Shown here one piece after another: positions 1-64,000 of a stretch of 64,000 bases of DNA. The stretch comes from Hyperoplus lanceolatus (taxonomy: Eukaryota > Chordata > Actinopteri > Uranoscopiformes > Ammodytidae): positions 28,931,001 through 28,995,000 of the forward strand of contig CM049406.2 of NCBI GenBank assembly GCA_026929865.2. The letters run 5' to 3'. Below the pieces are notes generated by a model, which saw only the letters and a program-made list of their open reading frames with translations, was not told the origin of the DNA and ran no database searches. A program made the translations under genes and the position numbers. Positions within the stretch are counted from its first letter, which is position 1; the number at the start of each line of letters is the position of its first letter.

Positions 1-495
1 CCTAGCCTAGTTGTCCAACTTCATTGTACAACTTCCCTCGGGCAGAAATACCCTACTAAACTCTGGAAAATGAAGCGTGGTGGTTTGGATTGAGCACCGG
101 ACCTTATAACCAGCTAGATTAAGATCCGCCGTTCCCTTTCTTTGGTGATTTCACACACATTCATAAACGGTTAATTATCGGCCGCGACTTTTCTTTTGTT
201 ATAACGCAATAGTTGGCGTCCTTTTTTCAGACGTTTTGACCGGATTTAACCGCCCAGTTTCGATTCCGAGGCTCCAGTTTACTTTTGGAAGTGATCCTGT
301 TTGAAATGGTGAGCTAACGCGGATTATTTTATCACTTGAATCTTTCAGTGGTGAGTCCAGCGTTCCGTGACCGCCTCAGAGTGCGTCCCGTTCGGGTACG
401 GAGTGATGAAAGCTGTTGCTTCATGCTAGTCGGTGCTAACCCAATAGTGCTAGCCAAACAGTTTCCTTTTCTTTAAAATTAAAATTTAAAAAATC
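1..495 (+). other. Probable LINE 5' UTR
   Basis: No ORF of note precedes the ORF1 ATG at 496. The stretch lies directly upstream of ORF1 in the correct orientation, so it is inferred to be the 5' UTR/internal promoter region. The true 5' end may lie outside the window. No motif was recognised. Confidence 0.4.
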
Positions 496-1281
496 ATGAC
501 CCCACTCACCCAGGCAGATCCGGAGCTTTCTATCTTGAAGGCTGAGCTTCAGTCTATTGAGAGCCTTATTCACCAAGTCCTTCAGCGGCAGTCCTCTTTG
601 GTTTCCTGGATGGCCGTGCTGGAGCATTTTCCACTCCGGAGCTCTCAGCCGTCGGCTAGCGGTGTTTCTATCCCTCCGGTTTCTGCTCCGCCTTCCAGTG
701 CTTCATGGTCGTGTGTCGTCAAGAAGGGCAGACGAATTTCCCCTCTTCACTCGCCAGGTCCCGTGCTGTTGCACAATTATTTTGCTCCGCTGGAGGAGCT
801 AGATGGGGCTGCTGAGCCTGCGGCTGGCGCTGCATTCTCCCGATCCGAGTCGCCAGTCCCATCCCGCTCCTTGTTGACTCAGCGGCGTTCAAGTTCCCAG
901 TCCACTCCCCAGGGTAGACGCCGTCCACCAGCTCCATCCAGACGTGAGTTCCATGTTCATCCCGTTCATCCCTCAGTGCCTGTACAAAATGATGTCCCCG
1001 AGATCGCTGCAGCTGGCGATGACATATGCTGTACAGGTGCTGCTCACTCTCGCAGCTATGCCCCGCCCCTCACATCCAAGCTGTCACTCACATCCAAGCT
1101 GTCACTTATAGGTGACTCCATTATCAGATACCTTCACGTACCTGGTGCCTTCACCTATTGCCTTTCTGGAGGAAAGGTATGTGACATCATAGAGCTATCA
1201 CCTGCCCTCATCGACCGCCACCCTACAGCCCACACTGTCATCTTACACATTGGGACAAATGATATAATGAACAAACAATCG
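496..1281 (+). pseudogene. LINE ORF1, N-terminal part with esterase blocks
   Basis: The ORF opens with ATG at 496. The N-terminus (residues about 8-32) has leucine/isoleucine spacing that suggests a short coiled coil. Residues 45-190 are Ser/Pro/Arg-rich and probably disordered. From residue 202 an SGNH-hydrolase fold begins: block I GDS at 206-208 (Ser208 would be the nucleophile) and block III GTND at 253-256. Fish CR1/L2-type LINEs carry such an esterase-like ORF1, thought to bind RNA or membranes; its role is inferred, not shown here. A short tandem duplication (SKLSLT-SKLSL, residues 195-204) precedes block I. Homology stops at about 1281, just after GTNDIMNK, where foreign sequence begins. 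The catalytic DxxH block is found displaced at 3093-3293. Confidence 0.8.
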
Positions 1282-1318
1282 CATACACTCTATGCTCAAT
1301 TAGAGAGTTTGTCCATCC

Positions 1319-1888
1319 AAAATGTTTACTAAAAGCTAAGCCAATCTCTTTTTGATCATTGAGAGTGTGACCATTTAATTTGATCTGAGTGGGAACTGTG
1401 CTAGAATTATTTTTATTATAGTTCACAGCTTTCCAAAATAGTGCAGGGTTAGAGTAGCAGTTTGAGATAAATTCAAGGTAGTATTCAGATTAGGCTTTCC
1501 TGACCATGGCTGTGCATTTATTCCTAAGGTGTCTAAAAATTGTCCAATTGGTATTATCTCCTGAGCGTCTAGCTACAGACCATGCTTTATTTCTCTCGGA
1601 AAATAAATCAGATAGTTCACTTGTAAAACAGGGGTTTGATCTATTTTTTACTCTATGTTTTTGTAGGGGTGCATGCTTGTTTATAATTGAGGTGAAAGTA
1701 TTGATGAAATGGTCTAAGGCTAACTCAACACTCGAAATTTGCGTAGTCAGTTGAATGTCACTATGATGGAGATCACTTAAAAAGGCTTGCTCACTAAAAC
1801 CTTTAAAATTACGCTTAATTATGATTTTAGGTTGAGATCTTTTTAAATGAATACTTCTGATACAGGCCACTGGGCAGTGATCACGCAT
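1319..1888 (-). pseudogene. Inverted fragment of LINE ORF2 (EN-RT linker)
   Basis: On the - strand this piece encodes, in two frames (1490-1888 and about 1319-1426), a protein closely matching the + strand linker at 4110-4680: shared landmarks are DHCPVACIRS, IIKRNFKGF, SELSDLFSERNKAW and NYNKNNSSTVPTQIK. It lacks both the endonuclease and the RT, so it is an internal slice of the same LINE family lying backwards inside ORF1. It is not an exact copy (for example IHLKRS against INLKRS), which suggests it came from another family member or diverged after duplication. An internal slice with neither LINE end is hard to explain by one target-primed insertion. Confidence 0.8.
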
Positions 1889-1895
1889 TTCTAGT

Positions 1896-2403
1896 GCAAT
1901 ATAAAGTCATAAATTAGTTTGTTGAATCATCATCTGTGTTTTGGAACTCTTGTTTTATAATCTAAGTATCTTTAAGAACACTAATCACGTTACTTGGTGG
2001 GTCAGTAATGAAACTGAAAGTAGATATAATATTGCCAATAGCCTATATAAATAAAAACAGAAGGCCCAAACAGCGTCCAAATGAGCTAAAATCCTAAATA
2101 CAATAAACAGTAACATGGCACACTTATTTCAAGGTAAGCTCTAATTGATTATTAATTTTTTCGCACGTTTACATGTTTTGAGGCCGACACACTCTGCCCG
2201 GGCTCAGCTGACAGCTGAGTTGTCAGCTGAGCCGGTGTGGAACACAGTGCAGAGGTTCTAGTGTTAACCATGGTCGAAAATACTACCATAGCCTAGATAC
2301 TGATTTTTTTTAAAGATATAGAAAATATAGACAGCGGAGGAGATGAAGATTGTTTACAGCAATTATTTTCATCATGAATGACTTGTGGCAGTTCCATGCG
2401 CAA
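1896..2403. other. Unassigned DNA inside split LINE ORF1
   Basis: No coding capacity and no family recognised. It contains the perfect hairpin at 2201-2233, listed separately. Confidence 0.4.
2201..2233. repeat. Perfect 13-bp hairpin
   Basis: GGCTCAGCTGACA (2201-2213) is followed by a 7-nt loop and its exact reverse complement (2221-2233). It is GC-rich in an AT-rich surround. It could be the end or centre of a degraded TIR element; no function can be assigned. Confidence 0.8.
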
Positions 2404-2909
2404 CAGGGATGTCACTCGTGCCCGTTTGCTTTACGGAAGGAAATGTGGGGCTTTGTATCTCTGGCGATGCCACAGCGATCGCAGGGACTTTCACTTGTGT
2501 CATTAAACTTATAAATCTGACTGTATTTCATATCACAGGGACACAGTGATGACTGTATTTAATAACAAACTGATAAAAACGATCCGACTGTAGGCTATAG
2601 TGTATCACATAAAGTATTTTCATATTGACGGACATCGCATCCATTCAGTTAATGCTAATTGTCAAGTCAGTTAGATGACTAAAAAGTAGGCTACTTGTTC
2701 ATATAGTCTGAACACTTTGTGAATCAGTGGTATTCTGCTAAAATATATAATAGCCTAAGCATACTTTAAATATACGTGATATACACTGTACAGTTGGATC
2801 GTTTTGAACAGTTTGTTATTAAATACAGTCATCGCTGTGCCCGTTTGATATGAAATACAGTCAGATTTTTTAGTTAAATGACACAAGTGAGAGCTGAAAC
2901 ATCCCTATG
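2404..2909. repeat. Foldback (inverted-repeat) element
   Basis: About 130 bp at 2477-2608 reappear inverted at 2776-2903, including the stretches around TCTGACTGTATTTCATATCA and GACTGTATTTAATAACAAAC, with an unrelated spacer of about 165 bp. The outer ends CAGGGATG (2404) and CATCCCTATG (2900) also match inverted. Arm identity looks high but contains substitutions. No ORF is present, so this is a non-autonomous foldback or MITE-type repeat of unknown superfamily; no clean TSD was found. Confidence 0.7.
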
Positions 2910-3092
2910 TTAGAGCTAAGAAGGCTCTGAGGGCGCTCCAGACCAACCTTACCAACGTATGACGTACAAAAGAGATTCGTAGCAAAGAACGTTTCAGGAA
3001 ACAGGCAAAACGTTAAGTAGGAACTCTACTTAGGGGCTACGAATGACGTAGCGTTAAGAAGGCTCTAATAAGGATTTGGGAAACCGGCCCCA
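2910..3092. other. Unassigned repeat-like end before ORF1 resumes
   Basis: Two near-identical words, 'AAGAAGGCTCT', occur at about 2918 and 3056. The stretch ends in AAACCGGCCCC directly where the LINE ORF1 resumes. It resembles a TE terminus, but the partner end was not found. Confidence 0.3.
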
Positions 3093-3293
3093 GAGCGCTT
3101 CAGTCGCCTCCTGAGTCTTCATGACTGGCTGAAGTCCTTCTGCTCTTCAAACATGCTGGGCTTCATCAGCAACTTTGACTCTTTTTGGACCAGACACGAG
3201 CTCTTTAAATCTGACGGCCTCCATCCCAACACCAAAGGTGTAAGAGAACTAACCAATAACTTCATTCAGCACATTGCATTTAATCTGGATTGA
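3093..3293 (+). pseudogene. LINE ORF1, C-terminal part with DxxH block
   Basis: An open frame of 66 codons plus stop (TGA 3291-3293) resumes ORF1. It contains DGLHPNTKG, the Asp/His (DxxH) block that completes an SGNH catalytic set with the GDS and GTND blocks at 496-1281. Around 40 residues that should connect the two parts appear to be missing, so the foreign DNA replaced sequence as well as splitting the gene. ORF2 starts 13 nt downstream (ATG 3307), a tight ORF1/ORF2 spacing. Confidence 0.8.
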
Positions 3294-3306
3294 TATTTAC
3301 CACAGC

Positions 3307-4098
3307 ATGACCCCATCAGAAGAACCTCCATTAAAAAAGATCCCCCCCCCCGCTCAACATGAATTATACTCCCCTTCCATCTGTGCTGCAAACCTTCCTC
3401 CAGCTCTGGACATCACACCTGACTGCCCTCTCTCACCTCTAATGACCCACCCATCTGCTGCTTCTAACGTTGGCTCCCTCTACAGACACAAACCTGTATT
3501 GTATGACCCTGAAAAACAAACCATGCTTCCTAGCTCTAAACTAAATTCCCCACAAATTCTCAAATCAAGAAAGGGCTTGGGTTTTCTTCATCTAAATATT
3601 AGAAGTTTATTGCAGCATGATAAATTAGACCACATAAAGATTTTAGTGTCCCAGGCAGACCCAGATGTATTGATTCTGACTGAATCCTGGTTAAAGAAGA
3701 GTACAGATGACTCTATTGTGGCAATTAATGATTATAACTTATTCAGAATAGACAGAAACGCAAGGGGTGGGGGAGTGGCTGTCTATGTTAAATCCTGTTA
3801 TTCTGTAACACTTTTACATGCTGTCTCTGTTCCAAATTGTTTTGAATTTAACGTGCTAGAATTATCTTTATCGTCAAATGATTCTTTTGTTGTAATTGGT
3901 GTGTATAGGCCCCCTTCAGCTGTAACTAGCTCCTTAAACGATCTAACACATACGCTCTCCAGTTATGTAAATAGAGAGGTAATTGTTATGGGTGATTTTA
4001 ACGTTGATTGGCTTTCTGGTGCCTCTGAACCTTTCAAAGAAATCTGTAGCAACGTTAATCTTACACAATTAATAACTGAGCCCACAAGTCTCAGCTGA
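3307..4098 (+). pseudogene. LINE ORF2, APE-type endonuclease domain
   Basis: From the ATG at 3307 the frame encodes 263 residues. After a Pro-rich leader (residues 1-90) comes an apurinic-endonuclease-like domain: LNIRS with Asn97, LTES with Glu126, VYRPPS at 199-204, MGDFN with Asp230/Asn232. These correspond to metal-binding and catalytic positions of APE-like LINE endonucleases, which nick target DNA to prime reverse transcription. The domain is cut short: after TEPTSLS the frame stops (TGA about 4096), while the terminal SDHCP block reappears in another frame at about 4115. The missing stretch normally holds the Asp of the xDxxL motif, so the nuclease is non-functional by deletion plus frameshift. 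Confidence 0.85.
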
Positions 4099-4729
4099 TG
4101 TTTTTGATCTTGGGATTAGTGATCACTGCCCAGTGGCCTGTATAAGAAGTATTAATTTAAAAAGATCTGAACCTAAAATCATAATTAAGCGTAATTTTAA
4201 AGGTTTTAATGAGCAAGCCTTTTTAAGTGATCTCCGTCATAGTGACATTCAACTCACTACGGAAATTTTGGATGTTGAGTTAGCCTTAGACTATTTCATC
4301 AATACTTTCACCTCAATTATAAACAAGCATGCGCTCCTTAAAAAGCATAGGGTAAAAAGTAGATCAAACCCCTGGTTTACAAGTGAACTGTCTGATTTAT
4401 TTTCCGAAAGAAATAAAGCATGGTCTCTAGCTAGACGCTCTGGAGATAATTCCAATTGGACTATTTTTAGACAATTTAGGAATAAGTGCACAGCCATGAT
4501 GAGGAAAGCCAAATCCGAATATTACCTTAAATTAATCTCCGACTGCTACTCTAACCCTGCACTATTTTGGAAAGCTGTGAACTATAATAAAAACAATTCT
4601 AGCACAGTTCCCACTCAGATCAAATTAAATGATCACACTCTCAATGATCAAAAAGAGATTAAATTAACATTTTATAGCTGCTGGTCAACTCTTTCAGAAT
4701 GGAGGATGTACACCTTCTACAACCAGTAG
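4099..4729 (+). pseudogene. LINE ORF2, endonuclease end and EN-RT linker
   Basis: It begins with the endonuclease-terminal ISDHCPV block (about 4112-4135) and continues through the basic linker (SERNKAWSLARRSGD, RKAKSEYYLK) that connects endonuclease and RT in CR1/L2-type ORF2. The open frame ends in a stop at 4727-4729 where the reading frame drifts. The same segment exists inverted at 1319-1888. Confidence 0.8.
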
Positions 4730-4737
4730 TAACGTAC

Positions 4738-5573
4738 CGCCTGTCTCTCAAACTCCTATTTTCAGCCTTGATCTTCTTCCCACAAGTGTTGTTGTAGATG
4801 CGCTCCTCGCCATCAACCCCAAGAAGTACATGGTAGAGGACAATTTGGACCAGTTTTCAATCAAGCTTTCGACACATATAATATCAAAACAAATAACCCA
4901 TATTTTTAATCTTTCCATCTCCTCTGGAATAGTGCCTAAAATTTGGAAAAAAGCTCACGTAATTCCTTTACATAAAGGTGGTGACAAAAATAATCTTAAT
5001 AACTACAGGCCAATTTCCAAACTCCCATGCCTGGCAAAAATTCTAGAATCACTGATTAATAATCAGTTAAAAACATTTCTAACTAGTGCTTCCATTTTGA
5101 GCCCGTACCAATCTGGTTTTAGGGCAGGTCACAGTACTGTCTCTGCTGTGACTTTGGTTGTAGACAACATTGTTAGGGCATTAGACAAGAAAAAGCACTG
5201 TGCAGCACTTTTTATTGATCTTTCAAAGGCCTTAGATACTGTTGACCACCATTTGCTTTTATAGAGGCTGCATGACATTGGCTTTGATCATTCTGCATGT
5301 AGCTGGTTTAAGGATTATCTCTCTAGTAGACAGCAGTCAGTTAAACTCGGAAGATACCAATCTGAGTTTTTAACTGTTACACATGGTGTCCCACAGGGCT
5401 CAATTTTAGGTCCAGTTCTTTTCACAATTTATATAAATAACATTGTTTCATCGCTAAAAAACTGTCACGCCCATCTATAAGCTGACGACACAGTACTGTA
5501 TTGCATTTCCGATTCGGTGCACTAATCTATTCAGAACCTACAAAGCTCTTTTAACACCCTGCAGGACTGTCTA
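4738..5573 (+). pseudogene. LINE ORF2, reverse transcriptase fingers/palm with stop codons
   Basis: RT blocks are easily recognised: VIPLHKGGDKN, NYRPISKLPC, YQSGFRAGHST, FIDLSKALDTVDH (palm block A, first catalytic Asp), HGVPQGSILGP, and ADDT (block C). A TAG at 5262-5264 interrupts shortly after block A. A TAA at 5478-5480 replaces the tyrosine codon of the YADD active-site box, so the protein would end immediately before the two catalytic aspartates. A further stop follows at about 5523. The 4830-5264 frame is the longest open piece. These lesions make the RT inactive. Family identity as non-LTR RT is secure; the exact clade is not. Confidence 0.88.
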
Positions 5574-6203
5574 GTGGACCTCAGGCTGGTTCTAAATACA
5601 GACAAAACCAAATATATGTGTTTCTCCAGAGCAAGAACTACAAATTTGAATGATTTTAATATTTTTACAAAGAATGGATTTTTAATTGGAAGAGTCACAG
5701 AGTACAAATATCTCGGCATCTGGTTAGATGATAAACTCATTTTTAATTTTCATATAAAAAAATCTTATTTGTTGACTACGACAAAAAATTGTCTATTTTT
5801 ATAGGAACAAAACCACCTTCCCTTTATTTAGTAGGAAAATGATTATTGAGGCAGTTTTCATGTCTGTCCTTGATTACAGTGATGTGGTTTACCGGCATGC
5901 ATCACATTCATGTCTTAAACTCCTGGACTCTGTTTTTCACTCTGCTTTAAGGTTCATTAGAGGAGATGCTTATGACACACACCATTGTCTTTTATATGAA
6001 AAGGTTGGGTGGTCCTCCCTTAAAGATTAGGTGGTCCTCCCTTAAAGAGAGACGTGACGCACATTGGCACATTTTTATTTACAAAGCCTTGACCGGGAAG
6101 CTTCCTTGTTATTTAACAGAAATGCTGCAAATTTCAGATGGGCTTTATCAGACCCGCTCCACTGACATGCTTATGCTTTATGTCCCACAAGCCCGGTCTG
6201 AGC
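5574..6203 (+). pseudogene. LINE ORF2, RT thumb and C-terminal region
   Basis: Three overlapping frames together carry the post-YADD region: LNTDKTKYMCFSRA, VTEYKYLGIWLDDKL, then VLDYSDVVYRHASHSCLKLLDSVFHSALRFI and AHWHIFIYKALTGKLPCYL. A 22-bp tandem duplication at 6008-6048 (GGTGGTCCTCCCTTAAAGA twice) introduces a TAG and a frameshift. The sequence ends where the 374-bp MITE inserts at 6204, within the target-site duplication GGTCTGAGC. Confidence 0.8.
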
Positions 6204-6577
6204 TAGCCTGGCTCCGCCCGCCCACCTACTTCCGGCCAAATTTTATTTTCCCTTCAGTAGTCAGTCTGGGTGTACAGCCCATTTCCCAGTTTTGCCGGAG
6301 ATTCGACAGCCGGTCCAATCAGCGAACAGAGCGAGTGGCTGAGAACGATGACGTCGAAGTCGCGCTCCAGTTTCAGTTGCCAGAAGCCGGCTCATGACAC
6401 ACGTGACGACCAAACGTTATGCGATTGGTTGGCTAATCCAGAGTGGCACTGGGCAGATCCAATAGTTTTAAACTTTAACAGACACCCGCCTCCATGAGTG
6501 AACGTTTGCCAATTAAAGCACTGCCAGACCTTCTGTGCAAATGAAATGAAGTACGATGGTCTGGTAGCACCAGGCTA
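6204..6577. mobile_element. 374-bp MITE, family A copy 1 (9-bp TSD)
   Basis: The element runs from TAGCCTGG to CCAGGCTA and is flanked by an exact 9-bp duplication, GGTCTGAGC (6195-6203 and 6578-6586). It interrupts the LINE ORF2 C-terminus, and removing it with one TSD rejoins the LINE frame. The interior is GC-richer than its surroundings and contains near-terminal CCAGACC/GGTCTGG inverted words. It contains a 75-codon open frame starting MYSPFPSFAGDS that is also open in copies 2 and 3, but it has no known domain and is probably a by-product of high copy similarity. A 9-bp TSD suggests a Mutator-like superfamily, but this is not proven. No transposase is encoded. Confidence 0.9.
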
Positions 6578-6586
6578 GGTCTGAGC

Positions 6587-6732
6587 TGGGAAAGACAGCT
6601 TTTAGCTTCAGTGCCCCTGACTCCTGGAACAACTTACAGCAACAAATTAAACTAAATAACTTCATATCCTTTAACCAATTTAAACAAACTATCCTAAATC
6701 TGCCAAACTCTACCTGTAACTGTTTTAATTAG
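6587..6732 (+). pseudogene. LINE ORF2 C-terminal tail after the MITE
   Basis: The frame resumes with ELGKTAFSFSAPDSWNNLQQ and ends NCFN-stop (TAG 6730-6732). The W-N-x-L motif and a following F-K-Q-x-L helix are typical of the extreme C-terminus of CR1/L2-type ORF2 proteins. Confidence 0.8.
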
Positions 6733-6956
6733 GCTATATTGTACTTTCACCCATTTCATTTTAATTGCTGCCACTCCTCACCACTGTGTAAATGTTTCAA
6801 TTGTTTTTCTCTTCACCTGTTGTTGTGTATTTGATGTATTTGCATTGAATATTGTCTATGTATTGTTGTTTTTCCTTTTAATTTGTTTGATCTCGACGTC
6901 ATTGTAAATGAGGGTCACCCCTCAATTGGTCTCTCGAGGATAAATGAAAAAGAAAT
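6733..6956 (+). other. LINE 3' UTR and tail
   Basis: Non-coding stretch following the ORF2 stop. It ends with GAGGGTCACCCCTCAATTGG, a short inverted word likely to form a stem, and the A-rich terminus near 6956. A 3' stem followed by a short A-rich repeat is the normal recognition end of CR1/L2-type LINEs. Confidence 0.6.
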
Positions 6957-7404
6957 GATTTACAGGACAACGGGCCGCCGATGATAATGTTACCAGAGAT
7001 AACACTGCGTGACTATGTGGCTAGTTAATTCCGGTTAAGTTATCCCGTGAGCTCCTCGGGGGCTAAAGTGTATGGTGTCTTGAAATGCTGGTTAGAAAGC
7101 AACACACTATGTGTATTCCTTTTGTCTTAAATAGTTTTTTTGTGGCGTTTGCGGGTTAGATTTAGCCATTTCTCTGACAGCCTCTGGACGTGAAGATGTT
7201 CCATCAGAATAAGTTCCCCCCCGGCACTATTTTGCATCGACACCGCTGCTGTTTCCCGGGGTTAGCCCCGCCCTAGATGATTGTGATTGGTTTACAGAAA
7301 TAAAAACAGGCCAGCCCAGTTTCCCCCCCGAATAGACGGCTCTAAACGGTGTGCTTCCAGACCATACTACTTGCTGTAGTTTGGTCTGGCTTCGCGAGAC
7401 TATT
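6957..7404. repeat. Unclassified repeat with TE-like right end
   Basis: GC-richer block that ends in a near-terminal CCAGACC...GGTCTGGC pair and TTCGCGAGACTA (about 7366-7404). This terminus resembles a frequent teleost hAT-like TIR end, but I cannot locate the matching left end, so the limits are approximate. Confidence 0.4.
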
Positions 7405-7736
7405 TAGACTAAACACTGCAGGTTGATTGACAATGTCCTTTGTCTTGAAGAAGGTTGCAACACTCAGCGGAGCTGCTCACCTCTTGATAGATGAAGTTTC
7501 AGGATACTGGACGTCTCAACCAGTAGCAACTTTTAATGAAGGTCACTCAAGGTTAATAATGTTCAATACAACTGTGTAATACCACCCAGTTCTAAAGGTT
7601 ACTTCCTGTCGGGGATTATTTCCTCCTTTACCAGACATATCAGATACTCTATGGGCCACATCCACTAAGAATGGATTGCATGCGCAAATAGCTCCATGAA
7701 TTGCGGCAAAATAGCGCACGCAATCTGCCCTGTTTT
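7405..7736. other. Unassigned intergenic DNA
   Basis: No ORF or repeat recognised with confidence. The last 9 bases (7728-7736, CCCTGTTTT) are the target duplication of the nested element that follows. Confidence 0.4.
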
Positions 7737-7919
7737 TAGCCTGGCTCCGCCCGCCCACTTACTTCCGCCCAAATTTCATTTTCCCTTCAGTAGCCAGTCT
7801 GGGGATGTGGCGAATTAGTGGGATTTTGCTCGAACAAATTTCTGAGTGTCCAATCAGATAACAGAGCGAGTGGCTGAGAATGATGACGTCAAAGTTGCGC
7901 TCAAGTTTCAGTTGAATGC

Positions 7920-8682
7920 TGCGTTCCTTTAAGGCCAGGACACACCAGCCCGATAATCGCCGTCGTCAAAAAAAATGGAGTCGGCCGTTTCAGGAAGCTC
8001 CAGCTTCCCGTCGCTGCTAAAGAACACACCGAGACAACTGTTTATTTTCCGTACGCTCGCGGGACGTAATGTCTCCACAACAGCAGGCGGCGCTAATCTG
8101 TATTGTGGCCCGAAAAAATACGAAAGCCGGAAATGATTGGACATCTCTCTAGAGCATAAACATAGATAGAAATACGTATTTATATTTATGGACCATAAGA
8201 GCACAATTTTTAGCAGAGAGTGTCGAGCATGGTGTCGAGCAGTCAACAAGGGTTGATGCATGTGAGTACTCTCAAAACGAAACGAACAAACACATTAAAA
8301 CGATGGCTAGCTGTTGTTAGCTGTTTGTGCTACCCGCCTCACTTCCGGGCTTCACTGATTCGCTAGCCCTCCACCAATCAAATTGCTCCAAATGAAAGAC
8401 GGTCGGCTGCCGATTGAACATGTTCAATCGGCGGCCGACAGGCTCAAAACAAGCCCGACGACCTCTACGTCGGCCGACGTCACGGCACACACCAAACAGA
8501 TTCGTCTTTTTTTTTGACGACGGCGATTATCGGGCTGGTGTGTCCTGGCCTTTATACTCGGAACTCGGAAATTTCCGACTTGGTAGTTCCGAGTTACAAC
8601 CTGTCTATGTTCCAGTGCATCTGCTCGGGAAAGTATGTAGTGAAGTCGGAAATGTCCGAGTTCCCTGTACAACTGGAACGCA
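7920..8682. mobile_element. Second-level TIR element (TGCGTTCC ends)
   Basis: The ends TGCGTTCC (7920-7927) and GGAACGCA (8675-8682) are exact inverted copies. The right part carries internal inverted words of the AACTCGGAAATTTCCGA type. Comparison with copies 1-3 of the 374-bp family shows this block is absent there, so it is an insertion. A clean TSD is not visible, so superfamily is open. It is itself split by the Harbinger-type element at 7932-8551. Confidence 0.65.
7932..8551. mobile_element. Harbinger-type MITE, third nesting level
   Basis: 620 bp with long TIRs, starting AGGCCAGGACACACCAGCCC and continuing through a CGTCGTC and T-tract region (about 45 bp each side). It is flanked by TTA at 7929-7931 and 8552-8554. 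A 3-bp TTA/TAA duplication is the PIF/Harbinger signature. Open frames inside are shadows of the TIRs. No transposase, so non-autonomous. Confidence 0.85.
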
Positions 8683-8879
8683 CCGTCAGAAGCCGGTGCA
8701 TGACATACATCATGACCAAACGCGATTGGTTGGCTAATCCAGAGTGGCACTGGGCAGATCCAATAGTTTTAAACTTCAACAGACACCCGCCTCCAAGTTT
8801 GCCAATTACAGCAGTTCCAGACCCTCTGTACAAATGAAATGAAGTACAATGGTGTGGTAGTTCCAGGCTACCCTGTTGT

Positions 8880-9624
8880 GGTACCGTATCCACAAATTAA
8901 TTTGCACTAAGTATATACCAGCGCTAACACGCCCATTTTGGCAGCTGGGCGCAGTTTTCCCTTGTAAAGGAGGGGTGGGTGGCACAAGGAGACACTTGGA
9001 GAAAAAAACAAAAACAAACAAATATTCTCATCGCACTTCTGTGCTGGAGCATGTGATGCAAAATGTTGAGTATTTTAACCATAAAGAGCTGCAGGAGAAG
9101 AGGTTGTTGATCCATGTCATTAACTTGATGCGCTGTGTGCGGCGCTTCAGCGTGCTGTTGCAGTGACGCAGAGTTGGCTTGTTTTAAGCCACAAACTACA
9201 TGGGTTAGCTCTCGTGAGCTAGCTGGCTAACAATGACATCTTTAGCATCTACTCTGGGCTTAACCCCCGTGCTTATTGGCGGTGACAGCCAGCAAGGCTG
9301 GTTTTATGTAACTTTAAAACATGTCAAACTTGAAAATATTATTTGTGTTGAAGCTGGAGTTAAACTACTACCAGGCATTTGCTCACTAGTTAATTTTGAC
9401 AGCTTTTTTAAATGAAGATGAGCAAATACTGCAGGAAAATTCAAGTCTTTCATTAATTTGATATAGGCTACTATCAATTGGAAAATGTAGGCTCTTTGGT
9501 TGATGACTGACTAAAGCCAGACTGGTGTGGTATTTTGCACCAGTTTTTCTTTTGTATGGAGATGTATGTTCCGAGCAAAAGATGAACATAATCTAATGTG
9601 ATTAAAGTTCAGTACGGTTATTAT
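8880..9624. other. Unassigned intergenic DNA
   Basis: Short frames are present but none has a recognisable domain or protein-like composition. No repeat end was identified. Confidence 0.4.
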
Positions 9625-9630
9625 AATCCA

Positions 9631-9804
9631 TTAATTTTTTTTCTTTTATGCTTTTTTATTGATAGTGTAGAGACAGTTGAAATGGGGCAGAGAGGGGAGT
9701 GACATGCAGAGAACGACCGCGGGCTGGAATCGAACCCGGGTCCGCTGCTGTCCGAGGCCCATGGGGGGGGGGACGCCCTACCAACTGAGCTAAGGGCGCC
9801 CCCC
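9631..9804 (-). mobile_element. tRNA-derived SINE, copy 1
   Basis: On the - strand the 5' part has a Pol III A box (TTAGCTCAGTTGGTA) and a B box (GGTTCGATTCC) spaced as in a tRNA gene. It is followed by a tRNA-unrelated body and a 3' tail ending CAATAAAAAAGCATAAAA. AATCCA occurs at 9625-9630 and 9805-9810 and is a plausible target duplication. The tRNA part has lost a proper acceptor stem and carries a G/C run, so this is a SINE and not a functional tRNA. Such SINEs are mobilised by a LINE reverse transcriptase in trans. Confidence 0.85.
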
Positions 9805-9810
9805 AATCCA

Positions 9811-9884
9811 GGAAAAATACTATATCGTGATATAAAATTACCTATATCATGATATAAGATTTGGTCCATATCGCCCAGCCCTAA
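9811..9884 (-). repeat. Fragment of a TIR element (GGGCTGGGCGATATGG end)
   Basis: Reading on the - strand it starts TAGGGCTGGGCGATATGG and continues through ATATCATGATAT-rich sequence. This end is widespread in teleost hAT-like repeats (recognised from memory, not searched). The SINE copy inserted next to or into it. The opposite terminus was not found. Confidence 0.5.
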
Positions 9885-10946
9885 CTCAATATCAATTCAA
9901 TATAATTTAAAGCTCATGAGTGTTGAAGAGAGGGATAGAAAGACAGAGGAGACAGAGAAGGGGAGTCTAGAAAGATTGTGCAACTTTAGTACACAACTTT
10001 CTCACGCGGTAATTGCTCCACTAAAACGGCCTGTTGCAAATTAGCACCGGCCTGCATCTTGCATATGCTCTGTGGTTAGGGTCCTATTTTTTTCTCTCAT
10101 TTGAACTGGTTTAGCAGTCGTAAAAGATGTACAATCCGTACGTGTATGTGGCCCTATGTGTCCAAATAAGGTTTCTTACACCCTGCTATTGTTTCCTTTG
10201 TCCAGTGAGCAAAAGCCACATAAGAACATTCTTTACACTCATTAGTCAGATGTCTGGGGCATTGATGTAGTTCCTGAACTGCTCTACAATTGGTCAGAAT
10301 TTAGAGAAATAAAAGAAGTAGATTTTCTTTCCTCATACCATAAACACATAGCGTTGCCATCTACGAGAGCTTGTTACGCAGTGCTCCCTGTTAGTTTCCA
10401 AATACGTTCTCACCACAAACAGAACGCACCAGAGTTGGTTTGAAAGCCTATTGAGACCCCCTCTTCAACAACATGTAGGTACCCTTGTTTGTTCTGCTTT
10501 TGGTGCACACCAGAGTGCAATTTATGTGTTCTCATCTGCGCAAATGAACAGCAGAAAATGTGGAAACGAACCAGACTGTGTTTCAATCGAACTAAACAAG
10601 TCAGTGTGACCTAAACACCTAAAGCCTTAAGGATATTTATTTCACAACATGAGCTACCTGGTTGGCACATGGTCATGGTGGATGGCCAGGGATGTTAAAA
10701 GGGCCAGCATCTTTACTCACATTACCTCTCAGAAGGAATATTCTCACACCCGTTGTGGAAACTGACAGTCGCCAGTCATCTGGAGGTGTTCCTGCGTTCT
10801 GTCAGTGCTGAACATTATCCGTCGATGGAGTGCAATAGCTTGATGTTAGGAAGGTTTGGCGGTTGTGGTGGTGCTAGGTATTGGTAAAGATGTGGGCATT
10901 AACGTCTCGGATGATTCTTATTTAGTTTATTTTATTTTTTCTGTCA
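9885..10946. other. Unassigned intergenic DNA
   Basis: About 1 kb without convincing ORF, TIR or tandem repeat. Confidence 0.4.
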
Positions 10947-10954
10947 CTGACACT

Positions 10955-11405
10955 TAGGGCCGCCCATAAGGGGTAGAAAGTGGGAAAGCTTTCTAGGGCC
11001 CAGCCACCAGGGGGGGGGGCTTTGTGGGGGTGTTCTACAAATTATTCTGTATATTTTATCTATTATTTTCTAAGAAAATTAGAAAATTACATATTTAGCC
11101 TTTAAACGACGGTGGCAGACGGTTGTTATACTGATGATGAAAGCTTCTGGTACCAGTGCTATCATGGTAAACCCCCCCTACAGCATTGGTGTGTCTAAAA
11201 GCTTACATTACAGTACATGGTGTCTCAGTCCACTATTGTTTCAGTAGCCCACCCTAATCTAAATGGCTAGAACCGGCCCTGTGTACAGGTATGTGTTTAT
11301 TTAGGAATAAGCGCATCATGCACATTGATACAAGTTCAGTATGCGTAAAGGGGGCCCAATGACTGGACCTTTTCAGGGGCCCAGTCATTTGTCTGGGCAG
11401 GCCTG
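10955..11405. mobile_element. hAT-type MITE (8-bp TSD)
   Basis: Ends TAGGGCCGCCC and GGGCAGGCCTG are imperfect inverted repeats (about 8 of 11 match). The element is flanked by an exact 8-bp duplication CTGACACT (10947-10954 and 11406-11413), the size made by hAT transposases. 451 bp, no transposase. Confidence 0.75.
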
Positions 11406-11413
11406 CTGACACT

Positions 11414-12488
11414 GCCAGAGGTCTGTCCCCCTAGGGCTGTCACACTTCTTGCATTGGCGTTTGGGATGGCTGGTATCGCTGGGTCGAAAGATGATGTGGT
11501 CAGCCTCAAAGTCTGCTACTATTTACTCCGGTTCCCGTGCCAAGCTTTTTTCAGCGGTTCATCGTGATAAACTGCTCATGCTGGAATGATTAGGATCTAT
11601 TGGAAATCTTTTTCCCTTTCGTCCTCTCCTTTAAATCTTCTCGTTCCATCTTTTCTTTCCTATATCCCTCTTTTATTTCTTCTTTGCTGCTTTCCTACCA
11701 TCACTCAATCCTTCTAACCTGTTTCTTCATCAGCAGTGTGGAACCCGAGATGGTAGTGCTCTGCCCTATTGACTGCCAAATGCTGATTGATGGAAGAGTG
11801 AAGAGCTAGCAGCAGGTAAACAGGTGACAAATGTATAAGGCCCCGGAGATGGGATTTAAGCCTGGCGCTAACAGATAGCGAGATAGCACGGCTGAATAGA
11901 ACAACACTGTTGTCAACACACTCACCTAACTGTTTCACCCTTTGCAGTTAATTCCACTTTTTTTCTCTTCATGTATGTGATGCAATGAATGTGTGTCTGT
12001 TCAGTCAATTGGATTTTCAAATCGAATTGAAAATTAAAAATTCGTTCAAACACACACCCCCCATCCCTGTCAAATAAATGCTTGTTTTGTACCGGCCCTA
12101 CGTAATAATTCAATGAAAATAAAATAAAACTATTTAAAGATTTTAATTCCAAAATTAATTTTTTTCTCTGACAACTAGCTTGCGGCTTCTGGTTTGAGAG
12201 GTCAGGCCACACTTATATTAAAGTATCTAATTGTTGAATATGTGTATTTTTACCATATTGAACCTCTTCTCTTGTCTTTATCTTTTTAAACTGTAAAAAA
12301 TTAATACAATAAAAAATGTAAATAGATTCCACGCTGTAGCATCACAGCTGCAACACTTTGATTCTGCAAATGCATGTAACTAAGACTGTACAGCCAACTT
12401 CAGCCTTGAGTTTTTTATCTTTTGTAAGAAAAAAAAAGAAAAAAAGGTTGTCACGAAGATTTTTTTATTTTATTTTTGCAAAACAATA
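11414..12488. other. Unassigned intergenic DNA
   Basis: Pyrimidine-rich around 11600-11720 and AT-rich around 12060-12480. No gene or repeat family recognised. Confidence 0.4.
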
Positions 12489-12497
12489 CCCCAAACT

Positions 12498-12871
12498 TAG
12501 CCTGGCTCCGCCCGCCCGCCTACTTCCGGCCAAATTTTATTTTCCCTTCAGTAGTCAGTCTGGGTGTACAGCCCATTTCCCAGTTTTGCTGGAGATTCGA
12601 CAGCCGGTCCAATCAGCGAACAGAGCGAGTGGCTGAGAACGATGACGTCGAAGTCGCGCTCCAGTTTCAGTTGCCAGAAGCCGGCTCATGACACACGTGA
12701 CGACCAAACGTTATGCGATTGGTTGGCTAATCCAGAGTGGCACTGGGCAGATCCAATAGTTTTAAACTTTAACAGACACCCGCTTCCATGAGTGAATGTT
12801 TGCCAATTAAAGCACTGCCAGACCTTCTGTACAAATGAAATGAAGTACGATGGTCTGGTAGCACCAGGCTA
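12498..12871. mobile_element. 374-bp MITE, family A copy 2 (9-bp TSD)
   Basis: Same length and nearly the same sequence as the copy at 6204-6577. It is flanked by an exact 9-bp TSD, CCCCAAACT (12489-12497 and 12872-12880). The near identity of the copies points to recent amplification. Confidence 0.92.
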
Positions 12872-12880
12872 CCCCAAACT

Positions 12881-13523
12881 GGGACATTCACCTTTTTAGG
12901 CTACTTGGTGTCATATACTAGCTGTAAATACAGTTTGTATAGGGTAATGTGCCAAAAGACATGTTGGCAAATCCAACAGAGCAACATTAGATTTTATTTG
13001 GATTCTTATTACCTACCACCTGACAAATCCGGTATGCATTCTCCTTTTTGCGCGGTTTTAGTCTATACTCACTTTTTGGTTGCTAGTGTAAATTAACCAT
13101 TATGTTCATTGTTAACCAGTTGCCAGTCTGTGTGCTGTTTGGTGCAGGTAGGTAGCTTACAGTTTTTATGAGAGCTCATTCACTGGAAAGAGCTGCCTGC
13201 TGAGAAAAGAGAACAATCATCTTTTTTCTACTGTAATATATGGAAAATGACATACAGTTGAACCTATATACAACATTCAAATTGCCCTAAACCTCAAACT
13301 TTCATTCTGTAATTGTTTATGTGGTGTGAAGGATAAGCAGAACTCTAAGTGGAATTGATGAACAAAACATTAACATCAATGATCTGTTGATCCTGCCAGA
13401 TGCTTCTCCCCAACAGGCATCTTAGAATGAGAGGAAATTATCTCTGCCGAGCAACAACTATGTTTTGATTATTATTACAATTATTCCCATTCTGAATAGG
13501 AATAATGGTAAATAAATAAATTG
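12881..13523. other. Unassigned intergenic DNA
   Basis: No ORF or repeat recognised before the GATA microsatellite. Confidence 0.4.
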
Positions 13524-13524
13524 T

Positions 13525-13576
<52 letters not shown>
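13524..13576. repeat. (GATA)n microsatellite
   Basis: About 13 uninterrupted GATA units. Confidence 0.97.
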
Positions 13577-13612
13577 TATTTGCTGTGAGCAGGAATAACT
13601 TTATAAACTTAA

Positions 13613-14070
13613 AGGTGAAGTAAGCGGTTTATTTATGTTAATATAAGTGTTAAATCGCTCTTTATTGTTACAGTGATCACTTACGTAATGTGTGCGTATC
13701 ATAAAGCCGGTCTCTCAGTCAGCTGCTCTGCATGTAATCGGCAAATAAACTTATTGGAGGATCCTCAAATTTATATCCAATCACAAGAGAGAACGCTAAA
13801 ATCCGAAACCCGTCTCACTCATGGTCTCACCGCCGGTGCACGCTAGAGCCCCAGAAGGGTGAATGTTTAAGCGCCTACAATGGCGGAGCAGGTAAAAATC
13901 CTTCCCAATGTCTGTTTTGATGGTTTTTATCATGTTTTATCACACTTATGGATCTGACTCGCTGCTTGAAGACCGCAGTGCATTAATGTGGTGACATAGG
14001 GACGAGTGAAGGGACTGCTAACTGGAGTAACTGACAGGAAGTTAGCTAAAAGAACCAACTTACAGCACCT
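13613..14070. mobile_element. TTAA-flanked MITE, 458 bp
   Basis: TTAA at 13609-13612 and 14071-14074 flanks ends AGGTGAAGTAAG and CTTACAGCACCT, which are imperfect inverted repeats. TTAA target duplication is made by piggyBac- and Kolobok-type transposases. No transposase inside. Confidence 0.7.
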
Positions 14071-14074
14071 TTAA

Positions 14075-14779
14075 GTTGTAGACGAATGCCAGTAAAACGG
14101 GCAGCCGACATCGCAGCACCAATTCTAGAAGGATGTGGAGGGAGAAAAAAACAATCACCAGACACCCAACTGTGTCCAAAGCTTCAAACACACAGAATGA
14201 GTGCGATTTCCAAGAGCACTTCAACCTTGACTGCCGCTCCTGCCGAGGGAGCATGTCCAGGGTCATCCCGCCCATCGATCCGCCATTGGTTTCCAATACC
14301 CCCTTGTCTGCAGGATCAACGTCTTGCACAGTGACACATGTCAAATACGAACACCATCGTCTCTCCGGGATGTTCAGACAGGTTCATTTACTCTCTCACT
14401 GACAGTCCAAAAAACACACAAGCGCTCACTCACACACACACACATTATTATCAACAGACACGCTCCATGTCTTCTCCTAGGGGATTTAATTTGCGACGTG
14501 CACATCCTCCTAATACAGTTTGTATTTGTGAGAGCAAACACGAGTAATAACTAGACACAAAGTAAGACTTCAATAATAAAGCAAAAGGCAGATGTTATAA
14601 TACTAAATAGTAAATATTTCAGGAATGCAAAGAGGCAAATACAATCATAACATCAAAATAATGCATTTATAAAATGGAATGACCAAATATAATATAAGAT
14701 TTAATGAATAAAAACAGATAAGGCATCTGGAAATTAAACAGAGTGCCAGAATAAATAAAATATAAAAACATCTCTATAA
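14075..14779. other. Unassigned intergenic DNA
   Basis: Several short overlapping frames between 14086 and 14554, none with a recognisable domain. The part after 14560 is AT-rich. Confidence 0.4.
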
Positions 14780-15060
14780 AGGTGTTGATAGTAATTTAAT
14801 AGATTCATCTGATTCTACATCCAGCCTCAGCTCCTCATGCAGGGAGTTCAAGAGCTGAGGGACCATGACTGCAGAAGCTGGCCATCTTAAATCTTAAACC
14901 GGGACTTAGGACCAAGCCAACAGAGCCCTGCCTGAGGATATAGGGCTCTGCTTTGGATCACAGGGGAGAAGCAATTCAATAGTATAACTGGAAGCCACGC
15001 CATGAAGTGCTTTAAATGTAATGAGTAAAAACTTAAAATCAATTTCAAAATGTTACTTGT
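14780..15060 (-). pseudogene. LINE ORF2 C-terminal fossil
   Basis: Read on the - strand the conceptual translation, broken by stops, gives KALHGVASSY, then SGRALLAW, then VMVPQLLNSLHEELRLD. Fish non-LTR ORF2 proteins end with this order of motifs (a KALxGLAP-like block, an RxLLxVPRSR-like block, and PxLWNSLPEELR). The copy is old and short, and no RT core remains. Limits are approximate. Confidence 0.6.
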
Positions 15061-15899
15061 AACCATTGAAGAGAGGCTACAACCAGAGTGACATGATATT
15101 TTATCCAGATATTTGCTAGCAAAATAAGCAGCTTGAAGGTGTGTTGTTTTTGTTTCACTTTACCCAGAAAACAATAAATGACAATACTCTAACTGAGAAG
15201 AAAAAAATGCATGTATGATCTCTTGTCCAAGAGAGAAAATAGTTATTTTCTTTTTTACTTTTTTCAATATCTACAGAATGCTATACAGCTGATACAATCA
15301 GACATGAAATCAAAAGGACTAAAGGCCTTTAATTAGTTAATTGTGTTCTTTAAAGTGCACAATGAAAGGGCCTCAGTTACTCTTTCCACTGGACACTGCA
15401 AGCATGTCCTAGACAAGGCGTTTCTTGATTGTTGGTTTGACTCACCTGAACTTTGCAGCTCCCTATGGTAAAATAGTATTTAGTAAATTGTCTGTAGACA
15501 ATATTGTTTTTTTGGTTATTACTGTGTAGATGCCTTAGAAATAATAACTTGGTGTGTTCAGAAGTGCACACGCTACCAGAGAATGATGTCCAGGTTATGC
15601 AATCCAGTTGTGATCCATCTCAACAGGGGGCAACTAATGCAGGTTCTCAAATACTTTTATTACACAACTGAAAAGAGAATCATATCAATTATATAAAAGT
15701 TCCATTGGTGATTTGTTTGAGCTGCTGTATTCCAATTTGCAACTTAACACGTCCCCGTCATCAACACATTTCCGTAGTATTGCCAAACTCAAACCTTTGA
15801 ATGAAGAGGATGAAAGTAATGAATCTGCTCTGGAATGCATAAGGATAGGATACATTTTAATTAAAAAGGGCCTTTACAACCATTTTAACTTTGCATGAT
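15061..15899. other. Unassigned intergenic DNA
   Basis: No convincing ORF or repeat, except that the last bases form the TTAA flank of the following element. Confidence 0.4.
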
Positions 15900-15903
15900 T
15901 TAA

Positions 15904-16653
15904 AGCTCCCATATTGTGCAAATGCACTTTTCCGATGTTTTTGAACATAATTATGGGTCTACGGTGTGCCTACAGACTAGCCTGGTGCTGCCAGACCATC
16001 GTACTTCATTTCATTTGTACAGAAGGTCTGGCAGTGCTTTAATTGGCAAACGTTCACTCATGGAGGCGGGTGTCTGTTAAAGTTTAAAACTATTGGATCT
16101 GCCCAGTGCCACTCTGGATTAGCCAACCAATCGCATAACGTTTGGTCGTCACGTGTGTCATGAGCCGGCTTCTGGCAACTGAAACTGGAGCGCGACTTCG
16201 ACGTCATCGTTCTCAGCCATTCGCTCTGTTCGGTGATTGGACCGGCTGTCGAATCTCCAGCAAAACTGGGAAATGGGCTGTACACCCAGACTGACTACTG
16301 AAGGGAAAATAAAATTTGGCCGGAAGTAGGCGGGCGGGCGGAGCCAGGCTACCTACAGACTGCCAAAGTATCAAAAAAAAGAAAGCTCTCTCCTTTTCTC
16401 ACTCTCCCCTTTTCTGAAACCTGGCTTCGCTTCCGGACAGGGGGCGGGGGAGCTCAAAGATTGTATATTTACGAGGGGAGCTGCAGCTCTTTTAAAAAAA
16501 TAGGCCATTGTGAGATTAGCTGAACATCAGCATAGTACAATAAATTATCTGAAAGTTTTTTTCAGCAAACAATTGAAGAAAAACGTATTAGGGACCACTA
16601 AGACCATATAATATGGTGTATAATAGAACCGAAAAGTGTATAATATGGGAGCT
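15904..16653. mobile_element. TTAA-flanked TIR element hosting a family A MITE
   Basis: TTAA at 15900-15903 and 16654-16657 flanks ends AGCTCCCATATTGTG and TAATATGGGAGCT, a good inverted pair extending further inward (GCACTTTTC against GAAAAGTG). 374 bp of the interior plus one 9-bp TSD belong to the nested MITE at 15978-16351, so the original element was about 370 bp. No transposase. Confidence 0.8.
15978..16351 (-). mobile_element. 374-bp MITE, family A copy 3, reverse orientation
   Basis: Reverse-oriented copy of the 374-bp family, flanked by an exact 9-bp TSD CCTACAGAC (15969-15977 and 16352-16360). It inserted into the TTAA element at 15904-16653. Length is identical to copies 1 and 2, and differences are few. 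Confidence 0.92.
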
Positions 16654-16693
16654 TTAAGGAAAGTTTAAAAAAAAAAGTATTAATTTATTTTTT

Positions 16694-16912
16694 TCATTTT
16701 ATCCACATGCCCTTCATTACTGTGGCTGTTTGAAGAAAGCAGCTTGGTGCAGTCATGCTGGGAATATGAAGGGTGTCATCGGCGGAGTAGAAGGATAGGA
16801 ACATGTCAGGAACGCAGCCAGAATATGACTCAGATCTCTTTGCAGAAGTACCCCAGCATACCAACACAATCCCCCCTGCAGAGCCTCTCTGGTAGCTATC
16901 ATCAAAGTCCAA
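16694..16912 (-). other. Unrecognised 72-codon ORF, protein-like
   Basis: I do not recognise this frame. It starts MDFDDSYQRGSAGG, has mixed hydrophobic and polar composition with five Cys, and lies outside any repeat I could delimit. It could be a degraded exon or pseudogene, a conserved non-coding element, or chance. No splice sites or neighbours support a gene model. Confidence 0.2.
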
Positions 16913-17068
16913 AGGTGTATTTTTGTCATTGTTGTCAAAGGAATTTTATCCTGACGAAATCTGAGGAAACAAATAGCATCTGCATCAACATAAAGTGGAG
17001 AGGGTGTTAATTCTAAGGTGGAGTTAAAGTCGATTGGGAGGGGGGGGCCAAATAGAAAGCAGTTTCTA

Positions 17069-18283
17069 CACTCACCGGCTACTTTATTAGGTATACCTGT
17101 TCAATTGCTTTTAAAAACAAATAGCTAATCAGCCTATCACATCTGAATGTTGCAACTGAAATCGAGACTCATTAGACCAGACAAGATTTTTCCAATCTTC
17201 TAGTTTTGTCCAATTTTGGTGAGCCTGTGTGAATTGTGGCCTCAGTCTTCCTGTTCTTAACTGACCGGAGTGGCACCCAGTGGGGTCTTCTGCTGCTGTC
17301 AAAGTTGGACGTGTTGTGCGTTCAGAGATAGTATTCCGCATACCTTGGTTGTAACGAGTGGTTATTTGAGTTACTGTTGCCTGTCTATCATCTCGAGCCA
17401 GTATGCCCATCCTCCTCTGACTTCAACAAGGCATTTTGGTCTATGTTCCCACGGGAGCGTGTCTATCTTCCCACAGCCCGATGGTCCCACATTTCAAGTA
17501 ATCTAACTATATAATAGAGAAAAGTATGTCTGTGTGTGTCGGTATCACTCCTATTCTAATCTCTCCCTGTCCCCTCACTCTAACCCTAACCACCAAGCTG
17601 TGATGCCTGAACCTAAAAGCCATTTTCAGGACCATAGGGCTGTGGGACCATCGAGCTGTGGGAAAATAGGGCCTAATTTTGAGGGAAGCAAAATCTTAGA
17701 AATGTGAGAATATAGGGCTGTGGGAACATAGGGCTGACCCCGTATTCTGCATACCGTCGTTCTAACTAGTGGTTATTTGAGTGACTGTTACCTTTCTATC
17801 ATCTCAAATCAGTCTGCCCATCCTCCTCTGACATCAACAAGGCATTTTCGTCCACACAACTGCCGCTCACTGGATATTTTTCCTTTTTCGGACCATTCTC
17901 TGTAAACCCTAGAGATGGTTGTGCGTGGAAAATCCCAGTAGATCAGCAGTTTCTGAAATACTCAAAACAGCCCGTCTGGCACCATCAACCATGCCACGTT
18001 ATAAAAGATTGGAAAAGTCTTGCCTGGTCTGATGAGTCTTGATTTCAGTTGTGAAAGTCAGATGGTAGGGTCAGAATTTGGCGTAAACAACATGAAAGCA
18101 TGGATCCATCCTGCCTTGCACCATCAACCATGCCATTCTAAAGCTCAGTTTTAACTTCAGCATGTTGTCTTGATCACATCTACATGCCTAAATGCATTGT
18201 GTTGCGGCCATGTGATTGGAAGATTAGCTTTTCGTTTTTATAAGCAATTGAACAGGTGTACCTAATAAAGTGGCCGGTGAGTG
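17069..18283 (-). mobile_element. Rearranged Tc1-like transposon
   Basis: TA target sites (17067-17068, 18284-18285) flank ends CACTCACCGGCTACTTTATT and its inverted partner. The matching ends extend about 70 bp inward, longer than usual for this family, as though one end were an inverted copy of the other. On the - strand there are transposase remnants: the N-terminal helix-turn-helix region near 17880-17990 (SETADLLGFST), and 17129-17410 with RTGRLRPQFTQAHQNW and LVWSNESRFQL, the first catalytic Asp region read here as Asn (SNES for SDES). A fragment of the same coding region lies inverted at about 18005-18120 (SLAWSDES on +), bracketed by a repeat of ACCATCAACCATGCCA. Two direct copies of the CATACC...TCAACAAGGCATTTT segment flank an unrelated insert. 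The element is inactive. Confidence 0.85.
17435..17750. repeat. Unclassified insert within the Tc1 element
   Basis: The insert is rich in repeated phrases of the type GGGCTGTGGGAACATAGGG and its inverse near the left edge (TATGTTCCCACGGGAG). It separates two directly repeated Tc1 segments (about 17330-17434 and 17745-17855). Origin unknown. Confidence 0.5.
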
Positions 18284-18285
18284 TA

Positions 18286-19700
18286 TATACACACCAGTGT
18301 AAGTGCTTCAGGTTTAATATTTGTAGTTTATTTACAGGATTTTCAATTTTGCCGTTTATTATCTTATCAAGATAGAACAGAACTGCTGCAAAGATCGCTT
18401 ACTTCAACTCATCAGATGGTCTCTCCTCTCCTCTTTTGAGATCTTAATATCTTTCCTTTTTTTCCTTTCCCATTCTACTGCCTTTGTTTTCTCCTTCCTC
18501 TTTTGGCTCCCCTGACATTCACAATAAAAAAAATCCCCGCTGCTCACTGGAAGCACTCCAATCTATTCTCTCCTTGTACCTGACCCAAGAGAGGGAAAAA
18601 AACTTTATTATTATCAGGGTTGTTTTTTTTCTTCCTATCCCTTGCTACTCTTTCATCCCTCGGTAGCTACAGCGATTCAATTTTCATTTCATCCTGTCTT
18701 CAGTCGAGTTGAGCTGATGAGCTTGTGGTCCCTCCTATTGATCTTTAAATGGATGATGAAAAAGGCCACTGCCCGTTGGTCAATTGGGCAGCATTGGCTC
18801 CATTGGCCAGTGTCCCGTCTGATTACAGTCCAGAGTCCGGAAATGTAATCCACTTTTTGGTGCCACCTGTCAGCAGGAGCAAGTGAAGGCCATGTTGGAA
18901 TGGAAACTGAGTTCGGTCTGTTTCAAAGCATCTACTCAGCATTACAAACACACATTGTTTCATGCAAAGTGGCCTTACACAAGCTGTTGTTTTAATCTTC
19001 AAACGTTAAGGTTTTGAATGATTGATTTTTAAATTGTGAGTGAAGTGTTTCTAACGTGATTTCTCAGAGCTTTCGAAAAAAATGATTGAAGGAGATCGCA
19101 GGTGTCATTGTGGCTTTATTGTTATGGTATTATGGTTTTTAGTTCCACTTTTTGATCTCGTCTCTGCTATTTCAAAGCATAGTTATAGGAGCACTTTGTG
19201 TTGTGAAGTGTGTCATTTAAAAGTTCTGGTAATATTTGATGCTTGTGAGATTTAATTAAATATAAGACTCAGACAGCAACAACTCAATTTACAAGACAAA
19301 TTCGAGAGTCCTTGTCCCTATTGCGATTTGATTTATCATTGCAAATAAGGTAATTGGAGATGACAGACTTGTCGACAAACATGGTTCATCCTAGATCAAG
19401 GGAAACTGCAAAAATGGACTTTTGAATCCAATGTCATTCATTAATGGCATTACTTTGTTTGTCCTTGCCAAGATACATTATCTACTAAACAAGAGACCAT
19501 GAGAGCTTAAGTGGCTGTTGTTTAGCAAAAACTGCCTCAAAACCAGGACCCTGTTTTGTGCTTGAATTGATACGAACCCTTAAGCGTTTAAGATCTTGAA
19601 AGAGGTGGTCTCGGGCCGTTTGCAAGTGAACTCTGGAGCAGATCATCACTGATGTGAACCCCAACCGCACTTATCACAGGAAGCTGTAGGCACCACACAG
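18286..19700. other. Unassigned intergenic DNA
   Basis: About 1.4 kb without recognisable ORF, TIR pair or tandem repeat. There is a pyrimidine-rich stretch at 18420-18500. Confidence 0.4.
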
Positions 19701-19703
19701 TAA

Positions 19704-20219
19704 AGGTGAGAACACACTGCACTCCGCCACACGGCGAGTTTACATACAAAGTCAATGTATTTCAAGCGGAGCGGCAATAATGGGCGGCCGGTGGCGGGCA
19801 TAGAGCGGTTCACGCGGCGCGGCCGCCGCAGGAGTTGAGAATATTGAACTTTTTGCCGCCGGCCGCACCGCGAAAGCCAATCAGCGTTGAGCTCCTCCCG
19901 ACGTCACTCGCTTCGGGACGACTGACAGAGGAAATTAAGATGGATGAAAACATAATAGTCACAGTTTGCTCCCATAAGTTCTGTGAATAGCCTATGTGTC
20001 TGTTGCCTGCTGTGTACAGCCATCAGTTTTGCTTTATGAACTAAGTTAGCTTAGTTCAAGCACATTCAGCACAGCAGACTGGTGCTCTCAGCACCGGTCA
20101 GCACCAGCACCAGCATATCCCCAGAGTAAAGAAGGCTACTCTGGTCCGGCGGAAGACACAATATGACACAATATGATCACGCGGCGCGGATCCTGCAATC
20201 CTGCAGTGTGTTTGCACCT
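19704..20219. mobile_element. Harbinger-type MITE, 516 bp
   Basis: TIRs AGGTGAGAACACACTGCA and TGCAGTGTGTTTGCACCT (two mismatches) are flanked by TAA at 19701-19703 and 20220-20222, the PIF/Harbinger 3-bp signature. The interior has a GC-rich GGCGG/CCGCC region near 19780-19880. No transposase. Confidence 0.85.
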
Positions 20220-20222
20220 TAA

Positions 20223-20571
20223 AAATGTAAAAATTGATCTTGCTCTGTTCTGTTGCAAGTAATATGGAAGTAGAGAGTGACCACTGCTGCAGACCAAACT
20301 GTAGCAGTGTCTGTAGGAGAATTTCGGGGAAAATCATAAGTACAAATCTGCAGCACAGTTTATCAGACCATCGTGTGGGGAGGACAGACCACAGTGAGGT
20401 TTTGGGGAAAACTCACATTTGGCAGAAATTTCTGTATTTATTAGATGGTTAATGCGGCCCGAAAATAATAATAAGGAAAAGTAATTACAAAAGTAGGAAC
20501 TCTGCTGGATTGCACAATTGCAAATTGTCACTGTTAGCACATGTTAGCACATACTGTTTACTGCAGCTCAT
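20223..20571. other. Unassigned intergenic DNA
   Basis: Nothing recognised. Confidence 0.4.
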
Positions 20572-20768
20572 TAGTTTAGTTTAGTTTAGTTTTATTTGTG
20601 CAAATAAACAAGATTAAAAAATGGCAAGAAGATGCGCATAGACATACATAAGTGCACGGGTGGGACAAAAGAAACCCCGAAGGGCTTATGAAGGATGTCC
20701 ACCTGACATTAAAATACAATAAAGAAATTAAGTAAAATAAAAAAAAGAAAAGAAAAGACAAACAAAAA
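20572..20768 (-). mobile_element. LINE 3'-end fragment
   Basis: On the - strand a non-coding 3' UTR-like stretch ends with CTTGTTTATTTGCACAAATA followed by (AAACT)n. A short tandem tail after a conserved 3' UTR is typical for heavily 5'-truncated L2-type LINEs. No RT sequence remains. Confidence 0.6.
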
Positions 20769-22271
20769 CTAGAACTGCAAGCACTTATTCGGGGGCCAAG
20801 CCTTCCGACGCAACTCAGGACCCGGGCGTCGCGGACCGTGCCGCCGGCTGCTCAAATCACCGAATCCGGGGATGTAAAGTTTTTGAATGCGGGATGTTCG
20901 GTTTGGGAGTTATAGACCAAAAAGCAAAGAAATAGCATATAAATAGGCTATAGTGGATGAGGAGATGTATACTTTTTGTGTTTTTGGTGCCCCCTTATGG
21001 TGACATTTTCCAATTTTTTTTATGAACGCTAATAAGGGTAGCATCAACATACGTCTACAATTCAGCAAATGGGCGTGGCCTATGCCAAAAGATGCAGCTG
21101 ACTCCAGTGAATCTGTGGATGTAAAGTTTTTGACTGTGGGATGTTCGGTTGGGGAGTAATGAGCAATTCTGAATAAGTCCCGCCCACATTACTATTTCTT
21201 GGCCATATTTTTTATATAGACTCGGGTATGCCCCTTGATGGTTTCCCTGGAGTTTAAGGAAAATTCCTTTGGGAGTTGTATAGGTATTGCTGTTTACAAG
21301 CTGATATACATTTAGTGTGCTTTTGGCGCCCCGTTATGGATGAATTTCGCAAAACTGCCACGGTGGAACGATGCAGCTCAATTCACAGAACAAGTGGATG
21401 TCAAGTTTTTTAATGTGCGATGTTTGGTTGGCGAGTTATGAGCAAAAGCAGATTAAAATGGCGGCTGGAGCTAATTACACAATGTAATGTCAATTGACAT
21501 GCTAGCTGAGATTAGCAATTGCGCCTAAACTCTTTGATGGAAAAAAAAATAATCTAATTTTATTAAAAAGTCCCTTACACGTTAATATTTCTTGGCCATA
21601 TTTTTTATATAGACTCGGGTATGCCCCTTGATGGTTTCCCGTGAGTTTTAAGAAAATTCCTTTGGCCAATTAGGAAATTTCCTAATTTATGGCGCCCCCT
21701 TATGGAGAAATTTTCCGAATTTTTTATTGAACGCAATTAAGGGTAGCACCAACATATGTCTAAAATTTTGACTTGATCCGACATATACTTTTGAATTTAT
21801 GAATATTTACGTACAAGGAAGTAACTGTTAGCTAATTTTCAAATATTCAAAGCGCTACCGTTTCGTCATCGAAGGTCGTATCAAAATTCTTTCGAATAAT
21901 TTTTTACCGTGTGGGTCGATGTTCTGTGCAAACCTTGGTGTCAATTGTCCAAAAATTCTGGGAGGAGTAGCGTAAAATAGGTTTTTCAGTTTTTGCGATT
22001 TTGCGAAAAATGTAATTATACCCAAATGGGCGTGGCCTATGCCAAACGATGCAGCTGACTCCAGTGAATCTGTGGATATAAAGTTCTTGACTGTGGGACG
22101 TTCGGTGTGGGAGTTATGACCCCAAACGCGGTTTCCTTCGTTGTAGCGCCACCTAGTGGCCGGCATGTCTGAATGTTTTTCTATGCTGAGAATTCACGGA
22201 CCTGGATCTAGTCATGCAATTGGCATGTCTGCACCCTTTACGGTTTGGGCTTGGGACACAGTTCCCCCTAA
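20769..22271 (+). repeat. Unclassified self-repetitive interspersed repeat, copy 1
   Basis: It begins ACTAGAACTGCAAGCA followed by a GGGGGCCAAGCCT segment. Inside, blocks recur in direct orientation: 21070-21156 matches 22027-22113 (GGGCGTGGCCTATGCCAAA...), 21187-21270 matches 21583-21665 (CTTGGCCATATTTTTTATAT...), and phrases such as GGCGCCCCCTTATGG recur several times. No ORF, TIR or RT. The modular structure does not fit a simple MITE or SINE. Confidence 0.7.
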
Positions 22272-22687
22272 CTAGAACTGCAAGCAGTTGTGAACGGGGG
22301 CCAAGCCTCCCACGGGACTCAGGATCGGGTGTCGTCGTCCGCGGCGCCGGCCCCTCGCTTCACGGAATCTGGGGATGTAAAGTTTTTGAATGTGGGATGT
22401 TTGGTTTGGGATTTATAGACCAAAAGGCAAAAAAATCCCAGAGAAAGATGCTGTGTTTTTGGCGCCCCCTTTTGGAGCAATTTAAGGAAAAAGTAGAACC
22501 AACCTGAGAACCATAGGACAAACACATTTGTGAAGTTTGGTGTTAATAGGATGAATCGTTTTGGATTTAGGAGCAGTTTGGTACAAGGTAGCTAATGTGC
22601 AAATCTTTAAAGCGCTACCGTTTGGTCTCCCGACGGTCGTAGAAAATTTATTTATACAACTTTTGCTCGTGGGAGTCGGTAGAGCTT
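22272..22687 (+). repeat. Unclassified self-repetitive repeat, copy 2 (truncated)
   Basis: It starts with the same AACTAGAACTGCAAGCA head as copy 1, in the same orientation, and follows copy 1 head-to-tail. It ends at a Tc1 fragment near 22688. Confidence 0.7.
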
Positions 22688-23358
22688 TTTTTTTTTGGTG
22701 CAAATTGCGCTGAATTGTTGAGCGATGTACAGATACACAATCTGCAGCCAGATGTTCTTGCAGGTCTTTGGAGGTGATCTGTGGGTTGTGTGCAACCATT
22801 CTCACAATCCTCCACCTATGCCGCTTCCTGACAACGTTCCCTACAGTCGAAATTGACAATTGAAATCTTTGGGAAAGCTTCTTGTAGCCTTCCCCTAAAC
22901 CATGACAATGAACAATCTTTGTTTTTCAGATCTTTTGGGAGCTGTTTTGATGATCCCATTCTGTCTCACTTCAGCAGAGTCAAAGAGAAGTGCAACTTGC
23001 ATTTAGGCACCTAAAATACATTTTCTCATGATTAAACAGACATTTCTATGAGGTTCAAGGCTTAACAACATAATCCAACCAACTTTGTGTTTAAAGTCAT
23101 CAGTTTTACATGCTGTTACAGGCATTAAAATCAACAAAACCACAAGGGTTCCTATATTTTTGCGCTGCCAGTTTTTCACATTTCATTTTATTTCATACAA
23201 CCAAATACTGCTTTTCAAAAAATCTTTGTTTGGAAAACATCCCAGTACTTAGCTGTTCCTGGTAAATTAAAGACATACCACTTTTATATTTTTTTTGTGA
23301 AAGCAGAGTCAATTATAATGCCGGCTGAGAGGGGTTCCCAAACGTTTTCATATGACTG
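22688..23358 (-). pseudogene. Tc1-like transposase, N-terminal fragment with one TIR
   Basis: The outer end CAGTCATATGAAAACG with an adjoining TA (23359-23360) marks the 5' terminus on the - strand. The coding remnant on - contains ISTVGNVVRKRHRWRIVRMV and TSKDLQEHLAADCVSVHRST, the second part of the Tc1 paired-type helix-turn-helix DNA-binding domain. The DDE catalytic domain and the other TIR are missing, cut off by the repeat at 22272-22687. Several frame breaks are present upstream of 22859. It cannot encode an active enzyme. Confidence 0.8.
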
Positions 23359-23360
23359 TA

Positions 23361-24957
23361 ACATACATTCAGTTTAACACATTATCGTAAGCTTTTAAAA
23401 TTAGGTACATTTTAAGATGTTTTTTGAAAGTAACTAAAGATGAGTGTTTACGTAGAGTAACAGGAAAACTATTCCAAATGACTGGACCTCTATCCCTAAT
23501 TGAAAACTGTCCATTTGTTCTGTAAAACTGATGGTGAAGGAGATCTACAGATCTGGTCTGATGACTATGGATCAGTGACCTGGTTATAAAAAAAACTGTT
23601 GAAAGAAGAAGGAAGTAAATTATTGAGAAACTGGAAAACAAGAGTGCCGATCTGAAGAGTATTCACATCATATATGCTTAAAAACTTAAGACTTAGAAAT
23701 AACAAAGCATTATGAGCGTCCCAACTGGAGTTGGTTACAGTTCTAACAAATGTTTTCTGTAACATAAACATCGAATCTAGACTGGTCTTGTATGTGCTTG
23801 CCCATACTATATTGCCATAGGATATAAAGGGATAAATAAGGCAGTAATATAAATCCATACAAATATTTCTTGACAGCACGGGTCTTACTCGTCGTATAAC
23901 CCCAATGTTTCTCGCTAATTTATTGGACACCTGTGATATGTGTTTTTTTTCCAATTGAGCTTATTGTCAATAAAAACCCCTAAGAACTTAACATTGGAAA
24001 CATTTTCGAGTGCATTGTTCGCCATAAAAATTGACTGGATATGATCAGATAGAATAATGTTTTTAGGCTTAAATATCATATAAGCACACTTCTCTACATT
24101 AAGGGATAATTTGTTAAATTTGAACCAGTTATCCAACCGATCAAGTACGCTATTCATTCGATCAATCAACTTGTGTTCATCTTTATCGGTAATGAAAATA
24201 TTTGTGTCATCGGCATACAAAATAAAAAGAGCTTCTTCAGATATTAAATGCAAATCATTTATGTAAATAAGGAATAAAAGAGGTCCAAGTATGGAACCTT
24301 GAGGAACTCCACACTGTAGATGACTGTAAGTCGAGTTAGCTCCATTCCATACTACATACTGTTTCCTGTTGTACAGATAACTTTTAAACCAATCAAGCTC
24401 AGTCCCAGAAACCCCATGAGCCTGAAGCTTAGTTAATAATATATTCGGATCAACGGTATCAAAAGCCTTAGATAAATCAATGAACACTCCAATTGTGAGT
24501 TCCTTGTTGTCTAAAGCTGTAGATATTCTGTTAACTAATTGGACCAGGGCCATAGAGGTAGACTGTTTTGCACGGAAACCAAACTGATAATCATACAATA
24601 AGTTATTGTCTTTAAGATGTGTAATTAATCTATTATATACAATTTTTCAAGAATTAAGCAAGGTAATAAAGAAATTGGTCTATAATTTGAAAATATTGAT
24701 GGATCCCCATTTTTAAATATGGGAATAACCTTAGCCCATTTCAGTTGGTCTGGTACTACACCTGTTTGAAGAGAACAGTTAAAAACATGACACAGTGGTT
24801 TTACAATGGTGGGGAGACACTGCTTCACTAATTTCATTTTGAGATCATCATAACCAGCACTTGTTGCTATGTTCGTTTGCAAATAATATGGTGGGCAGTT
24901 ATTATGTCTATTTCTATGAGTATTTGACCAGGCAGTATTACGCAATCTAAGCTGCAT
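23361..24957 (-). pseudogene. 5'-truncated LINE reverse transcriptase
   Basis: Non-LTR RT on the - strand in four overlapping frames. 24625-24957 carries WAKVIPIFKNGD and NYRPISLLPC. 23915-24598 (227 codons) carries QFGFRAKQST, VFIDLSKAFDTVD (block A), CGVPQGSILGPLLF and an intact YADD at its residues 128-131, then KFLGVFIDNKLNW. 23565-23954 and 23369-23641 hold the thumb and the C-terminal GPVIWNSFPVTLRKHS block with a stop at 23369-23371. No endonuclease precedes it, so the copy is 5'-truncated near 24957. Frameshifts at about 24620, 23940 and 23600 inactivate it. It differs clearly from the other two LINEs in the window. Confidence 0.88.
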
Positions 24958-25098
24958 TATGGTATGTTTTGCTCAGGGGAAGCCGGGTGATTTTTGTTGC
25001 AGCATTCAGTAATTGCACTGAGGTCCAGAGTGCAATCAGCACTCAAATGGATTTTGTCCATGTTTCTAGTTAGACAATACAGTGACATATCTCTTGCC

Positions 25099-25100
<2 letters not shown>

Positions 25101-25131
<31 letters not shown>
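25101..25131. repeat. (CA)n microsatellite
   Basis: About 15 CA units that abut the left edge of the foldback Tc1 element. Confidence 0.95.
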
Positions 25132-25135
<4 letters not shown>

Positions 25136-26275
25136 GATAGACCTACACAAAGTGGCGCATAATTGTGAAGTGGAAGGAAAATGCAACATGGTTTTCTTTT
25201 CTTTTTATAAATACAAAACTGAAATATGTGGCGTGCATTAGTATTCAGCCCCCCTGAGTCAATACGTTGTAGAACCACCTATCACTGCAATAACAGCTGC
25301 AAGTCTATTGGGGTATGTCTCTACCAGCTTTGCACATCTACAAAATGACATTTTTGCCCATTCATCTTTGCAAAATAGCTCAAGCTTCAGATTCAGCATC
25401 AGATTGGAAAGCATCTATGAACAAAATTTTCAAGTCTTTCCAGATATTCTCAATTGTATTTAGGTCTGGACTTTGACCAGGCCATTCCAACACTTGCCTA
25501 TGTTTTGATCTAAACCATTCCATTGTAGATCTGGCTGTATGTATAAGGTCATTGTCCTGCTGGAAAGTGAACTTCCACCCCACTCTCAAGTCTGTGGCAG
25601 ACTCTAACAGGTTGTGTGCCCTATATTTGGTATATATATTTTGCATGTAGGCCAAAAACTTAAATTTTGGTCTCATCTGACCAGAGCACCTTCCTCCAAC
25701 CCTTGCCACAAACCATTAGGGGGACACAGCATATTCAGATGGGACCAAACTTGAAGTTTTTGGCCTAAATGCAAAATGCAATGTGTGGCGGAAAACTAAC
25801 ACTGCACCCTGAACACACCATCCCTACCGTGAAACATGGTGGTGGTAGCATCATGCTGTGGGGGTCCTTTTCTTCAGCAGGGACAGGGAAGCTGGTCAGA
25901 GTTGATAGGAAGACGGATGAGCCGAATACAGGGCAGAAAAACCTATTAGAGTCTGCAAAAGACTTGAGAATTGTGTGGAGGTTCACTTTCAAGGAGGACT
26001 ACTACCCTAAACATACAGCCATATCTACAATGGAATGGTTTAGATCAAAGCATAGTCATGTGTTAGAATGGCCCAGCCAAAGTCCAGACCTAAATACAAT
26101 TGAGAATATCTGGAAAGATTTGAAAATTGCTGTTCACAGACGCTTTTAAATCATATTTAATTTTCATTCCACTTCACAAATATGCGCCACTTTGTGTTGG
26201 TCTATCACATGAAATCCCAATAAAATAAATGTATGTGTGTGGATTTAACGTGACAAAATGTGGAAAAGTTCAAGC
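25131..26275. mobile_element. Foldback Tc1-like element
   Basis: Both outer parts are the same transposon end in opposite orientation: CATGTGATAGACC...ACACAAAGTGGCGCAT at the left and its inverse at the right (about 26180-26211). On - (25380-25709) and on + (25769-26149) the C-terminal part of a Tc1 transposase is read outward from the centre: shared STMEWFRSKH and SPDLNTIENIWKDLK, with the terminal Glu of the DDE triad. The + copy also has the HTIPTVKHGGGSIMLWGSFS segment. The N-terminal DNA-binding domain is absent. The left terminus is lost in the (CA)n run. This is a palindromic derivative, inactive by itself. Confidence 0.85.
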
Positions 26276-27095
26276 CACTGCATAATAAAAGGTACTGTAT
26301 GTGCTCTGACCCACTGTCCTTAAAAACAAGGCACACTATTGCCTGTTGTCTAACCACTCTCCTCTGCTGGCAGGAACTTGCATTGTGTCAGCCCCATGCT
26401 AACAGGAAGCCTGGTGCCAGACTTCTGAATCAATGCCTACATCATCAGTTTGTTTATGGATTCAACTGTGCTCAGTGGTAATGAGAAAAACAGTGCCAGA
26501 TGAAGTGTTGTGAGCAAGATTTAGAATAGGGATATTATCTCTCTATCTAAAGGGCCAGAAGAATTGTGATTTAAAACAACAGGCGTTGATAAGATTAACC
26601 CAGTATACACGTTGCTCTAAATTCAGTCACACAAGCAAATCTTTAAATCTGAATATTTTTTCAATCTATGTTACAAAATTGCTCCAAGATATTTTCTTCT
26701 GCACATCCCATTTACACTGACACATTAAAGCAATGGGAATAATACATTGCTTGTTTCTTATAGGTTGTGGCAAAATAACAGGCTTCCCCAAACGGAAAAC
26801 AGTTCACATTATCGAAACGTCAGAATGAACAATGAAGCAAATTGAACGGGCAATTCAGTATGTGCTCAACAAACTATCACAGCACCCCTTGTGGTCAAAA
26901 ACTCGACATAGTTCCTTTAAAAAGGTACTCTACCCAAGAGATTCAATTTGCACTTCCAATTGTGTCCTTTTTTATTCTTCCTCCTCGCTCCAGGTAAGAG
27001 AGAGTTAATGATGATTTGAAGACATTGCGATACTTGACTAGCTATTCCTCAACATAAAGGGTATTGAATTGTAATCAAGGCACCCACTGGATTAT
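26276..27095. other. Unassigned intergenic DNA
   Basis: Nothing recognised apart from the TTAA flank at its right end. Confidence 0.4.
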
Positions 27096-27099
27096 TTAA

Positions 27100-27418
27100 A
27101 GGTGGAGTCAGCAATTCTGGAGAATGCTTGTTGTCAACATCACTTTTTGTCAAAATCGGTGAGTATATCCTCAGGTTTCACTACCTATCCTTACCCTTAC
27201 TGTGTATACCCTGAGGCTAGCCAACCTATGCTCTGTACACTGGTATTTGCTAACTAGCTATGTTTACATACCCTTTGTTTACGTAACACTTTACTAGCCT
27301 AGGCTGTGTATTAACACAGATCTTTAAAGGGTACACACAGTACGGACAGGTATTGAATTGTCAGGTGAGATTCACTGATTTTGACAACATAGGTTCCCCA
27401 GAATTACTGACTCCACCT
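27100..27418. mobile_element. TTAA-flanked MITE, 319 bp
   Basis: TTAA at 27096-27099 and 27419-27422; ends AGGTGGAGTCAGCAATTCTGG-like and its inverse (CCAGAATTACTGACTCCACCT) agree over about 21 bp with one or two mismatches. A second inner pair (TTTTGTCAAAATC against GATTTTGACAACA) extends the palindrome. Non-coding. Confidence 0.85.
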
Positions 27419-27640
27419 TTAAATAGATGTGCAGTTTATTTTGGGATTCATTGTATTCTGTTGATCTGGCTGTGATTAAAAAGGTTTAAAGTGATTGATG
27501 CCTATCATTTACTTTTATTTACAGGACTCTCTTAGTCCTGGTTTATTTTTATCTAAGTGTGAGTCGATTTATCTTCTTCCTCTGGGCTGGGAGTTCCATT
27601 GTTGTTCAAAAATACATAAATGAGCCTTGGTGACAGCCTT

Positions 27641-29004
27641 GGGGTGTACTACGAAACGAGATTAAGGGCTGAGCGAGGTCTGTTGAGTCTAAAGCCAGAG
27701 TTTTCAGTATCACAAAAGGTGGCTCTCTTTCTACCTGGCTAGATCACCGTGGTAACAGAGGCTGCACGGCTAACCTGCGCAGAGCAGTTTTTGTTTCAGA
27801 GTTTGAGCTTAAATTCGGCTCTTAGAGCGCTGCCCTTTAAGGAAACTACACATTTTGAAATCCCGCGGACCTGACTATATTGTCTGAGCGATATATTCTC
27901 ACTGAGGAAACTCGTTAAATCAGTAAACTTATTGATCAGTAAGTTAATGCACGAAACAAAGCCGTGACATAAGGCTTACAGCAGGGTGAACTGTAACATC
28001 GCGCTGGAGCTTCTTGCCACATGCATACAGTTATTGATGCAGAAAATGTTAAATAGCCTAGACCTACTGTATGCAGCGCTATGCTCTCACCTCAAATGGT
28101 TTTACCTGGCGATCTACACACACTGGCTCTTAATAAAGCGTTCTATAAAATCACAGTTTGCAACATTATTTCACTGTAGGCTTCTTTCTTTTCATCAGTA
28201 GCGATTACAGTTGGGACGTGACAGGTGACAGCTGTCACAGTTCGGACATCGCTGCATACTCGCAGGTTAAGCTTCTCACAGTAGATTCATATTTGTCCGA
28301 AAAATACAGACTGCAGGTTTTTTAATGTAGGCCTATTGGTATTTGTAAGATTCAAATAAAAGGCTAATAGTCTAAATCAAAATTGTATTCATTATGATGT
28401 GGCCCAAAACTAAAGTGATTTTCCATAGGCTATTCATTTGGGGACAGTGTCAGACTTAAATTACATTCTTAAGTGTGGGACTATAGGCGTAGTGCTATAA
28501 ATATAGCAAAGTAGCCCATATATATATATTAGGCTAAATGGTATAGTGTTAAAATCCGAGTTCAACGTTTCATTGTTTTATAATGTCACGTTACGCACTG
28601 CGAGAACGATCGGCAAGATAAATAAATCATTTCCATGCTGGCAGCATTCTCTCCTTATTTGCAGTAAGAGTTTTTTTCGGCTCTCTGATTTCTGCTGTAA
28701 TAATTCAGACTCTTCCTCTTGAATGAAGTTGGCGACACACTTTTGTTTTACTCAGCTGCTCACAATCAGTCCGTTGGTGTAAAGTTAGCGGCACAAGATC
28801 AGTCCATTTTGTGCGGATGCAGAGTCAAATGACGGGTCAAACGCCCCCTTTCATGGGGACGCGCACAGAGCCTGAAGCCGAAACCCTCGTTCAACATAAG
28901 AGGTTGATAACTTCCGGTTAGCTCTGAGCGAGGGTTTGTGTTATGTTGAACCAGATCAAAAAAAGAGAGCCGGGCTCTGTTGAGTTTGTTTCGTAGAATA
29001 CCCC
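27641..29004. mobile_element. TIR element, 1364 bp, unclassified
   Basis: The ends GGGGTGTACTACGAAACGA and TTTCGTAGAATACCCC are inverted with a few mismatches. No clean target duplication (CTT against TCT) and no transposase. Short frames inside (27986-28201, 28799-29029) have no recognisable domain. Confidence 0.65.
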
Positions 29005-29762
29005 TCTGGTCCCTTATCACTATAAACATCCAAAATGTATATTTTTACTCAACCCCGTAAACACGTGGCTCTGTTCTGGAAATACTTACTAGAGTACCGA
29101 ATGTGATTGTATCCACCACTGAAAATAGTCCCAAACAAATGCACTGTGTTCTACTTTTTGAGGAACATTGGGGGGCGGAATGCTGTACCGGCTGTTTCTG
29201 AAAAACATCTAAAAATAAATGTCTTAGTATGAGCCAGTTGGTTTGGGGCTGATTGGAAAGTCAAAAAGTAAATGCTTTGTTGTTTTAATGTGTTGGCAGA
29301 CTTTTGCCAGCCGTCTGTCCACTGCAAAGTAGGGATTGAGTGTTCACTTGTAGTGTTAACAATGGATGTCTGTCTAGTGTTGCTTCAAACTCTGAGCCCT
29401 AGCTACAGAGTTGGGCCTTGAATGCACCATAATGTCGCAATATTGAACTCAGCCTTACAATATTATTTTCTCTGCACTTCAGATAAGCCATTGAACCAGT
29501 GACCCCTATACTTGTATAGATACTCACCTTCTGTATGTCTCCCTGACAGAGCTCCTTTCAGCAGGAACATGTCTGGGATGTTCTCTTTTTGGAGTGCCAT
29601 TAGGGACGTGTCAACATGTCAACTTGAAAGCCTCAGTGTGAGTGTGATCCCATACACCTCTACAAAAAGAGAAACAGATGTGTTCACTACTTCTGCCTGT
29701 CCTGTGTGTCACTCCCATGTCGTGTCAGTGGAACACATCTTAACTGCACTCCTGACCAACAC

Positions 29763-29822
<60 letters not shown>

Positions 29823-30017
29823 GCCTGCAGGGACTTCAAAGGCCTTTTCAACAATTGATCAATGCTATATCAAAGGCACAGTGTGCTACTGTTGCCCTTA
29901 GGTCCCCATCTTGAGGAAAATACCCACTGTGTCGGTGTCACGGTCTTCAAACATCTAGATTCCAAACATCCTGACACCTGTGTCACTATGTGGTCTTTGT
30001 TTCTCCTTCAAGACCAA
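29005..30017. other. Unassigned DNA with (CA)n at 29764-29821
   Basis: The 129-codon frame at 29512-29901 is an artefact of reading through the CA run (poly Thr-His). Nothing else recognised. Confidence 0.5.
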
Positions 30018-31074
30018 CTGAGGGGCACTTTACACGACACGGTGCAAACGCGGAAATATTCCCGCGGTTGCACTATATCATGTACATGAAAACAGCAAAC
30101 GCAGGCATGAAACCGCAAGTTTTTGAGATCACCTCCCAGGGAGGATTTTTTTGGAAAACACGACGGTTTTGGTTTCTTGTAAACACCGAAACCATTTTCC
30201 CTTGTAACGCTGACGTCACGGCTCCACTTCACGTATGCATAGCCTATAACGTTTGCTGTCAAAATACCCACACGTGAGTTATAAAGTTAGAAGACAACAT
30301 AACATGCACGGTGTCTCCGCGGCACCATCACTTTGATCAGCGGAGAGTGTCGTGCAGGGCTTAAATAGGCCTATAACACTTGCTAATTTAGTCTATAGTC
30401 TATTAGTAAGTTATTGATACCATGCACCCGCCACTTTGTCTGGGGAAAGATTTGTGCTCTGCCGGTTTTTCTAGCAAAATAAACGTGTAGCTTCTATATG
30501 CTAGGGACACGGCTCTCTCTACATTAAAAAACACCTATCCATAGTTCAGCGCGTAGCGGTTAAGTTACTGTTCAACAAAAGGAGCATTAAGGCTACGGCT
30601 TCACAGTAAAAGCATTTCACTGGCTAAACATTAATAGCATTTCACTGGGCAAACGTGAGTTGACTTTTATTTTGAAGTACACCTAACAGGAAAGTAGCCG
30701 CTCACAAAGCCCCTTCACTACCAGCATGTCTTCTGTTTTCACGAGTTCAATGCGGTGAAATAAGAGGACAGAAAGCTTGTCATTTACAATACTTGTAACC
30801 CCAAGCTTACACTCACCGCTTTATGAACGTTAGTGGCATTAATTTTCGGTTACAGTAAGGTTTTATGCATCAAATTGTACCGGAAAAGCTATCTACTACT
30901 ACCTTTTACCGCCAACTGCTGGCCTGGCATGCTTACTACAGCGATTTTGTCCCGTTTCCTCTGAAAACATGTGTACGAGTGAAGATGTCAGATAAATTGT
31001 GTCTGAACGTTTTTTTTTTTTTAAACCAAAAACGGGAAAACTGTCACGTTTTCACCGTGTAAAGTGCCCCTCAG
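30018..31074. mobile_element. TIR element, 1057 bp, unclassified
   Basis: CTGAGGGGCACTTTACACG at the left and its exact inverse at 31056-31074 form 19-bp perfect TIRs. The GTGCAAACGCGG-type words inside the left end have counterparts near the right end. No clean TSD and no transposase. Confidence 0.75.
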
Positions 31075-32961
31075 ATGAAATGCTGTACTTTCAAACTGGT
31101 CAAAAAGGTAGAAATCAAGATTCGACAAAGAGATAAATCCTGAAATTTGACATAAAAATGTGTTCTTTTTTAAGTTCTTTATATTAATATCAGAAGTCAA
31201 CACCAAAATGTTCAGAAAAAGGCAATGAATGAATAGGTAACGTTTAAAGAATCATGCAAACATCATATTCTGTAGCAAAGATGATGAGTACTGATTTGGG
31301 TTGACTTACCAAGGAATGTGGCCAATTGGAATAATGTGAGATTCTATCACTCAACAACAATCAGGCAAAGGTTTGGGACCCACTTAAGGATGCTGACATA
31401 ATTCCACTCTTTCCTCAATTCAGGAGTTCTACTCAGCATGGAGGTGGAAGGTTTACAATCGGTGTAGAAATACAACACATCAATTCCCGATACAGCGCTG
31501 CATGCACAGTTCTGCCTAAGGGGTGTTTTGTGTGTTTACGTTTCAAATTCTTAATTTTTTCCCCTTTGTATTATGCTGTATCTTTTTCTTTTCAAAATTG
31601 CCGCATCATATAAGCATTTATAATGCATGAAACACTCCAAATAGCTAATTCTATGGTAAAAAGACAAATGGATTTGAAAAAATGGCAGAAAACAATACAG
31701 CCTCACATACAAAACGCCACAACAATGTCCACTGAACCAAAACGTCCTGCAGGGATCACAGACAGACATGAGGAAAGTGTGAAATCTGACAGGCTGAGTC
31801 TCTCAGGGGCGAGATCTCAGAACCATCATGCATGATATTGACCTATTGCTCCACTCATGAGAAGGCCCCAGGCATTTTACACATATCATGGCTGCACTGT
31901 GCCCCTGTGGAAAAACCCTATAGACGTATATATACTATTGTATCTGGGTCTCCATTTGTTGCTGCTGAAGCATGCGGATGGCTGTTCTTGAAACGCCCTA
32001 AGCACAGCACATCTCCTGAATATATCTTGACTTGCCATGAATATTTTTTTATATGTGACAACATGGGAGCCAATATGGTCCCCCTTTGTGCACACGCACA
32101 CATATATGCGTACTCAAACATTGCAAACTCTGAAGAGTTGGCTTAGTGTAGCAGACTGTTCCCCGTGGATAAACATGGGAAAGTGTGTTCCTCTGCACTT
32201 GTCAAGACGTCAAAGCTTCCCCCTCATGTTCTGGTTTTTGGAATTTTTAAACCCTGATTTATTTATGTGCAGTTCCTTTGGTGTCAGAGACCCATCTTCC
32301 TATTCATTCTTGACAATGTTTAGACTTTTAAATTATACACACAAGGTCACTGTATGAGGGGTTATAGCACTGGGGCTTTTGAAAAGACTTTCCTTTGTTA
32401 CAGTGAATCCAAAACTCAAATCCCAAGAGTCCAAAGCACAAAAATTTAAATTAGATTACATAAAATGATCCTGCCGAGAACTTTTCTGAGAAGTACAAGG
32501 CATACCTACCAAAAGTTAAGGGGAAAACGGGTTTCAAGCTTTACCAACGGTCTCTCAAGTCTATGGAGTTGTTCGAGCTGCTTGTACCTCGGTATTCCCC
32601 TAACTCTCCATGAGGCCTGTCTTTTTTTGACTTTTTAACACTTTGCAATTCCTAAAACCTCTCTCTGGTTTAATGACCCCACTAGAGCCTTAAAAAGTAA
32701 ATCTAGGAAGGTTGTAAAACAGGAATAAAATCTTGAAATTGTCAATACTTTAATGTCTTCCTATGAGAGTGCAGTGTAGAAGTGAGAAATGTCCCCTTTT
32801 AAGGTAGCCACCAATTGTATCCTGGGAATATTAATCAGTCTATTGCATCAGTGATGAATGTGAGCATGTCATTATTGTGTCTACAAAGTTGAAGGGATCA
32901 GACTAAAAATAATTTTACGGAAAAAAAGAAACATCCTTATTACTCCTAGCCTCCATTGCCA
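31075..32961. other. Unassigned intergenic DNA
   Basis: About 1.9 kb; the ORFs present overlap on both strands without protein-like features. No repeat recognised. Confidence 0.4.
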
Positions 32962-32967
32962 GACTAA

Positions 32968-33164
32968 CTAATGTTTAAGGTATTTTTTGGCATTTTTATG
33001 CTTTATTGATAGTGTAGAGACAGAGTTGAAATGGGGCAGAGAGGGGAGTGACATGCAGAGAACGACCGTGGGCTGGAATCGAACCCGGGTCCGCTGCTGC
33101 TGTTCCTCCCATGGGCCTCGGCCCATGGGTGGAACGCCCTACCAACTGAGCTAAGGGCACCACC
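32968..33164 (-). mobile_element. tRNA-derived SINE, copy 2
   Basis: Same SINE family and orientation as the copy at 9631-9804: A box and B box on the - strand, identical body, and tail ending in TTTTATGC-type sequence on +. GACTAA at 32962-32967 and 33165-33170 is a likely target duplication. The D-arm/anticodon region differs from copy 1, with a CCCATGGGCCTCGGCCCATGG palindrome. Confidence 0.85.
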
Positions 33165-33170
33165 GACTAA

Positions 33171-34546
33171 ACCATTTTTATGGAAAAATGTATCTTCAGC
33201 GGGTCTCAAACTGGCCAAAAAATATGAAAGTTACAAAAGCTGAACATGACATAATTTCAATCAGGTCTATAAATTGTTGTTGATTGTAAATATGGTCATG
33301 CGGGAAGTTTCTTGCTGAAAGAGTCAACCACGCCGCCAATCTGCTTCCACAAGTCTCATTTTTGCCAGCAGTTTTGAAACAGCCTTACCTCATGAAATAT
33401 TGGTGCCATCTTCTAACAGTCATATTTCTCAGGGTCAGAATGGACAGAATGTTCCAAGGAAAAGACCGGGCTGTTCTTGAGATGAAAGATGTCCGTCCAT
33501 TTTTCAAATAGCGAAAAACTGTCATTTTGTGCCGACCTTCAGCTTGAAAAAGGTCACCGTGACATACAGCACACCATCACAAAAACCCTTACATACACAA
33601 CACAACAAAGTAATGGTACTGTAAGAAAATGCTGTGCTGGAAGTGGACTGCATTGTAGTGGAGTGCTTCTGTAATGGTGGTTGATGCACTGTGTTCGACC
33701 TAAGAGGCCAACTGAAAGGGAGCACAACCTTTCAGAGAGCAGGATGTATTGTGCACTTCTTTCAAGCAGGGTTAGTATATTGGATAGAGTAAAACAATTC
33801 AGAGGCTGCATTTTATAACATATGGCCATATAAGGGACGCCAGGAAAGAGACAACATTAGAAGAAAGGAGAGTTGATTCCACCATGTGCCAACCATGTCT
33901 GAGGTGAGTCACTTATAATAGTGGCTCATATAATGTTCTTCGCCCGACTATTGTTACTTTTTAATATCCCGATTTTTGCTATGCTACTAAGAAGTATTTT
34001 TCCTTGCAGTCTGGCTCTTATTGTCCTATTTTCTTTCAGCCAATATATTCTCAACAGCTCTGTTCTGCTTCCGTGCTCAGACACCACCATAAACCACAGT
34101 CAATTATTCCGGTGCAAATTTCCTCTGAGACACGAGCAGAATGGAGGAGAGTAAATTGATATTTGCTGACAATTGTTTTTTTTTCCTCATTTGCCGGGAG
34201 TGAGTTCGAGTGAGAGTCTTACAAGCAAGAGGCAAGACAAAGGTCGGATTGAAGCAAAACAAGCCTAGATGCTCGGGCGCCGTAGGTTAACTAGTTCCCA
34301 GGCGAAGGACCCCGGCTTCCTGTCAAAGAAACCCGAGTATCCAAATTGAGCTCATCCAGAGGAGTAAATAGCCCAGGCAATCAGGGAGCTTTAAGAGCAA
34401 AGTAAGCAGTGACAATGTAATACACAGGGAGTGTGAGAGAGTATAAGGATGGATGTGGACCAGGGGGAAAAAATAATAGATGCAGATTTAAAATGTTAGA
34501 GTGAAGGGAAGACTGAAATCAAAAATTCCTGATATAAGTTATCATG
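33171..34546. other. Unassigned intergenic DNA
   Basis: No ORF or repeat recognised with confidence. Confidence 0.4.
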
Positions 34547-34550
34547 TTAA

Positions 34551-34835
34551 AGATATAGTGCGTAACTTTTTCGTATGAATGAATGTATGTCGGTGAAAGT
34601 CGCAAAACAGGTTAACTAAAGGCCCATTTAGCCTTTAAGTTCCACAAAACCCCCAACACTGGCGCAAGAGCTCAAGAAGCGGCCAAAAATTCAGTTGTTG
34701 ATTTTACTGCTATGAAAAAACATGGACATATAGCAGAAGGTACTGAATCCATGCACGATCACAAAAGGCTTACCTCAAGTGGATGTGCGGACAGCGCTGT
34801 TGTTATTACTCAGAATTCCTCATGGGTGCTACAGA
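34551..34835 (+). mobile_element. TTAA-type MITE, 3'-truncated
   Basis: It starts after TTAA (34547-34550) with AGATATAGTGCGTAACTT and shares interior landmarks (GGCTTACCTCAAGTGGATG, GTTGTTATTACTCAGAATTC) with the complete element at 59524-59880. The right terminus is missing near 34835. Confidence 0.7.
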
Positions 34836-34924
34836 GTATGTTCACCAAATAAAAACACAAAAATTGCATAACTTCAGTGTCATCTGGTAGCCATGCAGAT
34901 ATGTTATAAACTATACATATTATA

Positions 34925-36416
34925 CAGTCCCCCTCCATAAGTATCGGAACAGTGAGGCCAATTCCTTTATTTTTGCTGTAGACTGGAAACATTTGTGTGT
35001 TACACCAAAAGATGAATATGAGACAATAGCTCAACATTTCAGCTTTCATTTCCAGGTATTCACATCTGGATCCGATAAACAACTGAGAAGATATCATTAT
35101 TTGTGAAGGAACACCACATTTTTAGGCGAGCAAAAGTATTGGAACAGATGGACTTTAAATAAATTAAAGTGAACAAAACATACTAGTTTGTCGCAAATCC
35201 TTTGCTTGCAATAACCGTATCAAGCCTGTGACCCATTGACATCACAAAACTTTTGCATTCTTCTTTTGTGGTGCTTTTCCAGGCTTTCAACGCAGCCTCA
35301 TTCAGTTGTTGTTTGTGTTAGGGGGTTACTCTCTTAAGTCTCCTCTTTGGCAGATAAAATGCATGCTCTATAGCGTTTAAGTCTGGAGATTGACTTAGCC
35401 AGTCTAAAACCTTCCACTTCTTGCCCCTGATTAACTCCTTTGTTGTGTTTTGGGTCATTATCTTGCTGCATGATGGAGGATCTTCCAATCAGTTTGGTTG
35501 CATCTTTCCTTAAATTGTCAGACAAAAGGTTTCTGTAAACTTCTGAGTTCATTTTGCTGTTGCCATCATGTGTTACATCATCAATGAAGAATAATGAGCC
35601 CGTCCCAGAAGAAGCCATGCAAGCCCAAGCCATGACATTGCCTCCACCGTGTTTCACAGATGAGCCTGTATGTTTGGGATCATGAGTAGATCCTTTCTTT
35701 CTCCAAACTTTAGCCTTTCCATCACTTTGGTAAAGGTTCATCTTGACAACAACACAGTAACACATGATGGCAACAGCAAAATTAACTTAGAAGTCTACAG
35801 AAACATTCTGTCTGCCAATTTAAAGAAAGATGCAACCAAACTGATTGGAAGATGCTCCATCATGCAGCAAGATAATGATCAAAAAAACTGCAAAAACAAC
35901 AAAGGAGTTAATCAGGGGCAAGAAGTGAAAGGTTTTAGACTGGCCAAGTCAATCTCCAGACTTAAACCCTATAGAGCATGCATTTTACCTGCTAAAGAGG
36001 AGACTTAAGACAGTAACCCCCTAACACAAACAGCAACTGAATGAGGCTGCGGTGAAAGCCTGGAAAAGCACCACAAAAGAAGAATGCAAAAGTTTTGTGA
36101 TGTCAATGGGTCACAGGCTTGATGCAGTTATTGCAAGCAAAGTATTTGCGACAAAATATTATGTTTTATTCACTTTAATTTATTTAAAGTCCATCTGTTC
36201 CAATACTTTTGCTCGCCTAAAAATGTGGTGTTCCTTTACAAATAATAATATCTTCTCAGGTGTGTATCAGATCCAGATGTGAATACCTGGAAATGAAAGC
36301 TGAAATGTTGAGCTATTGTCTCATATTCATCGTTTGGTGTCAAACCCAAATGTTTCCAGTCTACAGCAAAAATAAAGGAATTGGCCTCACTGTTCCGATA
36401 CTTAAGGATGGGACTG
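34925..36416. mobile_element. Foldback Tc1-like element, 1492 bp
   Basis: TA at 34923-34924 and 36417-36418 flanks CAGTCCCCCTCCATAAGTAT and its near-inverse (ACTTAAGGATGGGACTG). The two arms, about 34925-35577 and 35756-36416, are inverted copies of the 3' half of a Tc1 transposon, around a spacer of about 180 bp. Each arm encodes, reading outward, transposase C-terminal sequence: - strand 35334-35765 and + strand 35670-36008 share VTHDGNSK, EVYRN and IMQQDND (second catalytic Asp), and + 36052-36282 carries the terminal AWKSTTKEECKSF block. The helix-turn-helix half is missing. Non-autonomous, mobilisable only if both ends are recognised in trans. Confidence 0.88.
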
Positions 36417-36418
36417 TA

Positions 36419-36759
36419 TATACTACATAGTATACAGGCATACTATATTTCCATATGGTTACGGAGTATGTATAAAAGGCCATTTCTTCCAACAACAAAA
36501 AATGCAAAAAAGCATTTATTTTATTTTATTGGCAGCAATAGTCTTCCATACAATTTGCCCAAATCTCCTCCCTTAATGTTAAAATAGAGCATTAGTAAAG
36601 CTTCACTTGCTATCTAATCATTTTGACTTGCTAACACGTAATTCTGACATTCTTGAAGTTTTTGTGTTATGCTTTATGCTTGAACATTTTTGTTGTTGTT
36701 GCTAAAATAGATTTCCACTGAAGAAGCACTTTGCTATCATTTGGTTAAAGATTGAATTC
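36419..36759. other. Unassigned intergenic DNA
   Basis: AT-rich, nothing recognised. Confidence 0.4.
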
Positions 36760-37035
36760 ATCATTATTTATTATTTAATTTATTTAAAAGGGACAATGTA
36801 CAGTTAGAACATAAATGTTGCCATTTGATGCACTATACCAGATTATAGCTTTAAGCTAATTTGCATCTGTAGTCCCTTGGCAGGTCACAAAAATACAACA
36901 CAGTAACAAGACAGATTATTAGTATACAGGGATAAAACACCACAACAACATGGCTACACACGTCTGCGTGCAACTCCCCCCACCTTCCTCATCCCACCCA
37001 CACCCACACACACAAAAACAAGTCTAAGGACCAAA

Positions 37036-38250
37036 TTAGTGGTTGCAGAGCTGAGCAGCTTTTAACAGATTTTTTAGGTTAGATTTGAAGACTCTGAGAG
37101 AGCTACTGCCCCTTACGGCGTCAGGTAAGGTATTCCACTGGTTTGTGGCTCTTACAGAAAAAGCAGATTGCCCCGCTACAGTGCGGCGAAATGGTATGGT
37201 ACAATCTCGTATGGAGGATATTCTAGTGGATCTGATGGAATTTGACGAGCGAGCGTGGACAAAAACACATAATGACTGTGGGGCCAAACCATTTAAAATT
37301 TTATAGACCATACACAAATTGACGAATAACCTAAAATTCTCAAAGCTCAATAACTCATGTTTGTCAAGTATCCTACAATGATGATAACGAATTGGCTTTT
37401 TGTCCAGTGTTTTTAAGGTTTGTTTGTATAAAGACTCCAGAGGTCTCAAAGTAGATTCACCAGCCTGCCCCCAGCAGGTGATACAATATGACATGCGGGA
37501 CAAAATCATGGCGTGCATAAATATCTTGGCTGCATCCAGAGAGAGACAATTTCTGATGTGTTTAAAATTAACTAAATTGTATTTTATGGTTTTAACCATT
37601 TTTTTGACATGTTTCTTAAATTTTAAATTTGGATCCAGAAACAGGCCAAGATATTTAAATTCAGTAACTATATCAATTCGTTCACCTTTAATGAGAATCT
37701 CAACATCAGGGATTTGTACCATGGTTTTAGAAAAAAACATACATTTTGTTTTGTTTACATTTAAACTCAAACATGATTGATCAAGCCAAACAGTGATTCT
37801 CTCCAGTGCAGTTGTTAACTTAGCAGCTGCTAAGTCAGCTGTTTTAGCATGTACATGAACAACAGTGTCATCTGCATACATCTGCAGATCGACGTCAGCA
37901 CACTGTTCAGCAAGATCATTAATATAAAGACTAAATAATAAAGGACCTAATACCGAGCCTTGTGGGACTCCCATAGTACATGTCCTGTAACTGGACTGTG
38001 CATCATAGACTTTAACACATTGCCTCCTGTTTGATAAATATGACGACATCCAAGCCAGAGCTCTAGGCGAAAAATTAAATTTAGAAAGTTTTGATATTAA
38101 GACACTGTGGTTAACTGTATCAAATGCTTTACGCAGGTCTAAAAATACAGCACCAACTACTCCGCCTTTATCGAGCCGTGATTTAATTTGCTCTATTAAA
38201 TGTAAGGAGGCAGTCTCGGTTGAATGGTTCGCTCTAAAACCAAATTGCAT
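37036..38250 (-). pseudogene. LINE ORF2, RT palm to C-terminus (frame 2)
   Basis: 404 codons beginning MQFGFRANHS, which is mid-RT rather than a real start: the preceding RT blocks lie in the frame above, joined by an overlap at 38196-38250. Motifs in order: FLDLRKAFDTVNH (palm A, residues 36-48), MGVPQGSVLGPLLF (93-106), YADD (125-128, catalytic), LNVNKTKCMFF, FKYLGLFLDP, and C-terminal NQWNTLPDAVR with a stop at 37036-37038. All catalytic residues are intact. The neighbouring 3' UTR follows directly. The frameshift corresponds to one missing (or two extra) nucleotides around GTCTACATTGTATGC on -. Confidence 0.9.
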
Positions 38251-40712
38251 ACAATGTAGACCAAATTGCTGGTGTTAAGAAATGAGGTCAGTTGTTCAAT
38301 GACAACCTTTTCAGCAATTTTTGAAAATACTGGCAGTATGCTTATAGGTCGATAGTTACTAGCTTCAAGGCGGTCTCCAGATTTAAAAACAGGTGTGACA
38401 ATGGCACATTTCCAGTCATCAGGAAAAAGACAACGTTTAAAAGAGAGATTAATTAGGTGAGTGACAGGACAGGATAAAATATCCTTATGTGACTTAACAA
38501 ACTTGGTGTCAAAGTGAAAAGCATCTCTAGATTTTGAGCTTTTCAGAGAGCTGATGATTTTTTGTACTTGTGACACATTTGTTTCTACCAGTTCAAAGAC
38601 CGGGGCTGTTTTATCTAGTGGAGCAACATCCAGTTTTCTTGTTGGAAATTTTTTCCCAAGTTCACATACAGATTCAAGAAAAAAATTATTAAGAGCAGAA
38701 GCAACAACACGATTATCTTCAATTAACTCTCCCTGTACTTTTAATATAAGATCTCCAATAGATTTATGGTTTCTCCTTGTGAGATCATCAATATTTTCCC
38801 ATATCAATTTAATGTTGCCTCTTGCCTCATTTAAAATATTGACATAAAATCGGGATTTAGCTGATCTTAGTTCTTGGATAACTTTGTTCCTCAAACCTTT
38901 ATAAACCAGCATATCAATTTCTCTTCTAGTTTTAATTGCCTTCCTCAGTGCAGCATCTCTAGTTTTCATCAGCTTCCATAAATTCTCATTGAACCAAGGT
39001 AAATTATTTTTGTTTTTAAATTGTGTCTTGACACTCACACTAAATCTCTCTTTCACAGAATTAATTTTGTGAGTTAAAGTGTTACACCCATAGTTCAGAT
39101 CATCAGAGGATAATACATCATCCCAATTCAAACTGTTAATTTCACTTGCAAATTCTTCTTGTTTAGCTTTCGGTATGCACTTGCAGATTTTTGTCTTATT
39201 TGCTGTGTTCCTAAATCTATTTTTAGACAGTTTTCTAGCACACAGAGTTAAATTATGGTCAGATAGGCCGGTAATTAAATTATAACTTTTCGTTATTCTT
39301 TCTGCTCTGTTTGTAAATATCAAGTCAATTTGTGTACTTGAGCATTTTGTAATCCTAGTTAGGCCTTTTACTAGTTGTTCTAAGTGGAATTTTTCGGTAA
39401 TCATTTTTAGTTTTTTCCTTTTGGATTTATCCTCCCAATTCACATTAAAATCACCCATAAGCAGTAGTTCTTTGTTGTGATTGCACTCATTCAAGACTTC
39501 AGCAAGTTGATCATAAAAAGTGTCATCTGCAGAAGGAGGCCTATAGACACCTATAATGTTAAAAGACATTTGTTTAGACAAAATGATTTTTATCCCAACA
39601 TATTCCAAAGTGCTACCCGCTTTATAAACCTCGCGCTCACATTTAATGCCTTCTCTTACATAAAAAAGCACCCCCCCTCCCCTTCCATCTGGTCTGTCTC
39701 GTCTAAAACATTGATATCCAGGCACTGTAAATACACTTGAGGGAGTAGACTGTTTCAACCACGTCTCAGTCAGACAAAGAAAGTCCATATTTGAGTCAGA
39801 CAGAAGATGAATTAGCTGATTGCTTTTTGGAGTAATGCTCCTTATGTTGAATTGTCCGTCGAATAACCCCCTTGGTTTCAGCTTCGGGTCCCACAAAACT
39901 TTCGCATGATTGACAGTTTGAAAAGTTTTGAATAACCTCTGTCTCTTCACTGCGGGGTTACAACGCGCAGCGGAATCGTCAGCAGATTTAGTAGGACACA
40001 CAGTGGACCTATCAAGGTCTCCACAGTCCAGGAACGATAAGTTATTCATTAAGTCACCATGTCCGAGATTTAAATTATAAGTGGAGAAGCCCGACTCAGG
40101 GGGTTCATGCTCACTCACCACCGGTAGCACCGAGTGAATCGCGGACACAGGGACTGCGCCGGGGCTCTGCAGCGCTCCAGTGGTCACTGGCCCAGGATTT
40201 AGCTGAACATCTCCGGCCAGCAGGAGCAGTGTGAGGAAAAGACCTGCCATTCTCCGGAACGGTGTGATGGATGAGCGACCCACTGGGACAGTAATGCGCT
40301 CCGGCAGTCGGGCTCGCCCGAGCCGCAGGACAGATGAATAGATCGCATAATATCCCAGTAAATTGCAATGCAAACTCACTGGAGAAACGTCGCTTGGCCA
40401 CAAACCGGCGCCTGCTCCAGGTTCAGCCGCCAGGAGCGCACGGTGGCACGGGTGGTTTCCATCAGCGTTGATTTCTCTGGCCAGGTAGATACGCACAGGT
40501 GATGCGATAGTGAGTAGCAACAATAGCCCAGAAAGCACTCCATAAAACACATCCCAGGCCTTTTTGCTGTTAAAAGACTGCTTTGCCCTCAGTACAGTTT
40601 TTAATTGGCATGTTCTGCGGCATAAACGGCCTCCTTGATGTAAAAGGACGCGCGGGGTCGTAGGACCTGCCACACCGCAACTCCGCGCTGCCGCCATGTT
40701 GAGCATTACCAT
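38196..40712 (-). CDS. LINE ORF2, leader, endonuclease and RT fingers (frame 1)
   Basis: 838 codons. Residues 53-71 and 156-166 are hydrophobic; the second is followed by GDVQLNPGP (167-175). The APE-type endonuclease spans about 286-500: FNIRS (Asn289), LTETW (Glu316), GVYRPPS (388-394), MGDFN (Asp421, Asn423), QIDLIF (Asp463), LSDHN (Asp485, His486), all canonical catalytic positions present. A basic linker (500-720) leads to RT fingers: PVFKSGD (775-781) and NYRPISILP (786-794). After LNTSNLVY the frame leaves the RT, and the next RT block continues in 37036-38250. Met155 (40248-40250), just before the second hydrophobic segment, is a plausible true start; the first 154 residues may be 5' UTR read-through. 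The product would nick and reverse-transcribe at genomic target sites. Confidence 0.88.
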   Translation of the reverse strand: MVMLNMAAARSCGVAGPTTPRVLLHQGGRLCRRTCQLKTVLRAKQSFNSKKAWDVFYGVLSGLLLLLTIASPVRIYLAREINADGNHPCHRALLAAEPGAGAGLWPSDVSPVSLHCNLLGYYAIYSSVLRLGRARLPERITVPVGRSSITPFRRMAGLFLTLLLLAGDVQLNPGPVTTGALQSPGAVPVSAIHSVLPVVSEHEPPESGFSTYNLNLGHGDLMNNLSFLDCGDLDRSTVCPTKSADDSAARCNPAVKRQRLFKTFQTVNHAKVLWDPKLKPRGLFDGQFNIRSITPKSNQLIHLLSDSNMDFLCLTETWLKQSTPSSVFTVPGYQCFRRDRPDGRGGGVLFYVREGIKCEREVYKAGSTLEYVGIKIILSKQMSFNIIGVYRPPSADDTFYDQLAEVLNECNHNKELLLMGDFNVNWEDKSKRKKLKMITEKFHLEQLVKGLTRITKCSSTQIDLIFTNRAERITKSYNLITGLSDHNLTLCARKLSKNRFRNTANKTKICKCIPKAKQEEFASEINSLNWDDVLSSDDLNYGCNTLTHKINSVKERFSVSVKTQFKNKNNLPWFNENLWKLMKTRDAALRKAIKTRREIDMLVYKGLRNKVIQELRSAKSRFYVNILNEARGNIKLIWENIDDLTRRNHKSIGDLILKVQGELIEDNRVVASALNNFFLESVCELGKKFPTRKLDVAPLDKTAPVFELVETNVSQVQKIISSLKSSKSRDAFHFDTKFVKSHKDILSCPVTHLINLSFKRCLFPDDWKCAIVTPVFKSGDRLEASNYRPISILPVFSKIAEKVVIEQLTSFLNTSNLVYIVCNLVLERTIQPRLPPYI
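40188..40250 (-). other. Hydrophobic leader plus 2A-like motif in LINE ORF2
   Basis: Met-Ala-Gly-Leu-Phe followed by a Leu-rich run ends directly in GDVQLNPGP. The 2A consensus is D-V/I-E-x-N-P-G-P, a ribosome-skipping signal acting between the final Gly and Pro. Here Gln replaces Glu while N-P-G-P is exact. 2A-like motifs attached to a signal-like leader are known in LINEs of several animals. Whether this variant skips is untested. Confidence 0.7.
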
Positions 40713-40740
40713 CTAAACTAATTTCCCCAAATTTCTGATC

Positions 40741-41012
40741 CCTTGTGATGGTTAAGAAGTCAAAAACATATACTTGTATTATAGTTCATCGTGTGGGACG
40801 CACACAGTGATGTGATGTAAAAGTGTACAGTGTACAGAGAAAAGGCAAACAGAAGTGCCTCCAGTCTGCATTTAAAACCTTTTATTGGCCTTGGGTCTTG
40901 GTGAGGACGGATGCTGTGGGTGAGAGCTTCTGGAAAATTGGGAGAAGCTCATGAAAATGAACAGTGAAAGCTTGTTGGATGTGTCAAGGTCACTCTCAGC
41001 CATACGTACAAG

Positions 41013-41013
<1 letters not shown>
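40741..41013. other. Unassigned DNA upstream of the LINE
   Basis: No feature recognised between the LINE 5' side and the GT microsatellite. Confidence 0.4.
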
Positions 41014-41087
<74 letters not shown>

Positions 41088-41088
41088 T

Positions 41089-41122
<34 letters not shown>
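41014..41122. repeat. (GT)n microsatellite, 109 bp
   Basis: Nearly pure GT run with two GTCT interruptions near 41087-41095. The frames through it encode poly Cys-Val and are artefacts. Confidence 0.97.
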
Positions 41123-41124
<2 letters not shown>

Positions 41125-41171
41125 ATGTGCACTCTGTGTATCTAAGAGAGATGGGAAAATGAAAGTGTTCT

Positions 41172-41174
<3 letters not shown>

Positions 41175-41215
<41 letters not shown>
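41175..41215. repeat. (GA)n microsatellite
   Basis: About 20 GA units 50 bp after the GT run; together they form a compound Z-DNA/H-DNA-prone tract. Confidence 0.96.
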
Positions 41216-41216
<1 letters not shown>

Positions 41217-44200
41217 AGTGCACAGCAAATGGATAGTAAATTGGGCCCAGTTTACTCACAGAGGACTGTCTGAAAGAAATGCTGGAGGACTGTCAGTACA
41301 CAAGCAGTTTGGCGTGTTGTTTGCCTGTGTCTGGTATGCTTCGACATTTATCTACGTAACTACCTCTCAAGCCTCTATGCACTCACATTTAAACCTTCCT
41401 TAAACTGTCAATGTGGATAATAGAGGACAGTGTTAATCATTTAGTGTGTATGGTTATTATCGGTGCTATTTTTATGGAAGTAGATGCACCTGATACATTT
41501 TTTTTACAAGACTTCACTCTTGAGTAAGCCGCCACATCAAGGATTTGATTTCCGATTTAAGCACAAGTCGAAGCTGGTGGCGGGCACTGAACGGCACGGC
41601 CTGCTAGGCGAGGGGCTTGCCCTTAGTATTGGTGGAGACGATACAGAGTGCCGGGGCTTTATCTACCCGCTCTTTGTATAGTCGGCAAGGGATTGAATAA
41701 CTCTATCGGACCCCCTTATAGGGCCTGTTGATACGTTCAAGTTGAAATATATATCCCTGAAGATGGCGTTATTATTAGCCATGTCCACAGCTGGTAGCAT
41801 TCAACCTGCCTCCTTTAGTATCAGCAGAACAGTGGCGCTTACAGAGCACACTTTTCGTATTCTAAATACTTCACACGGTAAAAGGCTATTTCCATTGGTA
41901 ACAGGCATTTAAATCCAACAAATGACCAGACTGAAGCTATTTTTCACACTGTCTGACCAGCTGACAATGTTATCTGTGCAAATCCAGGCATGAGATGATG
42001 CTTTTCAGTACTGCCAAATTAAAATTCTGGTCGTAGGATCTGTTTCCCCTCACATAACCTGAGGAGAGAGTGCAACGTGTCCTCTGAGGGGACACAGATT
42101 CATTTAAATAAGTAAATAACAGCCAGTCAGAAAAAAGAGAATAACAAACAATCCATTTTCAATTGCCAGGGTTTTTTGTTTAACTCAACTGCAAAGAAAA
42201 AATGTCCTTCTTCTAGAGATAGGCATTTTTTCTTAATTTTCCTTCGACTTCATTCCCAAGTGTATTTAATCATACTTTAGAAAGACATGCTTTTTCCTCT
42301 TTTCTCGTCCGACTGCATTTATCAACATGAAAGAATAATTTGCAGCAATTTAAGAGCACCAATTGCAATTCATTAACATACATTTTTACAGCACCAAGGT
42401 CAGTCAGTACAAATAGAATCATGTCATACAACATGCTTGCAATATGGCTCTAGATATGCCAACACTGTTGGTGCATCTACTAAGCCTTCTGTGACACCAT
42501 TTTGTAATTGCTGCCATACTAAGAAATACAGAGAGAGTTTTGTGGAGGCGATAGACTTAATCAACTTTGTGTCAACTTGTTTGGCAATGGCTTGATTGTT
42601 ACGGACTTTCGTTCAAATGAAAAAGTAACGCACTGTAGCTTTAAACTGAGGGAATCTTTGTATTGTTACAAATAATTTAACAATAATGCCCCAGATTGTT
42701 ACAATATAACTTGTCTGTTATTGTATTACTGCGCTGCTACAGCAAGCGGTTGGTGTTTGGTGTCTGATAAACCACTGTCTATCCCTCACAGACCCTCGTA
42801 TTGTCATTGTTATTCACACCGTCCACGTCTTCATAACAGATTGTCACATAATCCACCCCCTCATTCCGTAACAGTCCCTCTCCACATTGCACCAATCAGA
42901 GCAGAACATTGCAGTAAAATGAGATAAAAATAAATAAAATAACTGTGCCAGCATCTGTCACAAGAGCATGATGCATGACGTGTGTTCTAATAGATTGAAA
43001 TAGCAATGCATCGGGAAATAAAAAAGGGCTTTGGGGAAAATAAACTTTTGCTTTCGTCTCCCTGCATGTGATAAGGAGCGGTGAGCTTTCAGTAAGGGGG
43101 TTTAAGAAGGATGGGGATAAAGGCAACTCTAATCTTATTAAAAGACGAAGGTGTTGAATAGCCAGATTATAAGAAGAACTCCTCTTTTAATTTCACAAAG
43201 CAAAGCACAAAAACAGTGCTGTCAGTGCCGGCCAGATATGCCACAAACCCCTTTTTAAGCTTCCATTGTCATTTAGCAGGCCACTTTTTCATTAGTATTA
43301 TTTGTTTCACACCAGTAAGAGGGCAGAGGGAGACTCTCAATGCATCTTTTTTTTTTGTCTCCCCTTCACTGCCTTAGTTTGGTCCAGTTTTTGTCTTGTG
43401 TGTTTCTCTTTTACGCAGAATATGTGTCTCCTCCTCTGTCTACAAAACCTAAATCAGACGTTTCATGAGCATGCAGCAGGTAGCTGTGTCTATAGCTGGA
43501 GGCGGGAATATGAACAGTCGCTATACGCCACGGACAAGTAATTGCAACAACTTTCAACTGCTTTGGTAAAGTCACAGTGAAAGACAGCAGGGCTGCAGCT
43601 CCGGGCGCTTCAACGGTATCATCCATCATGGCTACTTACCCATTAAATAAAAGGCTTTTCCGCCGTCAAGTGAACAACCCCTCGTAACTTTCACACAGGA
43701 TGAAATGCACTTTGATTTCATTAAACTGGGTCATGATATTTAGAGAGAATTGTGGAACAATCTCAAGGATTCTTAAATATCTTCAATGTCTCTGTTGCAT
43801 GATGCCTATGAGCCTTTGAATGTTGTTCTCTTTTACGTTTTTTTTTTTGTTGACCTACAGTTTCCACGTAGAGCCATTGCGTGAAATTAATATGGCATAT
43901 AAAAAAAGTTTTTTTTTTGTATAAAGTGTTTTATGGACACTACACAATGGAAACAGTTTCAAGTAGAAACTCTTACTCTTACTAATTTTGAACCTGAACA
44001 TTTGCATTATATGTGACCTTTAATAATTTCGGGTAACAGTGTACATGCATCCGAGAAGTGTTAGACTCAGAATAACATTCACACCACCTCAGTAAGGTGC
44101 TTGGGAGATGTATTCTAGAAAGATGACAGGGCAGAAGTCCTCTGTCATAAACCGCCTTTCTCCGTGTCTTGTTAAAGCAACAGGAAGCAAGCAGCTTTAG

Positions 44201-47200
44201 CGCTGTCAACACAGACGCTCACACATTGTGACGAGCTGTCGCAGCATTTTACTCTCAGTGCAAACGACCGTATGATCTTTGCAACTGAGAAAGCAGCAAT
44301 CTATAAATGGGATTCATCTGTTCGTTTGTGTGTTTGTTGAAAGTTGTTTTTGCAAGTGACTCTTATTTGAATGTTACCTGGAAAAGAAAAGAAAGACTTG
44401 TGATCTTGCCAGGGGAGAGTATCCACTGTATGTTGGTGAAATTAATTGGAAGTCTTCTTAAATGCAAGACACTCAACATGACAAGTTGAAATGGGCCCAC
44501 GGGGCATTCAAAGATCTGGGACATCAATGATTAGTACCAGTGTGCATGCAATTTACCCTACGCAAGAGCATGTGTGGCCTTAATTGCACCTACATATGCC
44601 TACAGAAAATAAATGAATTGCCAATCCAAGAGTACAAAACTATTGGATTAATCATCTATACAGAAATGATACACTGCTAAAGTAAAATGTGCTATTCGCA
44701 GTACCGAGATACGTATGTGTCATCCATTAAGATTGTAAAATTTGGGAGCAACTCATTTCTTGTTAAATTTATTAGTCATTTCTCAAACACCCTGCTGTGC
44801 ATAATGTTAGTGGTGTGCCCATACACCTATTTTTTAAAGCATTTGGTTTATAAAATGTTATGTTTTCTATTATGAGAAACAGCCAACATTGAATAAATCG
44901 CGTTGATAAGTATTGTCACAGGCATGTATTGCATCTGCTTCGCTGTGATAGGATTCTATCATCATTCAAAAAGGCACAATGCTGCTGATATGCTACATAT
45001 TCCTTTGTTACAATAAACAGTAGTGTAGTCCTTTAAGCTGTCGAACTGGAAGCTTAGTGCGCTCTACATCACTTTTGTTTTTAAATAGTTATTTGGATCT
45101 TCTTCAACACAAAGGTAATTGCTGTATGTCATTTTGGAAACATTGTGCAAAAAGGTTGTAAGGCTACACACCTACACTAGAATTAATTTACCTGATTTTT
45201 AATTTTGCAAAATAAAATTATAAAAGCATTCATTTTCAAAGTGATACATACAGTATGCCATCTCACACTTCAACTCGAACGCTTTTGATTGTAATGACTT
45301 TGGCATTTAAAACCACAATGAGGGTGACAATTGTGGTTTTGAGTGACTGTATAGATTTTAAGTGTTGTTATTTCTGCTGTTCAAGAATTCGCCCATTCTG
45401 TGTAAACCATTAACAACTTTTTAGGCGGAGGAGCTGACATGTGCTACCTTCATGGCATATGGTGTCTCCAGCTGCTCCTTTGAACCCAGATATCTGTGGT
45501 GGTGGATACGTGCTGAGGAATAGCACTGGAAACAGAACACACTTTGACACTTAGTAACCGCTCTAAAAAAATGCCATAAAACATTTGCCGCGTTGCGAAA
45601 TGTTGAATGAATCTTACAATTGAATAGAAATGTGGCCTCATAGCAGGTGTGTGTGTGTGTGTGTGTCAACTTGTCTGTCTGTAATGAAACATCTGGCAAT
45701 TGTATGAATGCATCTGTGAGTCTTCTGATGTGTATCCCAGATGTTAAAGAAAACCAATCAGCCCTCATCAGCGTTTGGTGTTCGCCGGCATATGCGACTT
45801 AACAGAGTCTTTCCAGAAAGCTACAGATGGATGTGAGGGAGGATGCTATTCAAATCATTTATCTGCAATTAGTTTTTGACGCTTTTGCCTCATTTCCACT
45901 GAGCAGCACAGTTTGGTTCGGCACGGTTCGGTATAGAAAGGCATTCCCGGGTTTCCACTGCCGACAATACACATACTTGGTAGACGGGGTCAATGAGTCA
46001 ATGCTGATAAACTCATTGAGGAGGAAAAAAACAGACTGCAGTGTGTAGCTCAAAAACAACTCTACAACAAAAATGACTATGTTTCAGACGTGGCTCATAA
46101 AGAACAGTCAATCCATTTCTAAAATGTTTCCTGGGGATATTCTGACTGTGTCGCAGATGGTACGGACTAGTTTTGTTTAAATATAGAAAAAGACAACTTC
46201 AAAGTTTGCGGTTAAAAGCACACATTTTCTTTTTTGTTTCAATGTTTTTGTAGTTGTCTCCTTGTATGGAAAGTTTCTTCCCATATTTTTTTATATTCTT
46301 TCATAAGCAGACCATATGTGAGCTGCACAGTGAGCTCACTCTTTTTCTTCTCACGTTCAGCATTGCTATGAAAACTTCTGAAAGGCATCGCAGCAACCAA
46401 CTCTGCAGTTCTTTTTTCAGTGGAAATGTAACATCCCCAGTTCCATTTCATATCAAAAGAAGCTCTGCGGGGATCCAGATCTGACCGAAAGTCACGGATA
46501 CACACTCTAAAATATAAGTACCAGTGTGTACCTAAAAGGGTACACATGCTTGTCTCAGGAGAGGTACCCTTTTTAAATACAATTGAGTATCCCTCAGTTC
46601 AGGTATGTTTTTGTCGTTTCACATTGTGCTGAGAATAATTAGCCTAAATGCAGGCTTTGAAATTATGATAATAAGAAAATAGAGGCTAATATTGACAAAC
46701 AAAATAATAATGATGTATTGTTGTTATTTTAATGATGTATTGTTGTAAATTATAATATTTATTGTCAATGTATGAAAAGTGTTCAATAATTAACACATTT
46801 GGCATTGAAATGGTGCAAATGTGTTTTCTCTTTCATATAGTGTGTGTGTTTGGGGGCGGTGACACCTTCTGCTATTCTCTCAACCCATTAACAATGTATT
46901 TCACCCTGAGGTTGACTTGGAACCTGTGTGTGCTGAAAAAAAATCTGGTAATTATACATTGCCTAGGCTCTGTAAACTGGTATGAAAACAAAGTGTATGT
47001 AAGCAAAGGGGGGCCCACCGTAGCTAGCCACATGGCCGTTTACAATTCTAGGCTGTGTTAAACTTCTGAGTAACTATCCCTTTTACTTGTGCCTTCTTTT
47101 TGTAGCTATGCATAGTGTAGTTTCCGGTGAACACTCAGGATCACAAGTGCAGAGGGGAGAGAAATGTTTAGACAGAGAAGCTCTGTAAGAACCTGGCAGG

Positions 47201-48926
47201 CTTTGTTTTTTTGCAATGCATTGCTGTCCCTGATATTTCAGCATTTTTTTCAAGGTACGGGGAGGACTTCAAACCCACTGTTTAGTACATTCCTTTGTTT
47301 CTGTCAAAAAATGTTAAGTTCATTTCTTTTTAAATAGATGACAGTAGCTCTCAACTTTTAAAAACAGTAACTAAGCTTTAAACCTAAGCTGTTTGTGACA
47401 ACATTCAAAGTCTGTTTACCGCGAGTTTTTTCTTCAAGCTTACTTGTCAACGTACAGTCAACCGTTCACCGTAAGCTAGACGACCTGCACAACCCGGGAG
47501 GAAGTGAAAATTGGAAGTGCTTATGTTTTTCCCTGTCCCTGTCTTAAGGTTTTTGGTTTTCCTCTCCTCTTTCATGTGGCAGCACAGTTTGATTCTTCCG
47601 CTTCTTCTCCCCTTTTCTTCCTCAAAGCCTGGGAAGGATCGATAAGCCAGCTTCAAGAGTCGGTCTAAGAAGTGTCTTTAGAGAAACTTTAAGGCGGGGG
47701 GGGGAGATGTGTAGCTGGCCCTCTGCCATGTACCTGCCATAACATAATACCCAGAGCCGCTAGGGAATTAAGGAGACATGTCTTTCAGCTTAGGAGTTTT
47801 ATTTTTGTAAAAATGAAATCTATGTTTAGCTGGTGGAGGTAGTCAAGCCAGTGAAGAAGTATATGAGAACGATAAATCATTTGCAGATGAATCACAGCAC
47901 TTTACATCCACCGAACCATCGCGCTGCTCCACACTCTGCCGAACAGACTGAAACCCCCCACTGACTCCATGATGTAGATGCATTTTTAAGCAGCTCGCCC
48001 ACAGGCGGAGCAATCTATTATTTTTTCTCTTTTCTTCCCCCCTCTGATGAAAGAAATGTTTATTGCTCACTGCTTCCAATTGGATATTATGAGCTTTCTT
48101 GCTGAAGTTGGTACGTTTTGATCAAATTAGACACATGGGGAATCATATGGATGAAAAACAAAGCTGAAGCATATGAATTTATCCAGAGCCAATACATGTT
48201 TTAAAAAAAAAGACAAGTAAAGGTGATATTGGTAAAAGTGCAGTTATGGCCTGTTTCTCGGTGGAGATGATTTAATCAACACATCACATTCATATAGTTA
48301 AACCAACTGTATTATTCTATTGTGCCTCTCATACAAGAAATGCAGCTAAACGTGTTTTACAATTAAGGAATTACTGCACATTAAGTAAGTCAAGGCCGTC
48401 ATCAGTATGTGCTGTGAAGTATAATCAAATTTTAAACTTTAGAAAGGTTTTTTTTTCTAAGAATATGGTTTTCTGATTCAAAAAGGATGTTCTATAGACA
48501 ACCAGCCTTTTTTCTCTGAAGTTTAATCACAAATGCTGATACATTATTTACATACAGTATGTGTAAGGGAACAGACCACTGATCATCATGTTCTAGCATC
48601 ATAGATCATGGTCACAAAACCTGTCCTTACTGCACTCCTGAAAAGTTTTGAGCGCATATCCTCTGTCTGAATATTGTTTGTTCTCTTGTGAATGTTATCG
48701 GAAAAAGGTGATAAGAAATAATAAAAGAAGACTGATGCAGAACTCTGGGAACACCACTCTCTTGATTTGAACTGCGTGGAATAATAATGTGTGTCTGGCA
48801 GTTGTTGTTTCTCGATATGAAAGTATAATGACTTCTCACAGTGTTAAGACACATCTCCTGGGTCACGGAAGCGAAATTCTCAGTATATGTGCAGTGGAGG
48901 TTTCAAAGTTTCTACACCCCGCTGTG
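41216..48926. other. 7.7-kb stretch nearly free of recognisable elements
   Basis: Within it I see only traces: a TTAA-type right end (GCACTGTAGCT then TTAA, about 42630-42645), a short (GT)n at 45649-45667, and a fragment resembling a TIR element end (TTTCCACTGAGCAGCACAG, about 45893). No ORF has a recognisable domain; the longest frames are 115 codons or less and overlap on both strands. It may hold introns or regulatory DNA of a host gene, but nothing here proves it. Confidence 0.5.
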
Positions 48927-48929
48927 TTA

Positions 48930-50162
48930 TGCTGGGCTTACACTACACGACTTTTCACGCGATTTGACAGTCGCAGACAATCTTCCAATGTCGGACTGAA
49001 ATCACAGGACTCGTGCTGGAGTTGTGGCGCGCGCCCGTTATCTCAGTCATTTGGTGTATGGTGGTCATCTGACCCGATTTCAGCCAATCTTCATCCCGTC
49101 TTGACGTTCCGACATTATAAAACATGTTTGATATTATTATTAGTCTTGAGGGGTTGGCTCAAGCAAAATGACGTAAACACTGTCACACTCATGCGTGCAC
49201 AAAGCACGACGCAGGAGGAGCGGCATTAGTCGCGACCTGTGTCCGCCTGTGCAGGCACTTATTTCGGACACTTTTTCCTTGAAGCCTCGGCGGGAGAACC
49301 AGGCTGACAGCCGCGCAACTTTAACACTTTACCGTCAAATACAGGGTTAGGAGTTAAAGTTATTGGGGTATGAGATCAGCAGATAAAGATGGTCAAAAAA
49401 CTAAAGGAAGTCCCCCGCTCGGAATATTGAATTAACTTTGTTTTTATTAAATAATCACTATCGCGTTTGCAGAAATAATATTAATCTCAAAAGGAATCTA
49501 GTTGTAGTCTTGCAATATGAGACCCCGTCTTTTCAAAATTTCACTCTGTGACTGAAAACTAATGACTAGTTGTCTTCAGGTGTGAGTTGATTGTCTTTAG
49601 ATGTAAGACCCTGTTTCCACCTGGCATTAATATGTGGTTTTTAGGATCCGATCGCGCTAACTACAGGTGGAAACACGATCAATGCGCATTGAATGCGCAT
49701 TGAAATTATCCACATTCGGAGGTGGTTTGAGACCACTTATCCACATACCCATTAACAGTGGAAACGCGTATGCGCATCTCATACACATTAGGCCCCGCCC
49801 ACTCAACTGCGGCGAGTGACTGGGCGGAAACGCGTACTCATTCACGCGACAATTCACGTCATAAAAGCGCACCGTTGCAGGTAAACAGACAACAGAAAAC
49901 AGAAAACATTGAAGATGGAGTGTATAAGCGGAAATGATGTACGAGCTGATTTCCATACAGCGCGGGGAATTCGAATCCGGATCGCAAACGCGCATAGAAG
50001 ACGCATTGTTAAGGCCAGGTGTGAACAAGCATATTACATTTACATATAACGATCGGATTCCTCAGAACCACATATTAATGCCAGGTGGAAACAGGGCCTA
50101 AGAGGGTTTCAGTCTTCAGTCTTTTCAAAGTCTTTTAAAAGTCCTCTAGTGTAAGCCCAGCA
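48930..50162. mobile_element. Harbinger-type MITE (outer), 1233 bp
   Basis: TIRs TGCTGGGCTTACACTA and its inverse (TAGTGTAAGCCCAGCA) are flanked by TTA at 48927-48929 and 50163-50165. Words such as GACTTTTC...CAGTCG near the left have counterparts near the right (CTTTTCAAAGTC). A second element (49607-50098) sits inside. No transposase. Confidence 0.85.
49607..50098. mobile_element. Harbinger-type MITE nested in another, 492 bp
   Basis: The TIR of about 30 bp begins G(A/G)CCCTGTTTCCACC and runs through GGCATTAATATGTGG, inverted at 50068-50098. It is flanked by TAA at 49604-49606 and 50099-50101. The interior contains repeated CGCATTGA and GCGCATA-type words. Non-coding. Confidence 0.88.
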
Positions 50163-50165
50163 TTA

Positions 50166-50557
50166 GTTGCATATTTGAAGAAGACTGGCCTCCAAACTAG
50201 TTGTAACATCCCTGCTCGCTCGTATACATGTGTTAAACTAATGTAAGGTTAACTGAAAAACCTTTCCACTGCAAGATATGCATGTGAAAACAAACTGTGA
50301 ACAGAGAAACGTCAAAATGTACGGAATAAGACACGTTGTAACTTTGGGTGTGCCAGAGAAGTGAACAGGTATGTTCTCATAACTGAATAAACAAACTTTC
50401 CTCGCAGGAAAATTGGATGTATGGAAGACTGTTTGGAGTGAGAAGGTTTCTGAAAGATAAATGTCTCACTGTTGTTGTTTACATCAGCAGGGCCTGAGTC
50501 AGTTTTGTTTGCAAAAATATTCTGGTTGTATGCTTGCTTCCAGGTACCTCAAAAATA
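50166..50557. other. Unassigned intergenic DNA
   Basis: Nothing recognised. Confidence 0.4.
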
Positions 50558-50565
50558 AATTATGA

Positions 50566-51925
50566 GGTAACACTTTACAATAAGGTACACAAAATTGTAG
50601 TAGCTACTACATACCTACTACATAGTTTTTTTTTTTTTGCGCTACCTATGTGTTAGGTAGCACAAAAAAAAAAACCCTATGTGTTAGGTAGCACATAGGG
50701 TTTTTTTTTTGTGCTACCTATGTGTTAGGTAGCACAAAAAAAAAACCCTATGTGTTACCTACTACATAGTTTTTTTTTTGCGCTACCTATGTGTTAGGTA
50801 GCACAAAAAAAAAACCTATGTGTTAGGTAGCACATAGGGTTTTTTTTTTGTGCTACCTATGTGTTAGGTAGCACAAAAAAAAACCCTATGTGTTACCTAC
50901 TACATAGTTTTTTTTTTTTTGCGCTACCTATGTGTTAGTTAGCACAAAAAAAAAAACGTATGTGTTACCTACTACATATTTTTTTTTTTTTGCGCTACCT
51001 ATGTGTTAGGTAGCACAAAAAAAAAACCTATGTGTTACCTACTACATAGTTTTTTTTTTTGCGCTACCTATGTGTTAGGTAGCACAAAAAAAAAAACCCT
51101 ATGTGTTAGGTAGCACATAGGTTTTTTTTTGTTACCTATGTGTTAGGTAGCACAAAAAAAAACCCTATGTGTTACCTACTACATAGTTTTTTTTTTCGCT
51201 ACCTATGTGTTAGTTAGCACAAAAAAAAAACCCTATGTGTTACCTATTTTTTTTTTTTTTTTCGCTACCTATGTGTTAGGTAGCACAAAAAAAAAACTAT
51301 ATAGTACGTACCACATAGTTTTTTTTTTTTGCGCTACCTAAGAGATAGGTAGCGCAAAAAAAAACTATGTGGTAGGTAACACATAGGGTTTTTTTTTGTG
51401 CTACCTAACACATAGGTAGCGCAAAAAAAAAAACTATGTAGTAGGTAACACATAGGGTTTTTTTTTTGTGCTACCTAACACATAGGTAGCGCAAAAAAAA
51501 AAAACTATGTAGTAGGTAACACATAGGGTTTTTTTTTTGTGCTACCTAACACATAGGTAGCGCAAAAAAAAAAAACTATGTTGTAGGTAACACATAGGGT
51601 TTTTTTTTGGTGCTACCTAACACATAGGTAGCACAAAAAAAAACCCTATGTGCTACCTAACACATAGGGTTTTTTTTTTTGTGCTACCTAACACATAGGT
51701 AGCGCAAAAAAAAAAAACTATGTAGTAGGTAACACATAGGGTTTTTTTTTTTGTGCTACCTAACACATAGGTAGCGCAAAAAAAAAAAAAAAACTATGTA
51801 GTAGGTAACACATAGGGGTTTTTTTTTTGTGCTACCTAACACATAGGTAGCGCAAAAAAAAAAAACTATGTAGTAGGTATGTAGTAGCTACTACAATTTT
51901 GTGTACCTTATTGTAAAGTGTTACC
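50566..51925. mobile_element. Palindromic hairpin-array element with 60-bp perfect TIRs
   Basis: Exact 8-bp duplication AATTATGA (50558-50565 and 51926-51933) flanks 60-bp inverted repeats with no mismatch (50566-50625 and 51866-51925, starting GGTAACACTTTACAATAAGG). The interior is about 18 units of roughly 70 bp: a T-run, a hairpin with stem GCTACCTA/TAGGTAGC and a 5-nt loop, an A-run, then a second CCCTATGTG-type dyad. In the left half loops read TGTGT; in the right half the units are reverse complements with loop ACACA, so the entire element is one giant inverted repeat built of smaller ones. The 8-bp TSD suggests hAT-mediated insertion. No ORF at all. Confidence 0.95.
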
Positions 51926-51933
51926 AATTATGA

Positions 51934-52501
51934 TGATAAAATTATTCAAAACTAAGAATTGAATGTGAAGAAAATATGTCTTGTAAACAAATGTAAACAA
52001 ACCCCACTTGCCTGAAACTGCATAGTGCACCTTTAAAAGAAACTTGGCTATGATTAAAATACACTAACACCTCCCATACTCAGAGAAGGAAATCTGGATT
52101 CCTTTCATCCTTACAAAGTGAGCCCAAAAAAAGGTCTGGCTTTTGGGTATAGATTTGGAAGCATCCCCCACACACCATGATATCAAGAACCAAAACAGAG
52201 AAGCAAATCACACACCTCTCTCTCTCTGTCTTTTCAGCAGAAAGCAACTGTTCTGTCTCTAGAGAAATCTTCCTCTGCCTGTGAAGTCAGATCCTGATGT
52301 GAAAGGATCCAGCCATGGTCAATAAACTTAATTAAGTCTTCTACTTTTCACGAGTTCAAGAGCTGATGCCAAAATATATCTGCTGAGTGGCTTGACTCTA
52401 CTTTAAAGTTTTTTTTTTTTTTTTGGGATTTTCAGCTTCACCCTGATAATGAGAAATTCCCCAAGACACACATTTACATTAACATCCAGTTAATCCCTTT
52501 T

Positions 52502-52541
<40 letters not shown>

Positions 52542-53102
52542 ACACGTCATGTTGAATACTCACACATACCAAAGTTACAGTGTGTGTGTGTGTGTGTGTG
52601 TTCTGAGATGTTCTCAAGTCACTTTGTGCAAGTCCAAGTCAAATCTCTTACGGTTTTTTTAAAAAGTGTTTTCTGCTGCATGCCATTGGGTCTCTTTACA
52701 ACATTAGAGACAGATCTTGCTTCCTAGTGTGCAGGCTTAGTGAGCCCATGAAAAAAAAATTATGCGAGAAAATGTTCGCCTACACACATACTGTCAAAGA
52801 TAAATGTAATCCTTTCAATAAGTGCAAAACATCACAATACAATCCTAAATTCTGAACACTATTGCTGACATTTGATCTGAACTACACTGCAAGGGCAACT
52901 ATTAAAACAAAGTTATTCCTTGTATGAAAGTAAAACTCATAATGGAATAATATCATTAGCGCTTACAAAACATTATCAATGTATAACTTTATTCATACTG
53001 AATAGGCCTTCTCCATTGCTGAGGCCTACTGTCTGTTTGAATTATAAAACTATAAAAGAATTGTACGCTAAAATAACATGACCTGAACAACAGACTAACA
53101 TT
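51934..53102. other. Unassigned DNA with CA/GT microsatellites
   Basis: A TTAA-type solo end occurs near 52015-52036 (GCATAGTGCACCT then TTAA). (CA)n at 52504-52545 and (GT)n at 52581-52601 face each other 35 bp apart and could pair as a hairpin. No gene seen. Confidence 0.5.
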
Positions 53103-53110
53103 ATTACAGT

Positions 53111-54503
53111 CAGGGCCGGCGGTAGCCAGGGGCCAGGGTGGGCCGTGCCCACCCAAATGTGGGCTGTGTCCACCCAATCAAAAACCCACTATCGGATGGA
53201 CCTGTTCATTCGCTGTCCAAGAAAATGTCAAATAAAATTCAGACAATTAATTAATACTAAAGAATATACCATTACCATGCATTGCTTCTAATTGTATTAT
53301 TGGGTGGGCATGACAGCCTGCCTCCACCCGCTTATAGTGGTCACTGGTCAGCAACACCGGCCAGAGGCATAAGCGAAATGAGTGGTTGCTTAGGGTCCCG
53401 ACTGCCAGGGTGGCCCCCCCAATTTATTTTTTTATTTTTTTTTAGTTTGTGTGTTTGATATCAACATCATAGTATGTGAATATAAATTATCATGCAATAA
53501 AAGGAATACAATGTGTTGGTAGATAGTTAATAGCTTAATAATTGAATCAGTTCATCTGGGAGGTAATCCGAGGTTAACTGATCACGTCACGTTCAAGTCC
53601 ATGGCATGCACAGTGTGTATTGAGTTTAATTAAAAATATTTGAAAATGGGGCTGCCCTCAGTTGCCCATGCACTGTGTAGGCCTATAGTCTATAGCCTAT
53701 TTCAGCCTCGTCTGTGGAAAAAAGATGACTGGACAACAGAGTTCTTCTGCTTCGTTCCTCTCACTGCATTTAAATTAATTCATTATATTACAGAAAAAAT
53801 ATGTCCCATAAAAGAAAAAGAGCTCCAAGCCCATCCCAGAGGATCCTGCATAATAATTTATTTCTAATTTATATTTCTATGGAAAATCCATGTGTCTTTC
53901 TTCAATAGCTTCTAATTCATCCGACCCAGTGTCTCCAAATTATTTGTTCACACAAAATTCCTCAGATTTAGCCTCTTAATTTTCCTCTCAAAGTGCACCA
54001 GATTCATGCATTTCACTTTAAAAAGGTAAAAAAAAAATCTCCCGGGCATACCCCCGGACCCCACTAGCAGGGTAGTGACCTTGGCTGGCTACTATTTTCA
54101 CCCATTTGGACATCAGAGGCAATAGTGGAAAGTGGTGTGTATAGTATATAGCTCTGGACTACCACCATCCAGGTTGCCCAGTCCCAAAGCTTTCTCTTCA
54201 ATCAGCTCAGGCTGCCTACAATTAAAAAAAGATACATTATGTTGTATATAATGTATATTATATGTTATTCATAAACATTTGGGAAAAAAAACATGCAAGA
54301 ATCAAATCTCCCACACAGCAACACTCAAAGTTTATTTGCATATTGTGTTCTACACAATTCACAGTAAATGTGCCAAAAAGCAGACGCAGAGATCTTACAA
54401 GGGCTAAAAAGATGCGTGCTCGCATCTTCGGTCTCTCTGCCCAGTGTGCCCACCTAAAATTTCTACAGGCCCACCCAAATCTAACTGTCTAGAACCGGGC
54501 CTG
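53111..54503. mobile_element. hAT-type non-autonomous element, 1393 bp
   Basis: Exact 8-bp TSD ATTACAGT (53103-53110 and 54504-54511) flanks ends CAGGGCCGGCGG and ACCGGGCCTG, with the CAGGG start typical of hAT TIRs. Inner words (CCCACCCAAAT near 53150 and 54475) recur near both ends. No transposase. GC-rich islands near 53340-53420 (GGCCAGAGGCATAAGCG) look like a second, inserted repeat whose limits I cannot fix. Confidence 0.85.
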
Positions 54504-54511
54504 ATTACAGT

Positions 54512-55077
54512 TAGGCTGGCTGATATCTACTGCTACTACTCATAGTTAAAACTGTATAAAAAAGAAAAAAAGCTGAGTGATCTGCTCTGATTGCAGCTGG
54601 AGTCGACAGAGTCTCCAAAAGTCACCAATATTTTTGTTAATAAATTCAATCACTTAAAGTTGATAACATGTTCTAAGGAGTTGGGCTTATTGATATCACG
54701 GCATGTTTCAACTGTGAGAAAAAAAATTCTGTCTACCCCACTCTCCCATGTTTAAGTCACTGGTATTTACCGCTAAGCTATCAGGGCATAAGGAGTGACC
54801 AATTTGTTCTCCTGTAAATAAAGCGTATCCAACATTTTTCATCTGATCGTAGTCCAACCCTCATCAGCACCATCAAAATCCATCCATTCTTGGCATTCAC
54901 AATGTTTCAAAACTTTGGAAGAAAGTGTGCATCAAATTCGTTTTAGAAAGTGGACCAATCATTTTCATCCAGATAGCATCAGTGAGAAATTCTGATCACA
55001 TTAATTTCCCCTACATTTTAGTCAGACAACAGCTCCATCTCTAGCACATCAGTAGGAAAACTGTAATAGTCTGTGAT
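54512..55077. other. Unassigned intergenic DNA
   Basis: Nothing recognised. Confidence 0.4.
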
Positions 55078-55080
55078 TCA

Positions 55081-56073
55081 GGGTGTATTCACACATGCCG
55101 TGTTTAGTTAGGTTGAAACAAACTCAGATGCACTTCTGCCTTCGGTGTGCATCTTTCAGACGTGTGAATACAGCAATCGCACTCGGGGGCGGACCAAACA
55201 AGCGCTCCGAGACCCAGCTGAAGAGGTGGTCTCGATGCGCTTCCATACGCACTCTGCTGCAGTTCGTTTGTGGTGTGAATTTGTCCGGACTCGATACGAC
55301 CCAATTGCAGGAAGCACTGTGTCTTTTATCTTTTAATAAATCGCCGTCAGCTTCATATTATGGGAAAGTGTTGTTGTCGCCATTGTTAGGAAGATTAGTT
55401 GTGGTTTGAGCGAATATATTACATTTGATAGACAGGACTCGTAAACATGCTGATGTGTTCAGCGATCAGTTGAAGGAGGGGGAGCGTCTCCTGCACAGTG
55501 ACAACAGGTTCACGCCGCGCTTTGCATGAAGTGTGTGTTTTTATTTTGCTTCCCATGTTACGGGACCGTCAATACTATCCCCGTGTCAGTTTGGAGCTGA
55601 GCCGCGCCGAACTCACACCCAGCTGACACACGGCTAAATCAGCTGTGTGTCAGCTTGAGCCTATTCCTCGTCCACCAGCAAAAATACAGTAAATATTATG
55701 TTTCACATCGTAGGCTACAAGCCACACATTGACACAGGCCTACATATTATAACCATATGAAACAACAATGTTGTGTTTTTTAATTTTATTTATAGGCTAG
55801 ATGTAGGCATTTTTATTTATTATTTTTAACCCCATATCGTATCAGTTATATATTTCTCAGTTTTCACTTCGTGCTTCCTGCTTCTCTCCACCCCAGAATG
55901 TCTGTCCAATGAATGAATTACCTCAGATCACGTGTGGTTTTACTTCTTAATGCTGGTTCACTTGCAAAAGGGGCAATATGAAAGTGGACCACACCAAACA
56001 AAAAAAATCTAAACTCTATTTGGTCTGGACCAAAGCAAGTGAACTAGCGGACTTTCCCTGTGTGAATACACCC
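55081..56073. mobile_element. TIR element, 993 bp, 3-bp TCA flank
   Basis: Ends GGGTGTATTCACACATG and TGTGTGAATACACCC form a 15-bp near-perfect inverted pair, flanked by TCA at 55078-55080 and 56074-56076. A 3-bp duplication is Harbinger-like, although TCA is not the usual TTA/TAA. No transposase; the 108-codon frame at 55083-55409 has no recognisable domain. Confidence 0.75.
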
Positions 56074-56076
56074 TCA

Positions 56077-59000
56077 GTACAGCTGCATCTGTGTGTCTAC
56101 AACAGCAATGTCCTAAACCGTACACATTTCTACCAATGTATTTTTTCCCATTTGCCACACACCACATTAACTAAACACTTTCTGCTGGATTGGGAGTACT
56201 TGGCCTAATTTACCAGAACTCTCTGAAAAAGCCAAGTGCCAGCTGTTAAGTTGCCACTTTGGTTTATCTTTTTATCAATTTACCCATAAGCAGGAGAGAG
56301 AAGATTTCTGGATAAGGAGCGTATTTGTTTTGAATTCATTAACAGAAGGGTAGCAGCTGAGTGAGGACCCATTCCTTGGTTTACATGCAAGCGATTACAA
56401 AAGGGGAAAGGGGAGGAATAAAGGAGTGTTTTTTGTCTTTGGACACATGCATTTAATTGCAAGCTGAGGCACTCTCAAGAGACCCATCACTGTATTGGGA
56501 AATCAGACGTTCCCACAAATAATAAGGGACGGCAGATTCATTATTATGACGATGACAATCAACCTCCTGGAGCCATGCCTTCCAGGACAAACATATAGAC
56601 GGCCCTCTTGATTTGTTTTGCTTTGTTCTTTCTCTGTTAAAATACAATAATTGTATTGCATTTTTGGTGCGCAAATTGTATTTTTTTTTCTTTACAAGAT
56701 AATGAACGCATAATCTTACAAAGAAAGTAGTTGCTCTGAAGTATCTTCCGTCCGCATCCAAAGGCAGAAGTGTTGATTGTCTCCTCCATATGTCTGGAGG
56801 GCCTCTACCTTCTTAAATTACTGAAAGATTCCTTAAAACTCTTATTTAGACTAGCATTTAGCTGGTTCTATGTACAAGGTGGCTTTAGACAGTGTGCCTG
56901 GTCAACACAAGGTTTGGTCCAATAATCCAAAAATGTGTTTTCGGCGGTCTATCGCAAGGCCACAGGAGTGTCTTATGTTGGACACTATCTGAACTATTGC
57001 CTCTGAACCCTACACATTTTTGCACACCACCTTTTACCTCATCATGTTTTTGGTAATATTGTGCAAAAAGCATGTAATATTTTGGTCTGATGTAAAATGT
57101 AAAGCTCCCCCACTTCCCGCACTGAAATTTCAACAGTGAATATCTATGCTGGATTACGTCAATATGAGGTAATGCACTACATATGATTTCTTAAAGATGC
57201 GCCAGAGAAGTGGAGAAATGTTTCCTGGGTTTTTTTTTCCACAGATTTCAAGTTAGTTAAATTTTTTCACATGAGGATTTCTCTATCTTCTCAACTTCCA
57301 CTCAGCTGCTCAAACCACTCCGGGCCCTGAAGGGATTTACACCTGCAAGCTCTGATACTCCAAATGCAATACCTGTGGGCTTTTTCTCTGTTTGGTCCAG
57401 TCCCAGCTGAGAAAATTTAAATTTTTCAAAATCAATTTTATCAAAACGGGAAATAATTATCTTTTTAGGTCAACTACAATGCCTTATGCACTTTTTCATG
57501 TTATTCAACATAAGTAAACCTCAGGCAGATGTATCTCCCCTTATGACTTCATAAGGAGAAGCCAAGCCCCCTTTATTACCAACCTAACTTAGCACTACCT
57601 CCACGTATGATAAGCAACCCCCAGATTCCCCCTGGATCTAACTGGCAGTTAAGAGTCAAACCAGCAGTTCAGGGCTGACTGGCAGACATGCTATTAAACG
57701 GAGCATTTTAAAAAGAGGCTCAAGATTGGAAATTCAGCAATGGCAATTGGCGCTCATCTTTATTGACCTGTGAAACTTTGTGACACATGCTCTAGAAAAG
57801 GTGCCATTAAAATAAACTTGTCACAGTCATCCGGTTGAGGCAAAACAAACTAATTAGGCTGCAGGATAAAGAACAATACAACGTGAAAGGTTGTTTCTTT
57901 TCTCCTATTCCCTCTCACTCCCTCCCTACCATAGCCCCAAGGTCACGTTTTAATTAGAGAGGCAGATCCATCATTAAGAGAGGTTAGAGCGAGAGTCTAC
58001 TGTCTTTATTTATTTTTTTTTTTTCAGTAATGATTTTTTGTATCATCACTCTCTTTACATCTTGGTAGCCTTAAAAGCAAATCAAACCAGGCAGGTATTG
58101 ATTTTGCATCACTGATTAGACCAATGGGGGCTGCCCTAAGTGACGATACAAACAGAGAGAGAGCACACGGAGACAAACAATTAACCAATGAACTAACACT
58201 TTACTGGTCAAATAAACATTTTAATTAACTCGTGTTATTATCGACTGAAGTACAAAATTGAATAACACTGTTTATCACAAATGTTAATGTATTCAATCAA
58301 ATATGGAGTTCACTGTACATTCATTAATTGAATAACAAAGTCAATGTGTGAGTGGCGGTTCCATTGTATTTTAAATACATATAATACAATCTAGTTAATC
58401 AGGCTATTTTGCAGTTTACCACTTGTGTATCAATCTGCTAATCTACTTCCTGTGAGAAGCTCTCACCTACATGGAGCCCAGAACATTGCTTGCATCAGCC
58501 GGACAACCCGAATATGGGGGTCATACAACACTAGTATCGTCGCAATGCCTCAAACCAACAACTGATTCATTATGAATTTAACTAAACAGGTGAGACATAT
58601 TAGCTTCCATGAACCCGAGCTTCCATTTTCGCATCATGGAGTTTGAGTTTAAGTCCCTTATTGAGAAAAAGAGGACAGGATTTTTTGATGATGATGATTA
58701 TTATTATTATTACTACTACTACGAAAACCTATCTCGGAATTATGAGATAATTGCAGGTAAGTCTTAAAACAGTAGGATTTTGTTTTCATAGAAACATATC
58801 TCGGAATTATGAGAATACATTGTAAGACATTACTTGTTGTTGTGAAAAGGAGTGTGAGCCTATACGCAGGTGATAAAAAACAGATGATTTGCTAAGCAGG
58901 GGTCGAGGTGCGGGCTGTTAGGGGTGTGCTCTGCAAGTCCGAGCCATTGATTGAGCTGTGAACAGTGTGTACGGATGTGAGGTTGTCATTCATTCACCAG

Positions 59001-59519
59001 CTCTGTGATCCGGGCTCCCTTCTCTCATTAACGGATCAACAATGAAAGGAGCACAGTATGAAAATCGCCTTCCCACTGGTGAGCCACCCATGGCTTTTTT
59101 TCCAAACTCAATCTGTATTCAGCGATTGTGATTGCAGCCCGAGCTCCGAAGCAGCAAGCAGTCACTTCACGCTACATCAAAATGTCATGTAGGGCCGCGA
59201 CACCTCCTCCCATCACCACGGAGACGGGAGAGGAGGATGAAAGAGAAGGGGTTGCAAGGTGAAGAGGGAGAGTGTGAATATTGAATGCCTAATGTAATTT
59301 CCCTTCATCTGTGCTGCATGTGTCTTACACTGTGAAAGGGGGAGTGTTTACAAGGGGGGACCAGATGCAAGAATCGCTGAGGATCCTCTCAGTACTCCAG
59401 CATGGTGGCCCCCCCAACCAACCCAGAGCTGCACACCTCACTAAATGAACTGATGCTTTAACAGTGTCGTGAATAAAGAGTGTTTTTTAACTGTACACTC
59501 TTAGCCCTTTTTGAAATTT
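56077..59519. other. 3.4 kb of unassigned DNA
   Basis: No gene or TE recognised. A mixed GAT/TTA/CTA trinucleotide run lies at about 58687-58722, and the phrase ATCTCGGAATTATGAGA occurs twice (about 58731 and 58799). Confidence 0.4.
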
Positions 59520-59523
59520 TTAA

Positions 59524-59880
59524 AGCTATAGTCTGTAATTTGTTCATGAATGTCGGATACATTCAAGTCATCGCCAAAGGAGTGGACAAAAAGTTGATAA
59601 AGCCCATCAGGTCCACAAAGCTCTCTGTATTGCTCAGTATGGCAGCATTTACAAAGTGGTGTCGCCCCACGACAGTGGCGCAGAAGCTCAGGAAAAATCT
59701 CAAGAAGCGCCCAAGAAATGTTTCAGTCACTGATTCTAATGCTAAGAAGAAACCTGGACATGCAGCAGAAGGTATAAAATGTGCTATCTGCAAAGGCTTA
59801 CCTCATGTAGATGCGCCGACAGTATTGTTGTTATTACTAATAATTCCTCATGGTGACATCAGAAGTTACACAATATAGCT
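59524..59880 (+). mobile_element. TTAA-flanked MITE, 357 bp
   Basis: TTAA at 59520-59523 and 59881-59884; ends AGCTATAGTCTGTAATTT and AAGTTACACAATATAGCT are imperfect inverted repeats. It is the complete relative of the truncated copy at 34551-34835. The 132-codon frame across it (59480-59878) starts outside the element and has no recognisable domain, so I treat it as fortuitous. Confidence 0.8.
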
Positions 59881-59884
59881 TTAA

Positions 59885-62800
59885 TGCATGCACCATTCTA
59901 CTTGAACATAGATTTCTTCAAAAAAAAAAGAAACACGTGTGGTGTACGTTGCAAGCACATATTTTTTATAGGTGAAGGTAATATTGCAGTGAGTGTTATA
60001 TCTACCTTAAAGCGCAGAGGCATCGTGCATTTGTTAGACAGTCAACCGAAAGTTGACGGGGCGGAATTTAATAACCATTTCACAAGTGCAGAGCATGTCA
60101 GATGTTTTGTATCCATCCTTGCTGCGTGCCTCTAGTGATGGCGACGTTGCTCAGTCTATCTGTCCATCACTTTGGAAATATGTCAAAAGCTATCCAACGT
60201 ATTGCCTTAGAATCTGCTACACACATGCATGCCCCCATTCAAGATAGTATAATCATAATTATTTTGGTGCCTTGACTTAATGTTCTCTTTTTTTAAGGGC
60301 ACACTGCACCTCCGCATGCAAAGCCTCCACATTTTTGCCCAAATGAGCTTTAATAGCACATGTTTTTGGTCAATTGCTTTTAAATAAATGTTATTAATGT
60401 TTGTATTTGATATTTCTAAACATTTGTGTATTTTACCTTATCTGACGTCTAACTTCGAGGTTACGTTTTAATGGAATTAAACACTGAATTTGTCCCAATG
60501 CATGTCTGATTTAGATTTCCTTCTATTTCGTCTACTATCTCCAGTTATAGCCTTGAATTACAGTTTAAAAACATAAAATAACTGTGTATCTGAATCGGCG
60601 ATTGAAGGGGGGGGACCTGATAAGCCTTTGGCTTCTTCCGTCTCCCTTCGGACAACACAAAGTATGATGTATGAATATTTGCAAGAGAAAATTGTGTATT
60701 GTGTGGAATTGTCCAAAAGAATAATAAATAAAATAAAAATAAAATCAACTATTGAAAGAGTGCTTTTATTGATACTTCTTCTTTGAAGCAATTACTCCTT
60801 ACCAGATATTCAACTTTTTTAACTACATTTTTACAAAACATGTGCCCAGAAAAGAAAATATATACATCCAGGATGGAAGAGTGTCAAGACAGGAGACATA
60901 GGCCAGGACACACTGCAAGTTCTGGAGCTGTAAGACTTCAATAAACAATAACTCATTCATATTGAAACCTTGTGGACAGGTGAAGACATTTTCCAAAGCT
61001 GCATTACTTTCCCCCCAAAAAATATATATTGCACATATCTTCCAGACAAGGTCCCCAAAGTCTATTTAATAATGGAATGTGTACAGGAACACACACTGTG
61101 GAACACTCATGTATTTCTTATTATTTTAGCAAGCTCCCAGACCACACACACACACACCAACTGAAAAACTCTCTGAAGCCTCAGATGTTCTACGCAGCAG
61201 GGCTTGCATGGATATTTCTGGACTGCGAGGTGATTATTACAATTAACACTCTGCAGGCTATACTGCCGAGTTGCTAAGACCAGTAGGAGGCATGATGGCA
61301 AACGCAATACCTGTACAATTAAAGACAACCTTAGGATTCATATGGGAGCTCAGAGATAAAGTAGTGCATAAAAAACATGACTATGACTATATGTCATGGT
61401 ACAAAACGAACATTTGAATGTGAAAAAAGTTAAATCCCACTGTTTGTGTGTCACTGCCTCCAAAACATTATAATTAAATAAAAGCTTATAATTGGTTCTC
61501 TATTTCACCAAAGTGATCATCATTATACTTTGCCAGGTGCTTACTTACATTAAAAAAGTTTATTATTTATATAAAAATTGTTTCATGAATGTTGGAATAA
61601 ATGTGGAAATATCTAACTCATTATGTTTACATTTGCATCGCTTTAAAAAAAACAAAAATCTAGATGTTGGATAAAGCCAGAGTGAGAACCTTTATTTAGT
61701 ACAACATATTCGAGTCCAACATTTTTACAGTACAGATTTTTGATAAAGCCTTTTTTTATTTGATAGATAAAGGAAATATTATGTACCGGTATTAAAATGC
61801 AACATTTGCATGTTTAAAAGGCATCATGAATCAGACAAATATTAACATATGAACATATTGCTTGTTGATAACCTTCAAAATAGTGCTTGGAATGATTAAG
61901 GAAAGTTCCTTTGGAAGTTGAGATTCCAGTATCGAAAAAAATAATAATTATAAATTGAGATAATGGCGATTAAAGATGGGAGAAATATACAGACACAAAC
62001 AGACAACGTTCAGTAAAATAAACTTATGTACTCACTAATGTACATTTTGAACCTTTTATTTATACTTGTATGAAGGAAGCCAAACATCTCAAAATTGACC
62101 AGTGCTTAAGAAAACAATGTTCTTTTTTCCTACAGTGTCTTGCCTTAACTGACAAACAAAAAGGTCTGTACCTGTGCCTTACTTGTTTAAATTCCTATGT
62201 AGTGAAGTGCAGTGTGCTGTTAGGATTTGGATGCTGGAATGGACTGGACTGACCCCCTGAAGCTGTTTGACTGTTTAATCAGGCTTATAAAGTCAGGTTG
62301 CAGCTGAGTCGTGAACCCCTCGAGTGCATCAAAAATGTATACACTTCATGTGGCCGGTTGACAGACACATCTCCTCCAAGCCATGTCCAGGGCCATATAT
62401 TTAAGGAAGAGGCAGCATATCCAAGCCTTTCCCCTGAGGAGGATTATGTGCCAAGTAAATGTGTGAGCTACACAATCTCCTCAGCAGTGAATGAGCCGTG
62501 TGGAGATACGTCAGCACATGCCTTTTCTTCAATGTGGGGCGGAGACACCAAAGTATAGGAACAATTGGTCTTTTCAATGTCGACTTGGCTGTGCAGTTGC
62601 AGACGTGTGTCCTCTCGCCAACAAATGATGAGGTGGTGATATGTGCCACATTGGCTCAATCACCATTGTTTTAACTTGATAGATAGGAACTTAACAAGAA
62701 CTAAATGAAAATCTAACGTACGACTTTACCATCAGCAGTATGAAGCCAGCAGTATCACACTTCACTAGCTGGCACATTTTCAAAACAAAATGCTGCGACT

Positions 62801-63005
62801 GACTTAATTAAACAGCAGCTTTTTTACACCAACTTGTTGGTCCACCTCATTGCTTTCAACTTCCCTGCCCTGTCTGTAGCACCGACACAGCCCCGAGCCC
62901 AGCAGCGGAAATGTTAAACTCAAAACATTCTCCAGTTGCACCATGCAGAGTAAATTCTGGGGAATTTGGGCATCATAACTGCCTGGCGTGGAAGTAGCGC
63001 CCCGC
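59885..63005. other. 3.1 kb of unassigned DNA
   Basis: AT-rich, with short frames only. No TE ends, tandem array or recognisable domain. Confidence 0.4.
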
Positions 63006-63008
63006 TAG

Positions 63009-63311
63009 GCCCTGCAGAGAGCGGAACAGTTGGATAAAAGTACCACAGAGGGTGTCCTCACAAGCCTACCAGGCATTTACAACACACGGTGCAGGACCAA
63101 TGCCCGTAGAATCATAAAGGATTCAAGCCTCTTTGAACTGTTGCCATCGGGGAAGCCCTACTGCAGTCATGGAGCCAGAATGGAGAGGCTAAAGAGGAGC
63201 TACCTCCCTCAGGCCAACCTAATTCTGAACAAAGTCGCTGCCAGGGTTCCTGGTGGAGTAACACCTTCGCTGTTGACGATTTACCTCCACCCTTCCTCTG
63301 CTTCCCTTTAA
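63009..63311 (+). pseudogene. LINE ORF2 C-terminal fossil
   Basis: The open frame reads ALQRAEQLDKS..., then SLPGIYNTRCRTNARRIIKD, then LLPSGKPYCSHGARMERLKR and SYLPQANLILN. The order 'LQR..., LP-x-IY-x-x-RC..., KD, LLPSG(R/K)xY, AR-x-x-RLK-x-S-x-x-PxA-x-x-LN' is the usual extreme C-terminus of many fish non-LTR ORF2 proteins. No RT core is seen upstream, so this is a strongly truncated remnant. Clade not assignable. Confidence 0.6.
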
Positions 63312-63832
63312 TATCGGCACATTTTTCCTATCTTTAGCATGTACTGTATTTATGTATTTACTTCTCTTGTTGTTCATATTGTATTTTTGATCCTTTATGC
63401 AAAGCAAATTACCTTTTCACTTTACAACGTAGAGATATATTGCATATGTGACAGAAAAGCTTGAATGTACACATTGATTCCCACTGACATCATGGATCTT
63501 AGTTTCATAAATACCAATTTTTTAATGGCTCAGTCATTTTCTGAAAACAGCTCGGCTTTGTATTTTTAACAAGCGTTCTTCAAACAGACTTACATTTTCA
63601 GCAGAGGATTCTGGTGAGACCAGTCTGTTCTTGTAAGCTCCAAATGTATTTCTCTCCCCTGATCAGTCTGGACTTTCTCCAATCTTCGTCTGCTAGTGAA
63701 AGGCAGCCAGTGGTGTAGTCTAGTTTTTTGTAGTGGGTATACTGTGATGATTCCTTCCTAGCCTCTTCTTGAATATGCAGCATAGCATTTGTACATTAAA
63801 CATATGGCTTACACCGTGGTTAGTTTACAATT
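63312..63832. other. Unassigned intergenic DNA
   Basis: Nothing recognised. Confidence 0.4.
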
Positions 63833-63901
63833 TTGTTGTTTCTGCGTTAGGTGCAGCAAAGGCAAAAACATTTCACACCTTTGCCTGCACAGAAACAACA
63901 A
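63833..63901. repeat. Imperfect 69-bp hairpin
   Basis: TTGTTGTTTCTG (63833-63844) pairs with CAGAAACAACAA (63890-63901), and inner words GTGCA/TGCAC and CAAAGG/CCTTTG also pair around a loop of about 15 nt. It could be a TE remnant or a transcribed hairpin; no flanking evidence decides. Confidence 0.55.
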
Positions 63902-64000
63902 GTTTAGGATTTCTATTCCTAAAAGAAATTGGGGGATATGGGGGTCTCCCCAAAAAATTTTTTATATTAAAATACATTGTTTCCCGCTTTCTGGTGACTC

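Follow-up and report, generated by a model that had tools for sequence, protein, structure and literature searches.

Results and Discussion

Structure of the Element in the Window

The window, a stretch of 64,000 nucleotides located at C12:28931001-28995000 of the Hyperoplus lanceolatus assembly (807 Mb, 527 contigs), contains a 1360-bp insertion at positions 50566–51925 which is bounded by identical 8-bp TSDs. The two copies of AATTATGA lie at 50558–50565 (left) and 51926–51933 (right), in agreement with the exact 8-bp TSD recorded in the initial annotation. Elsewhere in the window, long frames resembling LINE endonuclease and reverse transcriptase were found at 37036–40712 (− strand) and 3253–5264 (+ strand), and fragments of Tc1-like transposase at 22482–22925, 25380–26149 and 35334–36008, all of them named by eye. 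Neither an Rfam match at the gathering threshold nor, with ARAGORN (bacterial code), a tRNA was obtained in the window.

The terminal inverted repeats of the element are perfect, as had been noted, and extend over 72 bp (left, 50566–50637, + strand; right, 51854–51925, − strand) rather than over the 60 bp given initially; the first T-run comes after the initial 60 bp. The left arm (50626–51296, + strand) is an array of inverted-dimer units of about 70 bp, composed of a T-run, a hairpin with a TGTGT loop, an A-run and a spacer, and the right arm (51319–51865, − strand) consists of the left-arm units reversed, mostly with ACACA loops. Between the arms lies the axis segment CTATATAGTACGTACCACATAG (51297–51318), where unit orientation flips, and it is adjoined by CTATATAG, which is common to other copies. 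Inside the element 18 T-runs and 18 A-runs were counted, with a mean T-run spacing of 70.2 bp, and TRF on the window gave 17.9 copies of period 71, so that the description of about 18 T-run/hairpin/A-run units of about 70 bp was correct. The right-half units are, likewise as described, reverse complements of those of the left half, with a single orientation switch at about 51297–51318. This switch is placed some 60 bp to the right of the geometric centre, so that the symmetry of the whole window copy is inexact. The nested inverted repeats of the initial annotation were recovered.

A single unit folded as a DNA hairpin with an energy of −16.7 kcal/mol (z −6.8 against 200 shuffles). The predicted RNA fold of the whole element had an energy of −975.8 kcal/mol, a value computed without a shuffle control, and judged by this fold long dsRNA from the element is possible. 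The motif CTACTACATA was present twice at each end and also in the spacers. When the window was shuffled 100 times, the 21-bp terminus was never matched.

Long tandem-repeat inverted ends, a feature of the foldback class, cover most of the element, and two further features of the class, TSDs and a repeat number that varies among copies and between the ends of one copy, were found in the family described below. The element is thus very probably a non-autonomous DNA transposon of the foldback type, the arms of which gain and lose units each within itself.

Copies of the Family in the Genome

The exact 32-bp terminus was found 626 times genome-wide (318 and 308 times on the two strands, over 807 Mb), and the reversed-pattern control of the same 32 bp gave no match over 807 Mb. 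Together with the TSDs of the 56 copies compared, this bears out the view that the insertion is a mobile element. Copies were fetched from the matches listed on contigs C1–C8, at least one terminus or inner end being exact in each, and because of this selection the sample leans to young copies. The 65 loci fetched represent 63 distinct places, since L056 and L057 are extended versions of L045 and L050, and of these 55 were two-ended and were kept, giving 56 copies with that of the window. Left out were L041, L044, L045/L056, L049, L071, L073 and L074, in which the second end was absent within 4 mismatches or was not facing, and also L068, for which the sequence taken lay on the wrong side of the terminus. 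The TSDs were identical in 44 of the 56 copies, had one mismatch in nine and more in three.

The copies ranged in length from 244 to 5898 bp. A stretch of at least 60 bp unlike the array was absent from 48 of them, which accordingly lack a unique middle domain of the kind known from Tetris, a domain that the class does not require, and was present in the other eight. Six of the seven copies longer than 2.7 kb are among these eight, L059 being the one without such a stretch. By eye the foreign stretches resemble nested insertions, situated within the arrays or next to them. Copies without the array and with unrelated interiors, a case raised in the initial annotation, were not encountered among the 56 compared.

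The 21-bp terminus had no exact match in the viral_contigs collection and the first 75 bp had none in the plasmids collection, neither collection being suited to testing for a vertebrate element.

Two Array Types and a Proposed Origin of the Unit

Two types of array were distinguished: type I, resembling the window copy and built of 70-bp units (310 exact inner ends), and type II, built of 28-bp units (124 exact inner ends). A copy was taken as type I when a T-run was present within bp 56–70 of either end, and 45 of the 56 copies passed this rule, including L075, which has the appearance of type II; L078 has three segments only. Segments fitting no unit class were omitted from unit counts.

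In each 70-bp unit the 28-bp repeat forms an inverted dimer, joined at 3–6 shared bases (joint overlaps: a+rc(a), 4; rc(a)+b, 6; rc(a)+a, 3). The type I hairpin links the start of the 28-bp monomer, with four shared bases, to the end of that monomer's reverse complement, and the type I spacers are similar joints with six and three. From these joints we infer that a direct repeat became the inverted dimers through strand switching, with the quasi-palindromic core CCTA(ACACA)TAGG as the switch point, and unit composition, rather than a tree, suggests that type II is the older of the two types.

T-runs and A-runs alternate throughout in the window copy and in L052, and with one break in L033. Among the 11 copies not classed as type I, one switch in run order was counted in L031, L036, L048, L053, L058 and L066, two in L072, three in L069, seven in L057, nine in L042 and 11 in L070; inserts contribute to the switches in L057, L058, L066, L070 and L072.

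Candidate Transposases

The TSD length alone does not decide the superfamily. The target profile of the family (43 sites, both strands) is A-rich and then T-rich, with A at 0.50 and 0.52 at TSD positions 1 and 2 and T at 0.52 and 0.50 at positions 7 and 8. The element ends begin with GG, and these suit Merlin at least as well as they do hAT.

An origin in Merlin, with its IS1016/IS1595-type transposase, can be put forward tentatively. In the available text of PMC8101967, Merlin ends begin with GG and the TSD is 8 or 9 bp long, so that both the GG ends and the 8-bp TSDs of the family are as described for this group, and 11 places with the domain are present in the genome. Nevertheless, the flanks read at three of these 11 places (L096, L097 and L098) contained only partial, chance-like matches to the end, and none of the three domain places on C1–C3 has an exact terminus closer than 20 kb.

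The initial annotation had assigned the element to the hAT superfamily, with the TSD length as sole support, and movement by a hAT transposase now appears doubtful. Besides the 8-bp TSDs, it is favoured by the abundance of hAT domains in the genome, where 150 of the 722 candidates were scored and several have long open frames, and by the hAT label carried by the foldback-like Atlantic cod MITE gadMor-hAT-1784 in the available text of PMC12368964. However, hAT elements of the Ac/Hermes type prefer nTnnnnAn targets, according to the parts of PMC10368747 and PMC8961557 dealing with target choice, and in the present family T at TSD position 2 and A at position 7 each reach 0.23; this preference is therefore absent, in a test that covers the Ac/Hermes type and not all hAT. 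The GG ends also speak against hAT, and with 150 of the 722 candidates scored, none of the 28 scored domain places on C1–C3 had an exact terminus inside 20 kb, 48.9 kb being the shortest distance. The 3.3 kb read around L099, a young hAT copy, held only chance-level partial matches to the end.

A transposase or autonomous partner tied to these ends was not found among the places covered (three of 11 Merlin flanks; 150 of 722 hAT candidates scored, with one copy read). In the Merlin flanks L096–L098 and in L099 the matches to the ends had at most 3 mismatches in 12 bases, which is about chance. Among termini deviating at base 22 (51 matches) or at base 34 (nine matches), none paired with another in facing orientation at the distance of an element. 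Of the nine, two face other family termini: C4:7034528, read as L066, is an array with an insert, and C13:17253400 faces a type II end at C13:17251071. Nor did the frames read in the eight insert-bearing copies and in the one-ended L056 resemble a partner, being Tc1-like in L058 and L087, proline-rich and repetitive in L079 and otherwise like those of other insertions by eye, with hAT-like or other repeat ends.

A 569-aa frame with a hAT domain was found with equal score in four copies, at C8:4091255 (L099), C13:29949177, C15:29486957 and C21:25400189. This hAT family is young and perhaps active; the 3.3 kb around the copy that was read contained no clear match to the ends studied here.

Behaviour of the Palindrome

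The window insertion had been called young, and its identical TSDs and perfect inverted ends agree with this. In the 20 copies picked by exact inner ends only (L076–L095), the outer 40 bp differed from the window terminus at three of 1600 bases, and the TSDs were identical in 18. The unit strings of all 45 type I copies, in turn, differ from one another. Since near-identical ends are accompanied by arrays that are all different, the unit number must change much faster than single bases.

Among the 45 type I copies, one orientation switch was found in 39, three in four and none in two, as compared with a mean of 15.8 under shuffled unit orientation. Three switches occur within one identical TSD pair in L059 and L079, an arrangement suggestive of another palindrome inside the array. 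In the 39 copies with one switch the numbers of units to the left and to the right are unrelated (Spearman 0.007, p 0.97), the ratio of the short to the long arm has a median of 0.63 and is at least 0.9 in a single copy, and L032 has 23 units on the left and one on the right. The arms thus change length independently of each other.

The axis was studied in 37 elements (74 arms), which also served for the spacers. At a distance of up to two segments from the axis, the variant CTATATAG accounted for 25 of 55 S spacers, versus 19 of 465 elsewhere (Fisher 5e-16). It is common to 19 of the 37 elements and is lacking in 18, and since it is shared beside the axis in 19 the palindrome was probably formed once. 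In at least half of the 37 elements the axis looks inherited rather than remade; more than one origin of the axis is possible.

The fraction of B spacers at outer positions 1–8 was 0.29, 0.10, 0.71, 0.07, 0.30, 0.09, 0.27 and 0.07, odd positions being favoured. Among the 67 arms with four or more spacers the commonest outer start was SSBS (34 arms), and the four spacers nearest to the axis were SSSS in 37 of 67 arms. Spacer type agreed between the arms more often than in the shuffles at axis positions 2–4 and outer positions 2, 4 and 6, and less often at outer positions 1, 3, 5 and 7. Because of this mixed result the claim is limited to a regularity of odd and even positions and a scarcity of B spacers close to the axis, and does not extend to a general freezing of the outer array.

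For rare variants 38 elements (76 arms) were used. The same rare variant recurred within an arm at a lag of one unit 10 times (5.5 expected) and at a lag of four units 10 times (3.7 expected), modest excesses of about 2.2 and 3.4 sd with 16 lags examined; at the other lags no clear excess was seen for rare variants of the same arm, and some were below expectation. The one- and four-unit recurrence fits local duplication.

Hairpin-templated (snap-back) synthesis, or conversion between arms, would have one arm repeatedly copied from the other and the palindrome remade each time. A palindromic whole element with perfect 72-bp ends and a unit folding strongly as a hairpin count in its favour, as do the triple switches of L059 and L079. 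Nevertheless it is improbable, given arm lengths that are uncorrelated over the 39 copies, with L032 as an extreme; moreover, rare variants were shared between the arms of one element in 41 of 272 cases (0.151), against a between-element mean of 0.140 (largest value 0.195), and agreement over the outer six spacers was 0.714 within and 0.690 between elements. Of the two modes of growth suggested in the initial annotation, slippage within an arm therefore fits the data, and hairpin-templated synthesis is disfavoured by the arm lengths and the rare variants.

An assembly artefact or ordinary satellite DNA is hardly credible: homopolymer-rich inverted arrays are difficult to sequence and assemble and the homopolymer runs do differ in length, but family arrays stand at 55 other two-ended, separate places, most with their own TSDs, which makes a one-off assembly error unlikely, and the 90 exact hairpin cores listed on C1 all lie at element termini or at most 1 kb away. 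Of these 90 (3033 exact cores were counted genome-wide), 89 are within 1 kb of an exact 32-bp terminus and the remaining one is 126 bp from a type II end, so that no free satellite array was seen on C1 among the cores listed.

Comparison with Known Elements

Long inverted ends made of short tandem repeats and of variable length are characteristic of the foldback elements FB of Drosophila and TU of sea urchin.

Among the fish elements found, gadMor-hAT-1784 of Atlantic cod is, by description, the nearest in form. In the available text of PMC12368964 it is called a hAT-derived MITE with internally inverted tandem repeats, hAT being the label of its authors; the term "TSD" does not occur in the main text. 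Compared by description, it shares with the present family the fish host, the absence of an ORF, a length of about 1.3 kb, and a palindromic form with two long inverted ends of tandem repeats. It differs in units of 167–169 bp, terminal inverted repeats of about 600 bp and a short internal sequence in the consensus.

Tetris of Drosophila virilis, in the available text of PMC4079207, is a non-autonomous foldback element with TSDs of 8–10 bp and repeats that share a stretch with the outer terminal domain. Its tandem repeats, however, are 220 bp long, and it has a middle domain, satellite-like arrays and three copies of complete structure, whereas the present family has 70-bp inverted-dimer units, no middle, hundreds of ends and no free arrays seen on C1. 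Galileo of Drosophila, in the portions of PMC3573991 and PMC3688188 on its repeats, resembles the family in that repeat number differs between the ends of one copy with independent dynamics, and its tandem repeats hold extra transposase sites. Unlike the family, it belongs to the P superfamily, has a known transposase and, in one subfamily, direct repeats of about 210 bp (PMC3573991). Hermes, a hAT element, has an 8-bp TSD and subterminal repeats that bind transposase, two of them forming a quasi-palindrome, and is set apart by its nTnnnnAn preference, 17-bp imperfect terminal inverted repeats and dissimilar ends, all according to the available text of PMC10368747.

Judged from the same portions of these sources, long inverted ends of tandem repeats (Tetris, Galileo) and number changes independent between ends (Galileo) were already known. 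The present family differs in that only array lies between the ends in 48 of 56 copies, that the unit is an inverted dimer in its own right, and that in a young sample the arms change independently around an axis which is frequently shared. A prior description of the family was not found in the open-licence literature searched, nor were terminus strings of 12–21 letters; the family may be listed in Repbase or Dfam.

Proposed Mechanism and Significance

The ends, the TSDs and the many copies are observed, and from these we infer a transposase and cut-and-paste movement. A transposase made elsewhere would recognise the ends of about 60 bp, excise the element and insert it with an 8-bp TSD, the interior consisting of the subterminal repeat only. 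An older direct repeat of 28 bp, of the kind seen in type II copies, appears to have been turned into 70-bp inverted dimers via strand switching at the quasi-palindromic core, and the whole element would have become palindromic probably once, in the founder. Since then each arm has gained and lost whole units alone, whether by replication slippage, by unequal exchange or by gap repair. The motif CTACTACATA may, on the analogy of Galileo and Hermes, be an extra transposase-binding site.

A bolder picture, which we regard as speculative and rather unlikely in its entirety, is that of a mobile hypermutable repeat. Transposition would scatter near-identical ends, and the array would be rebuilt in unit steps at such speed that no two copies are alike; it would act as a platform for loading transposase, with the unit number tuning transposition, and its units would have arisen when strand switching made a chain of inverted dimers out of a direct repeat.

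Instability is to be expected of long palindromes, and yet this family spread recently with elements made of little but palindrome. It offers a natural experiment on the growth and shrinkage of inverted repeats in the germ line, and on a possible role of subterminal repeats in promoting transposition. The dispersed inverted repeats may also be sites of ectopic inversion, as proposed for the similar Atlantic cod MITE in the available text of PMC12368964.

Atypical Copies

In L056 (301 and 412) a second terminus begins within a short array after ACCCTATG and runs into other DNA; a facing end was looked for over 10 kb, with 4 mismatches allowed, and none was found. The insert of L079 (element bases 559–3944) lies in the array and holds the proline-rich repetitive open frame mentioned above, of about 520 aa. 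In L074 (301 and 1596) the two termini have the same orientation, and their 8-bp flanks, CTTTGAAT and ATTCAAAG, are reverse complements, a pattern that looks like the inversion of one end of a single insertion.
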